64,000 bases of DNA. Origin: Terrabacter sp. Root181. Its GTDB lineage: Bacteria; Actinomycetota; Actinomycetes; Actinomycetales; Dermatophilaceae. The position numbers were made by a program, and so were the translations under genes. The stretch is from positions 1 to 64,000 of the forward strand of contig NZ_LMHU01000009.1 in assembly GCF_001428505.1 (NCBI RefSeq), in the 5' to 3' direction. Positions 1 to 64,000 of the stretch are shown one piece after another. Position 1 is the stretch's first letter. Every line of letters starts with the position of its first letter. A model generated the notes under the pieces. The model made no database searches and had not been told where the DNA came from. It saw only the letters and a program-made list of their open reading frames with translations.

Positions 1-69
1 TGCCTCAAAACCGGATCCCTCTACGACGAGGGCACCGCCTGGAGTCACATCATCGCCTCCACCACTTGA
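1..69 (+). CDS. C-terminal end of an unidentified protein (cut by window edge)
   Basis: The first 22 codons read CLKTGSLYDEGTAWSHIIAS and then two Thr before a TGA at 67-69. The frame is open to the window edge and uses GC-rich third positions like a real gene. The start and most of the protein lie outside the window, so no family can be assigned. Given the IS debris that follows, it may belong to a transposase or recombinase, but nothing here proves it. Confidence 0.35.
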   Translation, partial: CLKTGSLYDEGTAWSHIIASTT

Positions 70-96
70 CACAACCAGAACCTGGGATGTCTGCCG

Positions 97-124
97 CGTT
101 GAAGACGGGACGTCCGACCATGCC
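97..124 (+). repeat. 28-bp direct repeat, copy 1
   Basis: A 28-bp stretch recurs at 529-556 with two mismatches; the last 21 bases are identical (core GACGGGACGTCCGACC). The core contains the small palindrome GGACGTCC. It lies in a stretch (70-600) where I see no convincing gene. Confidence 0.6.
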
Positions 125-528
125 GGATTGAGTCCGGACGCCCTCCCATCGAAGGACGGCCGACCAGGCGTGAGTATGCGGCCTCGACGATCAGCAATCC
201 GACGACGGTTCGACTGCTGTGACCGTTCCACGAGGGCCGGAAGTGGGCCGTCCGATGCGTGATACACAACAGTGACGCATTGGTTCAGCCGCAGCCCTTC
301 AACGAACTGGGCTGTCGCCACGAAGCATTCGCCAGAGGCCAGTGGAGCACCGAGACAGAGCCGGGGCGCAGTCGTCGTCACCACCCCGTGAAGCGATCAC
401 CCGTGGTAGTGCACCCTCCGATGGCCACACTGACAACGTCGGCCACGATGGCGGAGAGCGGTCTGCGCACGCGGACAACATACGGTGCGGGTGTGCAGAG
501 TTGGGACAAGCGACTCACAGAGATGCCA

Positions 529-556
529 CGTCGAGGACGGGACGTCCGACCATGCC
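529..556 (+). repeat. 28-bp direct repeat, copy 2
   Basis: Second copy of the repeat at 97-124. The copies are 432 bp apart in the same orientation. They could be ends of a decayed element or leftovers of a duplication; the sequence alone does not decide. Confidence 0.6.
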
Positions 557-600
557 CCGACGGGCGCGCGTTCCACTCGAGGCAGTCGCGCCGCCGTGTA

Positions 601-907
601 TCAGTACCTGAACTCGACGAGGCCCTCGAAGTCCTCTGCGCTCGTCCACCCGCAATGCTGTCGGCCAAGGCGAGACCTCAACCTGCCGGGTCCATGTCAG
701 GTGAACGAGGAACGCGAGCTCGCCGGCCGCTACGAGCACCTCATCTTGAGGTGATGCCTCAGCCACGACTTCCCAGTGCTGTCCGTGCAGAACATGCCCT
801 GGACCGACCTCACGCCGCAGCTCTGCACCCACCATGCGGGCACGCTCGGCGTCTGACCGCAGGTCCACCATCGGATCCACGAAGACGTACGCGTCTGTCC
901 ACGACAT
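601..907 (-). pseudogene. Small conserved-type hypothetical gene with one frameshift
   Basis: Reading down from the ATG at 907 gives MSWTDAYVFVDPMVDLRS, then GHVLHGQHWEVVAEA, QDEVL and VHLTWT..PWP. This is the pattern of a roughly 100-residue actinobacterial hypothetical protein built around LHG..W and HLTW...PPWP. After PWPTALRV the frame breaks, and the natural ending SAEDFEGLVEFRY with its stop lies one frame away, finishing at 601. The span is 307 nt, one more than a multiple of three, so a single-base indel near 650-660 explains it. I cannot name a function. It could be a sequencing error, but the surrounding DNA is also degraded. Confidence 0.45.
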
Positions 908-1365
908 GACAGAACCGTAGTGACCGCGTGGTACCCGGCAGCGGCCAGCGACGTCAGGATCTGCCGCCGAGCGGACGCACTGACATGTACGCACCGAGTG
1001 GGCAGCACTGCGGCGTTTGGCGGTTCGAAGCTGAGCCTCGATCGACGCCGCTGTCGCCTGCGGGCGGGCGACTACTTCGACGTTGGCCGCCGCACGTGCG
1101 CGGAGTCGTGACGTCGGCGGTGACGGCAGCTGGCCCAGCGGGCGGCTTCACTCGCGGCTGCCGCGGTGGCGACCGCCAGCGTCAGAGCCGTAAGGGCCAG
1201 GTCTCCCTTGTTGTGGTCGCGTAGTCGCATAGCTTCCATGTGCCCGCTATCGGGTTCCCGTAAACGTGCTGGCGTGGGGCCGACCGCGCCACGCAATGCG
1301 GGAGTCCTCGTCCGCGCTGCTGAACGGAATGCTGGTGTCGGCAGGGGGCAAAGAGGATCTGTGCG
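908..1365. other. Gene-poor stretch
   Basis: About 460 bp without a convincing gene. A minus-strand frame around 1072-1230 encodes a short partly hydrophobic peptide (ALTALTLAVATAAAASEAA), but it lacks a ribosome site and ends in Arg/His-rich shadow sequence, so I do not call it. Confidence 0.4.
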
Positions 1366-1455
1366 ATGTCGTTCGTGGGCGACGACTGGGCCGAAGACCA
1401 TCACGATGTCGAGCTCGTCGACGAGCACGTCAAGGTCAGGGCGAAGCAGCGCAGC
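1366..1455 (+). pseudogene. IS110-family transposase, N-terminal remnant
   Basis: The ATG at 1366 begins MSFVGDDWAEDHHDVELVDE, which matches the start of IS110-type DEDD transposases (usually MWFVGIDWAEDHHDV...), including the first acidic catalytic residue in the DWAEDHHD block. An AGAGGA ribosome site lies just upstream. After about 30 codons the similarity stops and the sequence becomes the upstream part of the duplicated sigma-factor locus. Only the 5' tip of an insertion sequence remains; two further IS110 fragments occur at 41.9 and 46.4 kb. Confidence 0.7.
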
Positions 1456-1562
1456 TCACGGGTTGTCTCACCCGGGTTGCCGGGCGGATGCAACCATCAG
1501 GCCGCTTGGGGGTTCGTCCGGAGTGGAGGCATGGTCAGGGCGAATCGGCAGGTGGTCAGCTC

Positions 1563-1718
1563 ATGGACGACGAGGGCGACGCGGTCCGCGCGGTGTACGA
1601 GCTGTCCTACCGGCGGCCCTCCGAGGACCACCTCGCCCTCGTGTACGCGTTGAGCGAGCGCAGTCTGCCGCAGATGGCCGGTCACGTCGGCGACCACGTG
1701 GAGGCCGACCATGTCTGA
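1563..1718 (+). pseudogene. Deleted ECF sigma-factor copy (51 codons left)
   Basis: This ORF is a cut-down copy of the sigma factor at 2964-3470. The first 17 residues (MDDEGDAVRAVYELSYRR) are identical. It then jumps to the segment EDHLALVYALS and to a tail ending ADHV. Most of region 2 (about 84 codons) and nearly all of region 4 with its helix-turn-helix are missing, so it cannot act as a sigma factor. Both deletions keep the reading frame, and the stop still overlaps the ATG of the next gene by 8 nt exactly as in the intact copy. It may therefore survive only as a translational lead-in for the membrane protein behind it. Confidence 0.75.
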
Positions 1719-2784
1719 CTTGCGAAGCTTCGTCCGCGACACCGAGTGGTCGGTTGACCAGCCGCCCTTCGAGGTCATGATCGCGATCCAGCGCCGGGCC
1801 CGCCGGCGCCGATCGGCCCTCTCCCTCTCCGCCGCGGTGGCCACCGTCCTCGCCCTGGCGCTGGCGGGCGCCGGCCTGGGACAGCTCGGCCACAGACAGG
1901 TCCCGTCCGGGTCGGCACCGCAGCTGCTCGTGCCGGACTGGACCGCGGACCAGATCGTGGACCACCCCGACGCGTTCGTCGTCAAGCAGCTCGAGTCCCG
2001 CCCCAACCCGAGCACCACCCTGACGGTGTGGAAGCGCTGCACCCAACCCCGCGCGGACCATGACTGCTTCGGCCGCGAGGCCATCGGTGTCGTGGATGGC
2101 TCCGGCCACCGGCTCGTCACCCTCGGAGCGGTAACGGGGTCGAGTCAGCAGCCCTCGCTGGGTGATGACGGGCTGCTCCGCGAGGTCGACGACGGGCTCT
2201 GGTACTGGGCGCACGACAACCCCGGCCCGTACCTGCTGTCGGCGACGATGAGCCAGCCGGTGCAGCTGCCCGTCCTGGACCGGCCCGCCACCCACAGCTT
2301 CGGGGTCCCCAGTATCGAGTGCGCAGACCGGGTAGGCCTGTGCACCCTCGACCAGAACGCGAGGACCCTCGAGCGGCTCGCCATCCCGCAGGTCCCACAT
2401 ACGCGCTGGGCGACCCCGACGGCCACAGGCTGCGGGCTCTGGGGCCTCGCCGGGGTCGGCGGCAACCTCCGCCTGGTGATCCAGCAGCGCGACGGCTCCT
2501 TCGCCAGCGCCGACATCCCGGACGACAGCGCCGCGGCCGCCATGGCCGAGGGTGGCCCCGGCTGCGAGATCGCCTACTTCCAGACCAGCGTCGCGAACAC
2601 ACACCAGCTCGTCGTAAGCCTCGACCAAGGGAAGACATGGCAGATCCGGCAGACTGCGATGCCCCAGGGGACGGGCTACGCCGAGCGGCAGCCCCGGTTC
2701 AGGACTCTGATCCCGCCACGGTGGGCGGATTTGCCCCCGATGCCACAGCCGCTCGCGGCTCCTCGAGGTCTTCAGCCGCTCTGA
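1711..2784 (+). CDS. Single-pass membrane protein, sigma-factor partner (copy 1)
   Basis: A 357-residue protein starting MSDLRSFVRDTEWSVDQP, with a basic stretch RRARRRR at 30-35, one membrane helix at about 36-56, and a large external domain of beta-rich character after it. The start overlaps the end of the sigma remnant. The layout (short cytoplasmic segment, one helix, large outer domain, translational coupling to an ECF sigma gene) is what is usual for a membrane anti-sigma or sensor partner, but no zinc-binding anti-sigma motif is visible. It is very similar along its length to the copy at 3463-4536. Its own sigma gene is broken, so it may act on the intact sigma factor or be redundant. 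Confidence 0.75.
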   Translation: MSDLRSFVRDTEWSVDQPPFEVMIAIQRRARRRRSALSLSAAVATVLALALAGAGLGQLGHRQVPSGSAPQLLVPDWTADQIVDHPDAFVVKQLESRPNPSTTLTVWKRCTQPRADHDCFGREAIGVVDGSGHRLVTLGAVTGSSQQPSLGDDGLLREVDDGLWYWAHDNPGPYLLSATMSQPVQLPVLDRPATHSFGVPSIECADRVGLCTLDQNARTLERLAIPQVPHTRWATPTATGCGLWGLAGVGGNLRLVIQQRDGSFASADIPDDSAAAAMAEGGPGCEIAYFQTSVANTHQLVVSLDQGKTWQIRQTAMPQGTGYAERQPRFRTLIPPRWADLPPMPQPLAAPRGLQPL

Positions 2785-2963
2785 CGCTTCCGGACTCGCG
2801 TCCACCTCGCCCTCCGCGTCGAAATCTCCGCCCCTTCGAGGATCTGAACCCCCGACGAAGCACATGGACGCACGAGGTCACTCGAGCGTATGCAACCGAA
2901 ACACCGTCCGGGGGTTCGTCTCAGTGGAAGCATCGTCAGGGAGATTCGGCAGGTGGTCAGCTC

Positions 2964-3470
2964 ATGGACGACGAGGGTGACGCGGTCCGCGCGGTGTACG
3001 AGCTGTCCTACCGGCGCCTCGTGACCCAGATGGTGGCGCTGTGCGGCAACCGGTCCGAGGCGGAGGACCTCGTGCAAGAGTCGTTCCTGACCGCGCTCAC
3101 GCATCGACAGGACTTCACACTGGCCGCCAACAAGGAGGCGTGGCTGCGGACGGTGGCCCTGAACGTGCTGCGCAACCGCTGGCGCCGCGCCCGGGTCGCC
3201 GGGCGCATCCTGCCGAAGTTCCGTGCAGAGCTCGAGATCGACCTCGGGCCGCAGGCCCCGGAGGACCACCTCGCTCTCGTGTACGCGTTGAGCCAGCTGA
3301 GCCTGCCCGTCCGGGTGACCGTCGTGCTCCACTACATCGGCGACCTCAGCGTCGCGCAGATCGCGCACGAGCTGTCCGTCCCGGAGGGGACGGTCAAGGC
3401 TCGTCTGGCCCGGGCCCGCGTCAAGATGGCTGCCCACCTCATCGACCACGAGGGGGCCGATCATGTCTGA
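2964..3470 (+). CDS. ECF-type RNA polymerase sigma factor
   Basis: A 168-residue sigma-70 family protein. Region 2 spans about 10-80 (SEAEDLVQESFLTALTH, then KEAWLRTVALNVLRNRWRR) and region 4 about 105-155, with the helix-turn-helix LSVAQIAHELSVPEGTVKAR. It lacks regions 1 and 3, as ECF factors do, and would direct polymerase to a small regulon controlled by the co-transcribed membrane protein. The ATG at 2964 matches the start of the truncated upstream copy; the ribosome site is weak in both. The stop overlaps the next gene by 8 nt. About 60 bp ahead of the ATG also match the region ahead of copy 1, so the duplication took in the control region. Confidence 0.9.
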   Translation: MDDEGDAVRAVYELSYRRLVTQMVALCGNRSEAEDLVQESFLTALTHRQDFTLAANKEAWLRTVALNVLRNRWRRARVAGRILPKFRAELEIDLGPQAPEDHLALVYALSQLSLPVRVTVVLHYIGDLSVAQIAHELSVPEGTVKARLARARVKMAAHLIDHEGADHV

Positions 3471-4536
3471 CCTGCGCAGCTTCGCGCGCGACACCGAGCG
3501 GTCCGTTGACCCGCCACCCTTCGAGGTCATGATCGCGGGCCGCCGCCGAGCGCGGCACCGCCGCGCGGCCTTCTCCGTCGCCGCCGCGGTCGCCGCCGTC
3601 CTTGCCCTGGCGCTGGCGCTCGCCGGGCTGGGCCAGCTGCACCACAAGCAGATCCCGGCCCTGCCGGCACCGCAGCTGCTCGTGCCGGACTGGACCGCGG
3701 ACCAGATCGTGGACCACCCCGACGCGTTCGTCGTCAAGCAGCTCGAGTCCCACACCGACTCCCGGACCGTTCTGACGGTGTGGGAACGCTGCCCCCACCC
3801 CGACCCACACCATGACTGCCTCGGCCGCGAAGCCATCGCTGTCGTGGACGGCTCCGGACACCGGCTCGTCACCCTCGGGGCCGTCACCAACTCGAGCCAG
3901 CAGCCCTCCGTTGCTGGGGACGGACTGCTCCGCGAGGTCGCACCCGGCGTCTGGTACTGGGCGCACCAACACCCCGGCCCCTACCTGGTGTCGGCGACGA
4001 TGCGCCAGCCGGTGCAGCTCACGGTCTCGGACCGCCCCGCCACCCACGGCTTCGGGGCCCCGAGCATCGAGTGCGCAGACCAGGTTGGCCTGTGCACCCT
4101 CGACCTGAACGCGAGGACCCTGGGGCGGCTCGCCATCCCGCAGGTCCCCGACACCCGCTGGGCGACCCCGACCGCCCTCGGCTGCGGGCTCTGGGGCCTG
4201 GCCGGGGTCGGCGCCAACCTCCGCCTGGTCATCCAGCAGCGCGACGGGTCGTTCGCGAGCGCCGACCTGCCGACCGCCCCCTACTCCACGACCATGGCCG
4301 AGGGCGGACCGAACTGCGAGGTCGCCTACTACCAGAACGTCACCGACAACAGGGACCAGCTTGTCGTCAGCCTCGACCACGGCAAGACCTGGCAGATCCG
4401 CCAAACCCCCTTACCGCAAGTGGCCGGATACTACGAGCATCAGCCCCGAGACCGGTTCCTCATCCCGCCCCACTGGGCCGACCTGCCCCCGATGACCCAC
4501 CCGCTCAAGTCACCCGGAACCCTTCACCCGCTCTGA
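3463..4536 (+). CDS. Single-pass membrane protein, sigma-factor partner (copy 2)
   Basis: A 357-residue paralogue of the protein at 1711-2784. It begins MSDLRSFARDTERSVDPP, has a basic flank RRRARHRR, one membrane helix near 36-56, and then a large domain with shared blocks such as LLVPDWTADQIVDHPDAFVV and GLWGLAGVG. The start overlaps the sigma stop (ATGTCTGA), which implies coupled translation. From the layout it is probably the membrane-bound regulator of that sigma factor; the trigger is unknown. Both copies keep an open frame of the same length, so both are probably selected. Confidence 0.8.
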   Translation: MSDLRSFARDTERSVDPPPFEVMIAGRRRARHRRAAFSVAAAVAAVLALALALAGLGQLHHKQIPALPAPQLLVPDWTADQIVDHPDAFVVKQLESHTDSRTVLTVWERCPHPDPHHDCLGREAIAVVDGSGHRLVTLGAVTNSSQQPSVAGDGLLREVAPGVWYWAHQHPGPYLVSATMRQPVQLTVSDRPATHGFGAPSIECADQVGLCTLDLNARTLGRLAIPQVPDTRWATPTALGCGLWGLAGVGANLRLVIQQRDGSFASADLPTAPYSTTMAEGGPNCEVAYYQNVTDNRDQLVVSLDHGKTWQIRQTPLPQVAGYYEHQPRDRFLIPPHWADLPPMTHPLKSPGTLHPL

Positions 4537-4791
4537 CGGGCCAGGGCGCGCTCCACCCGCTGCGCCAGCAGTGGATGCGGATTCGGCTCGGCGGCCGGTT
4601 CTCCAAGGGCCTCGATCCGATCGGCAACCCAGAAGCGCCCTCTTCTGCCCGTTGAGGGCGGCCACGCTCGCCCGGTCATGTCGCGTTGAGGGCGGGACGC
4701 TCGCTCATGCCGTTGATGGGTCGTGCCGATGAGCAAGCGCGTTGCCCCGTCTCCGGGCCCCGGCCCCGGTAGGTGAGACCCAGGCGCGTAC
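4537..4791. other. Intergenic, no gene seen
   Basis: About 255 bp between two genes pointing at each other. A short motif GTTGAGGGCGG occurs twice near 4653 and 4686, followed by similar but diverged text. No terminator hairpin with a T tract was found. Confidence 0.4.
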
Positions 4792-5520
4792 CTAGGAGAC
4801 GGCCTCCAGGGCGAAGAAGATGAACCCGATGAAACGGGTGGGGTCGGGTTCGCTCGGAGGCAGCAGCTCTGGCGGCGTATCGGGCGACACCGGCGGCTCG
4901 CTGATCCCCGAGATCCTGAAGCCCGCGGCCGTGAACGACTCCGACATCGCGCTGAGCGAGCGGTACCAGATCGTGAGCGTCGCAGATACGCCGTCGAAGT
5001 CGTACTCCTCCGCGTTCGCCACGGTCGCGAAGTAGTTGACCTCGGGATACATCACCGGCGGGATGATCGGGTGGTTGACCACCACGACCAGCCGACCGCC
5101 GGGGCTCAGCACGCGGCGCAGCTCGGCCAGCGGCCGCGACCAATCCTCGAGGTAGTGCAGCACGAGCACGGCCACCGCGTCGTCGAACGCCTCGGCGTCG
5201 TACGGAAGGGGCTGGGTCAGGTCGGCCACCTTGAGGTCGGCCTCGTCTCCGAGCCGCTCGCGGGCGAGCCGGATCATCGCGGGGCTCGCGTCGAAACCAG
5301 CCACGTTCGCGCCCTGCTCCTTCAGGTCGGCGAGGAGCGGCCCGGAACCACAGCCAGCATCCAAGATCCGGCGCCCGGCGACGTCCCCGAGCAGGTCCAG
5401 CACCGCCGGTCGGGCGTACCACCGGTTGAACAGGCCGTTCTCGTTCGCCCGCGTGTACGCATCAGCGAAGGCGTCATAGTGGTCCGGTTGCTGCTCGGCG
5501 GCCTGCGTCTCGGAGGTCAT
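4792..5520 (-). CDS. Class I SAM-dependent methyltransferase
   Basis: A 242-residue protein of the Methyltransf_11 type. The N-terminal part (DHYDAFADAYTRANENG) precedes the SAM-binding glycine loop ILDAGCGSGPLLADL at about 55-68. An acidic residue follows at the end of strand 2 (VAGFDASPAMIRLAR), and then the post-motif LVLHYLEDW and the strand-4 region VLSPGGRLVVVVNHP. The substrate cannot be told. I chose the ATG at 5520 (MTSETQAAEQ) over an upstream in-frame ATG because the extra residues look like non-coding text. It stands alone, converging with the sigma locus. Confidence 0.85.
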   Translation of the reverse strand: MTSETQAAEQQPDHYDAFADAYTRANENGLFNRWYARPAVLDLLGDVAGRRILDAGCGSGPLLADLKEQGANVAGFDASPAMIRLARERLGDEADLKVADLTQPLPYDAEAFDDAVAVLVLHYLEDWSRPLAELRRVLSPGGRLVVVVNHPIIPPVMYPEVNYFATVANAEEYDFDGVSATLTIWYRSLSAMSESFTAAGFRISGISEPPVSPDTPPELLPPSEPDPTRFIGFIFFALEAVS

Positions 5521-5813
5521 GCCACGGCAGTGTGTCAGGTCGTTGGGCACGTGGACGTGGACGACGCCGCTGCTGCACACAGAAGAGTCTGGCGCCGCGA
5601 CACGCGCACCAGTCGCGGGCGGTCATCGGCCGTACGCTGCGAGCGTGACCTACCGATTCGACCTAGTCGCCGAGGGGGGACACCTCGAGTTCTCAGAGAA
5701 CGGTTGGGACCAAGCCCGGTTCCACCTGAGCGAGTTCCAGCCGGCCTCGAGCGTGCGTCTTGTCGGTGACCCGCCCCCACGCATCCGAGTCGTTGCGCGG
5801 GGATCTTGCTGCG

Positions 5814-7242
5814 GGTCAAGTCCGGGTCCGTGGTGTACGACGGGGATCCTTGAGGTTGTTCGGTTAGGCGGTGACTGCACTGGTGATCAGGCCGGAGTTC
5901 ACCTCCTCGTGTCGGTCCTCGGTGGTGCGTGCGGTTAGGACGGCGCGGGCGTTCTTGAGGGCCTCGAGCCCGAGGTAGCGGCGCTGTTCGGCCCACTCGT
6001 CGTGCTGCTCGGCCAGGACCGCCCCGACGAGCCGGATCACAGCGTCGCGGTTGGGAAAGATCCCGACGACGTCGGTGCGCCGGCGGATCTCACGGTTGAG
6101 CCGCTCGTTCGGGTTGTTCGACCAGATCTGACGCCAGATCTCCTTCGGGAACACGGTGAACGCGAGGATGTCGGCGCGGGCCAGCTCCAGGTGCTCCGCG
6201 ACCTGCGGGAGCTTCTCGTACAAGCCCTCCAAGACCCGGTCGAACTGCGCGTTCACGGAGTCGGCGTCCGGCTGGTCGTACACGCTGTGCAGCAGCGCCC
6301 GCACCCAGCCCCACTGCGACTTCGGCGTCACGGCATGAGGTTCGCGGCGTAGTGGGTCCGGCAGCGCTGCCACGACGCGGTCGGCAGGGTCGCGCCGATC
6401 GCCTCGACCAGGCCGGCGTGCGCATCGGAGGTGACGAGCGCGACACCGGACAGGCCGCGGGCGGCCAGGTCCCGGAAGAAGCTGAGCCAGCCGGCGCTCG
6501 ATTCGGTTGTCGCGGTGTGGATCCCGAGGACCTCACGGTATCCCTCGGCGTTGACGCCGGTCGCGACCATCACCGCCACCTTCACGACCCGCCCGGCTTC
6601 GCGGACCTTCATCGTCAACGCGTCGGCCGCGACGAACGTGTACGGGCCCTCGTGCAGGGGTCGGGTGCGGAACGCGGCGACCTGCTCGTCGAGGTCCTTG
6701 GCCATCACCGACACCTGCGACTTGGACAGGCCGGTGATCCCGAGCGTCCGTACGAGCTTGTCCATCCGCCGGGTGCTGACGCCCAGCAGGTAGCAGGTCG
6801 CGACGACCGTCGTCAGCGCCGCCTCCGCACGGCGGTGCCGCTCAAGCAGCCAGTCCGGGAAGAAGGTCCCCTCACGCAGCTTCGGCACTGCTACGTCCAA
6901 GGTGCCGGCGCGGGTGTCGAGGTCACGGTGACGGTAGCCGTTGCGTCGGTTGGTGCGCTCATCGCTGCGGGCGCCGTACCTGGCGCCGCACACGCTGTCG
7001 GCCTGCGCGGACAGCAGCGCGTTGATGAACGTGCCGAGCAGCTCGCGCATCAGATCGGGACTGGCCTGGGCCAGCTGCTCGTGCAGGAAGGCGGCAGGGT
7101 CGATACTGGTGTTCGCGGTCATCGCGATGCTCCATTCGAGGGTGCTGTGAGAGGTTCACTCGAAGGATCACGCGGTGACCGCACCTGCATCCGGCAGGGA
7201 CACGCCACCGGTGTCGTCGTACACCAACGCTATGGACTCAAC
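5814..7242 (-). mobile_element. IS256-family insertion sequence (about 1.43 kb)
   Basis: The element carries one Mutator-type transposase gene. Its ends are imperfect inverted repeats of about 28 bp: the left end begins GGTCAAGTCC and reaches GGTGTACGACG by 5842; the right end, read on the other strand, begins GTTGAGTCC and reaches TGGTGTACGACG. The flanks carry the same 10 bases, TCTTGCTGCG, at 5804-5813 and 7243-7252, consistent with an 8-9 bp target duplication (8-9 bp is usual for this family) plus chance matches. Unrepaired duplication means insertion in place rather than later rearrangement. Confidence 0.8.
5864..7122 (-). pseudogene. IS256-family (Mutator-type) transposase, one frameshift
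   Basis: The first frame (7122 to about 6330) has the typical start FLHEQLAQASPDLMRELL, then RNGYRHRDLDTRAGTLDVAV, a DDE-region block FVAADALTMKVRE, and VTSDAHAGLVEAI. It then hits a stop just after RCRTHYAANLM. The second frame picks up with TPKSQWGWVRALLHSVYDQ, EIWRQIWSNNPNERLNREIR (final acidic residue and signature) and ends VNSGLITSAVTA. Comparing the frames at 6328-6335, one base is missing (ATGCCGTG where ATGGCCGTG would be expected). IS256 elements do not usually rely on programmed frameshifting, so the enzyme is probably dead, or this is a base error. Confidence 0.8.
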
Positions 7243-7502
7243 TCTTGCTGCGAGGTAGCGCCCGCACTTGTCTCGCGTGTGGAGGAGCTTGCGGGCACCC
7301 CACTCCGGGTGGAGATGGTCGACTGACTTTTGCGCTCATGCCGCTGATGATGCGTGTCATGGTGCTGGCGGCAGCCCCGCGCGGGACCACCCCACGGGTC
7401 CAGTAGCCTGTCCCCGTTGGCCGGCCCGACAGGGCCTCGTTACAGCGAGGGTCACAGCGACCCTTGCAGCGAGGTTTCTAGCAAGGGTTTCAGCCATGCC
7501 CC

Positions 7503-7578
7503 GCCCTCGTAGCTCAGGGGATAGAGCACCGCTCTCCTAAAGCGGGTGTCGCAGGTTCGAATCCTGCCGGGGGCACCA
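7503..7578 (+). tRNA. tRNA-Arg (anticodon CCT)
   Basis: A full cloverleaf can be drawn: acceptor GCCCTCG/CGGGGGC, D-arm GCTC...GAGC, anticodon stem CCGCT/AGCGG with loop CTCCTAA (anticodon CCT), a 5-base variable loop, T-arm GCAGG-TTCGAAT-CCTGC, discriminator A, and encoded CCA at 7576-7578. It reads the Arg codon AGG. The 3' half of the gene borders a truncated integrase, the usual arrangement when a tRNA gene serves as attachment site. Confidence 0.95.
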
Positions 7579-7592
7579 CACGTTTCCGCAGT

Positions 7593-7940
7593 TCAGGGGT
7601 TGTTTTCAGCGCCGAACTCTGCGATCCGCGGCAACACCGAACCCTGCCGGGTGCCCGTGGGGTGCCTAAGAGCCGTGTTCACGCGATCGAGCGCCGCCCT
7701 GCCGGCGTCCGTCCCCATGAGGTGGCCGTACGTGTCGAGAGTCAGTTTCGCGGTCGAGTGACCGAGCCACGAGGACACGGTCTTGATGTCCACGCCAGCT
7801 GAAATCCAGAGACTGGCCGCGGTGTGCCGGAGGTCGTGGGGACGACGCCCGAGTCCCGTGGTCGTCCAGTGAACCGCTCTACGCCAGTTCTGCGCAGATA
7901 GGTAGCCGCCCTCCGGTGCCGGGAAGAGCAGATCGTCCGG
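7593..7940 (-). pseudogene. Tyrosine integrase, C-terminal remnant beside tRNA-Arg
   Basis: The frame encodes the last third of a phage or ICE type tyrosine recombinase. It has RRPHDLRHTAASLWISAGVD (catalytic His and Arg), WLGHSTAKLTLDTYGHL (second His and the catalytic Tyr), and an ordinary ending LDRVNTAL plus tail. The N-terminal arm-binding and core-binding domains are absent, because at about 7940 the sequence runs straight into an IS481 fragment. The stop lies 15 bp from the tRNA 3' end. An integrative element once sat at this tRNA gene and has been largely lost; no second attachment core was found in the window. Confidence 0.75.
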
Positions 7941-8107
7941 TCGGTCATCGCCTCGCCGGCGGCGTACCGGGTGGCCCAGCGTTTGACGGTCGGCCACGAG
8001 CACTGGAACCGGGCCGCGACCTCCGTGATCGCCACCCCGTTGTCCACGACGAGTTGGGCCACCCGGAGCCGGGCGCGTGGGGTCAGGGCAGCGTTAGCGT
8101 GGGACAC
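7941..8107 (-). pseudogene. IS481-family transposase, N-terminal remnant
   Basis: A GTG at 8107, 5 nt after an AGGAGG site, opens MSHANAALTPRARLRVAQLV and continues through the helix-turn-helix ITEVAARFQCSWPTVKRWATRY to AGEAMTDR. This is the standard IS481 opening (usually followed by a Ser/Pro/His-rich linker and the DDE core). The reading is cut at about 7940, where integrase coding takes over. The bases at about 8125-8160 (AACCTTGAGCAGTTCCAC) resemble the terminal inverted repeat of IS481 elements, so one end of the element may be intact. Confidence 0.75.
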
Positions 8108-8160
8108 GAGGGCCTCCTGTTTGGCGAAGTGAACCTTGAGCAGTTCCACTCCACCGTGGG

Positions 8161-8462
8161 AGGCCCTCCCACGTCAGCAGCTCACAACGCGGAGTCGCAT
8201 TCCCTCAACCAACGTGCCCGGTCAGTACAACTAGACGCGGCCTGCTTGACCTCGCCCGCTCCCCTGGTGTCGGGCACGCCCGCGGCACATTCACCACGCA
8301 TTGGCGATGGTCGAAGTCGTCCTGTCATACCGAGTTGGGACGTTGTCGAGGCCGCCTTGCTACAGCCGTGGCGGGAGGAGGTTCAGACCACGTTAGAGGG
8401 GATCTCGTCCACGGCCATTCGAGGCCATCGGGCGGGAAGCACGGTGAATGTCCAGGGCAGGG
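8161..8462. other. Intergenic remnant, no gene seen
   Basis: Roughly 300 bp between the IS481 end and the TetR gene. Base composition is less GC-rich than the neighbours in places and no frame looks protein-like. Probably leftover DNA from the element insertions. Confidence 0.4.
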
Positions 8463-9026
8463 CTAGGTGCTGATGCCTCTGAGGAGCAGGTCGGCGACCC
8501 CGTCAGCCCAGCCGGGTCGAACCCTGCCGTGCCGCAGCGCCTCCCCGAGGTAGGCCCCGAAGGCCACGCCGGCGAGCGACTCCACGTCGATCCCATCCCT
8601 CAGTCGACCGCTGGCGACGTCGGCGTCGATCTGCACCTGTAGGGCCTCGAGCCGGCGCCTCAGGCGGGCACGCAGGGCCGTGCTGAACGCGGGGTCGGAG
8701 TCCGCGAGCACCGCAGCAATCGCACCTCGCCCCAGCTGCTCCTCGACGAGCTCTCGGACCTGGTCGAGCACCCACCGCAGCTTGTCCTCGACCGGCAGGT
8801 CCGCGGCGGGGAAGGGTGCATCGACGAAGAGTTCGAGGGTCGCGGTGAGCAGAGCGGCTCGATCCCGAAAGCGGCGATAGATCGTCGTACGAGCCACTCC
8901 GGAGCGGGCCGCCACCGCGTCGATATGGACGGCTTGGGGCCCGTTCTCACGCAGCAGGAGCAGCGCCGCACGAGAGATGCGCTCGTCGACGGACGGGTCG
9001 CGCGGTCGGCCGGCCGCAGTTGGCAT
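8463..9026 (-). CDS. TetR-family transcriptional regulator
   Basis: A 187-residue repressor. The N-terminal DNA-binding part has RISRAALLLLRENGPQAVHI and then DAVAARSGVARTTIYRRFRD, the classic TetR helix-turn-helix (about residues 30-50), followed by an all-helical ligand-binding domain. The ATG at 9026 (MPTAAGRPRDP) gives the usual short basic N-terminus. It is transcribed away from the small membrane-protein genes at 9117 and 9374, and a 29-bp imperfect palindrome lies in the shared control region. It therefore probably represses itself and those genes. The ligand is unknown. Confidence 0.88.
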   Translation of the reverse strand: MPTAAGRPRDPSVDERISRAALLLLRENGPQAVHIDAVAARSGVARTTIYRRFRDRAALLTATLELFVDAPFPAADLPVEDKLRWVLDQVRELVEEQLGRGAIAAVLADSDPAFSTALRARLRRRLEALQVQIDADVASGRLRDGIDVESLAGVAFGAYLGEALRHGRVRPGWADGVADLLLRGIST

Positions 9027-9057
9027 ACACGGTCCTCTCGGGAACAAAAGCCTGGGC

Positions 9058-9086
9058 AATATCGCTACAGAGAGTGTATCGATATT
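9058..9086. promoter_or_regulatory. Palindromic operator between TetR gene and 9117 gene
   Basis: Arms AATATCG (9058-9064) and CGATATT (9080-9086) are a perfect inverted repeat, and inside them TAC and GTA also pair, giving a 29-bp palindrome with one mismatch pair. It is AT-rich in very GC-rich DNA and sits 32 bp from the TetR start and 31 bp from the divergent gene start, where a TetR dimer site is expected. Confidence 0.7.
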
Positions 9087-9116
9087 TTGAGCCTGCAACC
9101 AGAGATGGAGATCCTC

Positions 9117-9281
9117 ATGACACCCAGCGACGTCCTCGTCCCCGGCGCCCTCGCGATCCTCTTCGTGGTCGCGTGGTTCGTCTTCGGCTTGATCGACGCG
9201 ACCCGGCCTGACCGACACAAAGGTCGTACCGGCACCCGCACCGGGACACCCGGGACTGCCCGGTCGGAGACCTCGCGCTGA
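9117..9281 (+). CDS. Small single-pass membrane protein
   Basis: A 54-residue protein, MTPSDVLVPGALAILFVVAW, with one hydrophobic helix at about 8-28 and then a short basic, Thr/Gly/Arg-rich tail (RPDRHKGRTGTRTGTPGTAR). An earlier in-frame ATG exists at 9105, but 9117 has GGAG six bases upstream and is preferred. It is the first gene after the TetR operator and is followed 92 bp later by the DUF981-type membrane protein, so the two probably form one regulated unit. No family recognised. Confidence 0.6.
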   Translation: MTPSDVLVPGALAILFVVAWFVFGLIDATRPDRHKGRTGTRTGTPGTARSETSR

Positions 9282-9373
9282 CTGCAACCGGGTGCCGCTG
9301 CTGCACCCGGCCGGAACACCACGGAACTGAACGAACGAGCGGCGGAGCCAACAGCTCCGCCGATGAAAGGAAG

Positions 9374-10072
9374 GTGGACGACGTGGTCGTCTACAACGAG
9401 CTGGTTGCGGTCTCGGCGGGAGCGGGACTTCTGGGATTTGCCTGGTTCCTCGCCCGACTCATCCGAGGCAAGCGCATCGACAGCGAAGGCTGGGCCGCCT
9501 TCTTCGGCGTCACCGGGCTGCTGCTGCTCGCGCTGGGTCTGCACACCACGGTGACGTGGCCCTTCGGCGGCGACGGGTTCGAGTACGCGAACGTCGCGTT
9601 CGGCCAGCCGGCCGCGGGTTTCGGCGCATTGCTCCTGTTCGCCGCCGTGTACCTGTGGCGTCACCGAGCCCTGTTCGCCGGCGAGCCGGACGAGGCCAAC
9701 GCGACCGCACTTGCGGCCCTGAAGCCGATCTCGGTCTTCGTGGGCGCACTCGGGCTGGCCATGGGCGTCCTGGCCATCACGTTCGTTCGGTTCCAGCTCG
9801 GGGCGGCACCAGCGGAGGAACCCATCAGCGGCCGCTTCGGCCACCTGCCCATCCTGGAGGCGCTGTTCCTCGGCGGCCTGTGGGGCGTGGTCGCGGTCGG
9901 CGCCCTGCTCTTCGCGATCGCGCAGCTGCTGAACCGGCCGTCGTTGCTGCCGTGGGCCGTCCGGGCCTGGGTCGTCGGCGGCGCCGTCTTCCTGCTCTTC
10001 GGGGCGATGAACTACTACACGCACATCGGGATGTACTTCAACATCGCGCACGGCACCATGCACCTGTGGTGA
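9374..10072 (+). CDS. DUF981-type multi-pass membrane protein
   Basis: A 232-residue integral membrane protein with about six to seven helices (for example AGAGLLGFAWFLARL, FFGVTGLLLLALGL, GALLLFAAVYL, LGLAMGVLAITFV, LFLGGLWGVVAVGALLFAIA, AWVVGGAVFLLFGAM). The conserved-looking ending is NYYTHIGMYFNIAHGTMHLW. The pattern fits the DUF981 family, whose function is unknown. The GTG at 9374 follows AAAGGAAG closely and gives the frame that begins at the first helix. A perfect terminator hairpin follows. It is likely under TetR control with the small gene upstream. Confidence 0.8.
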   Translation: MDDVVVYNELVAVSAGAGLLGFAWFLARLIRGKRIDSEGWAAFFGVTGLLLLALGLHTTVTWPFGGDGFEYANVAFGQPAAGFGALLLFAAVYLWRHRALFAGEPDEANATALAALKPISVFVGALGLAMGVLAITFVRFQLGAAPAEEPISGRFGHLPILEALFLGGLWGVVAVGALLFAIAQLLNRPSLLPWAVRAWVVGGAVFLLFGAMNYYTHIGMYFNIAHGTMHLW

Positions 10073-10093
10073 CCTGCCGACCTGGGGCGTCCG

Positions 10094-10125
10094 GGCCCTG
10101 CCCCGCGCGTTCGCGGGGCAGGGCC
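10094..10125 (+). terminator. Strong hairpin after the DUF981 gene
   Basis: GGCCCTGCCCCGC (10094-10106) and its exact complement (10113-10125) enclose a 6-base loop. No T tract follows, as is common in high-GC actinomycetes. It would end the 9117-10072 unit. Confidence 0.75.
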
Positions 10126-10190
10126 ACTCGGACGAGCTGAGGGCCTGAGGACCTGGCGCCGCGCCGCGCGCCGGGATGCGCCATGCCGTC

Positions 10191-10827
10191 TCATTCGTCG
10201 GGTGACCCCGGGGGGACCGGCACGTTGAGGTCGAAGCGGATCCCGATCAGGCGGACGGCGAAGCACGCCAGGCCGGCAGCCAACGCCGGGATCCAGCCGT
10301 GCAGGCCGATCTCGAGGCTCACCACGGTGGTCACGGCGCCGATCAGGGCCGGGACGGCACAGAGGCCGCTCTCCGCAGGCCCGTCGGGACCCGGCCGATG
10401 AGCACATCGCGGATCGTGCCACCCCCGACCGCGGTGACCGCGCCCAGGATGACGGCCGGAAGGGGCCCGAGCCCGGCATCCATGGCCTTGGTGGCTCCCG
10501 TGATGGCAAACAGGCTGGGGCCCTCGGCGTCGAGTACCTCGATCGGGAAGCTCAGCCGGTCGAGCTTCGGCCCCACCCGAAGGCGATGAGGGCACCGGCA
10601 CCGGCGACCGCCGGATACCGCCAGTCACGGAACGTCGCTGGGGGCAGAGACGCGATGATGACGTCGCGGATGATGCCGCCGCCCAGGGCCGTGATCATGC
10701 CGAGCGTCAGCACCCCGACCAGGTCCAGCCGCGCCGCGCGAAGGGCAGTGAGCGCTCCGTTGAGGGCGAAGACGGCGGTACCTGCGAGGTCGAGAAGGAG
10801 CAGGCCGGTCGTCGCGCTCACACTCAC
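10191..10827 (-). pseudogene. UPF0126/TRIC-type membrane protein gene with two frameshifts
   Basis: Three consecutive frames together spell one protein of about 210 residues with the two UPF0126 repeats. From 10827 comes MSVSATTGLLLLDLAGTAVF then LGMITALGGGIIRDVI. After a one-base loss near 10570 comes VGPKLDRL... then [21 protein letters not shown]. After a second loss near 10380 comes [13 protein letters not shown]...FDLNVPVPPGSPDE, stopping at 10191. The family (YadS-like, related to trimeric intracellular cation channels) has twin GGG.IRD motifs, both present here. Two independent indels suggest a genuine pseudogene rather than one read error. Confidence 0.75.
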
Positions 10828-11046
10828 GCGGGCTGCTCCTGGGGATCCGGGCTCGCCGTGCCGACACGGTACGCCCGGACGGGCGGGTGAGCCGTCGGAC
10901 GGAGGTGTCAGGCTGCCCTGCCCGTCGTGCCTGCCAACGCAGTGGTCCTCGGAGTGCGGGACTGCTTACCGTGTTGCAGGTCCCGGCGCGCCCTTGCTCA
11001 TCGCCCGCATGGCCTGGGCCAGCCCCCCACCCAGCTGGCCGCGTTG

Positions 11047-12099
11047 TCAGGCGACGGAGTCGGACGGTGCACCGTCCCTTAGCCTGATCGCGACGTCGAT
11101 GATCATGTCCTCCTGCCCGCCGACGTAACCGGCTTCTCCGACAGCGCGGAGGATCGCATGCGCAGGCACCCCGTAACGTTTCGCAGCACGCTCGGCGTGC
11201 AGCAGGAAGCTCGAGTAGACACCCGCAGTGCCCTGGACGATGGCTGCCCGGTCCATCCACGGCAGTCTGAGGAGCATGGGGCGCACGACCTCGTCGGCCG
11301 CGCGGAGGATCCCCTGGACGTCGACACCGGTCTCGACACCGAGACGCTCAAAGGCCGCGGCCAGCACCTCAGTTGGCGCGTTGCCGGCGCCCGCGCCGAC
11401 GGCGCACAGCGTGCCGTCGATCTGGCTCGCGCCGTTTCGTTGCGCGAGGACTGAGTTCGCGACACCGAACGAGAGGTTCTGATGGCCGTGGAAGCCGACC
11501 TCGGCATCCGTGCCGAGCTCTGCTACGAGCGCAGACACTCGGTCGCCGGCGGCCTCGAGGATGAGCGCGCCGGCCGAGTCGACCACGTAGACGCACTGGC
11601 AGCCGGCGTCGGCCATGATCCGCGCCTGGGCGGCAAGCGCGTCGGGCCCGATGCGGTGCGACAACATGAGGAAGCCGACCGTCTCCATGCCGAGCCGGCG
11701 GGCGCGCCCGAAGTGCTGGGCGGACACGTCGGCCTCGGTGCAGTGGGTCGCGATGCGCGCCACGGAGGCGCCGAGGTCGTGCGCCCGGTCCAGGTCCTCG
11801 ACGGTCCCCACTCCGGGCAGGAGCAGGACTGCGACACGAGCCCGTCGTGTCTCTTCGACCGCGGCCCGGATGAGCTCGAGCTCGTCGGTGCCGGAGAAGC
11901 CGTAGTTGAACGAGGAGCCACCGAGGCCGTCACCGTGCGACACCTCGATGACCTCGACGCCGGAGTCATCGAGGGCCCGCACGACGGCGCGGGCCTGCTC
12001 GACGGTCCACTGGTGACGCATCGCGTGGCTGCCGTCGCGCAACGTCGTGTCGGTCAGGCGCACGGCCCCTGGGTGCCTGGGTCGGGGAGCGGTCGTCAC
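11047..12099 (-). CDS. 4-hydroxy-2-oxovalerate aldolase family (DmpG/BphI-like)
   Basis: A 350-residue class II pyruvate aldolase of the HMGL/DmpG type. The N-terminus [19 protein letters not shown] has the metal-binding Asp and the Arg of [22 protein letters not shown] carries the metal-binding His pair. A C-terminal DmpG communication domain follows (about 275-340, [17 protein letters not shown]). It splits 4-hydroxy-2-oxoacids to pyruvate plus an aldehyde. The GTG start overlaps the stop of the partner dehydrogenase by 4 nt; the two normally form a complex that channels the aldehyde. It is the last gene of a sugar operon rather than of an aromatic pathway. A C4-hydroxylated 2-keto-3-deoxy sugar acid is therefore a plausible substrate (inference). 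Confidence 0.9.
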
Positions 12100-12998
12100 G
12101 GGGTCACCTTCTCCAGCTGGTGGGCGAGCACGTCGCCGACGCGGGCAGCGGCAGCGGTCATGATGTCGAGGTTGCCCGCCCAGGGCGGGAGGTAGTCGCC
12201 GTTCCCCGTCACCTCGAGGAGCACGGTGACGCGCAGGCGCTGACCGTCCGGGGTCTGCACGGGGTCGAACTGGGGTTCCGCCTTGAGGGCGTAGCCGGGG
12301 ACGTAGCCCTGCACCCGTTCGAGCATCGCGACGACGGACGCGGTGACGGCGTCGGTGTCCGTGTCCACGGGGACGGCACAGAAGACGGTGTCGCGCATGA
12401 CCATGGGCGGGTCGACGGGGTTGAGGATGATGATCGCCTTCCCGCGGGCGGCCCCTCCGACGCTCTCGATGGCGCGTGAGGTCGTCCGCGTGAACTCGTC
12501 GATGTTGGCCCGGGTACCGGGACCCGCCGAGCGCGACGCGATCGAGGCGACGATCTCCGCATAGTCGACGGGCGCGACCTGCGAGACCGCCGCGACGATG
12601 GGGATCGTCGCCTGGCCGCCGCACGTGATGAGGTTGAGGTTCGGCTCGTCGTGCACGGCGTCGAGGTTGACGGGTGGGCAGACGAACGGACCGACCGCCG
12701 CCGGGGTCAGGTCGACCGCCCTGATCCCGGCCTGCGCGTAGAGGGGCGCGTGGGCGGCGTGGGCGGCCGCCGACGTGGCCTCGAACACGATGTCGGGCAG
12801 CTCCGGCCGGGCGACGAGCCACCCGACGCCCTCCGCGGACGTCTCGAGCCCCGCCGACCGCGCTCGGGCCAGCCCGTCGGACCGGGCGTCGACGCCGACC
12901 ATCCAGCGCAGGTCCAGGTGCTGAGAGCGGAGCAGCTTGGCCATCAGGTCGGTTCCGATGTTGCCGGGACCGACGATGGCAGCGGTCACGCGGGGCAT
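12096..12998 (-). CDS. Acetaldehyde dehydrogenase (acylating), DmpF/BphJ-like
   Basis: A 300-residue NAD- and CoA-dependent enzyme. The Rossmann start is [20 protein letters not shown], the catalytic Cys is in [20 protein letters not shown] (about 130), and the dimerisation half has the expected [15 protein letters not shown] block. It turns the aldehyde released by the neighbouring aldolase into an acyl-CoA. Length and order match the DmpFG pair of catechol meta-cleavage pathways, but no aromatic genes are near. If the aldolase acts on a 2-keto-3-deoxypentonate, the aldehyde would be glycolaldehyde and the product glycolyl-CoA (inference). It overlaps its neighbours on both sides, so translation is coupled. 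Confidence 0.9.
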
Positions 12999-13915
12999 GC
13001 TTCCTCCGAAGGGTCGTGCGAGATGGTCGACGTCGAGGGGGTCGAGCGCTGCGGGGTGCGGACCCCGCCCACCGGCAGGGCGACGAGCAGCGCCATCACC
13101 GCGTCACGCATGGCGGCGCGCGCCACCGCGAGGTAGTGCCGCGGGTCTTGCAGATCCGGGTCCGCCGCCAGAATGGCGCGCACCGCCGCGGTGTTGGCGA
13201 CGCCGACAGCGGTCCCGACGTTGACCTTCGTGATGCCGTGGCGGACGGCGGACCGCAGCTCGTCGTCGGCGACGCCCGACGAGCCGTGCAGCACGAGTGG
13301 CACGGGGCTCGCGTTCCTGAGCCGGGCGATGAGGTCGTGGTCGAGCTGCGCCGAGCGGGTGCGCATGGCGTGGCGGCTGCCCACCGCGACGGCCAGCGCG
13401 TCCACGCGGGTGGCCTCGACGTAGGTCCGCGCCTCGACCGGGTCGGTGCGCACGCCCTCGGCGTGTGCGCTGCCGACCGGCGCGTCCTTGCCCCCGACAT
13501 GGCCCAGCTCGGCCTCGATCCACAGGCCGGCGCCGTGGGCCCAGTCCGCAGCGGCGCCGGTGTCCCGGACGTTGTCGCGGTAGGGCCGGGCGCCCGCGTC
13601 GAACATGACCGACGAGAAGCCGCAGTCGGCAGCCTGGCGCAGGAGGGCCCAGTCCGTCACGTGGTCGAGGTGCAGGGCGATCCGCGCGCTGCTCGTCTCG
13701 GCCACGAGTCGGCACGCGGCAGCGAGCGGGGCGAGCGCGCCACCGTGGAAGGCCGCGGCGTTCTCGCTCACCTGCAGGATCACCGGGCGCCCCGCCTCCT
13801 CGGCCGCCGCCACCACCGCCTCCGCGTGCTCGAGGGTCACGACGTTGACCGCGAGGACGGCCTCACCCGCGGCTCGGGCGCCGCGGACGAGGACGTCGGT
13901 GCGCACGACGCTCAT
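12986..13915 (-). CDS. Class II (zinc) ketose-bisphosphate-type aldolase
   Basis: A 309-residue member of the Fba/GatY/KbaY family. Visible hallmarks are the zinc ligand region [11 protein letters not shown] (about 80-90), the second zinc segment [11 protein letters not shown], the phosphate-binding LHGSSGV and KVNVGTAVG, and the family's two-domain length. Such enzymes cleave a phosphorylated ketose to dihydroxyacetone phosphate and an aldehyde. It follows a SIS isomerase and a PfkB kinase in the operon, giving the familiar order isomerase, kinase, aldolase. It overlaps the SIS gene by 4 nt upstream and the dehydrogenase by 13 nt downstream. The C-terminal 25 residues ([17 protein letters not shown]) look like an extension. 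Confidence 0.85.
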
Positions 13916-14913
13916 CCGGGCTCCCCGTTCTCGCCGAGCACGACCGAGCGCGAGAGCAGGTGCGGCCGGTCCGCGTCCCGCCCGGCCTCGGCCGCCAGCT
14001 CAACGGCGTAGCGGTGGAGTCGGACGAGCTCGACGAGCGGTTCACCGCAGCCGTGCTCGACTGTGCCACCTGCTGTCTCGACGGTGGCGACGATGTCGTC
14101 GGGCAGCCGGTCGAGGCCCCACACAAGGGTCCCGGGCCCAAGGGTGGCCACGGGCCCGTGACGGTACTCCCCCACCGCGTACGACTCGGTCCACGCGCCG
14201 GCAGACTCCCGGACCTTGAGAGCTGCCTCCTCCGCGACGAACTGGCCCCACGACCGGCCGAGGATGACGAGCTGGCTGATGCCGGTGGCGGGCAGGGCAC
14301 TCTCCAGCGCCGCCTGGGCACGTTCGGGCAGCGAGTCGAGCCCAGCCAGCGGCACCCGGTCGTAGGTGGCGGCGTCCACGCTCGTGGTCTGGGCAGCGAG
14401 AGCTGCCCGCAGCAGGACCAGCTGGACGGTCGGGAAGCGGGTCTGCACGACACTCTGCTCGTCGGCGAACGACAGGTCGACGATGTCGCTCGCGAGGTCG
14501 GCGAGCGGAGTCCCCTGCTCTCCGAGCAGGGCCGTGACCGGCACACCGGGCTGCTGCTCGCGCAGCGTGCGCACGGCGTCGAGCAGCTCGGACGACGTGC
14601 CCGATCGACTGATGGCGATGACCCGGTCGTACGCCCGTAGCACGGGCGGGATCTCGCTCGCGATGAGTGCATCGGTGGGACCGAGGCCGGCGGCCTCGCG
14701 CATCGAGCCGTAGGCGAGACCCACGTAGTACGAGGTGCCGCAGCCCAGGACGAGCACGCGCTCTCCTGCGGTCGGCAGCCCGGGTATGCCGTCGTGCGCC
14801 ATCTCGATGGCGCGGCGCCAGAGCGCAGGCTGGCTCGCGATCTCGGCTCGCGTCGCAGGACTCAGGGCGCCGGCGGGGTCCTGAGCAGAGGTGGGCTCGG
14901 TCGTCGTGGTCAC
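13912..14913 (-). CDS. SIS-domain sugar-phosphate isomerase/deaminase (AgaS/GlmS-C type)
   Basis: A 333-residue protein with two SIS domains. The first has VLVLGCGTSYYVGLAYGSM and IAISRSGTSSELLDAV, the phosphate-binding Ser/Thr loops. The second has LVILGRSWGQFVAEEAALKV and the catalytic-type block SYAVGEYRHGP. This matches the isomerase half of GlmS and AgaS-like proteins that act on amino-sugar or keto-sugar phosphates. The GTG start overlaps the stop of the PfkB gene (GTGA), and the stop overlaps the aldolase start (ATGA). An amino sugar would also fit the deacetylase-like protein in the same operon, but that is only suggestive. Confidence 0.85.
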   Translation of the reverse strand: MTTTTEPTSAQDPAGALSPATRAEIASQPALWRRAIEMAHDGIPGLPTAGERVLVLGCGTSYYVGLAYGSMREAAGLGPTDALIASEIPPVLRAYDRVIAISRSGTSSELLDAVRTLREQQPGVPVTALLGEQGTPLADLASDIVDLSFADEQSVVQTRFPTVQLVLLRAALAAQTTSVDAATYDRVPLAGLDSLPERAQAALESALPATGISQLVILGRSWGQFVAEEAALKVRESAGAWTESYAVGEYRHGPVATLGPGTLVWGLDRLPDDIVATVETAGGTVEHGCGEPLVELVRLHRYAVELAAEAGRDADRPHLLSRSVVLGENGEPG

Positions 14914-16031
14914 GGTGTGCCCTCCCAGGCTTTGTACGGTTCGAATGCAGGTTCGTGTGGTGGGCGCTCGTCCGCGCTCCGCGTGGTGGCCACGCTCGAG
15001 GAGGCGGATGCGCTGAGCGTGGCGGCGAGGTCGCCGACGTCCTTGCGTCCGGCCTGCGCGGCGACGCCTCCTGCCCCCTGCGTGGACAGGCTCGCCGCCG
15101 CGACACCGAGGGAGAGCGCGACTGGCCAGTCGGCACCGCTCACGAGGGCGGCGAGCACCGTGCCCGCGAGGGTGTCCCCGGCGCCCACGGTGTCGACCAC
15201 TGCGACCTCCGGAGCATGGATGTGCACGGCTCCACCCCCGAAACGGACCGCCGCCCCCTCGGCGCCGCGCTTGTGCACGACGGCGGGCAGTCGCGGGTCT
15301 GTCCCGGTCGGCATCGATGCGAGCAGGATTTCGACTGCCGCATCGGGAGAGCCGCCCGGCCCGAGGCCGGCCAGGCCCACGGCTTCGGCGTCGTTGACGA
15401 ACAGCACGTCCGACTGCGCGACGGCCTCCCGAGCACCGCTCGCCCACACACGGTCAGGGTCGTCGTTCGTGTCCAGGCTCGTCGACAGGCCCAGCTGGCG
15501 AGCACGGGCGAGCCTCTCGTGCAAGGACTCTCTCGCAGACACATGCAGGAAGAAGGAGCTGACGTGCACATGGCGCACGGCGGCGAGGACGGCGTCGGTG
15601 ACCTCATCCGACCGGAGCGACTCCATCGCACCGAGGTGAGTGAGGATCTGGCGGTCCGTGTTGTCGTCGGCCCTGACGAGGACGATCGACGAGCCGGTCG
15701 GCCGGGCCTCGTCGACGCGGACGAGCTCGGTGCGCACGCCCCGCCGGCTGAGCCAGCCGCGGCAGGTCTGTCCGAGCTCGTCGTCGCCGACGACCGCCAG
15801 GAGGGCGACGTCGGCACCGCTGGCCGCGGCAGCGCAGGCCGTGATGCCGGCCGAGCTGCCGAGCGTCATCGTCGTCGCGCCGACCAGGTCCTCCGCCTGC
15901 CCGAAGCGCAGGCTCGTCCCGGACGTGGGCACCCCGGTGACGACGATGTCGGGGCACAGCTCTCCCACGACGAGGATCGTGCCGGCCGTCGGTCCGCCGG
16001 CTCCCTGGTCCATGGCACCGTGGATGGACAT
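14910..16031 (-). CDS. PfkB-family carbohydrate kinase
   Basis: A 373-residue ribokinase-like enzyme. The N-terminal ILVVGELCPDIVV starts the substrate lid, GSSAGITACAAAASGADVALL is the substrate-binding region, and DTVGAGDTLAGTVLAALVSG near 290-310 is the ATP-binding signature with the catalytic Asp. About 40 Ser/Pro-rich residues trail after the domain. It would phosphorylate a sugar before the class II aldolase acts. The ATG shares one base with the upstream SDR stop (TGATG), and the stop overlaps the SIS gene. Confidence 0.88.
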   Translation of the reverse strand: MSIHGAMDQGAGGPTAGTILVVGELCPDIVVTGVPTSGTSLRFGQAEDLVGATTMTLGSSAGITACAAAASGADVALLAVVGDDELGQTCRGWLSRRGVRTELVRVDEARPTGSSIVLVRADDNTDRQILTHLGAMESLRSDEVTDAVLAAVRHVHVSSFFLHVSARESLHERLARARQLGLSTSLDTNDDPDRVWASGAREAVAQSDVLFVNDAEAVGLAGLGPGGSPDAAVEILLASMPTGTDPRLPAVVHKRGAEGAAVRFGGGAVHIHAPEVAVVDTVGAGDTLAGTVLAALVSGADWPVALSLGVAAASLSTQGAGGVAAQAGRKDVGDLAATLSASASSSVATTRSADERPPHEPAFEPYKAWEGTP

Positions 16032-16792
16032 CAGCGCCCTCCCGACACGTCGATGGTCACACCGGTGACGTAGCCGGCGGCGTCCGAGGCGAGCCAGCAG
16101 ATGGCCTCGGCGACTTCGTCCGGGGTGCCGATGCGACCGAGCGGCACCGTCGGAGCCAGGCGTTCGAGGCGCCCGGGCTGGTCTGCGTTCATGTCGGTGT
16201 CGATGAGCCCGGGGCGCACCCCGACGACGCGGATGCCTTCGCCGGCGACCTCCTGGGCGAGGCCGGTCGTGAGGACGTCGAGAGCCGCCTTGCTCATCGC
16301 GTAGTCGACGAACTCGCCTGCGGCGCCGCGCTCGGCCGCTCGCGACGACACGTTGACGACGACGCCCCCGTGGCCCCCGCGTGCCGTGCTCATCCTCTCG
16401 ACGGCTCGGGCGGCGCAGAGCGCGGCCCCCGCTGCGTTGACGGTGAGCGTGCGCACGAGGCGCTCCGCCGTGAGGTCGACGACCCGGGCGGCCGGGGGGA
16501 GGATGCCGGCGTTGTTGACCAGCACGTCGAGGCGGCCGAATCGATCGTCCAGCTCGGAGAAGAGCCGGTCGACCCCACCGAGGACGCCCTGGTCGAACGG
16601 CAGTGCGACGGCCCGGACGCCCTCGGCGGCGCAGACGTCGACGACCTCCGCAGCGGCGTCGCGCCGGACGGCATACGTCACGACGACGTCGTGGCCGCGG
16701 CGAGCGAGGCCACGTGCCGCAGCTGCACCGATGCCGCGGCTGCTGCCGGTCACGAGGGCGACCCGACGCTCGGGGGCGGGAGGCGTGGCCAT
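16031..16792 (-). CDS. Short-chain dehydrogenase/reductase (SDR)
   Basis: A 253-residue classical SDR. It has the NAD(P) motif ALVTGSSRGIGAAAARGL (about 13-30), NNAG at about 92-95, catalytic Ser in VNVSSRAAE, YAMSK (Tyr-x3-Lys) at about 160-164, and the C-terminal block WLASDAAGYVTGVTIDVSGG. It probably oxidises or reduces a hydroxyl of the imported sugar or an intermediate. It starts 1 nt after the deacetylase-like stop and its own stop shares a base with the kinase start. Confidence 0.9.
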   Translation of the reverse strand: MATPPAPERRVALVTGSSRGIGAAAARGLARRGHDVVVTYAVRRDAAAEVVDVCAAEGVRAVALPFDQGVLGGVDRLFSELDDRFGRLDVLVNNAGILPPAARVVDLTAERLVRTLTVNAAGAALCAARAVERMSTARGGHGGVVVNVSSRAAERGAAGEFVDYAMSKAALDVLTTGLAQEVAGEGIRVVGVRPGLIDTDMNADQPGRLERLAPTVPLGRIGTPDEVAEAICWLASDAAGYVTGVTIDVSGGR

Positions 16793-16793
16793 C

Positions 16794-17477
16794 TCAGTCC
16801 TTGATCCTCAGGTAGGCCGTGTTCGTCGTCGCGTAGCGGATGCCGCTGTCCAGGACGGCTCGCCCGGCCGGCGTCGCCGGGTCTGGAGGCGTGCCGTAGA
16901 GGAACGCGAAGGCGGCCGGCGCGACGCCGGTCAGCTCGGTCAGGGCCCGGATGGGTGCGGTGATCTCGCGCTCGACGTCGTCCGGGGTGACGATGTCCTT
17001 GGCCGCGGCGTGGTTGGCGGTGTGCGCCGCGATGACGTGGCGCTTCGCGATGACGGCGAGGTCGTCCCACGTCATGGCGTAGGCCGCCTGGTCGCGCTCC
17101 TCGTCGAGGATCGTGAAGTCGTGCTTCTCGGCGTAGGCCGACTGTTCCTCCGGCGGCACGTCGAGGATCGCCGTGGTCGGGAAGAACCAGGCCGTCAGCC
17201 CCAGCTCGTCACACACGGGTGCCGCGACGGTCGCGTTGTTGAGGTAGCTGTCGTAGAAGACGGGGATGAAGCCGGGCTTGGGCAGGTGCCACTCGCCCGT
17301 GTCGGTGAACCGGTCGAGGTCCTCGGGCAGCAGCGGCACGTAGTGGTCGAGATACCACGACAGCTCGGCCTTGAGCACTCCGCGCTGCGACTCGGGAGTG
17401 TTGTGCCAGTTGACGATTCGTAGCAGCTTGCCGTCGGCGAAGGCCTGGCGCTGGTAGTCCTTGGTCAGGATGCTCAT
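16794..17477 (-). CDS. Polysaccharide-deacetylase-like (NodB fold) protein, cytoplasmic
   Basis: A 227-residue protein with a degenerate NodB homology pattern. Motif 1 is seen as IPVFYDSYLNN (normally FDDG), keeping one Asp and replacing the next with Ser. Motif 2 is HTANH (H-x3-H), and the end has FLYGTPPDPAT where the usual arginine/leucine motifs would be. There is no signal peptide, so it would work inside the cell, perhaps on a small acetylated or N-substituted sugar delivered by the ABC importer. Loss of the second metal Asp makes the reaction uncertain. It overlaps both neighbours closely (4 nt upstream, 1 nt gap downstream). Confidence 0.7.
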   Translation of the reverse strand: MSILTKDYQRQAFADGKLLRIVNWHNTPESQRGVLKAELSWYLDHYVPLLPEDLDRFTDTGEWHLPKPGFIPVFYDSYLNNATVAAPVCDELGLTAWFFPTTAILDVPPEEQSAYAEKHDFTILDEERDQAAYAMTWDDLAVIAKRHVIAAHTANHAAAKDIVTPDDVEREITAPIRALTELTGVAPAAFAFLYGTPPDPATPAGRAVLDSGIRYATTNTAYLRIKD

Positions 17478-17833
17478 GACGTCACCTCGCCGTCGACGTG
17501 CGCGCGGAGGTGTTGGTCGCTGAGGACGACGAGCGCGTCGATGAGCTCGCGCGCACCCGTCTCGTCGGGCTCGTCCGGGTACTGCGCGGGGAAGCCGACG
17601 GCTTCCAGCCCCGCGTAGTAGCCGTCGAGCAGCTCGGCAGCCCGTGCACCGTCGCTGAGTGCGGTCACGTCGCCCACCCGTAGGTCGCCCCCGGGCCGTG
17701 CATCGTCCAGGGCGACGAACATGGCGATGCCCTCGCGCTCGAGCAGTCGGCCGTGGCAGGCGGCGAGCACGGCCGGCACGTCGACGGCTGCCGGGGCCGC
17801 GAGCGTGCCCGCGTCACTGAGGTGGTCGATCAT
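17474..17833 (-). CDS. Hypothetical protein inside the sugar operon
   Basis: A 119-residue acidic protein starting MIDHLSDAGTLAAPAAVDVP, with an AGGAGA site before the ATG at 17833. No membrane segment, signal or cofactor motif is visible; the helix-rich segment ARAAELLDGYYAGLEAVGFP is the most structured part. It overlaps the dehydratase stop and the deacetylase-like start by 4 nt each, so it is made in step with both. I do not recognise it. It could be a small accessory subunit of one of these enzymes. Confidence 0.65.
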   Translation of the reverse strand: MIDHLSDAGTLAAPAAVDVPAVLAACHGRLLEREGIAMFVALDDARPGGDLRVGDVTALSDGARAAELLDGYYAGLEAVGFPAQYPDEPDETGARELIDALVVLSDQHLRAHVDGEVTS

Positions 17834-19572
17834 TGCGATCTCCTGGGGATGATGGCGGTCTCGGCGCCGACGAGGAAGTCGAAGTCGGCGCCCTCGTCGG
17901 CCTGGAGCACGTGGTCGACGTAGAGGCGCTGGTAGCCGCGCCTGGCCTGCCATGGCCGCGGCGGTTCGGTGACGAGGCGACGCTCAATTTCCTCGTCGGA
18001 CACGTCGAGGTGCAGGCGGCGGCCGGGCACGTCGAGCTCGATGAGGTCGCCGGTCCGCACCGCGGCGAGCGGACCGCCGACCGCCGACTCCGGGCAGACG
18101 TGGAGCACCACGGTGCCGTAGGAGGTACCGGACATCCGGGCGTCGCTGATGCGGACCATGTCGGTCACGCCCGCGGCGAGCATCTTGGCAGGAAGCGGGA
18201 GGTTCGCGATCTCGGGCATGCCGGGGTAGCCCTTCGGACCAGCACCACGTAGGACGAGGATGTCGTCGCGTTCCACATCGAGGTCGGGGTCGTCCGCGTC
18301 ACGGAGGTAGGCCTCGTAGTCGTCCCAGACGACCGCCCGCCCGCGATGGACCATGAGGTCGGGACTCGCAGCCGACTGCTTGACGACACAGCCGCGCGGC
18401 GCGAGGTTGCCGCGCAGCACAGCGGTGCCGCTCCCCGCTGGTTGGAACGGCGCGTCGAAGTCGCGGATGACCTCGGCGTCCCAACGCTGCGCGCCCGCGT
18501 ACGCCTCCGCCAGCGATCTGCCGCTGACGCCGATCGTCTGCCGGTGCAGCAGGTCGTGGAGCTGGGCGACGACGGCACCGAGCCCGCCGGCATACGCGAA
18601 GTCCTCCATGAGGAACCGACCGGACGGCATGACGTCGACGAGCGTCGGAACCTCACGCGCGAGGCGGTCGAAGTCGTCGAGGTCGAGGGGCACCCCGACC
18701 CGCCGGGAGAGGGCGAGCAGGTGGACGACGGCGTTGGTCGAGCCGCCGATCGCGGCGTTGACCCGGATGGCGTTCTCGAATGCCTCGCGCGTCAGGATGG
18801 CGCTCGGCCGCAGGTCCTCCGCGACCATGTCGACGATGCGCCGGCCGGCCAGGTGCGAGGCCGTGCGACGCCGGGCGTCGTCGGCCGGCAGCTCCGCGGT
18901 GCCCGGCATCTGCATGCCGAGCGTCTCGGTGAGCAAGGCCATGGTCGACGCCGTGCCCATGGTCATGCAGTGGCCGCGGCTGCGGCTCATGCACGACTCG
19001 GCCTCGGCGAGATCGGCATCGGTCATCCGGCCGGCCCGGTGCTCCTCGGTCATCCTCCAGACCGACGTGCCGGAGCCCACCGTCTGGCCACGCCACCGGC
19101 CGTTGAGCATCGGTCCACCAGTGATGAGCAGCGACGGGAGGTCGGTGCTCGCCGCACCCATGAGGTAGGCGGGCGTCGTCTTGTCACAGCCGGCGAGGAG
19201 CACGACGCCGTCGATCGGATTGCCGCGCAAGGTCTCCTCGAGGTCCATGGCGACGAGGTTGCGCAGCAACATGGCCGAGGGGCGCACCATGGTCTCGCCG
19301 ATCGAGGCGGTCGGAAACTCGAACGGGACCCCACCGGCCTGCCACACGCCGCGCTTGACGTGCTCGGCCACCTCGCGCAGGTGCGCGTTGCACGGCGTCA
19401 GCTCGGACCAGCTCGTCGCGACACCGATGACGGGGCGACCGTCGAAGGAGTCGTCGGGGAGTCCCTCGCTGCGCAACCAGGACCGGTGCAGGATGCCGTT
19501 CTTGCTTGGCGCCTGGAACCAGCCGGCGCTGCGCAGGCCGGACGTTGCGACGGGGCCCTCGTGCGCGCTCAT
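17830..19572 (-). CDS. IlvD/Edd-family sugar-acid dehydratase
   Basis: A 580-residue iron-sulfur dehydratase. Cluster ligands are visible as SWSELTPCNAHL (about 60), LLAGCDKTTPAYLMG (about 128) and ESCMSRSRGHCMTMGTAS (about 195). Substrate and Mg blocks include IGGSTNAVVHLLAL and ISDARMSGTSYGTVVLHVCPE near the end. The last block is typical of the pentonate/gluconate dehydratases (L-arabinonate, D-xylonate, 6-phosphogluconate) rather than of valine biosynthesis, and the setting agrees. It would turn an aldonate into a 2-keto-3-deoxy acid, which is the kind of compound the DmpG-like aldolase could cleave. Confidence 0.88.
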   Translation of the reverse strand: MSAHEGPVATSGLRSAGWFQAPSKNGILHRSWLRSEGLPDDSFDGRPVIGVATSWSELTPCNAHLREVAEHVKRGVWQAGGVPFEFPTASIGETMVRPSAMLLRNLVAMDLEETLRGNPIDGVVLLAGCDKTTPAYLMGAASTDLPSLLITGGPMLNGRWRGQTVGSGTSVWRMTEEHRAGRMTDADLAEAESCMSRSRGHCMTMGTASTMALLTETLGMQMPGTAELPADDARRRTASHLAGRRIVDMVAEDLRPSAILTREAFENAIRVNAAIGGSTNAVVHLLALSRRVGVPLDLDDFDRLAREVPTLVDVMPSGRFLMEDFAYAGGLGAVVAQLHDLLHRQTIGVSGRSLAEAYAGAQRWDAEVIRDFDAPFQPAGSGTAVLRGNLAPRGCVVKQSAASPDLMVHRGRAVVWDDYEAYLRDADDPDLDVERDDILVLRGAGPKGYPGMPEIANLPLPAKMLAAGVTDMVRISDARMSGTSYGTVVLHVCPESAVGGPLAAVRTGDLIELDVPGRRLHLDVSDEEIERRLVTEPPRPWQARRGYQRLYVDHVLQADEGADFDFLVGAETAIIPRRSQ

Positions 19573-20930
19573 GCGAATGCCGGGAGGTGCTCGGCCTGGG
19601 CCGTGATGAGTGCGTCCGTCAGCGCACGCGCGTGTTCCGGGTCGGCGACGGCGCCATCGGCGATCATCGCCTCGACGACGAGGCCCCGGTCGCCGGTCAT
19701 GGCCGCCTCCACGGCGAGCGAGACCGACACGAGCCGCTGGGCCAGGATCGCGGTGAGCGGTGAGCCCAGGTCGGGCACCTGGATCGCGCGCAGGCCTCGG
19801 GCCGTCGCGACGCCCGGCACCTCGAGGGCGACGTCATCGGGCAGGCCGGGCACGGCACCGTTGTTGAGCACGTTGACCGAGAACATCTCACGGCGGTCCT
19901 CGATGACCGACCGGATGATGGCGATGAGCTGCTCCTGCTCACCCGTGGAGCGTCCGAAGATGCTCTCGTCCAACGGTGCTCGACCCTCCGCCTGGGCCTT
20001 CATCGACTGGTAGCGGTTCTCGCCCCACTCGAGGATCTCGGGCACGGAGAAGGCGTCCACGCCGAGCGTCTTGCCGTAGTAGGCCCCTGACGGCCAGCGC
20101 TGCGGGAAGAACTCCGTGACGTGCCGGTCGTTGGCGGCCGGGTAGGCACCGTAGGTATCGAACAGCTCCCACGAGAACGGGTTCTGTGCCGCCTTGATGC
20201 GGTCGACGAAGATGTTGCCGATGTCGCCGGGGTCGGCCGGCTCGGAGCGCTCCTGCTCGCGGACCTTCGCGACGAGCGGCCAGGCGTCCTGGCCGTCGAG
20301 GCGGAAGTCGTAGATGAAGGTCAGGTGGTTGATGCCGGCATACAAGGTCGACGTGCGCTCGAAGGGCTCGTCGATGAGCTGGGCTAGCTCGCGCTGGACG
20401 TGGTGCATGCCGTGGCAGAGACCGACCACGGTGGCACCGGCGTGCCGGGTCATGGCCATGACGTTGGCCGTCATCGGGTTGCTGTAGTTGAAGAAGAGGG
20501 CGTCCGGCGCCAGGCGCACGACGTCGCGCGCGACCTCCACCATGACCGGGACCGTGCGCAGCAGCCTGCTGATGCCACCCGGCATGACGGAGTCGCCGAC
20601 CGGCTGGAAGACGCCGTGGGCCTGACACGTCTCGTGGTCGCGGAGCCACGCGTCGCGTCCGCCGACGCCGACGCACGTGACGACGAAGTCAGCGCCGGGC
20701 AGCGCCTGGGTGCGATCTGCAGTGCCCCGGACACTGATGCGGTCCCCCGCTCGGCGCGCCTGCACCATGAGCTCGGCGAGTCCGACCGCGACACCGAGCG
20801 CGACCTCGTCGACGTCGACGAGCGAGATCTCCCAGGCACCGAGGTCGTCGGCGGAGATCAGGTCGGCCAGCAGGCCACGCGTGAAGACGGCGCTGCCCGC
20901 CCCGATGAGGACGATCTTGCGGGTGGTCAT
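19569..20930 (-). CDS. Glycoside hydrolase family 4-type NAD/Mn enzyme
   Basis: A 453-residue GH4 protein. It has the NAD-binding start KIVLIGAGSAVFTRGLL, NYSNPMTANVMAM (typical NPxx block), GLCHGMH (metal-binding Cys and His), and GINHLTFI. GH4 enzymes cleave glycosides by an oxidation-elimination route inside the cell. Subgroups act on alpha-glucosides, phospho-glucosides or alpha-galacturonides. The CHG sequence and lack of a PTS transporter nearby argue for a non-phosphorylated substrate such as a uronide, but this is not settled. It overlaps the dehydratase by 4 nt. Confidence 0.85.
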   Translation of the reverse strand: MTTRKIVLIGAGSAVFTRGLLADLISADDLGAWEISLVDVDEVALGVAVGLAELMVQARRAGDRISVRGTADRTQALPGADFVVTCVGVGGRDAWLRDHETCQAHGVFQPVGDSVMPGGISRLLRTVPVMVEVARDVVRLAPDALFFNYSNPMTANVMAMTRHAGATVVGLCHGMHHVQRELAQLIDEPFERTSTLYAGINHLTFIYDFRLDGQDAWPLVAKVREQERSEPADPGDIGNIFVDRIKAAQNPFSWELFDTYGAYPAANDRHVTEFFPQRWPSGAYYGKTLGVDAFSVPEILEWGENRYQSMKAQAEGRAPLDESIFGRSTGEQEQLIAIIRSVIEDRREMFSVNVLNNGAVPGLPDDVALEVPGVATARGLRAIQVPDLGSPLTAILAQRLVSVSLAVEAAMTGDRGLVVEAMIADGAVADPEHARALTDALITAQAEHLPAFA

Positions 20931-21020
20931 GACATGGTTCCTTCGGTGGCTCGAGGGACGGGACGTGCTGGCGGGTGGTGGAGCTGGCGGATCACGGTTG
21001 CTGGGGCGGATGTCGTCGCC

Positions 21021-21788
21021 TCAGGCGACGTGGACCACGAGTCCCTGGTCGCGGAGGACGGAGACGTCGGTCTCGTCAGCGGCAGCCGAGGTGACGAGCT
21101 CCGTGACCGCGTCGAGCGGGCAGATGCGGTGGGGACTACGGCGCGAGAACTTGCTCGAGTCGGCGAGCACGGTGAGGCGGTCGGCGCTTCCCGCCAGTCG
21201 GCGGTCCGTCTCGCACTCGAGCGCGCTGGCCCCCAGCAGGCCGCTGCGGTGGTCGACGCCGTAGACGCCCATGATCGCGTGGTCGACGTGCAGCTCGCCC
21301 AGGGTCAGGCCGACCAGCGAACCGAGCAGACTGAGCTCGGGGCGCCGCAGCGCCCCGCCGAGCACGACGAGGTCGACGTCCACGTCGGCCAGGCGGATCG
21401 CGACGTCGAGAGAGTTCGTCACCACGGTGACGTCGGGCACCGCGGCGAGCAGGGGCGCCAGGGCCGCCGTCGTCGTGCCACCGGTGAGGAGCAGCGCCGA
21501 CCCGGGCTCGATGAGACGGATGGCCCGACGGGCGATGGCCTGCTTCTCCTCCTGGCGCTCGACCTCACGCATCGCCGGGGGCAGCTCGGGTGCGTCTGGC
21601 ACCTGCGGACCGTCCACGACGGCCCCGCCGTGGACTCGCCTGACGCGTCCCTGGCGTTCGAGCTCGTCCAGATCACGGCGTACCGTTGACAGGCTCACCT
21701 CGAGATGCGCGGCGAGGTCCTCGACGCTGACCACACCCTGCCGGGTGATCAGGCCGAGCGTCTCCGCGTGGCGCTGGACGGGGAGCAT
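21021..21788 (-). CDS. DeoR/GlpR-family transcriptional regulator
   Basis: A 255-residue repressor. The N-terminal helix-turn-helix is VSVEDLAAHLEVSLSTVRRDLDEL (about 19-42) with RRVHGGAV after it, and a phosphosugar-sensing domain follows with LLTGGTTTAAL and VTNSLDVAI. Members usually release DNA when a sugar phosphate accumulates. It is encoded within the operon (its ATG shares a base with the dehydrogenase stop), so it probably regulates the operon it belongs to. The perfect palindrome at 26139-26158 is a candidate target. A 90-bp gap separates it from the GH4 gene. Confidence 0.9.
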   Translation of the reverse strand: MLPVQRHAETLGLITRQGVVSVEDLAAHLEVSLSTVRRDLDELERQGRVRRVHGGAVVDGPQVPDAPELPPAMREVERQEEKQAIARRAIRLIEPGSALLLTGGTTTAALAPLLAAVPDVTVVTNSLDVAIRLADVDVDLVVLGGALRRPELSLLGSLVGLTLGELHVDHAIMGVYGVDHRSGLLGASALECETDRRLAGSADRLTVLADSSKFSRRSPHRICPLDAVTELVTSAAADETDVSVLRDQGLVVHVA

Positions 21789-22852
21789 CAGTAGCCCCTT
21801 TCGCGATCGGCGACGTTGAGCAACGGGCTGTCCGCAAGATAGCGGCGGAGGTTGTCGGTGAAGAGGGTGCCGACGACGTCGAGGTAGTCGGGCGCGAAGC
21901 CCGCCACGTGGGGCGTCACGACGGATCGCTCGTGCGACCAGAACGGGTGGTCGACCGGCAGCGGCTCGGCGTCGAAGACATCGCTCGCGACGAGGTCGAG
22001 GTGTCCCTGGTCGAGGGCCGCCAGAAGGGCGGCCTCGTCGACGACGCCGCCTCGACTGCCGTTCACGAGAACGGCCGTCGGCTTCATGGCGGCGATCTCG
22101 CTCGCCCCGATCATGCCTTCGGTCTGCGGTGTGAGAGGCACGGTGAGGGCGACGTAGTCGCTGCGCGCGAGCAGATCGTGCAGCTGCGAGGCCGGCAGCT
22201 CGGTGACGCCCTCGACGTCACCCGAGTCGCCGAACCGCTCCTCGGTGCGGACGGGCGAGCCTGCCTCGACGGGTGCGGATCCTCCTCGACGGAGCGCGAC
22301 CACGTCCATGCCGAGGGCTCGGGAGATCCGCGCGACCTCCTTGCCGATGCGCCCGTAACCGACGATGCCGATGGTGCTCGCCCGCAGGTTGCGGGGCATC
22401 AGGCTGTTCCACCGGTACTCCCGCGACGGCCAGGTGTGCGTGGCAGCGAGGCGTTCGGTGGTGCGCAGGTGGTGGGCGTGCGCGAGGACCATCATGATGA
22501 TCCACTCGGCGAGAGGTGCAGGGCTGACACCCCCGAGGGTCGTGATGACGCAGTCGCTGTGCCACAAGGAAGTTCCCCGGACGTGGTCGATTCCCGACGT
22601 GTCGAGCTGAACCCACCGCAGGGACGGTGCCGTGTCGGGCCCGGGCAGGACGGCACTGGTGTACATGACCTCGGCGCGCGCGAGCACGTGAGCGGGCACG
22701 ACGCCCGCCGGGTCCTCGTGCTCGGCTACCGGGTGGTGGTCCAGGACGACGCGTGGGTCGACGGCTCGCACCCGGTCGAGAAACGACTCCGGGAAGTCCA
22801 GCGTGACCAGCACGTGCAGGGGCGCGAGGGCCGACCTCGCGGGCGTCGTCAC
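21788..22852 (-). CDS. D-isomer-specific 2-hydroxyacid dehydrogenase
   Basis: A 354-residue NAD enzyme. The nucleotide-binding part TIGIVGYGRIGKEVARISRA starts near residue 165, followed by the catalytic Arg (VNGSRGGVVDEAALL), Glu (DVFDAEPLPVDHP) and His (VVTPHVAGFAPDY). It reduces 2-oxoacids or oxidises D-2-hydroxyacids, here probably of a sugar acid. The GTG overlaps the upstream permease stop (GTGA). An insertion GSAPVEAGSPVRTEERFGDS after the Rossmann strand is longer than usual. Confidence 0.88.
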   Translation of the reverse strand: MTTPARSALAPLHVLVTLDFPESFLDRVRAVDPRVVLDHHPVAEHEDPAGVVPAHVLARAEVMYTSAVLPGPDTAPSLRWVQLDTSGIDHVRGTSLWHSDCVITTLGGVSPAPLAEWIIMMVLAHAHHLRTTERLAATHTWPSREYRWNSLMPRNLRASTIGIVGYGRIGKEVARISRALGMDVVALRRGGSAPVEAGSPVRTEERFGDSGDVEGVTELPASQLHDLLARSDYVALTVPLTPQTEGMIGASEIAAMKPTAVLVNGSRGGVVDEAALLAALDQGHLDLVASDVFDAEPLPVDHPFWSHERSVVTPHVAGFAPDYLDVVGTLFTDNLRRYLADSPLLNVADRERGY

Positions 22853-23754
22853 TTGAGCCCCGTCCGGGCGACACCCTCGACGAAGTACTTCTGGAAGAAG
22901 GCGAACACGAGAAGCATGGGCAGGATCGACAGGAACGACATCGCGAGCAGCGGCCCGAAGTTCGAGCTGAACTGTTGGATGAGGAACTGGAGGCCGACCG
23001 GCAGCGTGTAGGCGTCGGGGTCGTTGAGCACGATGAGCGGCCAGACGAACTCGTTCCATCGCCACATGAAGGTGAAGATGACGAGGGACGCGATGAGCGG
23101 CTTGGACAGGGGCAGCACGACGCTCCAGAAGGTCCGGAAGTGACCGGCTCCGTCGATGCGCGCGGCCTCGATGAGCTCGTCCGGCACGCTGAGGAAGAAC
23201 TGGCGCGCCATGAAGAGCCCGAACGCCTCGGCGAGGCGCGGCAACACTACGCCCCAGTTGCTGTTGAGCAGGTGGAGGTCGATGACCATCTGGAACTGCG
23301 GGACCATGATGACCTGAACCGGCACCATGAGCGTGCTGATGATGAGCAGGAAGAGCAGGTTGCGCATCGGGAAGCGCAGCTTCGCGAAGGCGTAACCGGC
23401 CATGAGGTTGATGGCGAGCGTGAAGACGACCGAGAGCACGGCGATGACGACGGAGTTCGCGAGCCACCGCGCGAAGGGGTACTGGCTCCACGGCTGGGTG
23501 TAGTTCTCCCAGTGCCAGTCCTGAGGCCACAGCGGCACGGGCAACGTGGACAGCTCGTCGCTTGTGGCGACAGAGGTGCGCAGCATCCAGTACATCGGGA
23601 ACATCAGGATGATCGCGGCGACGACCGCGATCGCGACGCGGGTCAGCACGACGCGTCGTGGCTGGTGCCGCTCCTCGTCCTTCGGAAGGGTGGCGTTCGC
23701 CTCCTCGATCGCGGTGACCTCGGTCGTGGCGACACTCGTCAGTGCGGTGCTCAT
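22849..23754 (-). CDS. Carbohydrate ABC transporter permease (MalG-like)
   Basis: A 301-residue inner-membrane permease with six predicted helices after a 35-residue cytoplasmic N-terminus. The ATPase-contact EAA loop reads DELIEAARIDGAGHFRTFWS, and the C-terminus YFVEGVARTGLK is the usual ending for the family. It pairs with the permease just upstream, whose stop overlaps this start by 4 nt. No ATPase gene is present in the operon, so a shared ATPase (MsiK/UgpC-type) encoded elsewhere would be needed. Confidence 0.92.
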   Translation of the reverse strand: MSTALTSVATTEVTAIEEANATLPKDEERHQPRRVVLTRVAIAVVAAIILMFPMYWMLRTSVATSDELSTLPVPLWPQDWHWENYTQPWSQYPFARWLANSVVIAVLSVVFTLAINLMAGYAFAKLRFPMRNLLFLLIISTLMVPVQVIMVPQFQMVIDLHLLNSNWGVVLPRLAEAFGLFMARQFFLSVPDELIEAARIDGAGHFRTFWSVVLPLSKPLIASLVIFTFMWRWNEFVWPLIVLNDPDAYTLPVGLQFLIQQFSSNFGPLLAMSFLSILPMLLVFAFFQKYFVEGVARTGLK

Positions 23755-24695
23755 GCGTCGTCCCTGCTCTTGGAGAAGCGCCACTGGAGCACGGTGAAGA
23801 CGAGGACGACCAGGTAGATGATCACGCCGATGGCCGCGGCGTATCCCTGGCGTCGCTGGTTGAAGCCCTGGTCGTACGCGTACTGCACGAGGAAGGTCGT
23901 GGACGTTCCGGGACCCCCGCGGGTGAGGACGTAGACCACGTCGAAGACCTGGAAGCTGCCGATGATCGAGTAGACGACGAGGAAGAAGGTCGTCGGGCGC
24001 AGGAGCGGCCACGTGATGTGGATGAACCGCTTCCAACCGACCGCACCGTCGACCGTTCCAGCCTCGTAGACCTCCCGCGGAATGCCTTGCAGGGCAGCGA
24101 GATACACGACCATGCCAAAGCCGATGCCCTGCCAGGTGCTCACCAGGATGATGGAGACGAGCGCCCAGGTGCCGTTGCCCTGCCAGTCGATGGCCGGGAG
24201 CCCGATGGTCGTGAGCATCTGGTTCAGGATGCCGACAATGGGGTCGAAGAGACGCAGGAAGATGATGCCGGACGCGACGCCGGAGATGACGACCGGCACG
24301 TAGAAGAGGGCCCGGAAGAGCCCGCGCGCAGGCATCCACCGGTTGAGCAGGAGGGCCGCCGAGAGGCCGCACACGATGCCGATCGGGACGGTCAGCGCCG
24401 TGTAGAGCAGCGTGTTGAGCGACGCGGTCCAGAACGTCGCGTCGTTGATGATGGCCGCGTAGTTGTCGAGCCCGATGAAGCGCATCCGGCCGAAGCCCGA
24501 GTATCGCTGCAGGCTGTACCAGAAGGTCAGCGCGAGCGGGATGAACATGAACAGGGTGAAGACGAGCAGCGCGGGGCTCGCCATGAGCAGGCCTGCCCTG
24601 CGCTCGGCTTTCAGGGCTGCGGAGGCGACGCGCCGCCTCCCGCCGGCGCGCACCGGGGGCTCCGGCGCACGCCGTCTCGTTACTACCGTGGTCAT
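23751..24695 (-). CDS. Carbohydrate ABC transporter permease (MalF/UgpA-like)
   Basis: A 314-residue permease with a basic N-terminal tail, six helices starting at LLMASPALLVFTLFMFIPLA, and the EAA loop REVYEAGTVDGAVGWKRFIH. It forms the heteromeric membrane channel with the next gene. It lies 45 bp after the binding-protein gene and overlaps the second permease by 4 nt. Confidence 0.92.
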   Translation of the reverse strand: MTTVVTRRRAPEPPVRAGGRRRVASAALKAERRAGLLMASPALLVFTLFMFIPLALTFWYSLQRYSGFGRMRFIGLDNYAAIINDATFWTASLNTLLYTALTVPIGIVCGLSAALLLNRWMPARGLFRALFYVPVVISGVASGIIFLRLFDPIVGILNQMLTTIGLPAIDWQGNGTWALVSIILVSTWQGIGFGMVVYLAALQGIPREVYEAGTVDGAVGWKRFIHITWPLLRPTTFFLVVYSIIGSFQVFDVVYVLTRGGPGTSTTFLVQYAYDQGFNQRRQGYAAAIGVIIYLVVLVFTVLQWRFSKSRDDA

Positions 24696-24740
24696 GGTCC
24701 TCCGCTCGGTCGGGAACTGGTCAGGGCAACGATTCGCTGC

Positions 24741-26072
24741 TCAGACCTGCAGGGCCTTCTGGATGGCCGTGGTGAGGCCGCCGACGACCGAGTCGACCGT
24801 GGCCGACGGGTTCGACAGGAACTGGTCCATGTTGTCGACTAGGGCCTGGTTGATGCCCGGGAAGGACGGCAGCGTCGACGTCTTGACGAGCGCCTCGGGC
24901 ATCGTCGTCGCCTGCTTCTGGAAGACCGGCATGAGGTCGGGCTTCACATCGAACGCGAGCTTGGCGTCGGCGAGGTCGTTGCGGACTGGAAGGACCGTCG
25001 TCTTCTCGCAGAAGTACTGCATGTTCTCCTTGGTCACGAGGAACTTGGCGAACTCGATCGCCGCGTCCTTGTTCGGCGAGCCCTCGGTCACGACCACCGC
25101 GTTGCCGCCGAGGTCCGTGGCTGCCGCCTTGTCGTGCGGCAGGTAGGTGACGCCCCACTCGAACTTCTTCGCGATGGCGCCGTCGAGCGAGGGCACGAGG
25201 AAGTCGCCGGCCTGGATCATCGAGATCTTCTGTGTGGGGAAGATCTCGTCCGGGTAGGTCGGTCGCTTGACGAGCACACTCGGGGCGTGAAGGCCCTGGG
25301 TGTACAGGCTCTGCGTCCACGTGAGCGCCTTCTTCGCCTGCTCGGTGTCGAGCGTGACGTTCTTCATGGACGCGTCGAGCACCGTACCGCCGGCTTGGAA
25401 GAGGGTGTTGAACCAGCGGTAGGCACCGTACAGCTGGTAGTTGAAGGCGAAGGGGGAGACACCGGGATTGGCGGTCTTGAGCTTGCCGAGGACGCCGACC
25501 AGCTCCTCCCACGTCCAGGCGGACTCGAGCGAGTCCGGCACGGAGGTGATGCCGGCCTTGGCGAAGTGTGCCTTGTTGTAGACGAGCGCCGACGTGTCGG
25601 TGTGGTGCGGCACCCCGATCGGGGCGCCGTCGTACTGCATCGCCGCCCAGAGCCCGGGGAAGAACTGCTGACCGAACGAGCTGTCGATGTGGTCGCTGAG
25701 ATCGGCGAGGACACCGTTCGCGGCGTAGCCGGTGACGTCGGTGTACGAGACCCGGAAGAGGTCGGGCGCCTGGTTCGCCTGGAGCCTGCGGTCGACGACG
25801 GTGCGGATCTGGTCGTAGGGAAGGACCTCGATCTTGACCTGGGCGCCGCGGGCCGCGGTGAAGTCAGCGGCGATCTTCTTGAAGGCCGCGACCTCCTGGT
25901 CGCTGCCCCATGTGGTCAGGGTGACGGTGCCGCTGAGCTTGCCGGTGGACACGGCAGGTGCGCCGCCGGTCGACGTGGGCGTCTCCGAACCGCCCGAGCA
26001 GGCGGCCAGAGCGGCGGTGGCGCCGATCAGGCCGGTGGAGAGAAGGAAGGTGCGGCGGTCGAGCTGTGACAT
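24741..26072 (-). CDS. Sugar ABC transporter substrate-binding lipoprotein
   Basis: A 443-residue extracellular solute-binding protein of cluster B type 1. The N-terminus has a twin-Arg-like start and lipobox: MSQLDRRTFLLSTGLIGATA, then LAACSGG with the lipid-modified Cys near residue 25. The mature part shows TLTTWGSDQEVAAFKKIAAD and a late block with repeated substrate-site aromatic residues. It captures the sugar outside the cell. The ATG at 26072 follows AAGGGA. It is the first gene of the operon after the palindromic operator, so it marks the 5' end of the main transcript. Confidence 0.92.
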   Translation of the reverse strand: MSQLDRRTFLLSTGLIGATAALAACSGGSETPTSTGGAPAVSTGKLSGTVTLTTWGSDQEVAAFKKIAADFTAARGAQVKIEVLPYDQIRTVVDRRLQANQAPDLFRVSYTDVTGYAANGVLADLSDHIDSSFGQQFFPGLWAAMQYDGAPIGVPHHTDTSALVYNKAHFAKAGITSVPDSLESAWTWEELVGVLGKLKTANPGVSPFAFNYQLYGAYRWFNTLFQAGGTVLDASMKNVTLDTEQAKKALTWTQSLYTQGLHAPSVLVKRPTYPDEIFPTQKISMIQAGDFLVPSLDGAIAKKFEWGVTYLPHDKAAATDLGGNAVVVTEGSPNKDAAIEFAKFLVTKENMQYFCEKTTVLPVRNDLADAKLAFDVKPDLMPVFQKQATTMPEALVKTSTLPSFPGINQALVDNMDQFLSNPSATVDSVVGGLTTAIQKALQV

Positions 26073-26138
26073 GGGGGGTCCCTTCTGGAGAGGCCGCAAG
26101 GCGGATCGATGACCCACTGTAGGTACCAGAATCAAGCG

Positions 26139-26158
26139 TGCGCAAGCATTCTTGCGCA
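26139..26158. promoter_or_regulatory. Perfect palindromic operator at the sugar-operon promoter
   Basis: Arms TGCGCAAG (26139-26146) and CTTGCGCA (26151-26158) are exact complements around CATT. On the minus strand, TTGCGC inside the palindrome can serve as -35, with TACAGT 18 bases on as -10, so a bound regulator would block the promoter. Candidate binder: the DeoR protein of the operon, or a LacI-type regulator elsewhere. Confidence 0.7.
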
Positions 26159-26232
26159 AAAACTCTCAGAAACTCTCAGGCTGAGCACGGCCATGAACCC
26201 TCGCGCCGAAGGCCGCGTCGTCCAGCCGGGGG

Positions 26233-27294
26233 TCAGCCGCGGTGCAGGGAAGCCATGCCGGTCGCTGCCCAGCCGTCGGCGGTGACCTCGCTCGACCGGC
26301 CGCCGCTGACGTGCCGGAGGCGGTCGCCACTTCGGAGCACGACCTGCCAGGGACCGCGTCCATGCACCCGCCCGGCCGCCAGGGCCACCGCCTCCGCCGG
26401 TCCGAGGTCGACGAGCTCGTCGGGCTCGACGGGCTGGGCGGGCTGGGCGGGCGCGTCCTGCACGTCGCGATCGAGAACGTGTAGCCAGACGTGGCCCTCC
26501 ACGATGACAACGACGGCCCGCTGCTGACCCGCTGCTGCCAGGGCTGCCGCGCCCGCCCTCTGTGCGACGCACGTCCAGACCCGCGAACCAGACGCGCATC
26601 CCAGCAGCACCTGGCCTTTCTGCGAACGGATGAGGACGTCCAGATGCCCCTCGCCCCCCGCCACCCGGACGTGCCACGCAGCGTCCACACCCACGATTGC
26701 GTCGTCGTCACCGAGCTCGGGTCTCCCGAGCCTGCCGAGGCCGGGCCGGTCGACCGCGGACTCGAGGGTCATGACCGGGTAGCCACGCCCCGGCCTTCCG
26801 CTCAGGATCTGCAGGCCGAGCGCGCCCACGACGGCCACCACGTGATCGCCGTCCGGTGTCTCGACCACTCCGGACGAACCCGATACCCCGTGGGCAACGG
26901 CGCCGTGGTCGACGAACCCGTCTGTCGGTGTCCACACGTGGCGTCGGAGCTCACCCGCCTCGCTCATCGCAAGCACCTCGAGGAAGTCGGGACCGGCCTG
27001 TACCTGGGCAATCGTGGCCGACACGTATCGCATGCCCCTGCCGAAGCGCAACGCACCGCTCCACGACCCCACTGCCGCACCTTGGTAGGTCTCTTCCGGG
27101 TCCGCGTTGAACCAGCCGACCCACAGACCGTCGTCGACCGCCGGCGCGACGAGCTCGAGGTTGCCGGCCCTGCCGTAGCGACCCTGCGTCGTCCCGGGCG
27201 TGCCGTTGACCGGCGGCCACGGCTCGCGCACGTGCTGCCGGTCGGGGGGCGGGATCGGATCGCTGGCGACGTCGCTCATGAGCGCATCCTCCAC
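26233..27294 (-). CDS. Hypothetical protein, possible beta-propeller
   Basis: A 353-residue soluble protein with several roughly 45-residue stretches that look alike in pattern: LWVGWFNADPEETYQGAAVG, LEVLAMSEAGELRRHVWT, HVVAVVGALGLQILSGRP, AWHVRVAGGEGHLDVLIRS, VWLHVLDRDVQD, WQVVLRSGDRLRHVSGG. The repeating strand-turn-strand rhythm with W and G suggests a propeller made of four or more blades. There is no signal peptide. The start is either ATG 27294 (MEDALMSDV) or the ATG five codons later. It ends 160 bp before the operon's binding-protein gene, beyond the operator, so it may be a separate unit with the gene upstream. Confidence 0.7.
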   Translation of the reverse strand: MEDALMSDVASDPIPPPDRQHVREPWPPVNGTPGTTQGRYGRAGNLELVAPAVDDGLWVGWFNADPEETYQGAAVGSWSGALRFGRGMRYVSATIAQVQAGPDFLEVLAMSEAGELRRHVWTPTDGFVDHGAVAHGVSGSSGVVETPDGDHVVAVVGALGLQILSGRPGRGYPVMTLESAVDRPGLGRLGRPELGDDDAIVGVDAAWHVRVAGGEGHLDVLIRSQKGQVLLGCASGSRVWTCVAQRAGAAALAAAGQQRAVVVIVEGHVWLHVLDRDVQDAPAQPAQPVEPDELVDLGPAEAVALAAGRVHGRGPWQVVLRSGDRLRHVSGGRSSEVTADGWAATGMASLHRG

Positions 27295-27324
27295 CCGCGC
27301 CGCGGCAGACCGACGGTCGGCGCG

Positions 27325-27900
27325 TCAGGCGGGCCTTTCGCTCCACGGCGTGACGCGTCCGACTGTGAGCGGCTCCGCTCGCTCGTCCAGTACAGCGTCG
27401 GCGACGACGCGAGAGATCTCCTCTGGTGTGTGCCACCGCACGTCACCGTCGCCTCCAGCCCATCCGAGAAGCACGCGGGTGGTGGCCCGGGTCGGCAGCC
27501 AGGCGGCGGCCGCCTCCTCGCCCCCCAACGGATCCGCGAATCGGCTCGGCAGCACGATGACTGCGTGCGCCGCGGCGCGCGCGAGGACGGACCACGACTC
27601 CGGACTCAACGCGCCCGCATAGCCCACCGCCACGTCTACGCCCACCCCATCGGACCGGAGGTCAGCGAGCATCCTGCGCACGGCCCGGGGGTCACGGGCG
27701 TCGAGCGCGAACCGTCGGTCCCAGTCCCCCTCCGCCAGACGCGATCCCCGTGAGATCCCGACCCGGAAGGGGTGGCCCTCCCCTTCCCTCACACGAAACA
27801 GCGACCGGCCGAGCGGGGCGAGGATGCCGGAGGCACCGACGACGACGTACGTTGACCCCACCAGTCCGGATCCGATCGCCATCGACAAAGGATCGCCCAT
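27325..27900 (-). CDS. Rossmann-fold (SDR-like) short protein
   Basis: A 191-residue protein with a dinucleotide-binding start, TYVVVGASGILAPLGRSLFR, a second acidic-strand region, and VDVAVGYAGALSPESWSVLA. It lacks the Tyr-x3-Lys pair expected of an active SDR, so it may be a binding or regulatory relative. The ATG at 27900 overlaps the ATG of the divergent tautomerase gene by two bases, an extreme form of divergent arrangement. It is 30 bp upstream of the propeller-like gene and probably co-transcribed with it. A longer open frame exists upstream but reads as antisense of the tautomerase. Confidence 0.65.
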   Translation of the reverse strand: MGDPLSMAIGSGLVGSTYVVVGASGILAPLGRSLFRVREGEGHPFRVGISRGSRLAEGDWDRRFALDARDPRAVRRMLADLRSDGVGVDVAVGYAGALSPESWSVLARAAAHAVIVLPSRFADPLGGEEAAAAWLPTRATTRVLLGWAGGDGDVRWHTPEEISRVVADAVLDERAEPLTVGRVTPWSERPA

Positions 27901-28186
27901 GCCCTGGATCTGCGTCACCACCGGCCCCGACCTCCCCGACGAGGCAGCCCGTGCGTTGTCACGCAAGGTCGCTGCAGCCGCAGCGGTGGCCCTCGACCTC
28001 GTCCCCGATGACGTCGTCGTGCTGGTCAGCCCGGCTGGGGCGGTCTCCGGACCTGGAGCCATGGTGAGCCTCGCAGGACGCCGACGGGACGAGGCAGCCG
28101 AGTCCGCACTGGCATCCGCCGTGCGTGCCGAAGTCGCCGAGACACTCGGCCTCGACCCCGGCCTCGTGGCCGTGTCCCGCCTCTGA
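27899..28186 (+). CDS. 4-oxalocrotonate-tautomerase-like protein
   Basis: A 95-residue protein beginning MPWICVTTGPDLPDEAARAL. After removal of Met the N-terminal residue would be Pro1, the catalytic base of the tautomerase superfamily, followed by the family's beta strand and helix (SRKVAAAAAVALDLVPDDVVVLV). An AAAGGA site lies 7 nt before the ATG. The residues after position 40 are unlike the classical 62-residue 4-OT, so it belongs to a longer subgroup. It faces away from the sugar-operon side, and a hairpin terminator follows directly. Its role, perhaps keto-enol conversion of a 2-oxo acid, is an inference. Confidence 0.65.
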   Translation: MPWICVTTGPDLPDEAARALSRKVAAAAAVALDLVPDDVVVLVSPAGAVSGPGAMVSLAGRRRDEAAESALASAVRAEVAETLGLDPGLVAVSRL

Positions 28187-28187
28187 C

Positions 28188-28205
28188 AACTCCCATCGGG
28201 AGTTT
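28188..28205 (+). terminator. Hairpin terminator after the tautomerase gene
   Basis: AACTCCC (28188-28194), a 3-base loop ATC, and GGGAGTT followed by TTC. It begins 2 bp after the stop codon. Confidence 0.7.
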
Positions 28206-28400
28206 CACCGCACCAGCGTCCTCCCGACGGTATGGAGCGACCGCTCGGGTGGATGACGGGTTGCGGGCCAGGCGGCACATCCTCGGTCGGGTCTATGCCG
28301 TCGTCCGCCATGTCCCCCACCGCGCTGATTTCTCTCCGCTCTCAAACCGGGGTCGATCGCGGTTTTCGTACCGGCTATCCGAACCAGCCCGAGCGCGGCC

Positions 28401-29144
28401 TCAAGAAGCGCGCCGGACGCGCTTCCACAGGTCCGCGAACGCCTTGGCAGAGTCCGAGGTCGGGGCGTAGACGCCTATCGGCGCGCGGTGCTCGCCCATG
28501 CGCTCCACGACGACGCTCGCGCCGACGTAGCCGTCGCCGACCTCCTTGTGCGCCGCAGGAAGCTGCTCGAGCGCGTCCACATGGGCGCGCTTTCGTCGGT
28601 CCACCTGAGAGAGGAATGCAACGAGCTTGACGTGGCCGCCGGCATCCTTGATCACACCGCGCACCTGCTCCAGCGAGCGCAGCCCCAGCGCCGACGGGAT
28701 GAGCGGCAGAACGACGACGTCCGCTGCGCGCAGCGCGTTCTCGGCGACCAGCGACGCGCCCGGCGGGGTGTCGAGGATGATGACGTCGTAGTGCCTGCGG
28801 AGAGGCCGCAGTGCCTCCGTCACGCGGGACGACGGCTTCTTCGCCGCGTCGAGGGCAATGTCGAGGTCGCGGTAGCTCTCATCGGCGGGGAGCACGTCGA
28901 TCCGCTCGAGTTTCGATTCGCGCACCACCTTGTTCGCGGGCTTCCTGCCCCGCACGAGCGCCTCAGCGCCTCCTCGCAGATGCGGCTTCACCTGCAGCAG
29001 CCAGGTCGCCGCGGCCTGCGGGTCAAGATCCCACAGGAGAACGTCTCGCCCTTCGGATGCCGCCTGCCAGGCGAGGTTGACAGCGGTCGTCGTCTTTCCG
29101 ACCCCACCCTTGGTGCTGTATACCGCGATCACCGTTGCCGCCAC
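28401..29144 (-). CDS. ParA-family ATPase (orphan)
   Basis: A 247-residue deviant Walker ATPase. It has YSTKGGVGKTTTAVNLAW (deviant P-loop with the signature Lys), WDLDPQAAATWLL (switch I region), IILDTPPGAS (Walker B), and the C-terminal part PIGVYAPTSDSAKAFADLW. No parB-like gene or repeat array is close, so it is not an obvious plasmid partition system; orphan ParAs position many kinds of cargo. It is followed and preceded by gaps of 190 bp or more and seems to be transcribed alone. Confidence 0.88.
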   Translation of the reverse strand: MAATVIAVYSTKGGVGKTTTAVNLAWQAASEGRDVLLWDLDPQAAATWLLQVKPHLRGGAEALVRGRKPANKVVRESKLERIDVLPADESYRDLDIALDAAKKPSSRVTEALRPLRRHYDVIILDTPPGASLVAENALRAADVVVLPLIPSALGLRSLEQVRGVIKDAGGHVKLVAFLSQVDRRKRAHVDALEQLPAAHKEVGDGYVGASVVVERMGEHRAPIGVYAPTSDSAKAFADLWKRVRRAS

Positions 29145-29338
29145 GGGGCCATCCTGTCACGGCCTTCGTGGGAGTTTCTCGACGAGCTTCGCCGTGGAAG
29201 AGTCGCACGAGATCCGTCGTGGATGTCGCTCGCGGCGCTCAATTCGGTGGGTGCGTAGCTTCCCGGACTGCCCAAGGGGCCTGGGTCCTATCGCCGCGAG
29301 GCGCTCACGGACGACCCGTTCACCACGGCCTCTCGACG

Positions 29339-29830
29339 CTATGCGTGTGGATAGTCGTCCTCGCCCTCGTCGGGCACGACCGCCTGCTGTTCGAGTCGGT
29401 CTGCCTCGTCAACGAGGTCTGCCGGCGCGTCGAGGGGGACCGCCGCAAGTGTGTCGGCCACCGCGTCCGGATCGAGCGGGGCTCGTTGTTCGAGGAGGTC
29501 GGCCTCGGGGACCTCCTCGCCGGGGTCGATGCGGTTGTCAGCCACTGTCGTCCTCCTCTTCCGCGCTCGTAGTGCAGTGTTCTCGGCTTCTAGATCCAGC
29601 ACCATGGCGATGCCGGCCAGATTGAGTCCGGCCCCGAGCAGAACGCTGATGCGGCGCAGCCGGTCGAGGTCGTCGGCGCTGTAGCGGCGCGTGCCGCCCT
29701 CGGTGCGGTCGGGCTCCAGCAGACCGCGGGCCTCGTAGAGCCGCAGGTTCTGCACGCCCATTCCGACCAGCTCCGCGGCGGTCGAGATCCCGTAGACGCC
29801 CCGGTCGCTCGCTGGTTCCGGCACGCGCAT
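29339..29830 (-). CDS. HspR-like MerR-family heat-shock regulator
   Basis: A 163-residue protein. The winged helix-turn-helix runs [20 protein letters not shown] then [26 protein letters not shown] (about 12-56), as in HspR. A hydrophobic coiled segment ([20 protein letters not shown]) and an acidic tail ending [10 protein letters not shown] follow. HspR represses chaperone genes and releases them on heat. It is divergent from an Hsp20 gene, 155 bp away, which fits. The ATG at 29830 gives the shortest N-terminus; an upstream ATG in frame has no support. The classical HAIR site (CTTGAGT) is not seen between the genes. Confidence 0.82.
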
Positions 29831-29872
29831 CGACCACGCCCTTTCTCGGCGGCAACTTCCTCGCGTTGCCTC

Positions 29873-29901
29873 TTGCACCAGCGTCCCACCAGTGCTACAA
29901 A
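29873..29901 (+). promoter_or_regulatory. Probable sigma-70-type promoter of the hsp20 gene
   Basis: TTGCAC (29873-29878), a 17-base spacer, and TACAAA (29896-29901), followed by an AT-rich run unusual for this genome. The spacer holds GCAC...GTGC, a possible weak operator. Confidence 0.6.
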
Positions 29902-29985
29902 AAATCTATTGCGCATGCCACAGATCGCACGGCGATCGTGGACCAGACAAGGAGCATCAGAAGACAAGCGATGGAGGTGGTGACG

Positions 29986-30417
29986 ATGCTGATGCGCACC
30001 GACCCTTTCCGTGAGCTGGACCGCCTGACCCAACAGGTTCTCGGCACCAACGGCACCTTGGCCCGTCCGTCGGTCATGCCGATGGACGCTTGGCGGGACG
30101 GTGACACCTTCCACGTCGAGTTCGACCTGCCGGGCGTCGACCCGGACTCGATCGACCTGGACGTCGAACGCAACGTGGTCACGGTCAAGGCCGAACGTCC
30201 GGCTCGAGCGAGCGACGCCGAGCTCATCGCCGCCGAACGCCCTCGAGGGGTGTTCAGCCGCCAGCTCATCCTCGGCGACAACCTCGACACGCAGCACATC
30301 ACGGCGAGCTATGACAGCGGGGTCCTTTCCCTGCACGTCCCGGTCGCCGAGCAGGCGAAGCCGCGCAAGATCTCCATCACCAGCAACGGTGAGGACCGGC
30401 GCTCCATCAACGCCTGA
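29986..30417 (+). CDS. Hsp20/alpha-crystallin small heat-shock protein
   Basis: A 143-residue chaperone. After a short N-terminal arm ([14 protein letters not shown]) comes the alpha-crystallin domain at about 35-125, with [33 protein letters not shown] and [25 protein letters not shown] (the last with the usual GVL block and the IXI-like tail). It holds unfolding proteins for refolding by the DnaK system. I take the ATG at 29986 because GGAGG lies 8 bases ahead; an earlier ATG at 29971 is possible. The next small ORF follows 18 bp later. Confidence 0.92.
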
Positions 30418-30435
30418 GCCAGGAGGGTGAGTCAC

Positions 30436-30738
30436 TTGCCCGCGATCCTGCCCGCCGACAGCGTGGATGCCGCCGCCCCCAGCACCAGCGACCTGTTCCT
30501 GGAACTGCTCTGCGCCGACGAAGACCTGCTGCGGGCCGAGTTCGAGGCGATCGTGGCTGCCGAATGGCCGAGCCCGCCACCGGACCAGCCAGCCGAAAGC
30601 AACATAGCCCGGCAAGGCCCTCCAGGGTCATCGTCCTCAACGAGAGGTCGCCCCGCTGCGCCACCGAGCCGGCCGCGACACCCAGGCGCCGGGGAAGGGA
30701 GCCGGCAACGATCGCCCCCCGCTGACCCGCGGCGATGA
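30436..30738 (+). CDS. Small protein downstream of hsp20
   Basis: TTG at 30436 sits 9 nt after AGGAGG and gives a 100-residue frame. Residues about 14-45 (STSDLFLELLCADEDLLRAE then FEAIVAAEWPSPPP) are helical and acidic and look like a real small-protein core. After about residue 55 the sequence turns into Pro/Ser/Arg text that may be non-coding in character, so the true protein might once have been shorter. I cannot assign a function. Position in the heat-shock cluster suggests a cofactor or regulator. Confidence 0.45.
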   Translation: MPAILPADSVDAAAPSTSDLFLELLCADEDLLRAEFEAIVAAEWPSPPPDQPAESNIARQGPPGSSSSTRGRPAAPPSRPRHPGAGEGSRQRSPPADPRR

Positions 30739-30996
30739 CGCCAGCTACACGACAACCACGAAACGAGAGGTAGGTGATGGCCAGACGTGAGGCACCGTTT
30801 GGGACGTGACTGCCTTTCCCGCCCGCACGTTTCACCCTGAGCGCCTGTCGCAACAGCTCGCGGCGCCCGCGCCCGCACGGCGCACACCTCAGCGGGCCGG
30901 CAACGCAGTCGTCCACACCAGGTGGTCCCGGCCGATCCTTCGGCCGGGACCACGACCATCCCACCCGCCGCACCACGCCCCCGTCACGCCACGCTC

Positions 30997-31341
30997 ATGA
31001 GGACAACACCCACCGACCTCTACGCCGTCCTGGGACTCACGCCGGACGCCACGCCGGCCCAGCTACGGCACGCCTACCGAGCGATGCTCCGCCAGCACCA
31101 CCCGGACACCCGCGGGGCCGGACCCGGCCCAGCCGCCGACGCGGCAGACCTGGCAGATCAAGCTGTGCAGCAGATCATGACCGCCTACGAGGTGCTGCGT
31201 GACCCAGCCCGGCGCGCCGCCTACGACCAGCTGCGCACCTCCTCCGGATCAGCCGTCCCCGTCAAGGTCCGGGTCCACCGGGCCTCCCCGACGCCGGACG
31301 ACCCGCCCATTCAGGCCGGCCCTGTCCGCTGGCACTCCTGA
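30997..31341 (+). CDS. DnaJ-domain protein (short, J domain only)
   Basis: A 114-residue protein. The J domain spans about 5-80: DLYAVLGLTPDATPAQLRHA, then YRAMLRQHHPDTRG with the essential HPD tripeptide, then VLRDPARRAAYDQL. It lacks the Gly/Phe, zinc and C-terminal substrate domains of full DnaJ, so it would stimulate an Hsp70 without presenting a client itself. Together with HspR-like and Hsp20 genes it makes a small stress cluster. The gap of about 260 bp from the previous ORF holds no other gene. Confidence 0.85.
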   Translation: MRTTPTDLYAVLGLTPDATPAQLRHAYRAMLRQHHPDTRGAGPGPAADAADLADQAVQQIMTAYEVLRDPARRAAYDQLRTSSGSAVPVKVRVHRASPTPDDPPIQAGPVRWHS

Positions 31342-31599
31342 CCACGCCGCCGGCCCGCGAGGCGGATCCGCGGCGGATCCGCGACCGCGGCCCGGCATGT
31401 GTCGTCAGAGGGTGAGCAGGACCATCGTGGCGGTGCGCTCGTCCACGGCCGGCGGCCGTCGGCTGCGTGGTCCAGGGGAGGGGTGAGGTCGAAGACGCTG
31501 CCCGTGCTCACCCCCGGCGGTGGCAAGTGGAGCTGAGCCTGCGTGCGGGCGAACCGGTGATGATCACAGCGGCCGATGTGCGGCGGTTTCGCCCCGGGG

Positions 31600-32598
31600 T
31601 CAGTGGAGTGGCTGACCGAGGAATTCGTTGAGGGCCGCCGCGACGGGTTCCGGCTGGTCGAGGTGTGGGATGTGCCCGGCGTCCGGGATGACGGTGATGC
31701 GCGCGTTGGGCATTCGGGTGGTGAGGTCGCGACCGATGTCGGGACCGGCCAGGGCGTCGTGGTCTCCCCAGATGAGGAGCGTGGACACCGGTAGCGTGGC
31801 CAGGGCGCTCTCCAGGCGAAGCTGGGGGCGCCATCCTCGGATGGTGGCGACGGCCTGCATGATCGCCTGGTTCGTCTGGGCGGTTCCGGGCAGGTTGATC
31901 CCGAGGAGGGCAACTTCCAGGAGGTCGGCCGGGACGCGCTCGGGGTGCACCAGGTAGTTGCCGAAGGCCCGCTTGCGTAGCGTCTCAGCGTCCCGGACCT
32001 GGATCTTGGAGATCAGTGTCCCGACGCCGGGGGTCGCCCAGAGCTGGAGGAAGAGGCCGGGCTTGGGAAACAGCCCGCCGGCTGTGCCGCAGAGAACGAG
32101 CTTGCGGACCCGGTCGGGGTGCGCTGCGGCGAAGGCGATCGCGAAGAACCCGCCCATCGAGTTGCCGACCAGGTCGATCTTGTCGACACCGAGCCCGTCG
32201 GTCAACTCGAGCAGCCACCGCGCCGCGTCGGCCCGGAAGTCCAGGCGGCGGTAGTCGGTCGGGTAGGAGAGTCCGAAGCCGGGCCGGTCCGGGATGATGA
32301 GCGGGCTCCCCAGCTGGGGTGCGAGGTCGGCCCACTCGACAGTGGTGCCGACGCCACCGTGGACCAGGACCGCAGGGCAGGGCGACTCCTCGCTGACCAG
32401 GATGTAGGTCTCTCGCCCGGCGTGGTCAGGGATCCGGCGCCCGACACCGGAGAACCCGCGGCGTCGGAACGCGGCCAGGCGGCGTTCCTCGAACTCCCGC
32501 CTCTGGTCGTCAACCCCTCGTGGGTATGCCCCCGGGCTCGTCAGCGGGTCCGTCGCCACCGACCGCGGTGGCCGTTGTCTGCTTGGCCGTGTGTCCAT
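31600..32598 (-). CDS. Alpha/beta hydrolase
   Basis: A 332-residue alpha/beta-fold hydrolase. It has the oxyanion segment CPAVLVHGGVGTTVEW, LIIPDRPGFGLSYPTDY, nucleophile elbow DLVGNSMGGFFAIAFAA (Ser in GNSMGG), acid region LLIWGDHDALAGPDIG, and catalytic His in VIPDAGHIPHLDQPE. This is the pattern of the haloalkane dehalogenase/meta-cleavage hydrolase group; the substrate is unknown. The ATG at 32598 follows GGAGG. It is divergent from a TetR gene with a palindromic operator between them, so it is probably TetR-controlled. Confidence 0.88.
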   Translation of the reverse strand: MDTRPSRQRPPRSVATDPLTSPGAYPRGVDDQRREFEERRLAAFRRRGFSGVGRRIPDHAGRETYILVSEESPCPAVLVHGGVGTTVEWADLAPQLGSPLIIPDRPGFGLSYPTDYRRLDFRADAARWLLELTDGLGVDKIDLVGNSMGGFFAIAFAAAHPDRVRKLVLCGTAGGLFPKPGLFLQLWATPGVGTLISKIQVRDAETLRKRAFGNYLVHPERVPADLLEVALLGINLPGTAQTNQAIMQAVATIRGWRPQLRLESALATLPVSTLLIWGDHDALAGPDIGRDLTTRMPNARITVIPDAGHIPHLDQPEPVAAALNEFLGQPLH

Positions 32599-32643
32599 CC
32601 TGTCCTCCCGGGCCCTCGTGCCGTTTCGCAACTCCGTTGCGAT

Positions 32644-32663
32644 ACGTCGTACCGTAACGACGT
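32644..32663. promoter_or_regulatory. Palindromic operator between hydrolase and TetR genes
   Basis: ACGTCGT (32644-32650) and ACGACGT (32657-32663) are exact inverted repeats separated by ACCGTA. It lies 18 bp before the TetR start and 46 bp before the hydrolase start. Confidence 0.7.
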
Positions 32664-32680
32664 GCCACTATGCTGTCAAT

Positions 32681-33316
32681 ATGGGTAGACCGCGAATTCA
32701 CGACGAAGCAACCGCGGAGGCACTGCTGGACGCGGCAGAGCGGATTGTGGCCGCGGACGGCCCCGATGCGCTCTCGATGCGGCGGGTGGCCGCCGCGGCG
32801 GGAACGACGACACGCGCCGTCTACAGCCTCTTCGAGTCCAAGGAGGGCCTGCTCGTCGCGTTGGGCAACCGCGCCTTCCAGCTCCTGGGCTCCTGGGTCA
32901 ACGAATACCCGCGAACGCATGATCCCGCGGCCGACCTGGTCAACTCCATCGTCGACAACTTCCGCCGGTGGGCGCTGGAGCATCCGGCGCTGTTCCGGAT
33001 TGCGTTCCAGCACATCGGGGAACTACCGCCTGACCTCACGCAGCGTTTCCGTCCGGCGCGGCTGAAGGCGCTGGCCGACCTGGTCGAGATGGTGAGTCGG
33101 GCGTTGGGTCTGGAGGGTGGCCTGACCAACCCAGAGGTCCGGGACGCAACCATCAAGATCGACGCCCTCTGCGAGGGGCTGGCGCTCCTCGAGCTGCGTG
33201 ACGGACTTCCACCGGACCACGCGGAGGAGATCTGGCGCGAGGCGTTCGTGGCGCTCATCAGCGGCATGCAGGCCGCGCTCGCCCTCCCCCAAGACCCGAT
33301 CGCCGCCGCAACCTGA
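32681..33316 (+). CDS. TetR-family transcriptional regulator
   Basis: A 211-residue repressor beginning MGRPRIHDEATAEALLDAAE. The helix-turn-helix MRRVAAAAGTTTRAVYSLFESKEGLL lies at about 30-55, and a WHG-type C-terminal domain follows (ALEHPALFRIAFQH, LALLELRDGLPPDHAEEIWR). The operator at 32644-32663 and the divergent hydrolase gene indicate local control. Confidence 0.9.
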   Translation: MGRPRIHDEATAEALLDAAERIVAADGPDALSMRRVAAAAGTTTRAVYSLFESKEGLLVALGNRAFQLLGSWVNEYPRTHDPAADLVNSIVDNFRRWALEHPALFRIAFQHIGELPPDLTQRFRPARLKALADLVEMVSRALGLEGGLTNPEVRDATIKIDALCEGLALLELRDGLPPDHAEEIWREAFVALISGMQAALALPQDPIAAAT

Positions 33317-33622
33317 CACCATCGAGCCGACGAGTATGGCCGCCCGGCTTCGCCGCGATCCAGACGGTTCCGGAGTGCGTCTATCCGCCACCTGCCGGCG
33401 TGGCCTCCGGCCCTGTGTACCCGATCTGCCGATGAGTGCGCGCTCGGGCCCTCTCCCGCCGGGGAGCTGCGTCGGGCGTCGTGCAGGGTCTTGTGGCGGA
33501 CGCTCGGCCTGCCACGGCTTGCCAGCCAACGTGGTACCAAGGCGCCTCCATTGACCCATGGGTGTCACGCTCCTAGCCTTGAGTTTGCCGCAAACCATGG
33601 TCATGAGCTGTCGAGGTCGCAC
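33317..33622. other. Intergenic, no gene seen
   Basis: About 305 bp between two plus-strand genes. The open frames here lack coding character and no hairpin terminator or promoter is convincing. Confidence 0.4.
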
Positions 33623-34213
33623 ATGACTCCCCTGTTTACCTCCAGCTTTCAGGAGATCCTCTTTTGGGTTGTCTTCCTGGGCGGCTTCAGCGTTCCACTC
33701 CTCTACTTCGCTCGATGGAGTACCAGAAACGCGCCGTCAACCAGGGCTAAGCCCCGACGGGACGCATCGACATTCACGAACCTCGCCATCATTCCGGCGG
33801 TAGCCGTCGCGATCTGGGCTGGCTACGCCCGAGTCGGGCCACTCCTTGCCCGCTGGACCTTCTACCCGGGCCTCGTGATGTTCGCTGCCGGGATGGCACT
33901 CACAACGTGGGCGTATCACACCTTGGGGACCAACTTCTCCCTCGAGGTGCAGGTTCAACGTCACCACACAGTGGTTGACGCCGGGCCCTATCGCATCCTT
34001 CGCCATCCCGGCTACACAGGAGTGCTGTTTGGGATGATCGGGCTCGGGCTCGCTCTTCAATCATGGGTCGCGCTCGTGCTGCTGTTGCTCGTGTCAACTG
34101 CCGCCTTGGCCTACCGAACACGGATCGAAGAGCAGTTCTTGGTTGCCGAGCTCGGCGACGACTACGTCCGCTACATGGCACGGACCAGGCGCGTCATCCC
34201 CTTCGTCTGGTAG
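33623..34213 (+). CDS. Isoprenylcysteine carboxyl methyltransferase-family membrane protein
   Basis: A 196-residue membrane protein with four to five helices (ILFWVVFLGGFSVPLLYFAR, AIIPAV..IWAGYA, LVMFAAGMALTTWAY, LFGMIGLGLALQSWVALVLLL). The conserved C-terminal core of the ICMT/PEMT group is seen in VVDAGPYRILRHPGYTG (SAM-binding RHPxY), and then RIEEQFLVAELGDDYVRYM. It would transfer a methyl group from SAM to a lipid or small hydrophobic substrate at the membrane. ATG 33623 follows GAGG at a usable distance. Confidence 0.85.
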   Translation: MTPLFTSSFQEILFWVVFLGGFSVPLLYFARWSTRNAPSTRAKPRRDASTFTNLAIIPAVAVAIWAGYARVGPLLARWTFYPGLVMFAAGMALTTWAYHTLGTNFSLEVQVQRHHTVVDAGPYRILRHPGYTGVLFGMIGLGLALQSWVALVLLLLVSTAALAYRTRIEEQFLVAELGDDYVRYMARTRRVIPFVW

Positions 34214-34453
34214 GCGCCGAGGACAGCGCGCGCCGCGCCCTCACAACCTGCTCCAAGACCACCTTCAGCGCACGTCCCCCGAACGCCTGACCATGTCGCG
34301 AGTCGCGCGGCTGGGTCATGCGTGACCAACCGCCGCGACGGGACACGTGCATAGCCGGCAATGAGACACGCGCAGGGGGCGGTGAGGGGTGAACAGGCTC
34401 TTGGGCCGAACGCGGACGGCCAATAATCGCTGGGCCATAGTCGACAAACGTCG

Positions 34454-34590
34454 TAAAATTTCTCCATGAACGCGAGTCAGCGATTTCTCTGCCCCCGGCC
34501 TGGTGATGGCCGCGGGTTCGTTTGCGCGCGTACGTTCGTGTAGCAGCTCCTGCGTCGCCCGGGTCGGGGGAAGCCACCCCACCCGAACCG
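34454..34590 (+). promoter_or_regulatory. Possible attenuator-type leader of the PheRS-like gene
   Basis: TAAAAT (34454-34459) can be a -10 box with initiation near 34466, which is the A of an ATG. The ATG opens a 25-codon ORF (to TAG 34541-34543) with three Phe codons, two of them in the last eight codons. A hairpin follows: GGGT/GGGG (34561-34569) pairs with CCCC/ACCC (34577-34584). The hairpin's 3' side overlaps CGAACC (34584-34589), which can alternatively pair with GGTTCG (34515-34520) inside the leader ORF. There is no T tract. The leader idea is an inference. Confidence 0.35.
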
Positions 34591-34611
34591 ACACGCACTT
34601 GGAGCATTCTC

Positions 34612-35730
34612 GTGAAACCTGGCTACCTCACCCCTTGTGACCTTCACCGCGCCCTTACCCTGCGAGACCTGAGTAACCCCGCCCAGGGGCCACACGCGAT
34701 GCAGATCCTGCTCGAGCGCATCGTCTCTGCCCTGGCAGCGGCGTGGGCCTCTACGACAATCACGGTGCGCAACCCCCCGATCGTCGCGGTCCACGACAAC
34801 TACGACCACCTGGGTTTCGACGCCGGGAGCATCACCCGCGACGCCCGGCACACCCGCTACATCAGCCCGACCACGATGCTGCGCAGCCACACCAGCGCCG
34901 ACATCCCTCACACGCTGCAGCGATACCGCGCGCGTTCCGGTCCGGTGGATGAACTCATCGTTATTCCCGGGCTCGTCTATCGCCGCGATGTCGTCGACCG
35001 CACCCACGTCGGTGAACCGCATCAGGTCGACCTTTGGCGTCTGCGTTCCTACCCCGACACCACAGGCGCCACCCTGCAGCACATGATTGCGCTGCTCGTC
35101 GAAGCCATCCTGCCCGGGACCCGGTACCGCACCATCGCATCGGCGCACGCCTACACCGACGGCGGCCGGCAGATCGACGTGTGGCACGACGGGCAATGGA
35201 TGGAGATCGCCGAGTGCGGACGGATTCATCCCGACGTCCTCACCCGCGCCGGACTGCGCCCGAGCCGCTGGTCCGGGCTCGCACTCGGGATGGGCCTCGA
35301 ACGTGCCCTGATGCTGGCCAAGGGAATTCCCGACATACGCTATCTGCGCGCAACAGAACCACGCATCGCTGCCCAGATGCAGGACCTGAAGCCATGGCGA
35401 CCCGTCTCGAGGCTTCCGGCGATCACCCGAGACCTCTCCGTCGTCGTCGCGCCAGACACCGACGACGAGAACATCGGGGACACCGTCCGGTCGACGCTGC
35501 ATGATCGGGTCGAGGACATCGAGTCCATCCAGGTGCTCAGCCGCACCGACCACGACGAACTACCCACGCGGGCGCAGCAGCGCCTGGGTATCACCCCGGG
35601 ACAGGTCAACTGCCTTGTCCGGCTCACGTTACGAGCGTTGGCACGCACACTGACCGATGCCGAAGCGAACGCCATCCGCAACGACGTCTACCTCGCCCTC
35701 CACAAGGGACCCGTCCTGGAACTGGCTTGA
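34612..35730 (+). CDS. Stand-alone phenylalanyl-tRNA-synthetase-like protein (PheS core plus FDX-ACB)
   Basis: A 372-residue class II aminoacyl-tRNA synthetase relative. The catalytic core has HTRYISPTTMLRSHTSADIP, motif 2 as GLVYRRDVVDRTHVGEPHQV, and motif 3 as SGLALGMGLERALMLAKGIP with the ATP-binding Arg. Residues about 275-370 look like a ferredoxin-fold anticodon-binding domain (LPAITRDLSVVVAPDTDD to RNDVYLALHKG), normally the end of PheT. Bacterial PheRS is an (alpha-beta)2 enzyme encoded by pheST; joining the PheS core directly to this domain in one chain recalls the monomeric mitochondrial type. The coiled-coil N-terminus of PheS is missing. GTG 34612 follows GGAG. It could be an inhibitor-resistant second PheRS or a ligase with a new job. 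Confidence 0.8.
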   Translation: MKPGYLTPCDLHRALTLRDLSNPAQGPHAMQILLERIVSALAAAWASTTITVRNPPIVAVHDNYDHLGFDAGSITRDARHTRYISPTTMLRSHTSADIPHTLQRYRARSGPVDELIVIPGLVYRRDVVDRTHVGEPHQVDLWRLRSYPDTTGATLQHMIALLVEAILPGTRYRTIASAHAYTDGGRQIDVWHDGQWMEIAECGRIHPDVLTRAGLRPSRWSGLALGMGLERALMLAKGIPDIRYLRATEPRIAAQMQDLKPWRPVSRLPAITRDLSVVVAPDTDDENIGDTVRSTLHDRVEDIESIQVLSRTDHDELPTRAQQRLGITPGQVNCLVRLTLRALARTLTDAEANAIRNDVYLALHKGPVLELA

Positions 35731-35858
35731 GCGTCCCACAAACAGGATGCCGGCGAACCGCGTCTTTCGCCGCGAGTTGCAGGTCGGAGGTCGGTGCGTC
35801 GGCCGGCAACGCCAGAGTCGCCAGCGAAGGGGCCGGGTCAGTCCGTAGGAGTTCGGCG

Positions 35859-36521
35859 TCACTCTCCAAGCAGTTGCGCTGACAGCAGTTCGCGCAGGAA
35901 CGCCGTAGTGCGCGCGGTGGACCATCCCCGGCCGGTGCGGAGCGACTGGTAAAGCTCGGCACTGAAGAGCACGACCAGGATGTCGGTGGCCTTCGCCGGT
36001 GACAGCCCGGGTCGCAGGCCGCCGGGTTTTCGTGCGAGGTCGCGGACCGTCTCACGGTAGGACTCGACGCGTCGGCGCTCACTGACCTCGACCACGGCGG
36101 CCGCCTCGACGTCGCCGCCGGCTCCGTGCAACGCGGCCACGAGCGGCGCCACCCGCTCGAGAATCCCGACACCGTGGGTGAAGAAGACAGCGAAGGCCGC
36201 CTCTGATGTGGGCGCCGCCTGGAAGGCGGCCCACCATTGGTGCCGGGGCATCAGCTCGGTGATGTCCGGGTCCGGTGGGGGCTCTCGCCAGTGGTCGAAG
36301 CCGACGACGGCCGCCCCCAGCGACTCCGCGAGGAGCGCCGCCTTGGTCCCGAACGTGTAGTAGATCGTCGGAACCGCTACGCCTGACTGCTGGGCCACCT
36401 CGGCGATCGTCGTGCCGAGGTACCCGCGCTCGGAGAACAGGTCATAGGCAGCCCGGACCATCCGGCGTCGGGTGATCAGGGCGCGGTCCGTGCGGGTCGT
36501 GGGGCTAGACAGAGGCTCCAT
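35859..36521 (-). CDS. TetR-family transcriptional regulator
   Basis: A 220-residue repressor with a helix-turn-helix at about 18-60 (RRRMVRAAYDLFSERGYLGT then TIAEVAQQSGVAVPTIYYTFGTK) and a helical ligand domain that carries Trp/His-rich text (HQWWAAFQAAPTSEAAF). It is divergent from the glycosyltransferase gene, and a perfect 21-bp palindrome covers the space between the two starts. It therefore very probably represses both. A drug-like or aromatic ligand is plausible for a glycosyltransferase partner, but unproven. Confidence 0.9.
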   Translation of the reverse strand: MEPLSSPTTRTDRALITRRRMVRAAYDLFSERGYLGTTIAEVAQQSGVAVPTIYYTFGTKAALLAESLGAAVVGFDHWREPPPDPDITELMPRHQWWAAFQAAPTSEAAFAVFFTHGVGILERVAPLVAALHGAGGDVEAAAVVEVSERRRVESYRETVRDLARKPGGLRPGLSPAKATDILVVLFSAELYQSLRTGRGWSTARTTAFLRELLSAQLLGE

Positions 36522-36528
36522 GGAGGTT

Positions 36529-36549
36529 CACTATAGTCTGACTATAGTG
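36529..36549. promoter_or_regulatory. Perfect 21-bp palindromic operator
   Basis: CACTATAGTC (36529-36538), a central T, and GACTATAGTG (36540-36549). It lies 8 bp from the TetR start and 6 bp from the first possible glycosyltransferase start, so it overlaps both promoters; TATAGT within it could be a -10 box for either side. Confidence 0.85.
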
Positions 36550-36566
36550 AGAGGATGGGATGGCAG

Positions 36567-37856
36567 ATGAGAATCCTGTTCGCGTCGATGCCGGCCGATG
36601 GACACTTCAACCCCCTGACGGGGATCGCCGCCCACCTGGCCGACGGTGGTCACGACGTGCGGTGGTACGCCGGACCGGAGTACGGCGCCAAGCTCGACCG
36701 ACTGGGCATGCGCTGGTTCGCCTACCGGCAGGCCACCGAGGTCATGGCGAGCACCCTCAACACCCTGTTCCCCGAACGTGTGGCTCTCAAGGGACCACGT
36801 CTGATCTCCTTCGACCTCGACAAGCTCTTCGTAAGCCAGGTCGAGGAGCACTTCCAGGACCTCGTGGACATCAGGCAGGAGTGGCCCTTCGACGCCATGG
36901 TGTGTGATGGCGCCCTGTACGCAGAACAGCTCGTCGCGGAGTCCCTGCATCTACCGGTGTTCGCCATCGGCCTGAGCATGGTGATGCCTGACGCCCATGG
37001 ACCGCCACCGTTCTTCGGGTTGCGCCCCTCGCGCACGCCCGTGGGCCGGCTTCACCACGCGCTCGTGCGCAGACTGCTCTCCAGCGGCATGAACGCCGGC
37101 ACCACTCACTACAACCAGATCCTCGCCCGACACGGCATCGCACCGATCCGACCCGATGGGTTCCCCCACGAGCCGATGCTGAGGACGACGCGGGTCTTCC
37201 TCAACGGCTCCCCAGGCCTGGAGTTCCCCGGCTACCAGCCCCTTCCCAACGCCGAGTACGTCGGCCCGCTCCTCCCGGCCCGCCGGGCGACCAGACCGGG
37301 AACCCCGCTGCCGGCTGCGGTGGTACAGACGTCGAGGAAGGTGGTGGCGGTCTCCCAGGGCACCGTCGACAACACCGACCCGGGCAAACTGATCATCCCC
37401 ACCATCCAGGCACTCAAGGACTCCGAGTACATGGTCGTCGCCACGACCGCGGGAGCCCACACCCAGGCCCTCCGCGAGCGCTTCCCCGACCCGAACGTGG
37501 TGATCGAGGACTTCATCGACTACGACGACCTCTTCCCGCACGTCGACGTCTTCGTCACCAGCGGTGGTTTCGGCAGCAACCTCGCAGCATTCCTGCACGG
37601 CGTCCCGGTCGTCGGGGCCGGCAAGCGCGAGGGCAAGAACGACATCAACGCACGGGTCGGCTACAACAGACTCGGCATCGACCTGCGCAGCGAACGCCCA
37701 AAGCCAGCAAGACTCAGGCGGGCAGTCCGCACCCTCCTGGAGGACCCCACCTACGCCGGGAAGGTCGCGGACCTGCGCGCCGAGCTCCACGCCTACGACC
37801 CCATGCAGACGATCGAGAACGCGATCCTGCACGAGTCGGCAACCACCCGCCCGTGA
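36567..37856 (+). CDS. UDP-glycosyltransferase-like enzyme (MGT/GT1 type)
   Basis: A 429-residue GT-B glycosyltransferase starting MRILFASMPADGHFNPLTGI, the usual acceptor-domain opening with the catalytic-type His. The donor domain holds VVAVSQGTVDN and the signature region DVFVTSGGFGSNLAAFLHGVP then KNDINARV, where the usual H-x-GxGS is SGGFGS and the final D/Q pair is replaced by ND. That points to an unusual nucleotide-sugar choice or weak activity. ATG 36555 (MGWQ) is an alternative start, but GAGAGG directly abuts it, so 36567 is preferred. A TetR regulator faces it. Confidence 0.82.
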   Translation: MRILFASMPADGHFNPLTGIAAHLADGGHDVRWYAGPEYGAKLDRLGMRWFAYRQATEVMASTLNTLFPERVALKGPRLISFDLDKLFVSQVEEHFQDLVDIRQEWPFDAMVCDGALYAEQLVAESLHLPVFAIGLSMVMPDAHGPPPFFGLRPSRTPVGRLHHALVRRLLSSGMNAGTTHYNQILARHGIAPIRPDGFPHEPMLRTTRVFLNGSPGLEFPGYQPLPNAEYVGPLLPARRATRPGTPLPAAVVQTSRKVVAVSQGTVDNTDPGKLIIPTIQALKDSEYMVVATTAGAHTQALRERFPDPNVVIEDFIDYDDLFPHVDVFVTSGGFGSNLAAFLHGVPVVGAGKREGKNDINARVGYNRLGIDLRSERPKPARLRRAVRTLLEDPTYAGKVADLRAELHAYDPMQTIENAILHESATTRP

Positions 37857-37968
37857 CACGGCTGAGGTTCGCGACCGGGGTGTGCGTCGCGGAACAGTCC
37901 CACCTCACCAGGGTCCGGCTGAGCGGCGGCCGGAGGGAGCGCCGGTGTGAACCCGGGAGGGCTTCGCC

Positions 37969-38523
37969 TTGAGTAGCGCGCGGGCAGCGGCGATCGTGAC
38001 CTGGGTGTACGCCCTCGGGTTCGGAATCGCCACCGCGCCCGTCTCGATCTACTGGCTGAGAAGCGGTCGGCTCCCCCGCTTCTTCGGCTTGTTTGAGATG
38101 TTCGGCGGCCCTTGGTCGGCCAGTACCTCAGACAGAACCTTCGTCGGACTCCTCCTCCTGTTCTGTGCGGCGACCCTGGTGGCCTTCTGCTCAGCTTGGC
38201 TGCTCTGGCAGGGGCGGAGGATCGGTGCTGTACTCAACCTGGCCGTACTCCCGGTTGAAGCCGTCTTCTGGATCGGCTTCGCACTGCCCCTTCCGTGGGC
38301 GACCGGTCTCGCGAGAGTCATCCTCATCGCCGTCGCCTGGAACTCGCTCTCCAAGTCCGGCATCAGGCCCAGCTCGCGCCCTGACTGCCCTGAGCGCGCT
38401 CACCAACCACCAACGGGGGACAACCAGAATCCGAGCGTGCGGACTTCGCAATGCGCGCGAGCCTCACGTGCGTCACAACGCCGCCAGGGTCGCCGGCGTG
38501 CGAGCCCCTCCGGCCCACTCTGA
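37969..38523 (+). CDS. Hypothetical membrane protein (four helices)
   Basis: A TTG at 37969, 9 bases after GGGAGGG, starts MSSARAAAIVTWVYALGFGI. The helices are near residues 5-27, 57-80, 85-110 and 112-128 (VGLLLLFCAATLVAFCSAWL and AVLPVEAVFWIGFALPLPWA are clear). The last 50 residues are polar and Arg-rich and may extend beyond the original protein end. No family recognised. It stands 112 bp after the glycosyltransferase. Confidence 0.6.
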   Translation: MSSARAAAIVTWVYALGFGIATAPVSIYWLRSGRLPRFFGLFEMFGGPWSASTSDRTFVGLLLLFCAATLVAFCSAWLLWQGRRIGAVLNLAVLPVEAVFWIGFALPLPWATGLARVILIAVAWNSLSKSGIRPSSRPDCPERAHQPPTGDNQNPSVRTSQCARASRASQRRQGRRRASPSGPL

Positions 38524-38729
38524 GACCTCCTCGACGAAGGGCGTCCCCAGCGTTCAGACTGACGCGGCTTCGGCCAGCTGCCCAGGCCGGATGACGGTAC
38601 GACAATCCTTCGGGGCCCTCGCGTGCATGCGCGGTCGTCAGGCCCGGGCATCCGTGGTTCGTGCCACGCCCGGGCTCTATCGTTGACGGGAGGCTGTTTC
38701 GGGGCGGACTCGGGCTGGAGCGCTGAGTG

Positions 38730-39779
38730 ATGAAGCGGGAGACGCGATACGCGAAGAGTGATGGGGTCAGTGTCGCCTACCAGGTTGTTGGTGACGGGCC
38801 CCACGACCTGATCCTGGTGCCGGGCTTCGTCTCTCACGTTGAGGTGGCGTGGGAGCAACCGCGGCTGGCCCATTTCCTGAGCCGACTGGCCTCGTTCTCG
38901 CGGCTGATCGTGTTCGACAAGCGGGGTTCGGGCATGTCCGACCCCGTTGACAGTCCGCCGTCGATGGACCAGCGGATGGACGACATCCGGGCCGTCATGG
39001 ATGCCGCCGACTCGCGCCGCGGCACCCTGTTCGGAATATCAGAGGGCGGCACACTCAGCATGCTGTTCGCCTACAAGCACCCGGAGCGGGCGCGGGCACT
39101 GGTGCTGTACGGGTCGTGGGCACGTCGCCTTCCCGGTCCCGACTACCCCTACGGCCCCTCGGCTGAGCAGCTCGAGGACACCATCGTCGGGATGGACCGG
39201 GCGTGGGCATCCGGCACGTGGTGGGATGGCGGCCGCCCGAGCCCGGCCGATGATGCGCAACATCGCGCGTGGTGGGCTCGGTACCTGCGAATGGCGGCGA
39301 GCCCGGCCATGGCGCAGAACGCCATCCGGATGAACATGCGGATGGACATACGCGACCTGCTCCCGATGATCGAGCAGCCGACCCTGATCTTGCATCGTGC
39401 CGGGGACACGTGGATCGAGGTGGGCCACGCGCGGTACCTCGCGGAGCACCTTCCGAGAGCTCGTTACGTCGAACTGCCCGGAACCGACCACCGGCCTTGG
39501 CTCGGCGACGTCGACGCGATCGCTGACGAGGTCGAGATCTTCGTGACCGGTCGAAAGAGCCGTCCGAGGCGGCGGACCAACCTCGGAATGGATGCGCTGA
39601 GCCGGCGCGAGCGCGAGGTGGCCCTACTCGCGTCGCGAGGCGAGACGGCCAGCGAGATCGCCGGTCAGCTCGGGGTGAGCAAGCGCACCGTGGAGAGTCA
39701 CCTCGTCAACGTCTACGAAAAGCTCGAGATCGGTTCGAAGACGGAACTGGTCCGCCGGGCCGCCGAGTTCGGAATCTAG
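38730..39779 (+). CDS. Alpha/beta hydrolase fused to a LuxR-type DNA-binding domain
   Basis: A 349-residue two-domain protein. Residues about 1-275 form an alpha/beta hydrolase of the type often fused to cyclase or regulatory domains: HDLILVPGFVSHVEVAWEQP, LIVFDKRGSGMSDP, nucleophile TLFGISEGGTLSMLF, and the catalytic His in LPGTDHRPWLG. Residues about 285-349 form a GerE/LuxR helix-turn-helix (LSRREREVALLASRGETASE to KRTVESHLVNVYEKL). The hydrolase part probably senses or consumes a small lipophilic ligand and the tail binds DNA. GTG at 38727 is an equally possible start. It lies alone. Confidence 0.88.
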   Translation: MKRETRYAKSDGVSVAYQVVGDGPHDLILVPGFVSHVEVAWEQPRLAHFLSRLASFSRLIVFDKRGSGMSDPVDSPPSMDQRMDDIRAVMDAADSRRGTLFGISEGGTLSMLFAYKHPERARALVLYGSWARRLPGPDYPYGPSAEQLEDTIVGMDRAWASGTWWDGGRPSPADDAQHRAWWARYLRMAASPAMAQNAIRMNMRMDIRDLLPMIEQPTLILHRAGDTWIEVGHARYLAEHLPRARYVELPGTDHRPWLGDVDAIADEVEIFVTGRKSRPRRRTNLGMDALSRREREVALLASRGETASEIAGQLGVSKRTVESHLVNVYEKLEIGSKTELVRRAAEFGI

Positions 39780-39860
39780 CGAAGTCCCGTATCTATACGG
39801 AGGTATCTCTCACCGGCCGTGCCTACCTTGATCGACAACCGTTGATTGAGGGAGGTCGAG

Positions 39861-40205
39861 ATGAACGACTCAGCGTCGACGTGGTCCACTCCCCGTGAAC
39901 TGCTCTCGGTGGCTCTTGCGCCACAGCAGCTCAAGCGGACGGTGTCCGTGATGTTGGTTGTCGGCACCGCGTTCTTCGCGATGAACCAGCTCGGCGTCAT
40001 CCTGGCCGGGCGTGCGACCGCCCTGGTCTGGGTGAAGGCCGCTTTGACGTACCTGACGCCGTTCTGCGTCTCGAACTTCGGGCTGCTGTCGGCGACCCGC
40101 AGGATGGCGACCGTTCGAGTCCAACCATCACTGGTTGAGAGCGACGCGGGCCTCACCCACACCGGGCAACGTGCCATGAGCGGAAAGGAACAAGGACATG
40201 GATGA
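39861..40205 (+). CDS. NrtS-like nitrate/nitrite transporter family protein
   Basis: A 114-residue protein with two membrane helices: RTVSVMLVVGTAFFAMNQLG (about 26-48) and VWVKAALTYLTPFCVSNFGL (about 56-76). The block N-Q-L-G...L-x-Y-L-x-P-F-C-V-S fits the small NrtS family. The N-terminus is cytoplasmic and the last 35 residues polar. GGGAGG precedes the ATG at 39861. It overlaps the methyltransferase start by 8 nt, so these two are translated together. Confidence 0.7.
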   Translation: MNDSASTWSTPRELLSVALAPQQLKRTVSVMLVVGTAFFAMNQLGVILAGRATALVWVKAALTYLTPFCVSNFGLLSATRRMATVRVQPSLVESDAGLTHTGQRAMSGKEQGHG

Positions 40206-41247
40206 GACGAAGATGGCCGAATTCGTCGAGAAAGCCATCTGCGATGTCGGAGCGTTGCTCGGCGGTTCGATGGTCGTCATCGGCGACCAGCTCGGCCTCT
40301 ACCGCGCGATGGCCGGGGCAGGTTGGCTCAGCCCGACGGACCTGGCCAGTCGCACCGACACCGCCGAGCGGTACGTGCGCGAGTGGTCGAGTGCACAAGC
40401 GGCGCGCGGCTACCTGCTGTATGACGGTGCCGGCCGGTTCCTGCTCCCCGATGAACACGCCATCCCACTCACCGATGAGACCAGCCCAGCCTGCGTCATC
40501 GGAGCCTTCGAGATCGCCGTCGGGTCGGTCTACGCCACAGACACGATCGCGGAGCGGTTCCGGACTGGGAAGGGTTTCTCCTGGGGCGAGCACGACGGTC
40601 ACGTCCTCGGCGGCTGCGAACGGTTCTTCCGGCCCGGCTATCTCAACAACCTGGCCCGTGCCTGGATCCCCGCGCTCGACGGTGTCGAAGCCAAGCTCAC
40701 CGCCGGCGCGCACGTCGCCGACGTCGGCTGCGGACACGGTGCGTCAACGTTGCTCCTCGCGCAGGAGTACCCAGCGTCGAGCATCGTCGGTTTCGATGCC
40801 CACGAAGGTTCGATCGAGGCAGCGCGCAGGCGCGCCTCCGTCGCTGGACTGGCCGATCGGGTTCAATTCGAGGTCGCGACAGCCGCGACGTTCGAAGGGG
40901 TCTTCGATCTCGTCTGCTTCTTCGACTGCCTCCACGACATGGGCGACCCGGCCGGCGCGTGTGCCCACGCACGCGAGCGCCTGGGGCCGGACGGGACTCT
41001 CATGCTCATCGAGCCTTTCGCCCACGATGACCTCGGCGACAACCTCACCTCGGTAGGCGCCGCCTACTACGGGTTCTCGACATTGCTCTGCACTCCCAGC
41101 TCGTTGTCCCAGGACGTGGGTGCAGCGCTGGGCGCGCAGGCCGGGGAGGCCAGACTGCGCGAAGTCGTTGTCGGCGCTGGGTTCTCGACGTTCCGCCGGG
41201 TCGCGGAGACGCCGTTCAACCTCGTGCTGGAGGCGAGGGTGTCGTGA
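40198..41247 (+). CDS. SAM-dependent methyltransferase with N-terminal winged helix
   Basis: A 349-residue protein. Residues about 10-85 form the dimerisation/winged-helix region (LGLYRAMAGAGWLSPTDLAS, ERYVREWSSAQAARGYLLYD). Residues about 170-300 hold the class I fold with ADVGCGHGASTLLLAQEYP and VGFDAHEGSIEAARRRA (acidic residue for SAM ribose), then FDLVCFFDCLHDMGDPAGA and MLIEPFAHD. This is the build of bacterial O- or C-methyltransferases in small-molecule pathways. It is coupled to nrtS upstream and to the monooxygenase-like gene downstream. Confidence 0.85.
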   Translation: MDETKMAEFVEKAICDVGALLGGSMVVIGDQLGLYRAMAGAGWLSPTDLASRTDTAERYVREWSSAQAARGYLLYDGAGRFLLPDEHAIPLTDETSPACVIGAFEIAVGSVYATDTIAERFRTGKGFSWGEHDGHVLGGCERFFRPGYLNNLARAWIPALDGVEAKLTAGAHVADVGCGHGASTLLLAQEYPASSIVGFDAHEGSIEAARRRASVAGLADRVQFEVATAATFEGVFDLVCFFDCLHDMGDPAGACAHARERLGPDGTLMLIEPFAHDDLGDNLTSVGAAYYGFSTLLCTPSSLSQDVGAALGAQAGEARLREVVVGAGFSTFRRVAETPFNLVLEARVS

Positions 41248-41540
41248 AGTTTGCGCAGATGATCGAGTTCAGGTCGAGTCGGATCGCCGAGTTCGACCAG
41301 TACCTCGATGCCTGGATGGCCAAGACCGAGGGTGATCGGATTCCGCACCGCGCCGTGCTGACTAGGGACCGAGACGCCGAGGACGAATACATGCTGATGG
41401 TGGTGTTCGCATCGCACGACCAGGCTATGGAGAACTCCGACCGCCCCGCGACAGGAGAGTTTGCCTCGTTCCTGGCAGCGATATGCGATGAACGGCCAAC
41501 CTTTCGCAACCTGGATGTGCTGCGCGAAGTAGAGCTGTAG
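41244..41540 (+). CDS. Small ABM-like (ferredoxin-fold) protein
   Basis: A 98-residue protein, MKFAQMIEFRSSRIAEFDQY, with strand-helix-strand text EDEYMLMVVFASHDQAMEN, as in small antibiotic-monooxygenase-like or dimeric alpha-beta-barrel domains. The GTG start overlaps the methyltransferase stop by 4 nt. No catalytic residue is obvious, so oxidase activity is not assured. Confidence 0.65.
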   Translation: MKFAQMIEFRSSRIAEFDQYLDAWMAKTEGDRIPHRAVLTRDRDAEDEYMLMVVFASHDQAMENSDRPATGEFASFLAAICDERPTFRNLDVLREVEL

Positions 41541-41896
41541 ACCTGCCGGCACCGGGCGCTGGTCGCCGACACGGTGGCACCTCGGAGTTCAGTCCTTGCC
41601 AAGCGGTCCGGTCCCCGCGGTAGACGCCCGCGACAAGGGACCGCGCTCGACTCGTAATGGCGCGACATACCGCCGCGAAGCGGGCGGGGCTAACTAGTGA
41701 CCCCACTCCCCCACTATGGCGAAGAAGCGCACTCCTGCAACCTCGCGGCCCCCTTCTGCGGTCTGCAGGGCCCCCTTGACGTAGCGAGGACGTGACCGTC
41801 GCGCCACCGGTGTGGGTCGACGCCCAGAGACACGCACGTCGCCCGGCGGTACGTCGGCGAACTTCGTGCACACGGCCTGCGTAAGAGTTGAGCTCC
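41541..41896. other. Degraded stretch, no gene seen
   Basis: About 350 bp with only poor open frames on either strand. It leads into the IS110 remnant at 41897 and is probably part of the same decayed insertion. Confidence 0.4.
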
Positions 41897-41985
41897 CCAC
41901 GTTCGGACGGTGATCACCGCGATCGAGCGCGCGTCATGGGCATCGGGGGCCTTGCGGTTATGCCCGGTGTCGAACAGCCGGACCG
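41897..41985 (-). pseudogene. IS110-family transposase, internal remnant
   Basis: The minus strand spells VRLFDTGHNRKAPDAHDARS then IAVITVRT, which matches the conserved TG..RK.D..DA...A block in the DEDD domain of IS110 transposases. No start, stop or remaining domain is nearby, so only a fragment survives. Confidence 0.6.
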
Positions 41986-41988
41986 GCC

Positions 41989-42519
41989 ATGAAACGTCCC
42001 CTTGTTCGGCTGCTTCCCAACGGCAGTGGTGGCGAGCAGACTTTGTCAGTGAGTAGATCGCACGACGTCAGAGGGCTCGCGGCGGCGATGGGACCGCCGC
42101 TGGCCGCAGCGGTTGCCGGCAACGCGTTCATCGGCCGAGACTCGCTGCGCTGGTTTCGCCAGCTGCGCCAACCCCGGCTTCAACTGCCGATGCCAGCATT
42201 CGGGCTTGTGGGAGCCACCTACTACGTCCAGATGGGGACGGTCCTCTATCGGGCATACCTGAACAGGGACTCACGGGTACGCCATCTAGCGCTAGTCGTG
42301 TTGGCAGGCAACGAACTGTGGAATGTGGCGTTCATCGGCCGACGCAGTCCTCGCAACGGCTTCGCCGGAACCTTGGCCTTCCTCGTTCCGCTTCTGGCCT
42401 TGCAGAGGTCCGTCACCTCCGACCGGCCCTCGATGATCGCCCTCACGCCGTACACCCTCTGGGTGGTCGCCTACGACGTTCCGTGGAGCTACCGACTGTG
42501 GCGCCTCAACCCGGGCTAG
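41989..42519 (+). CDS. TspO/MBR-family membrane protein
   Basis: A 176-residue protein with the TspO pattern: a region with W-F-RQLRQPRLQLPMPAFGLVG (the P-x-x-P ahead of helix 2), then ATYYVQMGTVLYRAYL, VLAGNELWNVAFIGR (typical N-x-x-W), FAGTLAFLVPLLALQ, and a final helix LTPYTLWVVAYDVPWSYRLW. TspO proteins bind tetrapyrroles and respond to redox or stress. A shorter start, GTG 42049, would drop an unusual N-terminal tail; the ribosome site decides neither. Confidence 0.7.
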   Translation: MKRPLVRLLPNGSGGEQTLSVSRSHDVRGLAAAMGPPLAAAVAGNAFIGRDSLRWFRQLRQPRLQLPMPAFGLVGATYYVQMGTVLYRAYLNRDSRVRHLALVVLAGNELWNVAFIGRRSPRNGFAGTLAFLVPLLALQRSVTSDRPSMIALTPYTLWVVAYDVPWSYRLWRLNPG

Positions 42520-43014
42520 GCACCCGTGGGCGAGCAGAACCGACAGTCGATCGAAACGCGTCCTTGCCGCGATCCGCTCGGTCGCCCTCTGTCCAGCGGC
42601 CACATCCTCCCACCGCAAGCCGGCCACACGGCGGGTGGGCTTGCAAGAGTCGCTCCGCGTGGTCCGATCGATCTCGCGAGCACAGCCGACCTACGTCCAC
42701 CGCCGACTACTGCGTGTGTCGGCTCGTTGACTGAGGTCTCATGTGCAGGTTCGTCGGGACACCGCTGCTGGCAGTGAGCGCACCGACGAGTTTGCAGGAC
42801 TTGCTCCCTGACGGCGCCCGCAGCGTCCGAACGGCTTGTTGCTTGTGAACATCAGGGAGGCCCACCCGTACCGGGAGGCAACAGCGGCCAGGACCGCAGT
42901 TAGCGGGTGCTGGCGCCGCATCCCTCTCCTTTGCAAAGATCGACACGGTGCCCCGTTTCGGCAGGCGGCTCAAGGCAGAGCATCTAGCGAATCGCCAGAT
43001 CCTAGGAGAGCACG
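42520..43014. other. Intergenic, no certain gene
   Basis: About 495 bp. A 34-codon frame at 42739 (MCRFVGTPLLAVSAPTSLQD) faintly recalls the start of class II glutamine amidotransferases but stops at once. The rest shows no gene. The strong CTAGGAGAG site before 43015 belongs to the next gene. Confidence 0.4.
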
Positions 43015-43941
43015 ATGCTTCTCGGCTTACAGCTCATGCCCACCCACCCGAGTGAGCACGGAAACCACGCCGACACCCTTCTCGCGGTGGTTCGTGCCTG
43101 CGAGGAAGCCGGCCTCGACTCGGTGTGGATGGCCGACCACTTCATGTTCTCCGACGAGGAGAACCCCGAGCGTGAAGTCCCGATCCTCGAGTGTTTCGCC
43201 ACGCTGGGCGCGATCGCGGCGGTGACAGATCGGATCCGCATCGGTCAGCTCGTCGTCGGCGTGCCCTACCGCAACCCGGCGCTGCTGGCGAAGACCTGCG
43301 CCACGCTGGACGTGATCAGCCACGGCCGCACCATCGTCGGGCTCGGAGCGGCTTGGCACGAGCCGGAATTCAACGCTTACGGCTGGTCGTTCCCACTGGT
43401 GAGAGAGCGCATGGAGATGCTCGAGGAGGCGGTGCAAGTCGTCGACCGGATGCTCACCCAGCGTCCCGCCAGCTTCGACGGGAAGCACTACACGGTCTCC
43501 GGTGCCTACAACGACCCGCGACCGGTGCAGCATCCGCGACCGCCGATCCTCATCGGAGGCAGCGGGGAGCGGGTCACTCTTCGTCTCGTCGCGACCCGCG
43601 CCGACATGTGCAACGTGTCGGGAAGTCCCGGCGAGGTGGAGCGTCTCTTCGGCGTTCTGGCAGGACACTGTCAGGCGGTTGGACGACCCTTTGGCGAGAT
43701 CACTCGCTGCAACCACGTGTCTATCCTCATCGCGAACGACGAGACCGAGCTTGCCGCGAAGGCGCGGCGCCATCCCGAGTTCGGCGGCATCGCCGGCACC
43801 CCGGAGACGGTCGTGGCCAGGTTGCGCGAGTATGCGGCGGTTGGCTCGCAGTACGTGACCTTCACCCTGGCGGACTCCGATGACGTCGAGGCGGTCCTAC
43901 TCATCGGCGAGACGGTCGTGCCAGCGCTGGCGGACATGTGA
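43015..43941 (+). CDS. LLM-class F420-dependent oxidoreductase
   Basis: A 308-residue TIM-barrel luciferase-like enzyme. It starts MLLGLQLMPTHPSEHGN and has AGLDSVWMADHFMFSDEE, RIGQLVVGVPYRNPALLAKT (cofactor phosphate region), LDVISHGRTIVGLGAAWHEPE, and PPILIGGSGERVTLRLVATR. The WHExEFxAYGW signature is typical of the F420 subfamily. It would transfer hydride between F420 and an unknown substrate. AGGAGAG precedes the ATG. It stands alone, flanked by remnant DNA. Confidence 0.9.
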   Translation: MLLGLQLMPTHPSEHGNHADTLLAVVRACEEAGLDSVWMADHFMFSDEENPEREVPILECFATLGAIAAVTDRIRIGQLVVGVPYRNPALLAKTCATLDVISHGRTIVGLGAAWHEPEFNAYGWSFPLVRERMEMLEEAVQVVDRMLTQRPASFDGKHYTVSGAYNDPRPVQHPRPPILIGGSGERVTLRLVATRADMCNVSGSPGEVERLFGVLAGHCQAVGRPFGEITRCNHVSILIANDETELAAKARRHPEFGGIAGTPETVVARLREYAAVGSQYVTFTLADSDDVEAVLLIGETVVPALADM

Positions 43942-44274
43942 ACGTGCGGACACTCGCCTCACAACTGGCAGTCAGGGCCTCGCCCAAACTGCGCGGCCGC
44001 GAGGATCCCCGGCCGCGGCCACTACCCAGTCCGGGCGAGAACAACGCCCGCAGTGTCCGATCCGCTCGTTCTGTCCATGGGCATCCGCGTCCTTCCACTG
44101 CCAATGGGCTATCCCGTTCGAGGTGGACCGTCCCACGCGCTCTCACCGACCGATCGAACGCGCTGCAACGGCGACGATGTAGAGATCGAGAACTAGCCAG
44201 GGCGAATGGCAGTGCCACGACGCCCCCGGGACAGCGGCCGATCAACGGCGCTGTCACGGGGGCGTACTGGTCAC
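43942..44274. other. Intergenic, no gene seen
   Basis: About 330 bp of DNA with no convincing reading frame or clear signal. Confidence 0.4.
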
Positions 44275-44640
44275 TTGGTGATGAGCACCGAGCCGCTCAG
44301 CGCGGGCAGGGTCAGGTCAGCTTGCCCTTGACCGGCTGCACGGCACGGCCCGTCATGGCGTCGGTGTACGGCTTGTCGCCGTAGCCGGTGGGCAGCTCGA
44401 CGGTGACCTCGCGCGGCGAGCGCCCTCGACGACGCCCTTCAACATCTTCCTGGGCTGCAAATCCCGTTGATACGGGTTCGAGGTCAGGTACTCCACGTCC
44501 GGGTGGTTCCCGCAACGCAGCTACTGCAAACGCATCCCGTTGTTGATCCAGTCGAACTTGTCGACCTGGGTGAGGGGCAGGTCAGCAGGCATGCCCTTCT
44601 CTTCTCTCGGCTGGCCCTGCCGGTCTGACGGCGACATGCA
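44275..44640 (-). pseudogene. Remnant of the 3' end of an unidentified gene
   Basis: Minus-strand fragments in different frames look like pieces of one protein. They read PLTQVDKFDWINNGMRLQ near 44540-44580, NHPDVEYLTSNPYQRDLQPR near 44450-44510, VTVELPTGYGDKPYTDAM near 44360-44410, and LTLPALSGSVLITK ending near 44276 if a small duplication at 44310 is ignored. The ending L-P-A-L-S-G-S-V-L resembles the last strand of family 13 glycosidases, but I would not insist. Several frameshifts show it is dead. Confidence 0.4.
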
Positions 44641-44776
44641 GGGGGACGAACGGGTCGAACCGGCAGCTCGTTGGACGGCCCGATCCTCTTGTTTGTCGCG
44701 GGCCGGACCGGGCAGCCCCCCAGATCGCGACGGTCTGGGGGGCTACCAGCGTGAGGCGGTTGGGACTCTCGGCGAA

Positions 44777-45520
44777 TCAGAGAGCGACCTTCACGCCATC
44801 GGAGAACATCGAGTCGTGAAGCTCGAGCTGGGTGAGCTTTGCACCCTTCGGGACGTCGAAGTAGACCTTGCCCTTGACGGAGTTGCCGGGGTTGATCTCC
44901 TCAAACAGCACCTGCGAGCTGTCGTCGTAGATCGAGGCCGTGCTGTCAGCGGAGAACTTCCGGTCCTTGGCGTCGAAGGCCAACTGGTTGTCCGCGAACA
45001 TGGACTGCGGCTCGTCCCCAATGTTCTCGATGTGGAGTTGCACAGCGCAGAACTGGCCCTGTGCCTTGGTGTTCAGGTACTCATTGCCGACCGTGGAGAT
45101 CCCACACTTGACGCTCTTGACGGTGAACTCGAACTTGCCGTCGCGGACCGGCGTGCCGATCTGCGAGGCGGCCTTCGGCTTCGCCACGGGCTTGGGAGCG
45201 GCGGGCTTGGGAGCGGCGGGCTTGGGAGCGGCGGCCTTGCCAGCAGCCGGGGGCGCGGCCTTCTCGGTGACGGTGACGGAGGTCGTGGTTGGGGTCGTGC
45301 CCCCGCCAGCGGCCGACGTGATCGCGTTGCACGCGCCCATGAGGACCAGCGCGCCAACCACGCCGATGGTGATCTTCGCGCCCTTGCCCATGCCCTTCTT
45401 CTTCTCCAAGGCGGGCGGGATGATGGGCTGCGGCGCTGGCAGCGGCACCCATTGGCCGTCCTGGGTGAGGAGGTGGCCGTTGGCGACGTCGCCGGGTTTG
45501 TACTCGGTGTTGCTGCTCAC
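44777..45520 (-). CDS. DUF4352-type membrane-anchored or secreted protein
   Basis: A 247-residue protein. A short cytoplasmic start (MSSNTEYKPGDVANGHLLTQ, PLPAPQPIIPP) is followed by one hydrophobic helix, ITIGVVGALVLMGACNAITS, with a Cys in it, so the chain is anchored. A Pro/Ala/Lys linker of three near-identical units follows. The C-terminal domain from about 125 has GKFEFTVKSVKCGISTVG, QFCAVQLHIENIGDEPQSM and ENPGN-type strand text, an immunoglobulin-like DUF4352 fold with two Cys that could bridge. The GTG at 45520 is chosen because the upstream frame is shadow-like. Function unknown; it sits in IS-rich DNA. Confidence 0.75.
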   Translation of the reverse strand: MSSNTEYKPGDVANGHLLTQDGQWVPLPAPQPIIPPALEKKKGMGKGAKITIGVVGALVLMGACNAITSAAGGGTTPTTTSVTVTEKAAPPAAGKAAAPKPAAPKPAAPKPVAKPKAASQIGTPVRDGKFEFTVKSVKCGISTVGNEYLNTKAQGQFCAVQLHIENIGDEPQSMFADNQLAFDAKDRKFSADSTASIYDDSSQVLFEEINPGNSVKGKVYFDVPKGAKLTQLELHDSMFSDGVKVAL

Positions 45521-45746
45521 GATGGGCTGCTTTCTGTTCTCTGGGTCGGTGAGCCGGGCGGCTCGAGCACGCCCTGCAGCCCGAGCCGGCCCTGGTGGGG
45601 CGCGGTTCGGAGCGTGTCCCCATCGACCGGGAACTGGTCCAGCGTGCACACCTACTTGGTGTTGATGAGCAGTCTATCAGGTCTTTATGGGGTTTCTATT
45701 CAGCCCCTGTGTGTCACCTATTACAGACGCATGCTCGATGAGCCTC

Positions 45747-45990
45747 ATGCCTCGCCCGTCTGGGGACCCATTGGAGGTCCACACTGCGCCGGTTCCCGCG
45801 CAGTCAACCTTCATCCCCTGACGCGAAGATCGTCGTGGGGGCGGTCGCACCGGCCTCCCCTGATCCGATCCCGATGGTGCTTCTGCCGGGCTTCGACTAC
45901 CGGCTGCGTGAGTGGCGGCACCCGGAGACGCACGAGACGCGCTGGCTCGAGCGGAGAAAGTCCGCCCTGCAGGGTGACGCCGACGACTAG
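45747..45990 (+). pseudogene. Broken copy of the small gene at 46783-47028
   Basis: ATG 45747 gives MPRPSGDPLEVHTAPVPAQS TFIP and then a stop; one base off, the text continues as DAKIVVGAVAPASPDPIPMV to WRHPETHETRWLERRKS and ends at a TAG (45988-45990). The same protein in intact form is encoded on the other strand at 46783-47028. The span is 244 nt, one over a multiple of three. It is an inverted, frameshifted duplicate. Confidence 0.7.
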
Positions 45991-46081
45991 CCCGCCGCCG
46001 GGCGTCCCAACATCGCACGGCCCCGGTCGGCGCCCGGCCACGTTGGCCGGCATCTGCACCGGCGTCGCCTGATGCTTGACG

Positions 46082-46240
46082 GTGTTGGCCGTGATCGGCG
46101 ACGGCCGGCAGGTATCCGAGGTCGCCGCGGCGTGGGGTGTCTCGAGACAGACGCTGCGCGCGTGGCTGGTCCGGTACGAACATGACGGGCTCGAGGATCT
46201 GGCAGATCGGTCCCATCGTCCGGGTCGATGTCCGCACTAG
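46082..46240 (+). pseudogene. IS481-family transposase, N-terminal remnant
   Basis: A GTG at 46082 opens VLAVIGDGRQVSEVAAAWGV then SRQTLRAWLVRYEHDGLEDL and ADRSHRP, the helix-turn-helix and Ser/His/Pro linker of IS481 transposases. It then stops at 46238-46240. The DDE core is missing. Confidence 0.65.
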
Positions 46241-46343
46241 GGTCGAGCGTCGCAGTCTCCCGAGGGGATTGGCGCCACAGTTGAGTCGCGGGTCGTTCCT
46301 CGCGCTGCCTCCGGCCACCTGCCCTGGAGCGGTTCAGGGGTGG

Positions 46344-46523
46344 TCAGGCGTCCATGACCGCCGGCGACCAGCACCAGCCAGCCGACTCCCGGGCGGTCGC
46401 GACGTTGGCGACGGTGTGTCGTTTGCGCCGCTCGGTGACCACGACCCAGCGGTGGTGCTGCAGCCGGTTGTCCTGATCGCCGCGGGCCCGGGCGGCCGGG
46501 GTCGCCAGCTCCCACCGGTCACG
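46344..46523 (-). pseudogene. IS110-family transposase, C-terminal remnant
   Basis: The frame ends RRKRHTVANVATARESAGWC then WSPAVMDA and a stop at 46344. This matches the end of IS110 transposases (GK....N.A.ARELAGWCW). No second catalytic domain precedes it. With the IS481 fragment just upstream it shows repeated insertion here. Confidence 0.6.
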
Positions 46524-46782
46524 CATCGCTTCCCCGCGACGACCGAGCCGATCGTGTTGCCGCTGAGCAGGCGCCGGTCGCTCCAGCCCCACGCTCAGAT
46601 GTCTGCGCGACCACAAGCCCTGGGCGCACCATGTGCGGACCATCTGCGGCGGGTTCACGACGCTTGACCGGGACACCCTCAGCCACGCACGCAGCTATAG
46701 GCCGCCTGTCCCCGGGCCTCTCGGACGTGCGTGCGGCTCGGGCCGGGCGGGGTCTGGACGCATCCAGGTTCGGTGGGGACTG

Positions 46783-47028
46783 TTACTCGTCGTCGCCCTG
46801 CTGGGCGGACTTTCTCCGCTCGAACAGCCAGTGGACCTCGTGGGTCTCCGGGTGCCGCCACTCGCGGAGCCGGTACTCGAAACCTGGAAGGAGTACCAGC
46901 GGGATCGGCTCCGGCGACGCCGGGGCGACCGCTCCGACGACGATCTTCGCGTCGATGGGGATGAACGGGGACTGCGCCGGAATGGGTGCAGTCACGATCT
47001 CTACCGGGTCTCCATAGGGGCGCGCCAT
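46783..47028 (-). CDS. Small conserved-type protein (intact copy)
   Basis: An 81-residue protein: MARPYGDPVEIVTAPIPAQS, FIPIDAKIVVGAVAPASPEP, then LPGFEYRLREWRHPETHEVH and WLFERRKS, with a polar end. No known motif is present. A broken relative in inverted orientation at 45747-45990 shares nearly every residue, so the sequence is preserved and perhaps carried by mobile DNA. It is not linked to another gene. Confidence 0.65.
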   Translation of the reverse strand: MARPYGDPVEIVTAPIPAQSPFIPIDAKIVVGAVAPASPEPIPLVLLPGFEYRLREWRHPETHEVHWLFERRKSAQQGDDE

Positions 47029-47250
47029 GGGACGCAACGTAGCACGGGTGTTGCTATGCCGCCGAGTAGCACTCGTATAACACACCCATAGATCCCTGAT
47101 AGAGTACTTCTAACGAGGCGACTTCGGATCCGTTACCCGCCCTGACAGGAACGCGGGGTCGGGTTCGAGGTCCCACAAGAGGAGCTCGCAGCTCTCTCTT
47201 GGCCTCAGCAACCGATCAGCCGCCCGGCTCACGCCGTGAGAGAGAACAAC

Positions 47251-47514
47251 ATGTCCAACGCCAGCCGCCACGAAGACCCGCTGATGCCGACCGAGGAAGT
47301 CTCCATCGGGAAGGTGTACCACCTGGGTGGCCAATGGCGAGCCGCCATCCGGATCGACGACGCCCTCGTGCTCGTCGCCAGGTCCAGAGGTGAGGGTTTC
47401 TACATCGCTGACGACCGTCGCCTGGCCTCGTCATTCAGACCGGACCTGACCATCGCCGCGCAGATCGGTGACGCCCGTCGTCGTCGTCCTCGACGACTCA
47501 CGATGGGTCACTGA
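47251..47514 (+). CDS. Small hypothetical protein
   Basis: An 87-residue protein with the ATG at 47251 after GAGAGA: MSNASRHEDPLMPTEEVSIG, then KVYHLGGQWRAAIRIDDALV and a short beta-like text FYIADDRRLASSF. The last 15 residues are Arg-rich. I do not recognise it. A GTG start five codons earlier is possible. Confidence 0.5.
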   Translation: MSNASRHEDPLMPTEEVSIGKVYHLGGQWRAAIRIDDALVLVARSRGEGFYIADDRRLASSFRPDLTIAAQIGDARRRRPRRLTMGH

Positions 47515-47873
47515 CTCCGCCTGGACATCCGGCGTCCGTCGGCGAACGCCGCGACGTCCACGACGGGCCCGCTATGCGGCCTTCACCCGGGACCAGTGGC
47601 TCGTCACCTTGGTCCTCGGCAGCGTCGTCGGGTCCATCGCTTGGCTTCGAGGGGTTCGGCCCCCGCGCCACGGTCGCGCCCCGCCGCGCGCCTCACCGCG
47701 CCTGATCGCGCCCCCACCGGGTCACAACCGCTCACCAAGCCACCTGCGACCACCGGAACGCGTCGTTGACCGGTGGCTGCACACTGCCCTGCACGAAAGG
47801 CTCGTCACGCGACACTCCCTGCTCCTAGAGTCACTGCCATGGCGGGGCGTGGGCGGCTGGGCTGCTCCCGACG
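47515..47873. other. Intergenic before the phosphatase gene
   Basis: About 360 bp, no convincing gene. It marks the border between IS-rich DNA on the left and genes of core-chromosome character on the right. Confidence 0.4.
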
Positions 47874-50084
47874 ATGACGACAGGCGTGGGGGCGGTGGGG
47901 ACCTCGGGCCCTGCTCCCCTGCCCGCCGCCGGCCCGTTCGACCCACCGGCTCGGGACGAAGCGGTCATATCCCCTGCCCGCCGGATCGCCCGTCTCGCCG
48001 CGATCGCCGTCGCCTACTACCTCGGTGCCCGGTTGGGCCTGCGCCTCTCGCTCGTGGGCAACGACGTCACGCCGCTCTGGCCGCCGACCGGTGTCGCCGT
48101 CGCGGCACTGATCGTCTTCGGACGGTCCTACTGGCCGGCCGTGGCGGTCGCGGCACTCGCGGTGAACCTGCCGATCAGCGCCAACCCGTTGGCGGCGGTC
48201 GTGACGGCCGTCGGCAACACGCTGGCGCCCGTCGTCGCCGTGACCCTGCTCCGGCGCGTCGGGTTCCGTCGCGAGCTCGACCGGCAGCGCGACGCGATCG
48301 CGATCGTCTTCCTCGGTGCCCTCGCGAGCATGCTCGTCAGCGCGACGATCGGCGCGGTCACGCTCGTCGCCTCGGGCTCCATCACGACCGCGGAGCTCCC
48401 GGCGGCATGGGCGGTCTGGTGGACCGGTGACGCGATGGGCGTCCTCGCCGTCGCGCCGTTCCTGCTGTGCCTGCCCCTCTTCTGGGAGCAGCGCCGCTGG
48501 CCGTTGCGGCGGTGGGTCGAGGCCGTGACGATCATCGTCGTGGCGACGCTCGTCGTCGCGAGCGTCGCGACCACCGGCCCGCACATCATCTTCCTCACCC
48601 TGCCGGTCCTCGGCTGGGCCGCGTGGCGCCTCCAGCTCCGGGGCGCGGCCCCGGCGGCCCTCATCGCCTCGCTCGTCGCGACGTGGGCGGCCGCCGAGCA
48701 GGTCGGGCCCTTCGAGGGCAGGACGCTGCTCGAGCAGATGGTGACGCTCCAGGCCTTCAACGCGTGCGTCGCCCTCACCTCCTTCTTCCTCTCCGCGCTC
48801 GTCAGCGAGCGCATGCAGACCGCCGCCGCCCTCTCGGCAGCCGCCTCCGAGCTCGAGCGTCGCGTCGAGCAGCGCACCGCCCAGCTCTCCGCGGCCAACA
48901 CCCGTCTCGTCCAGGAGATCCAGGAGCGCTCCGAGGCCCAGGAGCAGCTGAGCCACGAGGAGGCCCGGGCGCAGCGGGAGCACCAGATCGCCGAGACCCT
49001 CCAGCGCAGCCTGCTGCCCGACCGCCTCCCCGACGTGCCGGGCGTCGCGCTCGCCGCGCGCTACGTGCCCGCGACGGCCGACGTGCAGGTCGGCGGCGAC
49101 TGGTACGACGTCGTCCAGCTCCCCGACGGCCTCATCGGGCTCGCCATCGGCGACGTCGCGGGACACGGACTCACGGCTGCCGCGACGATGGTCCAGGTGC
49201 GGATGGCCCTGCGCGCGTACGCCCTCCAGGACCCGTCGCCGCCCGCCGTCATGCGCGGCGTCCACCAGCTCGTCGCCCAGCTCCCGGTCCCCGAGATGGT
49301 CACGCTGATCTACCTCGTCTACGACCCGGCCACGCGCCGCCTGCGCTGGACGAACGCCGGCCACCCGCCTGCGCTCACGTTCACCGACGGCCATGGCGCC
49401 TACCTCGAGGGCGCGCTCTCCCCTCCGGTCGGCGTCACCGTCGACGGCTCGTTCACCGAGGCCAGCCAGGTCCTGGCCCCGGGCGCGACGCTCCTGCTCT
49501 ACACCGACGGCCTCGTCGAGCGACGCGGCGTGTCGCTGACCGCCGGGCTCGACCGCCTCGACCGCGAGGCCTCCGCCGCACCCGTCGACGACATCGAGGC
49601 CCTCTGCGACCGGCTCCTCGACACCTTCCTCGACGAGGACCACATCGAGGACGACGTCGCGATCCTCGTCATGCGGCCCGCGATCTCCGTCGACGGCGAG
49701 CTCGACGTGCGCCTGCCCGCGGAGGCCCGCAACCTCGTGCAGGTCCGCAGCGCCCTGCGCCGCTGGCTCAAGGAGTCCGCCGTCTCGGACCACGACGTCA
49801 ACGAGGTCCTCGTCGCCTGCGGCGAGGCCTGTGCCAACGTCGTCCAGCACGCCTACAGCGGTCAGACCTCGTCCGGCGAGCTCGTCGTCGAGGCCCGGCT
49901 CGACGACGACCGGCTCGAGGTCCGCGTCCGCGACCACGGCCACTGGCGTCCCGCCGCGGACCGTGGGGGTGGGTGGGGGCTGCAGCTCATGGACGCCCTC
50001 ATGGACGACGTCGACGTCGAGCACACCACCGGCGGCACCGACGTCCGCCTCCGCCGTCGCGTCCAGATGGGAGGCGAGGGATGA
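47874..50084 (+). CDS. MASE1-SpoIIE phosphatase-HATPase regulator
   Basis: A 736-residue signalling protein. Residues about 35-310 form an eight-helix MASE1 sensor (YYLGARLGLRLSLVGNDVTP, LWPPTGVAVAALIVFGRSYW). A coiled coil (ERRVEQRTAQLSAANTRLVQ) follows, and residues about 375-575 form a SpoIIE/PP2C phosphatase: QVGGDWYDVVQLPDG with metal-binding Asp, IGDVAGHGLTAAATM, LLYTDGLVERRG and DDVAILVMR. Residues 595-735 are a serine-kinase-type HATPase (NEVLVACGEACANVVQHAYS, GGWGLQLMDALMD). It would both dephosphorylate an antagonist and phosphorylate or bind it, controlling a partner-switch. The STAS gene right after it (ATGA overlap) is the obvious partner. Confidence 0.92.
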   Translation: MTTGVGAVGTSGPAPLPAAGPFDPPARDEAVISPARRIARLAAIAVAYYLGARLGLRLSLVGNDVTPLWPPTGVAVAALIVFGRSYWPAVAVAALAVNLPISANPLAAVVTAVGNTLAPVVAVTLLRRVGFRRELDRQRDAIAIVFLGALASMLVSATIGAVTLVASGSITTAELPAAWAVWWTGDAMGVLAVAPFLLCLPLFWEQRRWPLRRWVEAVTIIVVATLVVASVATTGPHIIFLTLPVLGWAAWRLQLRGAAPAALIASLVATWAAAEQVGPFEGRTLLEQMVTLQAFNACVALTSFFLSALVSERMQTAAALSAAASELERRVEQRTAQLSAANTRLVQEIQERSEAQEQLSHEEARAQREHQIAETLQRSLLPDRLPDVPGVALAARYVPATADVQVGGDWYDVVQLPDGLIGLAIGDVAGHGLTAAATMVQVRMALRAYALQDPSPPAVMRGVHQLVAQLPVPEMVTLIYLVYDPATRRLRWTNAGHPPALTFTDGHGAYLEGALSPPVGVTVDGSFTEASQVLAPGATLLLYTDGLVERRGVSLTAGLDRLDREASAAPVDDIEALCDRLLDTFLDEDHIEDDVAILVMRPAISVDGELDVRLPAEARNLVQVRSALRRWLKESAVSDHDVNEVLVACGEACANVVQHAYSGQTSSGELVVEARLDDDRLEVRVRDHGHWRPAADRGGGWGLQLMDALMDDVDVEHTTGGTDVRLRRRVQMGGEG

Positions 50085-50545
50085 GCGACCTCGCCCGCGT
50101 CGACACGCGCCGCACCGGCACCACCCAGCTCGTCCGCATCACCGGTGAGCTCGACCTCTCCAACGCCCGCGAGCTCACGGACGCCCTGGGCCACGCCGTC
50201 CCGACCGGCGTCACGCACGTCGTCGTCGACCTCAGCGCCACCACCTACCTCGACAGCGCCGCCATCGCCGCGTTCTTCCGCCTCTCCCAGCGTCTGCGCG
50301 ACCGCCGCCAGGACCTGCGCCTCGTCGTCCCCGACGGCTCACCCATCCGCGCCGTGATCGAGCTGACCCGGTTGAGCCAGGTGATCCCCGTCGACGAGAG
50401 CGCCCCCGAGCCGAGCGACCCGATGGCGTATGCCGCCCTCCCGCACGACGGCGTGCCCGACTCGACCGAGCCCCCACCGGTCGCAGACGCGGCGGAGCCC
50501 GACGCGGACGGGACGGGCACCGCGGACGGTCACCGCAACGGATAG
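50081..50545 (+). CDS. STAS-domain anti-sigma-factor antagonist
   Basis: A 154-residue protein. Residues about 10-105 form a STAS domain with LVRITGELDLSNARELTDAL and VVVDLSATTYLDSAAIAAFF, where Ser in YLDSAA is the usual phosphorylation site, and then LVVPDGSPIRAVIELTRLS. The last 50 residues are acidic and disordered. The ATG overlaps the phosphatase stop, a strong hint of a kinase/phosphatase-antagonist pair. Its 3' end overlaps the convergent sigma-fusion gene by 16 nt. Confidence 0.92.
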   Translation: MSDLARVDTRRTGTTQLVRITGELDLSNARELTDALGHAVPTGVTHVVVDLSATTYLDSAAIAAFFRLSQRLRDRRQDLRLVVPDGSPIRAVIELTRLSQVIPVDESAPEPSDPMAYAALPHDGVPDSTEPPPVADAAEPDADGTGTADGHRNG

Positions 50546-52299
50546 CTCCCGGACCCGGGCAGGGGCGAGCCCGAGCGGTCGGTGAAGAGCGCGACGAGCG
50601 TCCCGGTCCGACCAGGCTCCTCCCGGGTGACCTCGACGACGAGCTCACCCGCGCGCAGCCGGCCGTCGAACTGCGACGTGGGCCGGCTCACGTGCTCGAC
50701 GACCTTGGTGCCGTGCTCGTCGCGCACCGACGTGATGAGCCACCCGGCCGGTGCCTCGAGGTGGGCGAGGTACCCACGGTCGCTCGGCCGGAACGTCAGG
50801 GTCGTCACCGTGCCCTTCGGGGCAGGAGGCGGGGCGACCGGCGCCGACGGGCCGGTCGAGCTCGTCGCCGGTCGGCTCGACGTCGGGCCCGCGGTCGAGG
50901 TGGGGCTCGTCGCGCGGAGGCTCGACGTCGTCCGGATCTGCCGGTCGGCGCTCCCCGCACGCCCGCCCGACGACTGGAAGCGGGAGACGCCCTCCGCCGT
51001 CGCGACGCCGATGACGGGTCGAGGCCCGGACGACGTGGGCACCGAGGAGGCGGACGTCTCGGCCGGGTAGGACGACTCGGTGCCGTCCACGGCTCCCCTC
51101 GAGGAGTCGCGGCCCACTGGTGCGTCCGCCGAGACGCGCCCCGTCGGGTCGAGCTGGAGCAGGAAGAGGGCTGCCGCAACGACGAGCGCAGCCGCGACGA
51201 CCACCGCGGCCGCCGAGCGACCCGACACCGAGAGCACCCGACCGGCCACACCGCCCGCACCGCCGCCGGGACCGGCACCGCCCACATCGGCTGCGAACCA
51301 TTCACGGTCGTCGACGCCGTCCATGATCGAGGCCACTCCCACCGCGACCGGGACCGTGGCCCCCGCGCCCGTAGCCGCTGCTCCGGCGCCTGGACCGCCC
51401 GCGGCCGTGGCACCCGCGACCGCGCCACCCGCAGCCCCCACGGCACCGGCAGCGCCCACTCCGGAGGCCGCGGCGAAGGCGCCGGGCAGCAGCACCGGCG
51501 CGACGCGCAGCCGGATCGCCGCGTCGACGTCGACGACATCGAGCACGGCCGCGCGGCACCGGGCGCACCGGTCGAGGTGGTCGTCGACGCGCTCGCGGGC
51601 CCTGACGGGCAGGGAGTCGCGCACGTAGCCACCGAGCTGGCGGCGCACCTCGCGGCAGTCCGGCTCACCCGCGTTCGCGACGAGCTCTGACAGGAACGTC
51701 TGGCGCAGCCGCTCACGCGCGCGCTTGCTCCGGCTCGCCACGCCGTTGGGGGTCGTGCCCAGGCCGGGAGCGATCTGGTGCGGCTTCTCCTCGTGCACGA
51801 CCAGACGCCAGAGCAGCGACCGGGACTCGTCGGGCAGCGAGCGCCAGGCGGCCCACACGGCGTCGCGCTCCTCCGCGTCGACGGCCTCGTCCTCCGCCGA
51901 GGCGGCGGTGCGGGTGTCGATGGTCGTCTCGTCGTCGGTGAGCACGACCCGGTTCGTGTAGCGCCGCGCGACGTCGATGTTGGCCCGGCGCAGCGTGCTC
52001 AGCAGGTAGGGCCGGAAGGCCGTGTCGGGGCCGCCGCCACCGCGGAGGGCGTCGAGGGTGCGGGTGAAGCTCTCGCTGACGAGGTCGTCGACGTCGCTCG
52101 GTGCGGCCACCCGCGCGGCAAGCCGTCGGGCCGCCGGTTCGTGACGCGACCAGAGCTCGGAGTAGGCGGTGTCGTCGCCCGCGCGCACGCGGTCGACGAG
52201 CGCCGCGTCGCTCTCGACTCCGTCGACGCGTCCGCCCTCGCCGGTCCCCGCCAGGGGCTCGCCCGTCACCCCGTCGTGCTCGCCGTGCGCCCGCTCCAC
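50530..52299 (-). CDS. One-chain ECF sigma factor, zinc-finger anti-sigma and membrane protein
   Basis: A 589-residue fusion. Residues about 30-125 are sigma region 2 (DVDDLVSESFTRTLDALRGG, STLRRANIDVARRYTNR) and 145-200 region 4 (LVVHEEKPHQIAPGLGTTPN, SRSKRARERLRQTF). Residues about 213-250 form a zf-HC2 anti-sigma motif: CREVRRQLGGYVRDSLP then HLDRCARC, i.e. Cys, His, Cys, Cys. Ala/Gly-rich text and one helix (AAAVVVAAALVVAAALFLLQ, about 365-387) lead to a Ser/Thr-rich outer part with a beta domain at the end (TLTFRPSDRGYLAHL). The sigma activity is tied to its own inhibitor and to the membrane, so release needs proteolysis or a conformational change. Confidence 0.88.
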   Translation of the reverse strand: MERAHGEHDGVTGEPLAGTGEGGRVDGVESDAALVDRVRAGDDTAYSELWSRHEPAARRLAARVAAPSDVDDLVSESFTRTLDALRGGGGPDTAFRPYLLSTLRRANIDVARRYTNRVVLTDDETTIDTRTAASAEDEAVDAEERDAVWAAWRSLPDESRSLLWRLVVHEEKPHQIAPGLGTTPNGVASRSKRARERLRQTFLSELVANAGEPDCREVRRQLGGYVRDSLPVRARERVDDHLDRCARCRAAVLDVVDVDAAIRLRVAPVLLPGAFAAASGVGAAGAVGAAGGAVAGATAAGGPGAGAAATGAGATVPVAVGVASIMDGVDDREWFAADVGGAGPGGGAGGVAGRVLSVSGRSAAAVVVAAALVVAAALFLLQLDPTGRVSADAPVGRDSSRGAVDGTESSYPAETSASSVPTSSGPRPVIGVATAEGVSRFQSSGGRAGSADRQIRTTSSLRATSPTSTAGPTSSRPATSSTGPSAPVAPPPAPKGTVTTLTFRPSDRGYLAHLEAPAGWLITSVRDEHGTKVVEHVSRPTSQFDGRLRAGELVVEVTREEPGRTGTLVALFTDRSGSPLPGSGSYPLR

Positions 52300-52788
52300 G
52301 CTCTTTCGTCCCCCACCCGTACGCCGACCGCTCGTCGGCTGCCTCGACCGTCACTCCATCGGGTGCGTGACCGGGCGCCGGGTCCCGTCCCCGACCCGTC
52401 GGCACGTCAGCAACGCACCTCACGCATCCTCCCCCCAGGAGACGTGCGAGGTCCCGAATCATGGCGCGACATGCCCACGGATGTACAGGGTGGGAACCGG
52501 AGTGGGTGATTTGCGTGCGTTTGCGACACACTCGGCGCGCCGCGGCGTCTTCCTTGGTGATGCGCCGCGCCGGTCATCTCGGCCGAACGTTCGAGCCAGC
52601 AGTGGGGGCCATGGCGGGAGCGCATCACGGACGGCCGCGACGTGGCCGCCTTCCACCGCGTGGTGGGTGCTCCCGAGGAGGGGACGGGAGCACCCACCAG
52701 AGCCCGGACCCCTTGTCCACGAGCCTGATCCGGCCCGGCCCCGCGTGCGACGATGGAGGTTCCACGACCCGCTTCCCGGGAGCAGCAC
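52300..52788. other. Divergent intergenic region
   Basis: About 490 bp between the sigma-fusion gene and the AhpD-like gene. It must hold promoters for both. I see no clear sigma-70 hexamers, no palindromic operator and no extra gene. Confidence 0.4.
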
Positions 52789-53400
52789 ATGACGGCCACC
52801 CACCCGAGCCACGGCTTCCTGACCGAGCCGACCGCGACGCCGGACGTCGAGGCCTACTTCGCGAGCGACGTCGCCGACCACGGCTACGTCATGAACCTCA
52901 GCCGCGTCTGGGCCCAGTCCCCCGCCGCCCACGACACGCTGTTCCGCCTGCTCGCCGACATGGTCTCCGTCGCCGGTCTGACCTTCCGTCAGCGCGGCAT
53001 CCTCATCTCCGCGACCGCCTCGACCATCGGCGACTCGTACTGCGCCCTCGCGTGGGGCGGCCGCCTCGCCACCGCGGCCGGGCAGGAGGTCGCCGGGGCC
53101 GTGCTCCGCGGCGACGACGACGGGCTCGACGCCGCCGACGCGGCCCTCGCGGCGTGGGCCCGGACCGTCGCAGGCAACCCCAACGCCACCACGCCGGCCG
53201 ACCTCGAGCCGTTGCGGGCGGCCGGCTTCGACGACCGCCAGATCTTCGCGGTCACCGTCTTCGTCGCGCTGCGCCGTGCCTTCTCGACGGTAAACGACGC
53301 CCTCGGCCCGCTCCCCGACCAGCAGCTGCGCGCCGAGGCGCCACCGGCCGTCGACGAGGCGGTGACCTTCGGCCGTCCGGCCGCTGACCACCCCTCCTGA
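52789..53400 (+). CDS. Carboxymuconolactone decarboxylase/AhpD-like protein
   Basis: A 203-residue all-helical protein. The CMD core spans about 40-110 with LSRVWAQSPAAHDTLFRLLA and SATASTIGDSYCALAWGGRL, where a single Cys stands where AhpD has CxxC; a disulfide relay is therefore unlikely. The second half repeats the helical pattern (FDDRQIFAVTVFVALRRAF). GGGAG six bases before the ATG at 52789 supports it over the ATG at 52753. It seems monocistronic. Confidence 0.78.
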   Translation: MTATHPSHGFLTEPTATPDVEAYFASDVADHGYVMNLSRVWAQSPAAHDTLFRLLADMVSVAGLTFRQRGILISATASTIGDSYCALAWGGRLATAAGQEVAGAVLRGDDDGLDAADAALAAWARTVAGNPNATTPADLEPLRAAGFDDRQIFAVTVFVALRRAFSTVNDALGPLPDQQLRAEAPPAVDEAVTFGRPAADHPS

Positions 53401-53447
53401 CCGGGGGCGTATGCCGTCCGGCCGCCTCCGCGAGTCCCCCGGACCCG

Positions 53448-54143
53448 TCAGACGGTCTGGGTAGCGACCCCGCGCATGAGTGCGAGGTAGTCCTCGACCG
53501 GGTGGGCACCGGTCACGGCGGCATAGCCGTTGGCGACGACGAAGGGCGTCGACGTGACGCCCATGGAGCGCGCCTGCTGCTCGTCGGCACGCACCTGCTC
53601 GGCGTACTCGTCCGACGCGAGAACGGCCGACACGCGGCGCTCGTCGAGGCCGCACTCGGCGGCGAGCCGCTGCAGCACCTCGTGGTCGTCGATGGCGAGG
53701 CCCTCGCCGAAGTGGGCCGAGTGGAAGCGCTCGACCGCCGCGGAGCGTAGCGCGGGGCCACCCATCTCGCCGGCGAGGGCGCAGAGCCGGTGGGCGTCGA
53801 AGGTGTTGGCGCGCACGGCACGGTCCCAGTCGAAGACGAGGTCATCGGCCTCGGCCACCTCGCTCGCCCTGGCGTTCATCAGCCGGCCGGCACCGGCGTC
53901 GCCGCCGTGCCGCACCGACAGGTGCTCGCTGACGGGCACCGCGCCACCCACCGGAACGTCCGGGTCGAGCTCGAAGGAGCGCAGTCGCACCGTGACGTCG
54001 TGCGGGCGCTCGAAGGCTGCCACGGCGGCCTCGACCCGCCGCTTGGCGACCCAGGAGTAGGGGCAGACCAGGTCGCTCCAGAGGTCGAGCTCGATGAGGG
54101 TCGTGGACTCGGCGGCAGGCTGATCGGTCATCGACTCAGTCAA
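53448..54143 (-). CDS. DsbA/FrnE-family oxidoreductase
   Basis: A 231-residue thioredoxin-fold protein. It has IELDLWSDLVCPYSWVAKRR, where the active-site CxxC is CPYS, VTVRLRSFELDPDVP, and the helical insertion with TFDAHRLCALAGEMG. The ending SMGVTSTPFVVANGYAAVTG contains the cis-Pro. FrnE/2-hydroxychromene isomerase relatives often carry such CxxS or SxxC sites. There is no signal peptide, so it is cytoplasmic. An in-frame ATG four codons later is equally possible. Confidence 0.88.
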   Translation of the reverse strand: MTESMTDQPAAESTTLIELDLWSDLVCPYSWVAKRRVEAAVAAFERPHDVTVRLRSFELDPDVPVGGAVPVSEHLSVRHGGDAGAGRLMNARASEVAEADDLVFDWDRAVRANTFDAHRLCALAGEMGGPALRSAAVERFHSAHFGEGLAIDDHEVLQRLAAECGLDERRVSAVLASDEYAEQVRADEQQARSMGVTSTPFVVANGYAAVTGAHPVEDYLALMRGVATQTV

Positions 54144-54171
54144 CCACGGACGCCGTCGAGGCCGGAAAAGC

Positions 54172-54205
54172 GTTGCGCCCCCACCGGATCCGGTGGGGGC
54201 GCAAC
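54172..54205 (-). terminator. 34-bp perfect palindrome terminating the NlpC/P60 gene
   Basis: The 17-bp arms, centred on GGATCC, pair exactly, with GTTGCG at the outer ends. It begins 22 bp after the NlpC stop and faces the DsbA-like gene's 5' end. It acts as a very stable hairpin in either strand. Confidence 0.8.
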
Positions 54206-54227
54206 GTGAGGCGCGAGAGGTGACCGC

Positions 54228-55004
54228 TCAGATGCGGCCGTACATCGACGGCTGGGTCCAGATCGAGTGGTTGCCGATCACGGTGCCGGGACGCTGGGCG
54301 TCGATCATGCGGCCTGGGCTGACGTAGATGCCCACGTGGTAGATCGGCGAGCCGAAGAAGACGAGATCGCCGGGGCGCGGGTTGCTGACCGGCGTCGAGG
54401 CCGCGGCCTGGGCCGAGGCGGTGCGCGGGATCGAGATGCCAGCCTGGCGGTAGACGTAGGACGTGAAGCCCGAGCAGTCGAAGCCGGAGGGCGTCGTGCC
54501 GCCGTAGACGTAGGGCACGCCGAAGAACGACTGGGCGATGCCGACGATGCCGGTGGCGCTGGGGTTGGGCGCGACGTTGAGGGCAGCGCGCGTGGTCGAG
54601 CCGGAGCGCGACGCGCGCTCCTGTGCGGCCTCCCGCTCGGCGGCAGCCTTCGCGGCGGCCTTCTTCTCGGCACGCTCCGCCTTGACCTTGACGTCCTCGA
54701 TGACGACGGGCTTGACCGTGGCCTGCTTGAGGGCGGGCTTGGCGTAGCCGATCGCCGACAGGGCGTTGCCGGCCTTGAGGGTGCCGACGGCCGGGCCGAC
54801 GGCCGCAGGACCGGCGGCGGCGCTGCTCGTACCGTCAGCGGCGTTCGCCGTGCCGGCGAACGAGGCGACGAGACCACCGGAGGCCGCGACGATGGCGGCA
54901 CCCTTCACGGCGGGCTGGGCCGACTCCTTGGCGATCGTCTTGAGCTCCGAGATCGCGTTGAAGCGACCGGGGGCGCGGTGGCGCCCGGGAACGTTCTGAG
55001 CCAC
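54228..55004 (-). CDS. NlpC/P60 peptidoglycan endopeptidase
   Basis: A 258-residue exported cell-wall hydrolase. The N-terminal part includes a basic start (GRHRAPGRF) and a hydrophobic export segment (VKGAAIVAASGGLVASFAGT, ending ANA). A linker with a Lys/Ala/Glu coiled coil follows. The catalytic domain at about 150-258 has SFFGVPYVYGGTTPSGFDCS GF (catalytic Cys), YHVGIYVSPGRMIDA (His) and NHSIWTQPS (third residue). It cuts the stem peptide, as RipA/RPF-type enzymes do. GTG 55004 follows GAGAGG. A c-di-AMP riboswitch sits directly upstream, so its level follows the cell's c-di-AMP state. Confidence 0.9.
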   Translation of the reverse strand: MAQNVPGRHRAPGRFNAISELKTIAKESAQPAVKGAAIVAASGGLVASFAGTANAADGTSSAAAGPAAVGPAVGTLKAGNALSAIGYAKPALKQATVKPVVIEDVKVKAERAEKKAAAKAAAEREAAQERASRSGSTTRAALNVAPNPSATGIVGIAQSFFGVPYVYGGTTPSGFDCSGFTSYVYRQAGISIPRTASAQAAASTPVSNPRPGDLVFFGSPIYHVGIYVSPGRMIDAQRPGTVIGNHSIWTQPSMYGRI

Positions 55005-55019
55005 GTTTGACCTCTCGAC

Positions 55020-55200
55020 GCCTACGAGGTGAGCTGTCGGGTTCGGGCTGGAGGTACTGCCCGGCCTTCGCTCGGACCAGGTTCGGTCCACGGAGGGCTT
55101 CACCCCGAGGGCGTCTCTCGACGCCCGGAGAAAGTGGTTCCCCCGCTCCTGCCGTGCGGTTCGTACTGAGCCTCAGGTCGATGGCAGGACTAGGCGGTCC
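55020..55200 (-). promoter_or_regulatory. ydaO-type c-di-AMP riboswitch
   Basis: Read on the minus strand, the hallmarks of the ydaO/yuaA RNA appear in order: CCTAGTCCTGCC, then ACGGCAGGAGCGGGGGAACCA, GGGGTGAA, GGGCAGTACCTCC, AGCCCGAACCCGACAGCTCA and CCTCGTAGGC. It lies just before the GTG of the NlpC/P60 gene. In actinomycetes this class commonly controls cell-wall hydrolases and turns expression off when c-di-AMP is high. Confidence 0.88.
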
Positions 55201-55389
55201 GACCCGGGGCACTCACTCGACGGGGAGAGCAAGTTCGCCCACCGTACCCAAGTCCATGGGCCTTGTCACCTTCGAGTTCCCGGAAGTCAAAGAAATTTCA
55301 GCGACGCCAGGAAGGGCTCGGACGAGGTGTGGCAAGGCATGCCAAAACGACCCCGCAGACCGGGGCAAACCCTGCCGGACACGGCGTGT

Positions 55390-56091
55390 TCAGGCCGCCT
55401 GGCAGAAGACGTGGACGGCGACGTCGTCGGGCAGGGACACGCCGGTGGACGGCTCGCTGCCCTCGCGGACGGCCAGGACCCGGCCACCGTCACGGACGAC
55501 CTCGACACGCGCCCCGGGCACGACACCGGCGCTCGTCAGCAGCGCGAGCGCCTCGGGGTCGACCTGCACGGGCTCGCCGATGCGGCGGATCGTCACCACG
55601 GCCGGGGCGTCGCCGACGGCGGCGGTCAGCGTGCTGAGGCCCGTCAGGAAGTCCTCGTCCTGACGCACCCCGAGCTCCTCGAGACCGGGGATCGGGTTGC
55701 CGTAGGGCGACTCGAGGCCCTCGCCGATGAGCCCGAGGATCTTGCGCTCCACCTTCTCGGACATGACGTGCTCCCACCGGCACGCCTCGTCGTGGGCGTA
55801 CTCCCACTCGAGGCCGATGACGTCGACGAGGAGCCGCTCGGCGAGGCGGTGCTTGCGCATGACCCGGGTCGCGAGCAGCCGGCCGTGGTCGGACAGCTCG
55901 AGGTGCCGGTCGCCCGAGACGGCGACGAGACCGTCACGCTCCATGCGGGCGACGGTCTGCGACACGGTGGGGCCCGAGTGGCCGAGACGCTCGGCGATGC
56001 GCGCGCGGAGGGGAACGATGCCCTCCTCCTCGAGCTCGAAGATGGTGCGCAGGTACATCTCGGTGGTGTCGATCAGGTCCGTCACGGTCAT
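55390..56091 (-). CDS. DtxR-family metal-dependent repressor (IdeR/MntR type)
   Basis: A 233-residue repressor. Residues 1-75 form the winged helix (DLIDTTEMYLRTIFELEEEG, ARIAERLGHSGPTVSQTVAR, GLVAVSGDRHLELSDHGRLL). Residues about 76-140 are the metal-binding and dimer domain with HRLAERLLVDVIGLEWEYAH, EACRWEHVMSEKVERKI (Cys, His and Glu ligands). Residues 150-230 are the SH3-like domain. It senses iron or manganese and binds palindromic operators. It is separated from its neighbours and probably autonomous. Confidence 0.92.
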   Translation of the reverse strand: MTVTDLIDTTEMYLRTIFELEEEGIVPLRARIAERLGHSGPTVSQTVARMERDGLVAVSGDRHLELSDHGRLLATRVMRKHRLAERLLVDVIGLEWEYAHDEACRWEHVMSEKVERKILGLIGEGLESPYGNPIPGLEELGVRQDEDFLTGLSTLTAAVGDAPAVVTIRRIGEPVQVDPEALALLTSAGVVPGARVEVVRDGGRVLAVREGSEPSTGVSLPDDVAVHVFCQAA

Positions 56092-56114
56092 ACCTTCTCA
56101 GAGTCGGAGAGCGG

Positions 56115-57380
56115 TCAGGGACCGCTCGTGGCCGGTCCTGTCGCGGGCCCGGTCGTGGGGCCGGTCCTCGGGCCCCGGGTCGGGTCGTGCCGCGGCACCC
56201 AGATGCGCAGCCAGCCCGCCCCGACGACGGCCCCCACGCCGAGCACGACGGCGGAGGCGCCGAGCGACATGATGGCGCTCAGCCCTGACAACGCCAGAGG
56301 GCCCGCCGCCCTTCCCACGTCCGCGCAGAGGCGCCAGCCGCCGAGGAACTGCGCCCGTCCGTCCGAGGGCGACGCGTCGGCTCCCAGGGTCATGATGAGC
56401 CCCGCGCCGAGACCGTTGCCGAGGCCGAGCACCGCGGCCGCGGCCGTCACCGCGACGAGGCTCGTCGCGAGCGGCAGCAGCATCATCCCGAGGCCGAGCA
56501 CGAGCATGCTCGGCACGGCTGCCGCGACTCGGCCGTGGCGGTCCATGAGCCAGCCCGACGGGTAGAAGAGCGCCATGTCGAGCGCGCCGGCGACGCCGAA
56601 GACGAGTGACGTCTGCGCCGGGGTGAAGCCGACCGACTCGGCCCACAGCGGGACGAGGGCCTCGCGGATGGCACGCGCACCAGCCACGCACATCGCCCCG
56701 GTGCCGAGCGTCAGGAGCACGTGCCGGTGCTGGAGGAGCACCGAGGCCACGCTGCGGGGCGGGCCGCCGCCGGCTACCCGGTGCGCCGACCCGGTGATGT
56801 CCGGGGCGAGGAGGACGAGGACGAACGCGGCGAGGCTCGCGACCGCGCCGACGGCATACGCCGCCTCCGTGCCCCACCGCACGATGACGAGCGAACCGAT
56901 GAAGGGCCCGACGAAGTAGCCGATCCGGTGCACGCCGCCGAGCGTCGACAGCGCCCGCGCACGCATCGCCACCGGCACGGCCTCCGTGAGGTAGGCCTGC
57001 CGGGCCAGGCCGAAGAGGGAGCCGGCGAGGCCGATGACGAGCACGCCGGCGAAGAGCATGACGAGACCGCCCGCGAGCGCCGCCACGAGCATGCCGACTG
57101 CCTCGATGACGGCGGCGACGAGCAGCGCCCGCCGCTCACCGATGCGCGCCGCGAGCGCACCCGACGGCAGGTCGCCGAGCAGCTGGCCGACGCCCAGCAT
57201 CGCGACGAGGAGCGCGGCCACCCCGACCGAGGCGCCGAGCTCGCGCGCCGAGACGGCGATGATCGGCGACACGGCGCCGGCCCCCGTCGAACCGAGAAGC
57301 GTCGGCCCGTAGGCCGACAGGGCGATGGCGCGCAGGCTGCCCCGGCGCCCCTGCGCACCGTCCCCCCGAATCTCGGTCAC
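56115..57380 (-). CDS. MFS transporter (DHA1-type)
   Basis: A 421-residue transporter with about twelve helices. The first half has SAYGPTLLGSTGAGAVSPII and LGDLPSGALAARIGERRALL (motif A, loop 2-3). The second half includes FGVAGALDMALFYPSGWLMD RHGRV. It probably exports a drug or metabolite with proton exchange. A 23-bp gap separates its stop from the start of the DtxR gene, so the two are encoded in the same direction but with only the DtxR gene following. Confidence 0.88.
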   Translation of the reverse strand: MTEIRGDGAQGRRGSLRAIALSAYGPTLLGSTGAGAVSPIIAVSARELGASVGVAALLVAMLGVGQLLGDLPSGALAARIGERRALLVAAVIEAVGMLVAALAGGLVMLFAGVLVIGLAGSLFGLARQAYLTEAVPVAMRARALSTLGGVHRIGYFVGPFIGSLVIVRWGTEAAYAVGAVASLAAFVLVLLAPDITGSAHRVAGGGPPRSVASVLLQHRHVLLTLGTGAMCVAGARAIREALVPLWAESVGFTPAQTSLVFGVAGALDMALFYPSGWLMDRHGRVAAAVPSMLVLGLGMMLLPLATSLVAVTAAAAVLGLGNGLGAGLIMTLGADASPSDGRAQFLGGWRLCADVGRAAGPLALSGLSAIMSLGASAVVLGVGAVVGAGWLRIWVPRHDPTRGPRTGPTTGPATGPATSGP

Positions 57381-57458
57381 GCCACAGGACCCTAACGATC
57401 GGGTTACTCGGGTGGCCGGGCCGACCAGCCGACGAAAGCATTGGGGCGTGGCCAGGAC

Positions 57459-57797
57459 TCAGAGGACGAGCAGACCGAGGGCGGTGGAGGCGGCGTTGGC
57501 GGCGATGACCGCGAGTGCCAGCGTCACCGCGTCCTCGCGACCCCTCACGCGCCACCACCAGCAGAGCAGCGCCGTCTCCACGACGGCGACGACGACCTCC
57601 GCCCCCGCGAGCTGCCACGGCGACCCGAAGCCGGTCGACACGGCATACAGCACGGGGTGTGTCACGACGTTGACGCCGACCGCGCCGACGAGCGCGCGGC
57701 CCCAACCGGCCCAGCCCGCGGCCCGTGCGAACGCGACGAGCACCGGCACTTCGACGGCGAACGTCAGCACGAGGGCCTGTAGGGCCGGGAGGCTCAC
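57459..57797 (-). CDS. Small membrane protein divergent from the multi-His membrane protein
   Basis: A 112-residue protein with three hydrophobic helices: PALQALVLTFAVEVPVLVAF, AEVVVAVVETALLCWWWRVR and VTLALAVIAANAASTALGLL. The segment ALVGAVGVNVVTHPVLYAVS contains a buried His and Pro. The GTG at 57797 is only 4 bp from the divergent GTG at 57801, so these two genes share a control region in extreme compactness. No family known. Confidence 0.7.
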   Translation of the reverse strand: MSLPALQALVLTFAVEVPVLVAFARAAGWAGWGRALVGAVGVNVVTHPVLYAVSTGFGSPWQLAGAEVVVAVVETALLCWWWRVRGREDAVTLALAVIAANAASTALGLLVL

Positions 57798-57800
57798 CTC

Positions 57801-58973
57801 GTGACCGCCGAGACCCGGCCGGGTGGCTCGGTGTCCGACACGCCCGCCCCGTCCGTGGCCGTGCATCGCTCCGGCACCATCACGCTCCTCGTGCTGACAG
57901 CCGTCGGCCTCTCGCTCGCGATCGCGCTCGGGGCGCCCATCGCGACCGCCGTCATCGGCCTCATCCTCTTCGGCATCCTGCACAACCTCCTCGAGATCCG
58001 CTACGTCATGGGCCGCTTCTCGGGTCTCCTCGGCCGGCCGTTCCTCGAGCTGCTCCTCGCGCTCATCAGCGGCATCGTGGTCTGCCGGCTCCTCGCGGGA
58101 GTCATCGGGCGACCCGCACAGCTCGCCGAGATCGTCCTCGGCTACGCCATCCTCGCGGCCGCCGCCCGCCACGGGTTGGACGGCCGGCGACGCGTCGCGG
58201 CGTGGGCCGTCATCGGAGCCGCGGCGGCCGTCTCGCTGAGCTTCCCGACGTACTACTTCGTCGTCCTGACCCACCTCCACAACGTCGTGCCCCTCTTCTT
58301 CCTCTGGGAGTGGTCGCGTCGCATCACCTCCCGCCGGGGACGCCAGGCGTTCCGCGCCGTCCAGCTGCTGTGGGTCGTCGCGATCCCGGCCGTGATCCTG
58401 CTCGGGCTGCTCGACGGGTCGCTGAGCGCCGACCCCGGGATCGTGCGCAGCGTCGTCGGTGACGGGCAGACGGTCCTGGCGGCGAGCTCCCCGCCGAGCG
58501 CCTCGGCGACGGTGCTCGGGATGCGCTTCCTCACCGTCTTCGCGTTCATGCAGACGATGCACTACGTCGTGTGGGTCGCCCTGCTGCCGCGCGTCGCGCC
58601 GGACGCGTCGGCGGCCTTCGAGGCGCGCGTGCCGTGGGTGACCGGACCCCGGCTGTGGGCCGCGGGCTTCGTGGCGGCCGCGCTCTTCGCCGTCCTCTTC
58701 GGCCTCGACTTCGCCCAGGGCAAGGCGTTGTATGCCGCCCTGGCGAGCTACCACGCCTACCTTGAGCTCCCGGTGCTGCTGGCCCTGCTCGTCGGGGCGC
58801 GGAGCCTGTCCGCGCCGGCCGGGAGTGCCGGTCCGCGTCGCGACAGTGCCGGCTCCGGAACTCCGCCGACCCCGCCCACGCCGCTGCCGCCGGCCGGCGG
58901 CGGGTCGCGTGGCGCCGACCTGCGGCCCGAGGCGACCGCCGCGGTCGCCCCGGAGCCCGAGGTGGGTCCGTGA
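57801..58973 (+). CDS. Multi-pass membrane protein with conserved-type histidines
   Basis: A 390-residue integral membrane protein with roughly nine helices. Histidines stand at helix ends in a pattern that recalls metal-binding membrane oxygenases such as Brp/Blh: FGILHNLLEIRYVMGRF (about 61), VVLTHLHNVVPLFFLWEW (about 157-159), FMQTMHYVVWVALLP (about 252) and ASYHAYLELPVLLALLVG (about 316). I do not claim it is Blh, since overall sequence text does not match what I remember. The last 60 residues are Pro/Ala/Glu-rich. GTG 57801 is used. The small gene at 58970 overlaps its stop. Confidence 0.7.
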   Translation: MTAETRPGGSVSDTPAPSVAVHRSGTITLLVLTAVGLSLAIALGAPIATAVIGLILFGILHNLLEIRYVMGRFSGLLGRPFLELLLALISGIVVCRLLAGVIGRPAQLAEIVLGYAILAAAARHGLDGRRRVAAWAVIGAAAAVSLSFPTYYFVVLTHLHNVVPLFFLWEWSRRITSRRGRQAFRAVQLLWVVAIPAVILLGLLDGSLSADPGIVRSVVGDGQTVLAASSPPSASATVLGMRFLTVFAFMQTMHYVVWVALLPRVAPDASAAFEARVPWVTGPRLWAAGFVAAALFAVLFGLDFAQGKALYAALASYHAYLELPVLLALLVGARSLSAPAGSAGPRRDSAGSGTPPTPPTPLPPAGGGSRGADLRPEATAAVAPEPEVGP

Positions 58974-59272
58974 CACCGGGCGTGCTCATGGCCGCACCGG
59001 CCGACGCCGCTGCGCCGCCCGAGAACGCCTGGGGTCCGATGCTCGTCGTCGCGCTCGTCGTCCTGGCGATCGTGGCGGTGATCGTCGCCCTCGGCCGCAT
59101 CACGCGACGGCGATCGTCCGGGGAGGTCCGTGGCAGCGCGGGGGACGAGGTCGCGGGCGAGGTCGCGGACGAGGGCGCCGACACCGGGCCGGCGGACGAG
59201 ACGACGAGCGACCCTCTGCCCACCGACCCGGCTCCGGACGGGCCGCAGGACCCCGACAAGCCCTCGGTGTAA
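58970..59272 (+). CDS. Small single-pass membrane protein
   Basis: A 100-residue protein. After a 20-residue Ala/Pro-rich start (VTPGVLMAAPADAAAPPENA) comes one helix, PMLVVALVVLAIVAVIVALG (about 23-42), and RRR on the cytoplasmic side, then an acidic tail. The GTG overlaps the previous stop by 4 nt, so it is made together with the multi-His membrane protein and may be a small subunit of it. Confidence 0.65.
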   Translation: MTPGVLMAAPADAAAPPENAWGPMLVVALVVLAIVAVIVALGRITRRRSSGEVRGSAGDEVAGEVADEGADTGPADETTSDPLPTDPAPDGPQDPDKPSV

Positions 59273-59278
59273 AAGGTC

Positions 59279-59307
59279 TTGCCGCCGCTCGGGGCCCGAC
59301 GTACGGT
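59279..59307 (+). promoter_or_regulatory. Promoter for the 12-residue ORF
   Basis: TTGCCG (59279-59284), a spacer of exactly 17 bases, and TACGGT (59302-59307). It lies 7 bp after the previous stop and 36 bp before the short ORF. Confidence 0.65.
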
Positions 59308-59342
59308 CGTGGCATCGAAACCGAAGGGAGGTGATCCGAGAA

Positions 59343-59381
59343 GTGATTTCTTCCGGAGCGTGTGAGGTGGCCACGCGATAG
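59343..59381 (+). CDS. 12-residue ORF behind a near-perfect Shine-Dalgarno
   Basis: GTG 59343 to TAG 59379-59381 encodes MISSGACEVATR. AGGGAGGTGATCC (about 59324-59336) ends six bases before it and is complementary to the 3' end of 16S rRNA over 12 of 13 positions, far stronger than any other site in the window. A promoter lies before it and a perfect hairpin after it, so this is a complete unit for a tiny peptide. There is no Shine-Dalgarno-driven gene downstream on this strand before the terminator, so it is not a leader. Function unknown; a role as a titrator of ribosomes or a small membrane-free peptide is open. Confidence 0.6.
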   Translation: MISSGACEVATR

Positions 59382-59412
59382 CCGCGTCCCCATCCACACC
59401 CAGGGATGAAGC

Positions 59413-59440
59413 AGGGCAGTCCGACACGTCGGGCTGCCCT
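59413..59440 (+). terminator. Terminator of the short-ORF unit (also faces pdxH)
   Basis: AGGGCAGTCCGA and TCGGGCTGCCCT pair (one T-G pair) around CACG, and GTTCCGT follows. It separates the short ORF from the convergent pdxH gene and can work on both strands. Confidence 0.8.
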
Positions 59441-59517
59441 GTTCCGTGTCCCTCACCGGACGGGTCCACCCAGCAGTCGAACGCAGCTTTCGGGGCGGTG
59501 GGCCGGCCGGGAGTGGG

Positions 59518-60234
59518 TCAGGGCTGGAGGCGCAGTCGCGTCCACGAGTCGGGGTCGGCGAGGTCGCCGTCACCCGTGCGGCGGAAGACGATCCGGTCGT
59601 GCAGGCGGTTGCGCCGCCCCGCCCAGAACTCGACCTCGTCGCACACGATGCGCCACCCGCCCCAGAAGTCCGGCACCGGCACGTCGTGGTCGCTGCCCGT
59701 GTCGGGGAAGCGCTCGAGCACCTCCTGCCACCTGCGCTCGAGCTCGGCCCGGTCGGCCGCCGGGCGCGACTGGTCGGACGCCCAGGCCGACAGGCGCGAG
59801 CCGTAGGGCCGGGAGTCGAAGTAGGCCTCGACCTCGTCGCGCCCGACGAGCTCGGCGGTGCCGCGGAAGCGGATCGCCCGGTAGATGGCCGGCCACGTGA
59901 GGGCGGCCGCGACGCGAGGGTTGGTCCGGAGGTGCTCGCTCTTCGCCGAGCCGAGGTTGGTGACGAAGCCCGGACCCCGCTCGTCGAAGAAGCGCATGAG
60001 GACGGTGCGCACGTCGGGGGTGCCCGTCGCATCGACGGTGGCCACCGAGATGGCGGTCGGCTCGGGCACGTCGTCGCGGTCGTCGGCCGCGGTGAGAGCG
60101 GCATCGACCCAGGCCTTGGCCTGCAGGTAGGGCGACGCGGCCACGTCGGACTCGACGAGGCCCTCGCCGGAGTAGTCGACGCGACGCACTGCGGCGAGGC
60201 CCTCCCGGGCCGGCTGGCGGGGTGAGCTGTCCAT
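59518..60234 (-). CDS. pdxH: Pyridoxamine 5'-phosphate oxidase
   Basis: A 238-residue FMN enzyme of vitamin B6 synthesis. It shows AISVATVDATGTPDVRTVLM RFFDERG (FMN phosphate contacts), LRTNPRVAAALTWPAIYRAI, GSRLSAWASDQSRP, and the terminal block WGGWRIVCDEVEFWAGRRNR LHDRI with the PLP-contact Arg and His. The length and order are normal. It oxidises PNP or PMP to PLP. The neighbouring citrate synthase places it in a common actinobacterial order. Confidence 0.95.
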   Translation of the reverse strand: MDSSPRQPAREGLAAVRRVDYSGEGLVESDVAASPYLQAKAWVDAALTAADDRDDVPEPTAISVATVDATGTPDVRTVLMRFFDERGPGFVTNLGSAKSEHLRTNPRVAAALTWPAIYRAIRFRGTAELVGRDEVEAYFDSRPYGSRLSAWASDQSRPAADRAELERRWQEVLERFPDTGSDHDVPVPDFWGGWRIVCDEVEFWAGRRNRLHDRIVFRRTGDGDLADPDSWTRLRLQP

Positions 60235-60344
60235 GACCCCACACTAGGGTTGACCCGAGAAGGTCCGCGCGGACGTCAGGCCACGGCGCGCGCGGGCCCG
60301 GCGACAGCCCCGGCCGCCCGGGGCGCTGTGAGGAGTCACCAACG

Positions 60345-60749
60345 ATGGCAGGCAAGGGCAAGCTCGTCACCCAGACCGTCAAGCTCGGCATCAAGTACGG
60401 CCCCCAGATCTGGGTGGCCACGCAGGCTCTGCGCGAGCCCGCCAAGGAGGCGGCCAACAAGGCGATCTCGAGCGAACGCGCCCGGCGCCAGGCGATGGCG
60501 CACGCCAAGTCGCTCGCCGACGGCAGCATCCTCAAGGTCTACAAGGGCGACGCCGCCCACTGGGTCGTCTTCAGCGGCGACGAGGCGGTCGGCGTGCACC
60601 CCGAGACCGACATGCTGCTCCCGGCCCTCGTCGAGCGCGCCGACCTGACGAAGCGGATCCGCCCCGACGACAAGGTCAAGGCCACCGACCGCGCCAAGGA
60701 CGCCGCCACCGCGGCCCTGCGCCGGGCCAAGCCCAACCAGATCAACTGA
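60345..60749 (+). CDS. Conserved-type hypothetical, basic protein
   Basis: A 134-residue basic protein with GAGGAG before the ATG at 60345. It starts MAGKGKLVTQTVKLGIKYGP, then a helical region (EPAKEAANKAISSERARRQA) and a compact part (SILKVYKGDAAHWVVFSGDE) with a Lys/Arg-rich tail. It may bind nucleic acid or the membrane surface. No motif fits a known family. The 79-bp repeats follow it. Confidence 0.7.
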   Translation: MAGKGKLVTQTVKLGIKYGPQIWVATQALREPAKEAANKAISSERARRQAMAHAKSLADGSILKVYKGDAAHWVVFSGDEAVGVHPETDMLLPALVERADLTKRIRPDDKVKATDRAKDAATAALRRAKPNQIN

Positions 60750-60759
60750 CCGCCACGCC

Positions 60760-61033
60760 CTACGTCACTGCTGCACCCCACGCAGCAGTGACGTAGCCGT
60801 CAGACCCCCACCGCCCGCCGGGTGACCAGACCCACCCGCTACGTCACTGTTGCACCCCATGCAGCAGTGACGTAGCCGCCGGACCCCCACCGCCCGCCGG
60901 GTGACCAGACCCACCCGCTACGTCACTGTTGCACCCCATGCAGCAGTGACGTAGCCGTCAGACCCCCACCGCCCGCCGGGTGACCAGGCCCACTCGCTAC
61001 GTCACTGTTGCACCCCGTGCAGCAGTGACGTGG
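60760..61033. repeat. Four tandem 79-bp units, each with a perfect hairpin
   Basis: Four units begin at 60760, 60839, 60918 and 60997. Each opens with CTACGTCACTG(C/T)TGC, a seven-base loop, and the complement GCAGCAGTGACGTAG, so each can fold into a 15-bp stem (copies 2 and 3 have one T-G pair; the fourth is cut at its end). The 42-bp link (GACCCCCACCGCCCGCCGGG core) is nearly identical in the first three. It lies between convergent genes. Confidence 0.9.
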
Positions 61034-61066
61034 GGCTCGCCGAGGGCCTGGGCGGGCCGCGGGCGC

Positions 61067-61693
61067 TCAGTCGGCGATGACGATGCCGAGCTCGAGGGCG
61101 AGGGCGTCGGCGAGGTCGATGACCTGCATGCGGCTCATCGTCGCGCCCTTGAGCCCGGACAGGCCGACCGGCGAACGGAGCGTGGCCCCGGAGAGGTCGA
61201 GGGCGGCATACCTCCCGCGACCGAAGGTCGGCGACACGAGCGTGCAGCCCTCGAAGGTCAGCCCGTCGACGGTCGCCTCCTGCAGGTCCAGCTCGACGAC
61301 GACGCAGTCGACGAAGGCGACGTCCTTGAGCCGGGCTCCGCGCAGGTTGAGGAAGTCGACCTTGCCGCCGCGCACCGTGACGTCACGCCACGTCGAGCCC
61401 CACGCGGACACGGCCGCGAGCCGGCACCCCTCGATAGTCATCTCGACGAGGCTCGCCTCGGCCAGGGTCAGCCCGACGCCCCCGACGCGCTCCCACTCGC
61501 ACTCCGACCAGCGCGAGCCCTCGAGGTGCGACTCGTCGAGCGTGCCACCGAGCAGCGAGCACTCGAGGAACGTGTGACCCTCGGCGTGGGCCCGCGTGAA
61601 GTCGGTGCCCTCGAAGCGGACGGCGTCGTGATGTTGGTCTCGGGTGCTGAACACGGCGTCACGAAAGACGGTCTGGTCGGCGGCTGACGGCAT
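61067..61693 (-). CDS. Pentapeptide-repeat protein
   Basis: A 208-residue protein built of five-residue steps (A/C)(D/N)(L/F)XX, such as FEGTDFTRAHAEGHTFLECS LLGGTLDESHLEG, and VDFLNLRGARLKDVAFVDCV VVELDLQEATVDG. These fold as a square beta-helix that can mimic DNA; some members protect gyrase. The ATG is at 61691-61693. It is convergent to the 79-bp repeats and divergent from citrate synthase, 95 bp away. Confidence 0.85.
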   Translation of the reverse strand: MPSAADQTVFRDAVFSTRDQHHDAVRFEGTDFTRAHAEGHTFLECSLLGGTLDESHLEGSRWSECEWERVGGVGLTLAEASLVEMTIEGCRLAAVSAWGSTWRDVTVRGGKVDFLNLRGARLKDVAFVDCVVVELDLQEATVDGLTFEGCTLVSPTFGRGRYAALDLSGATLRSPVGLSGLKGATMSRMQVIDLADALALELGIVIAD

Positions 61694-61788
61694 ACGGTGA
61701 GTCTGTCAGCCGGGACCGACGCCCATCCTCCGCGTCCCGGCTGCGGCCTCCACACCGCGGTGGTACCGCCTGCACAGCAAGGACCCTC

Positions 61789-62910
61789 ATGGCAGACAGC
61801 ACGCCCGACCCCGACTTCAAGCCCGGCCTCGAGGGTGTCATCGCCTTCGAGTCGACCATTGCAGAGCCGGACAAGGAGGGTGGGTCGCTGCGCTACCGCG
61901 GCGTCGACATCGACGACCTCGTCGGGCACGTCGACTTCGCCCACGTCTGGGGCCTGCTCGTCGACAACGAGTTCGACCCGGGGCTGCCGCCCGCCGAGCC
62001 CTATCCCCTGCCGGTGCACACCGGGGACGTACGCGTGGACGTCCAGTCCGCGCTCGCCATGCTCGCGCCGGTGTGGGGTTTCAAGCCGACGCTCGACATC
62101 GACGCCGACGAGGTGCGCGACAACCTCGCCCGCGCCGCGGTCATGGCCCTGTCGTTCGTCGGGCAGTCGGCCCGGGGGCTCGACAAGCCGATGGTGCCGC
62201 AGAGCGAGGTCGACAAGGCCCGCACCATCACCGAGCGGTTCATGATCCGGTGGCGCGGCGAGCCCGACCCGAGGCACGTCGAGGCCGTCGACGCCTACTG
62301 GGTCTCGGCCGCCGAGCACGGCATGAACGCCTCGACGTTCACCGCCCGCGTCATCACCTCGACGGGCGCCGACGTCGCCGCCGCGCTCTCCGGCGCCGTC
62401 GGTGCGATGTCCGGCCCGCTGCACGGCGGCGCGCCCTCGCGGGTGCTCCACATGCTCGACGGGGTCGAGCAGCAGGGCGACGCGACGGCCTACGTCAAGG
62501 GCGTCCTCGACAAGGGCGAGCGCCTGATGGGCTTCGGCCACCGCGTCTACCGCGCCGAGGACCCGCGCGCCCGTGTGCTCCGGTCCGCCTGCGAGCGTCT
62601 CGGGGCACCGCGCTACGAGGCCGCCGCGGCGCTCGAGAAGGCCGCCCTCGACGAGCTGCACGCCCGCCGGCCCGACCGCGTGCTCGCGACGAACGTCGAG
62701 TTCTGGGCCGCGGTCATCCTGGACTTCGCCGAGGTGCCGCCGTCGATGTTCACGCCGATGTTCACGTGTGCGCGCACGGCCGGCTGGTCGGCGCACATCC
62801 TCGAGCAGAAGCAGACCGGCCGGCTCATCCGGCCGTCCTCGCGCTACATCGGCGAAGGTCCGCGCAAGCCCGAGGACGTCGCCGGCTGGACGCCCGACAT
62901 CTCCCACTGA
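61789..62910 (+). CDS. Citrate synthase / 2-methylcitrate synthase type
   Basis: A 373-residue citrate synthase. It has the N-terminal block IAFESTIAEPDKEGGSLRYRG VDIDDL, AAEHGMNASTFTARVITST (catalytic His), GPLHGGAPSRVLHML (second His), MGFGHRVYRAEDPRARVL (third, with Arg), then FTPMFTCARTAGWSAHILEQ and the ending RPSSRYIGEGPRKPEDVAGW. It joins acetyl-CoA (or propionyl-CoA) to oxaloacetate. The actinobacterial second citrate synthase often carries this short N-terminus. A small hairpin follows the stop. Confidence 0.94.
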   Translation: MADSTPDPDFKPGLEGVIAFESTIAEPDKEGGSLRYRGVDIDDLVGHVDFAHVWGLLVDNEFDPGLPPAEPYPLPVHTGDVRVDVQSALAMLAPVWGFKPTLDIDADEVRDNLARAAVMALSFVGQSARGLDKPMVPQSEVDKARTITERFMIRWRGEPDPRHVEAVDAYWVSAAEHGMNASTFTARVITSTGADVAAALSGAVGAMSGPLHGGAPSRVLHMLDGVEQQGDATAYVKGVLDKGERLMGFGHRVYRAEDPRARVLRSACERLGAPRYEAAAALEKAALDELHARRPDRVLATNVEFWAAVILDFAEVPPSMFTPMFTCARTAGWSAHILEQKQTGRLIRPSSRYIGEGPRKPEDVAGWTPDISH

Positions 62911-63036
62911 GGGCACGCCCTCGGGGGCCGTATGCCGTCTCGAGCGTAGCCGGGACGTCGTGCACCCACGCTCCTATGCTGGGAAGCAGGCTGCGGCCGT
63001 CCGTCTGCCAACGTCGTGGCCACCCGAGGTGCCGCC

Positions 63037-63729
63037 ATGCCCGACTCATTCGTCCACGATCGCGACGTCAAGCGTCTGCTCGAAATCCTCGAGGACGCCC
63101 ACGAGCTGGACGCGGACGACCTGTTCTATGCATCCGTCCTCGACGAGATCAGCGAGCTCGTCCCAGCGGACCAGGTGACGTTCCAGGTCAATGCCTGGCA
63201 TCGAGGCTTCGGCTCGCTCGTCGAGGTCTCGTCAGGCCAACGTGACCAGTACTCCATCCAGGTCGAGGACATCGCGAACGACCCCCTGTTCGGGCCCGAC
63301 GGATGCGGTGCCCTGTCGGCGGTCCACGGCTACACGGGGGTGACCTGCGAGACCGATGCCGGCTCGACCGGTCCGGTTCACGAGCTCATCGCCTTCATGT
63401 CGCCGCTCGGTGAGTTCGACCGCCGCTCGCTGTTCTTCCGCCACGGCGGACCCGTCTTCTCGGACCGTGAGCAGGACCTCCTGCGGCTGGCCCGCCCTCA
63501 CCTCGCCGAGCTGCACCTGCGCCGGGTCTCGGAGCAGCGCGGGGCGCCGCGCCTGACCACCCGGCAGTGGGCCATCATGCGCCTCGTGGCCACCGGCGCG
63601 ACCAACGCGCAGGTGGCGCACCAGATGGGCATCGCCGAGGGAACGGTGCGCAAGCACCTCGAGAACGTCTTCGTCCGGCTCGAGGTCTCGAGCCGGATGG
63701 AGGCCGTGAACATGGTGTTCCCGCACTGA
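63037..63729 (+). CDS. LuxR-family regulator
   Basis: A 230-residue protein. Residues 1-150 form a sensor without a receiver Asp pattern (ILEDAHELDADDLFYASVLD, DQVTFQVNAWHRGFGSLVEV), as in autoinducer- or GAF-like types. Residues about 165-230 form the LuxR helix-turn-helix with LTTRQWAIMRLVATGATNAQ VAHQMGIAEGTVRKHLENVF. The ATG at 63037 follows GAGG; an in-frame GTG at 63016 is possible. A hairpin terminator follows. It is alone after citrate synthase. Confidence 0.88.
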   Translation: MPDSFVHDRDVKRLLEILEDAHELDADDLFYASVLDEISELVPADQVTFQVNAWHRGFGSLVEVSSGQRDQYSIQVEDIANDPLFGPDGCGALSAVHGYTGVTCETDAGSTGPVHELIAFMSPLGEFDRRSLFFRHGGPVFSDREQDLLRLARPHLAELHLRRVSEQRGAPRLTTRQWAIMRLVATGATNAQVAHQMGIAEGTVRKHLENVFVRLEVSSRMEAVNMVFPH

Positions 63730-63762
63730 GAGGACGGCACGACCGGGCGATCGGCGATGTCC

Positions 63763-63790
63763 GGGGCAGCGGGCGCCGGACCGCTGCCCC
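63763..63790. terminator. Bidirectional hairpin terminator
   Basis: GGGGCAGCGG (63763-63772) and CCGCTGCCCC (63781-63790) enclose an 8-base loop. It lies between convergent genes, 33 bp after the LuxR stop. Confidence 0.8.
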
Positions 63791-63799
63791 CACCGACGA

Positions 63800-64000
63800 T
63801 CAGGCTGGCAGGTGGTGGTGGCTGTGCCGCCAGGCGACGGAGTACACGAGGCCCGCGGCCGCGACCACCGCGACGGCGAGCGCCAGCACGAGCATCCAGC
63901 TCACCGACCCGCTGTCGGCCGCGGGTCCGGTTGACGTCGTGCCCGCGTCCGGCCACAGACCCGAGCGACCTCGCGACTCGTCGCGGAACTTGCTTGCGAA
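63800..64000 (-). CDS. C-terminal end of a membrane protein (cut by window edge)
   Basis: The last 66 residues of a minus-strand gene. A Ser/Thr/Gly-rich stretch (RSGLWPDAGTTSTGPAADSG) is followed by one helix, SWMLVLALAVAVVAAAGLVY SVAW, and a His-rich tail ending HHHLPA. The N-terminal part is outside the window. A single C-terminal helix with such a linker is typical of cell-surface or sortase-free anchored proteins; the family cannot be told. Confidence 0.6.
   Translation of the reverse strand, partial: FASKFRDESRGRSGLWPDAGTTSTGPAADSGSVSWMLVLALAVAVVAAAGLVYSVAWRHSHHHLPA

Follow-up and report, generated by a model that had tools for sequence, protein, structure and literature searches.

The DNA analysed here, a stretch of 64,000 nucleotides from Terrabacter sp. 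Root181 that we call the window, contains on its forward strand a unit in which promoter-like boxes, an extended Shine-Dalgarno (SD) sequence, an ORF of only twelve codons and a hairpin follow one another within about 160 bp. A sequence-only reading of this unit had proposed that either the 12-residue peptide or the RNA itself may be the product, for example an RNA that traps 30S subunits. The locus raises the question of which of the two is made for use, and of what role a reading frame of this size would play in an RNA.

Layout of the unit

The features are collected in Table 1. The -35-like TTGCCG and the -10-like TACGGT were read directly from the sequence at 59279-59284 and 59302-59307, and the ORF runs GTG ATT TCT TCC GGA GCG TGT GAG GTG GCC ACG CGA TAG. 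The sequence-only reading had described the boxes, their 17-bp spacer and the short ORF correctly; it was also right about the four-base loop of the last hairpin, whereas the stem, given as 12 bp, has 13 pairs. Similar boxes lie at the same distance in relatives, where a TANNNT box is present in 83% of 228 unique upstream regions, compared with 13% in shuffles, and mostly ends 16-17 nt before GGAGG. Neither a sigma-70 site nor a terminator was reported by a generic scan, the boxes being weak and a T run missing from the hairpin; the promoter and terminator calls therefore rest on the comparison with relatives.

Table 1. Features of the unit and its convergent neighbour, in window coordinates.
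Feature	Coordinates	Strand	Basis
Promoter-like boxes, TTGCCG / 17-bp spacer / TACGGT	59279..59307	+	sequence; comparison with relatives
RNA 5' end (inferred from the -10 distance) and short pre-SD leader	59314..59326	+	
GGAGGTGATCC, extended Shine-Dalgarno, exact 16S 3'-end complement	59327..59337	+	
Hairpin H1 (predicted), start codon at the edge of and in the apical loop	59335..59357	+	fold only
12-codon ORF GTG...TAG, product MISSGACEVATR	59343..59381	+	
Second SD-like element GAGGTG in codons 8-9, 9 nt ahead of the stop	59364..59369	+	
ORF-second-half hairpin, GUGUG.GGUGG / CCAUCCACAC; inner stem ACGCG/CGCGU, UAG in the loop	59360..59399	+	fold
13-bp hairpin, CACG loop, likely terminator, no T run	59412..59441	+	
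pdxH (PNPOx_N + PNP_phzG_C by Pfam), convergent neighbour outside the unit	59518..60234	-	

The claimed match to the anti-Shine-Dalgarno complement is present: AAGGGAGGTGATC (59324-59336) agrees with AAAGGAGGTGATC at 12 of 13 positions. It is the only site in the window with at most two mismatches, and since 0.56 such sites are expected by chance, the 13-mer match alone is not rare. The 11-mer GGAGGTGATCC (59327-59337) is the exact complement of the 3' end of the organism's own 16S rRNA (seen on the antisense strand, L317). This 11-mer has six copies in the 4.94-Mb genome, one of them antisense to 16S, and the 14-mer AAGGGAGGTGATCC, which adds the preceding AAG, occurs once.

The fold of 59312-59451 beats all 200 dinucleotide shuffles (z -4.7), and much of the ORF is predicted to be paired and thus not separate from the RNA fold. 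As the sequence-only reading had noted, no larger gene follows just downstream on the same strand: pdxH is convergent, and the forward strand holds only mechanical ORFs antisense to pdxH until 60345, where an ORF with relatives in the genus is found. The comparison supports a real, free-standing unit; judging from the inferred ends, its small RNA would be about 130 nt long.

Relationship to Ms_IGR-5

The Rfam model RF02471 (Ms_IGR-5) matches 59318-59446 end to end with 25.7 bits (E-value 0.01 in 9 kb and 0.00028 in 251 bases), a score that does not reach the gathering cut-off of 45 bits. The window unit has the extended SD, the GAGGUG core and the in-frame ORF, three features that form our own definition, drawn from the relatives and not from Rfam, and BLAST links it to relatives carrying the full features. 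It shares with Ms_IGR-5 the SD, the GUGAGGUG core, the frame of the ORF and the terminator-like hairpin; it differs in that its 3' region is compact, GCGAAUNCC is lost, and codons 7-8 pair on the 3' side. Judged by sequence, it is a divergent, compact relative of Ms_IGR-5 and not a strict member. The Caulobacter sRNA CC2171 (RF01867) likewise has an extended SD and a terminator-like hairpin, and its model matches the window with 25.1 bits, under the gathering cut-off of 75; however, the middle of the CC2171 model does not align, and the resemblance is likely convergence or chance.

A DNA search gave matches in 22 of 58 genomes, including the nine of the window's genus in the set searched, its own among them. 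With the RF02471 profile, 56 of 296 genomes of the phylum were matched, 25 of them above the cut-off, and none of 14 control genomes outside the phylum; the filters of the phylum search missed the window's own genome. When six relatives were scanned with Rfam, three scored above the cut-off (L025, 164.8 bits; L031, 97.9; L061, 97.5), whereas L254 fell below it with 25.3 bits and L286 and L289 gave no match, which indicates that RF02471 represents the group incompletely. A sequence-only core model, R1, built from 39 sequences with the window's included, matched 73 of 149 genomes in the order, 162 of 246 in the class and 107 of 296 in the phylum, these draws being overlapping. The R1 match was nearly always single-copy, one genome of the class draw and two of the phylum draw having two matches. 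Viral contigs, searched with the exact pattern, and plasmids, searched by BLAST, gave no matches. Every genome of family f19 among those listed in the class-level search, at least 11, lacks the RNA, which suggests a lineage-wide loss in this family.

In the published passages at hand, Ms_IGR-5 was validated by RNA-seq as SLIV_16488 in S. lividans (PMC8079986), is one of two Rfam-matched units among 139 sRNA units in S. avermitilis (PMC8780764), and is overlapped in M. smegmatis, as IGR-5, by ncMSMEG15794c (PMC10454040). These passages list it, in Streptomyces and mycobacteria, as a small RNA without a stated function, and those found on this RNA name no ORF within it. Ribosome reads fall on MS_IGR-5 homologues of M. 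abscessus and M. smegmatis (PMC4974804); however, the same paper gives the caveat that most E. coli ncRNAs are footprinted, so these reads are weak evidence for translation of the RNA. A survey of coding sRNAs includes S. coelicolor, and a term search of its main text gave no mention of IGR (PMC5521070); a different small ORF is described in the 5' UTR of Rv0813c (PMC11133741).

Genomic surroundings

The neighbours of the RNA were examined at 171 loci with query proteins defined by Pfam domains, many loci having only 1.5 kb of flank. The set pdxH/citA was present at 46 loci, a second set, whose members we take to be pabC, nitrobindin and ygfZ, at 58, and neither set at 67; 59 of the 171 had none of the tested neighbours. 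Most neighbours identified just downstream point towards the RNA, being convergent (pdxH 35, nitrobindin 43, citA 7). At eight loci (L031, L104, L108, L117, L128, L130, L159 and L168) an MBL-fold gene lies downstream of the RNA in the same orientation. The 12 residues are identical in 8 of the 9 genus genomes. The pdxH neighbourhood, where the sequence-only reading had proposed to look for them in relatives, is not general. The kept promoter-like spacing together with the changing neighbours fits a free-standing gene acting in trans.

These surroundings bear on the idea that the unit is the attenuator or leader of a downstream gene. Its SD, short ORF, hairpins and terminator are leader-like, and the same-strand MBL-fold gene at 8 of 171 loci would suit such a role; however, the window's pdxH is convergent, so that no same-strand gene lies just downstream, most recognised downstream neighbours elsewhere are convergent as well, and more than a third of the loci had none of the neighbours tested. 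We consider an attenuator most improbable.

Conservation of the reading frame

Cores were found in 171 of 172 loci examined (L051 was missed), and 58 of 60 divergent loci were kept; L269, with a variant SD and an ORF-like frame, and L297, a chance-like hit, were left out, and loci L173-L253 were counted in tallies only. At least 120 loci came from an exact pattern demanding YGTGAGGTGRCTG. Our finders accepted only loci with both GGAGGTG and GAGGTG and, in the divergent set, with a stop at a fixed place as well; the invariance of these letters and of the stop is therefore partly built in.

Of 202 unique cores, 192 have an ATG, GTG or TTG 7-13 nt after GGAGG from which the frame stays open up to the stop; in the remaining two frames, a start followed by an open frame occurs in 3 and 0 of the 202. 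Minus the exact-pattern loci, 90 of 100 cores have such a start in frame and the other 10 a near-cognate codon, and the other frames give 3 and 0. There are no internal stops in 150 cores of 12 codons, compared with a mean of 16.2 and a minimum of 7 in column shuffles, which overstate independence because the relatives share descent. Among 171 cores, 158 have ORFs of 12 codons, four of 13, four of 14 and one of 11, and four have no ATG, GTG or TTG start; across all relatives the length ranges from 11 to 15 codons. The sequence-only reading had named as the outcome that would count against it relatives that keep the hairpin alone and lose the ORF. Since the ORF is conserved in relatives, this test did not refute it.

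The start codons are TTG in 85, ATG in 72 and GTG in 35 of the 192, and the stops are TAG in 161, TGA in 35 and TAA in 13 of 209. A preference for TTG starts and TAG stops is unusual for high-GC genomes, and the bias may reflect pairing or regulated initiation. The other 10 of the 202 cores (L043, L045, L046, L256, L257, L258, L267, L271, L275 and L290) have only CTG, ATT, ATC or ACG where the start is expected, as though weak initiation were being maintained.

If the unit were an ordinary base-pairing sRNA, the ORF would be incidental. Rfam does list the family as an sRNA, and the 3' arm described below is nearly invariant where it is found; but the start and its frame are conserved to an extent that neither of the other frames approaches, which makes this explanation quite unlikely.

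Peptide spelling and RNA pairing

The conserved frame could point to a tiny mRNA whose 12-residue peptide is the functional product. The peptide is identical in nearly all genus genomes, and nearly all cores share a T-x-E-V near the C-terminus. T6, E8 and V9, however, are constant at the level of the nucleotides, residues 2-5, 7, 10 and 11 vary among relatives, and the length varies as well. Across 142 unique ORFs, variability does not peak at the third position in codons 5, 7, 10, 11 and 12; codon 6, whose third position is the freest, does behave like a coding codon, and apart from it we found no amino-acid conservation beyond what RNA pairing explains. Codon 7 alone is seen in 21 forms, which encode R, C, L, P, H, V, Y, S and E. 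Furthermore, 59 of 60 hits of the core model show GAG GTG without synonymous change, although that model was built from sequences all having GAGGTG. A T-[RC]-E-V-A-[AT]-R ending had been considered as a sign of peptide conservation and was dropped, because codons 7, 10 and 11 follow their RNA partners.

These partners lie in two helices. In P0, the 5' leader of most relatives can pair with codons 6-8, and 185 of 209 loci form 5 or 6 of the 6 pairs with their own leader, whereas 42% of 4141 foreign leader pairings reach this level; where codon 7 changes, the 5' leader tends to change along with it. P1 can form between codons 8-11 (GGUGNNNNNN) and a 3' arm further away, which in many relatives is GNCAGYCACC after GCGAAUNCC, its CAGYCACC being nearly invariant in loci that have the arm. 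The Rfam structure line and the literature passages at hand describe neither the ORF nor P0 and P1 for Ms_IGR-5.

Locating the 3' arm by best complement alone proved noisy for the window's group and for deep branches, and was replaced by motif-anchored pairs and foreign-sequence controls. A recognisable 3' motif was present at 138 of 171 loci (129 unique). Of the P1 pairs left free, not being used for anchoring, two were in excess over 300 shuffles, formed in 127 of 129 (shuffle mean 112.8, maximum 118) and in 92 of 129 (mean 56.4, maximum 69); the third showed no excess (119 of 129, shuffle maximum 119). All 10 P1 partners were found in 100 of 226 own downstream regions compared with 6.5% of foreign ones, and at least 9 pairs in 186 of 226 compared with 50%. 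The remaining 40 loci have 8 pairs or fewer, no better than background; they comprise 8 of the 11 loci in the close group of the window, 9 of 38 and 4 of 119 in two further groups, and 19 of the 58 divergent loci. Full double changes are seen in divergent loci, for example GGTGACCATC/GATGGTCACC in L309, GGTGCTCGGC/GCCGAGTACC in L286 and GGTGATGAGG/CCTCATCGCC in L289. RNAalifold, given 59 sequences in an alignment trimmed with our own motif, reported P1 as the only long-range helix, with changes on both sides in only 2 of its 12 pairs, and found neither P0 nor H1 in the relatives.

Overall, the covariation fits the proposal that the RNA itself is the product. The peptide, its suggested alternative, is not supported as one, since its residues vary and codons 7, 10 and 11 tend to follow RNA partners; a functional peptide is in our estimate very unlikely.

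Sites complementary to 16S rRNA

The pairing of the extended SD with the 16S 3' end is retained across the group. All 11 positions can pair in 199 of 202 unique cores (G-U pairs allowed, seven positions required by the finder), and 206 of 209 SD variants keep the pairing. The second site, GAGGUG, 9 nt ahead of the stop, is found in all 209 loci, for which the finder demanded GAGGTG, and in 59 of 60 hits of R1, a model that does not require its exact letters. When the stop occupies the A site, 6 nt separate GAGGUG from the P-site codon, and a gap of 6 nt is a usual SD spacing. Its placement suggests that the ribosome may use GAGGUG as a second SD-like element, but the constant distance to the stop could instead reflect the length of a helix. 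The RF2 frameshift site similarly has a stimulator resembling an SD upstream of and near the stop codon; the likeness is in an SD-like element a few nucleotides before the stop, and any comparable effect here is a guess.

Two such sites would also suit a ribosome trap or parking RNA, in which the anti-16S site and the second GAGGUG would hold a 30S or 70S particle on an ORF one ribosome long and so lower or store free ribosomes. This is the main rival of a switch set by translation. It would account for the retained 16S pairing and for the position of GAGGUG, which would allow pairing with 16S while a ribosome has the stop codon in its A site; but a single-copy gene would have to be expressed at a very high level, and a plain trap would require neither the P0 and P1 helices nor an open frame. 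The trap appears unlikely to us, if less so than an sRNA with an incidental ORF.

The version found in the genus of the window

The window unit departs from this scheme. GCGAAUNCC is absent downstream of its ORF, the leader forms only 3 of 6 pairs with codons 6-8, fewer than those that mark P0, and the P1 test gives 8 of 10 pairs, the background level, as it does for 8 of the 11 unique loci of the close group (L001-L013). The second half of the ORF can instead pair with bases just past the stop in the predicted hairpin at 59360-59399, which belongs to the minimum free energy structure of 10 of 13 close relatives (not L004, L005 and L008) and shows compensatory changes in L012 (GUGCG/CGCAC) and L013 (UACG/CGUA). 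The terminator-like hairpin is kept in L002-L013, with a compensatory change in L011 and L013. These 11 unique sequences suggest that the genus has a rewired, shorter hairpin built on the same principle, ORF bases locked in a hairpin.

Proposed mechanism

Because the folding and the frame are kept and most of the peptide spelling is not, we suggest that what matters is the passage of the ribosome and not the peptide. Selection on the start and frame but little on the residues implies that transit is needed, and selection on the helices implies a need for the untranslated fold as well; this is most simply explained by a switch that translation sets. In such a structured sRNA with a compulsory micro-ORF, a ribosome would load at the strong SD and read the codons, and on reaching the stop it would have melted the hairpins that contain the ORF. 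The 3' arm (GNCAGYCACC in many relatives, CCAUCCACAC here), otherwise locked by ORF bases, would then be exposed. Translation or its absence would set the conformation of the RNA, and either the exposed arm or the closed fold would act on a putative target. Lying 6 nt upstream of the last sense codon, GAGGUG could keep the ribosome in place at termination and so prolong the open state. That ribosome transit opens the hairpins and translation gates the RNA is our preferred reading, which we put forward tentatively and at somewhat less than even confidence. Its wider form is rather doubtful: a phylum-wide, mostly single-copy, ribosome-operated switch acting in trans and leading no gene, whose input would be translation of the micro-ORF, almost unconstrained in its spelling, as a reporter of initiation capacity, with the ribosome held at the second anti-16S site, and whose output would be the release or hiding of the conserved 3' arm. 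An alternative pairing of the 3' arm with the SD is speculation.

The gating of the RNA by translation can be compared with known systems. In the leader-peptide attenuators of trp, ilvB and others, which RNA fold is adopted depends on a ribosome moving over a short ORF, as is proposed here; the present unit differs in that no same-strand gene lies just downstream, there is no regulatory codon run, and the codons vary. In dual-function sRNAs such as SgrS the peptide itself acts. The unit resembles SgrS as an sRNA with an ORF, but here the peptide spelling is for the most part not kept, and helices enclose the ORF. SgrS is named in PMC11133741. For a transcript of this kind, the labels "non-coding" and "micropeptide" can both be wrong. 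The kept frame and the largely free peptide spelling also make the role of Ms_IGR-5 testable with a few point mutants.

Other features of the window

On the reverse strand, 55007-55182 is a c-di-AMP riboswitch (RF00379, 56.9 bits, cut-off 38), which overlaps the 5' part of a mechanical ORF, 54228-55103, whose C-terminal part we take to be NlpC/P60-like from its appearance. Beyond pdxH, positions 60753-61031 form a tandem array of period 79 with 3.5 copies and 94% matches, each unit of which contains an inverted repeat around CTACGTCACTG...CAGTGACGTAG.
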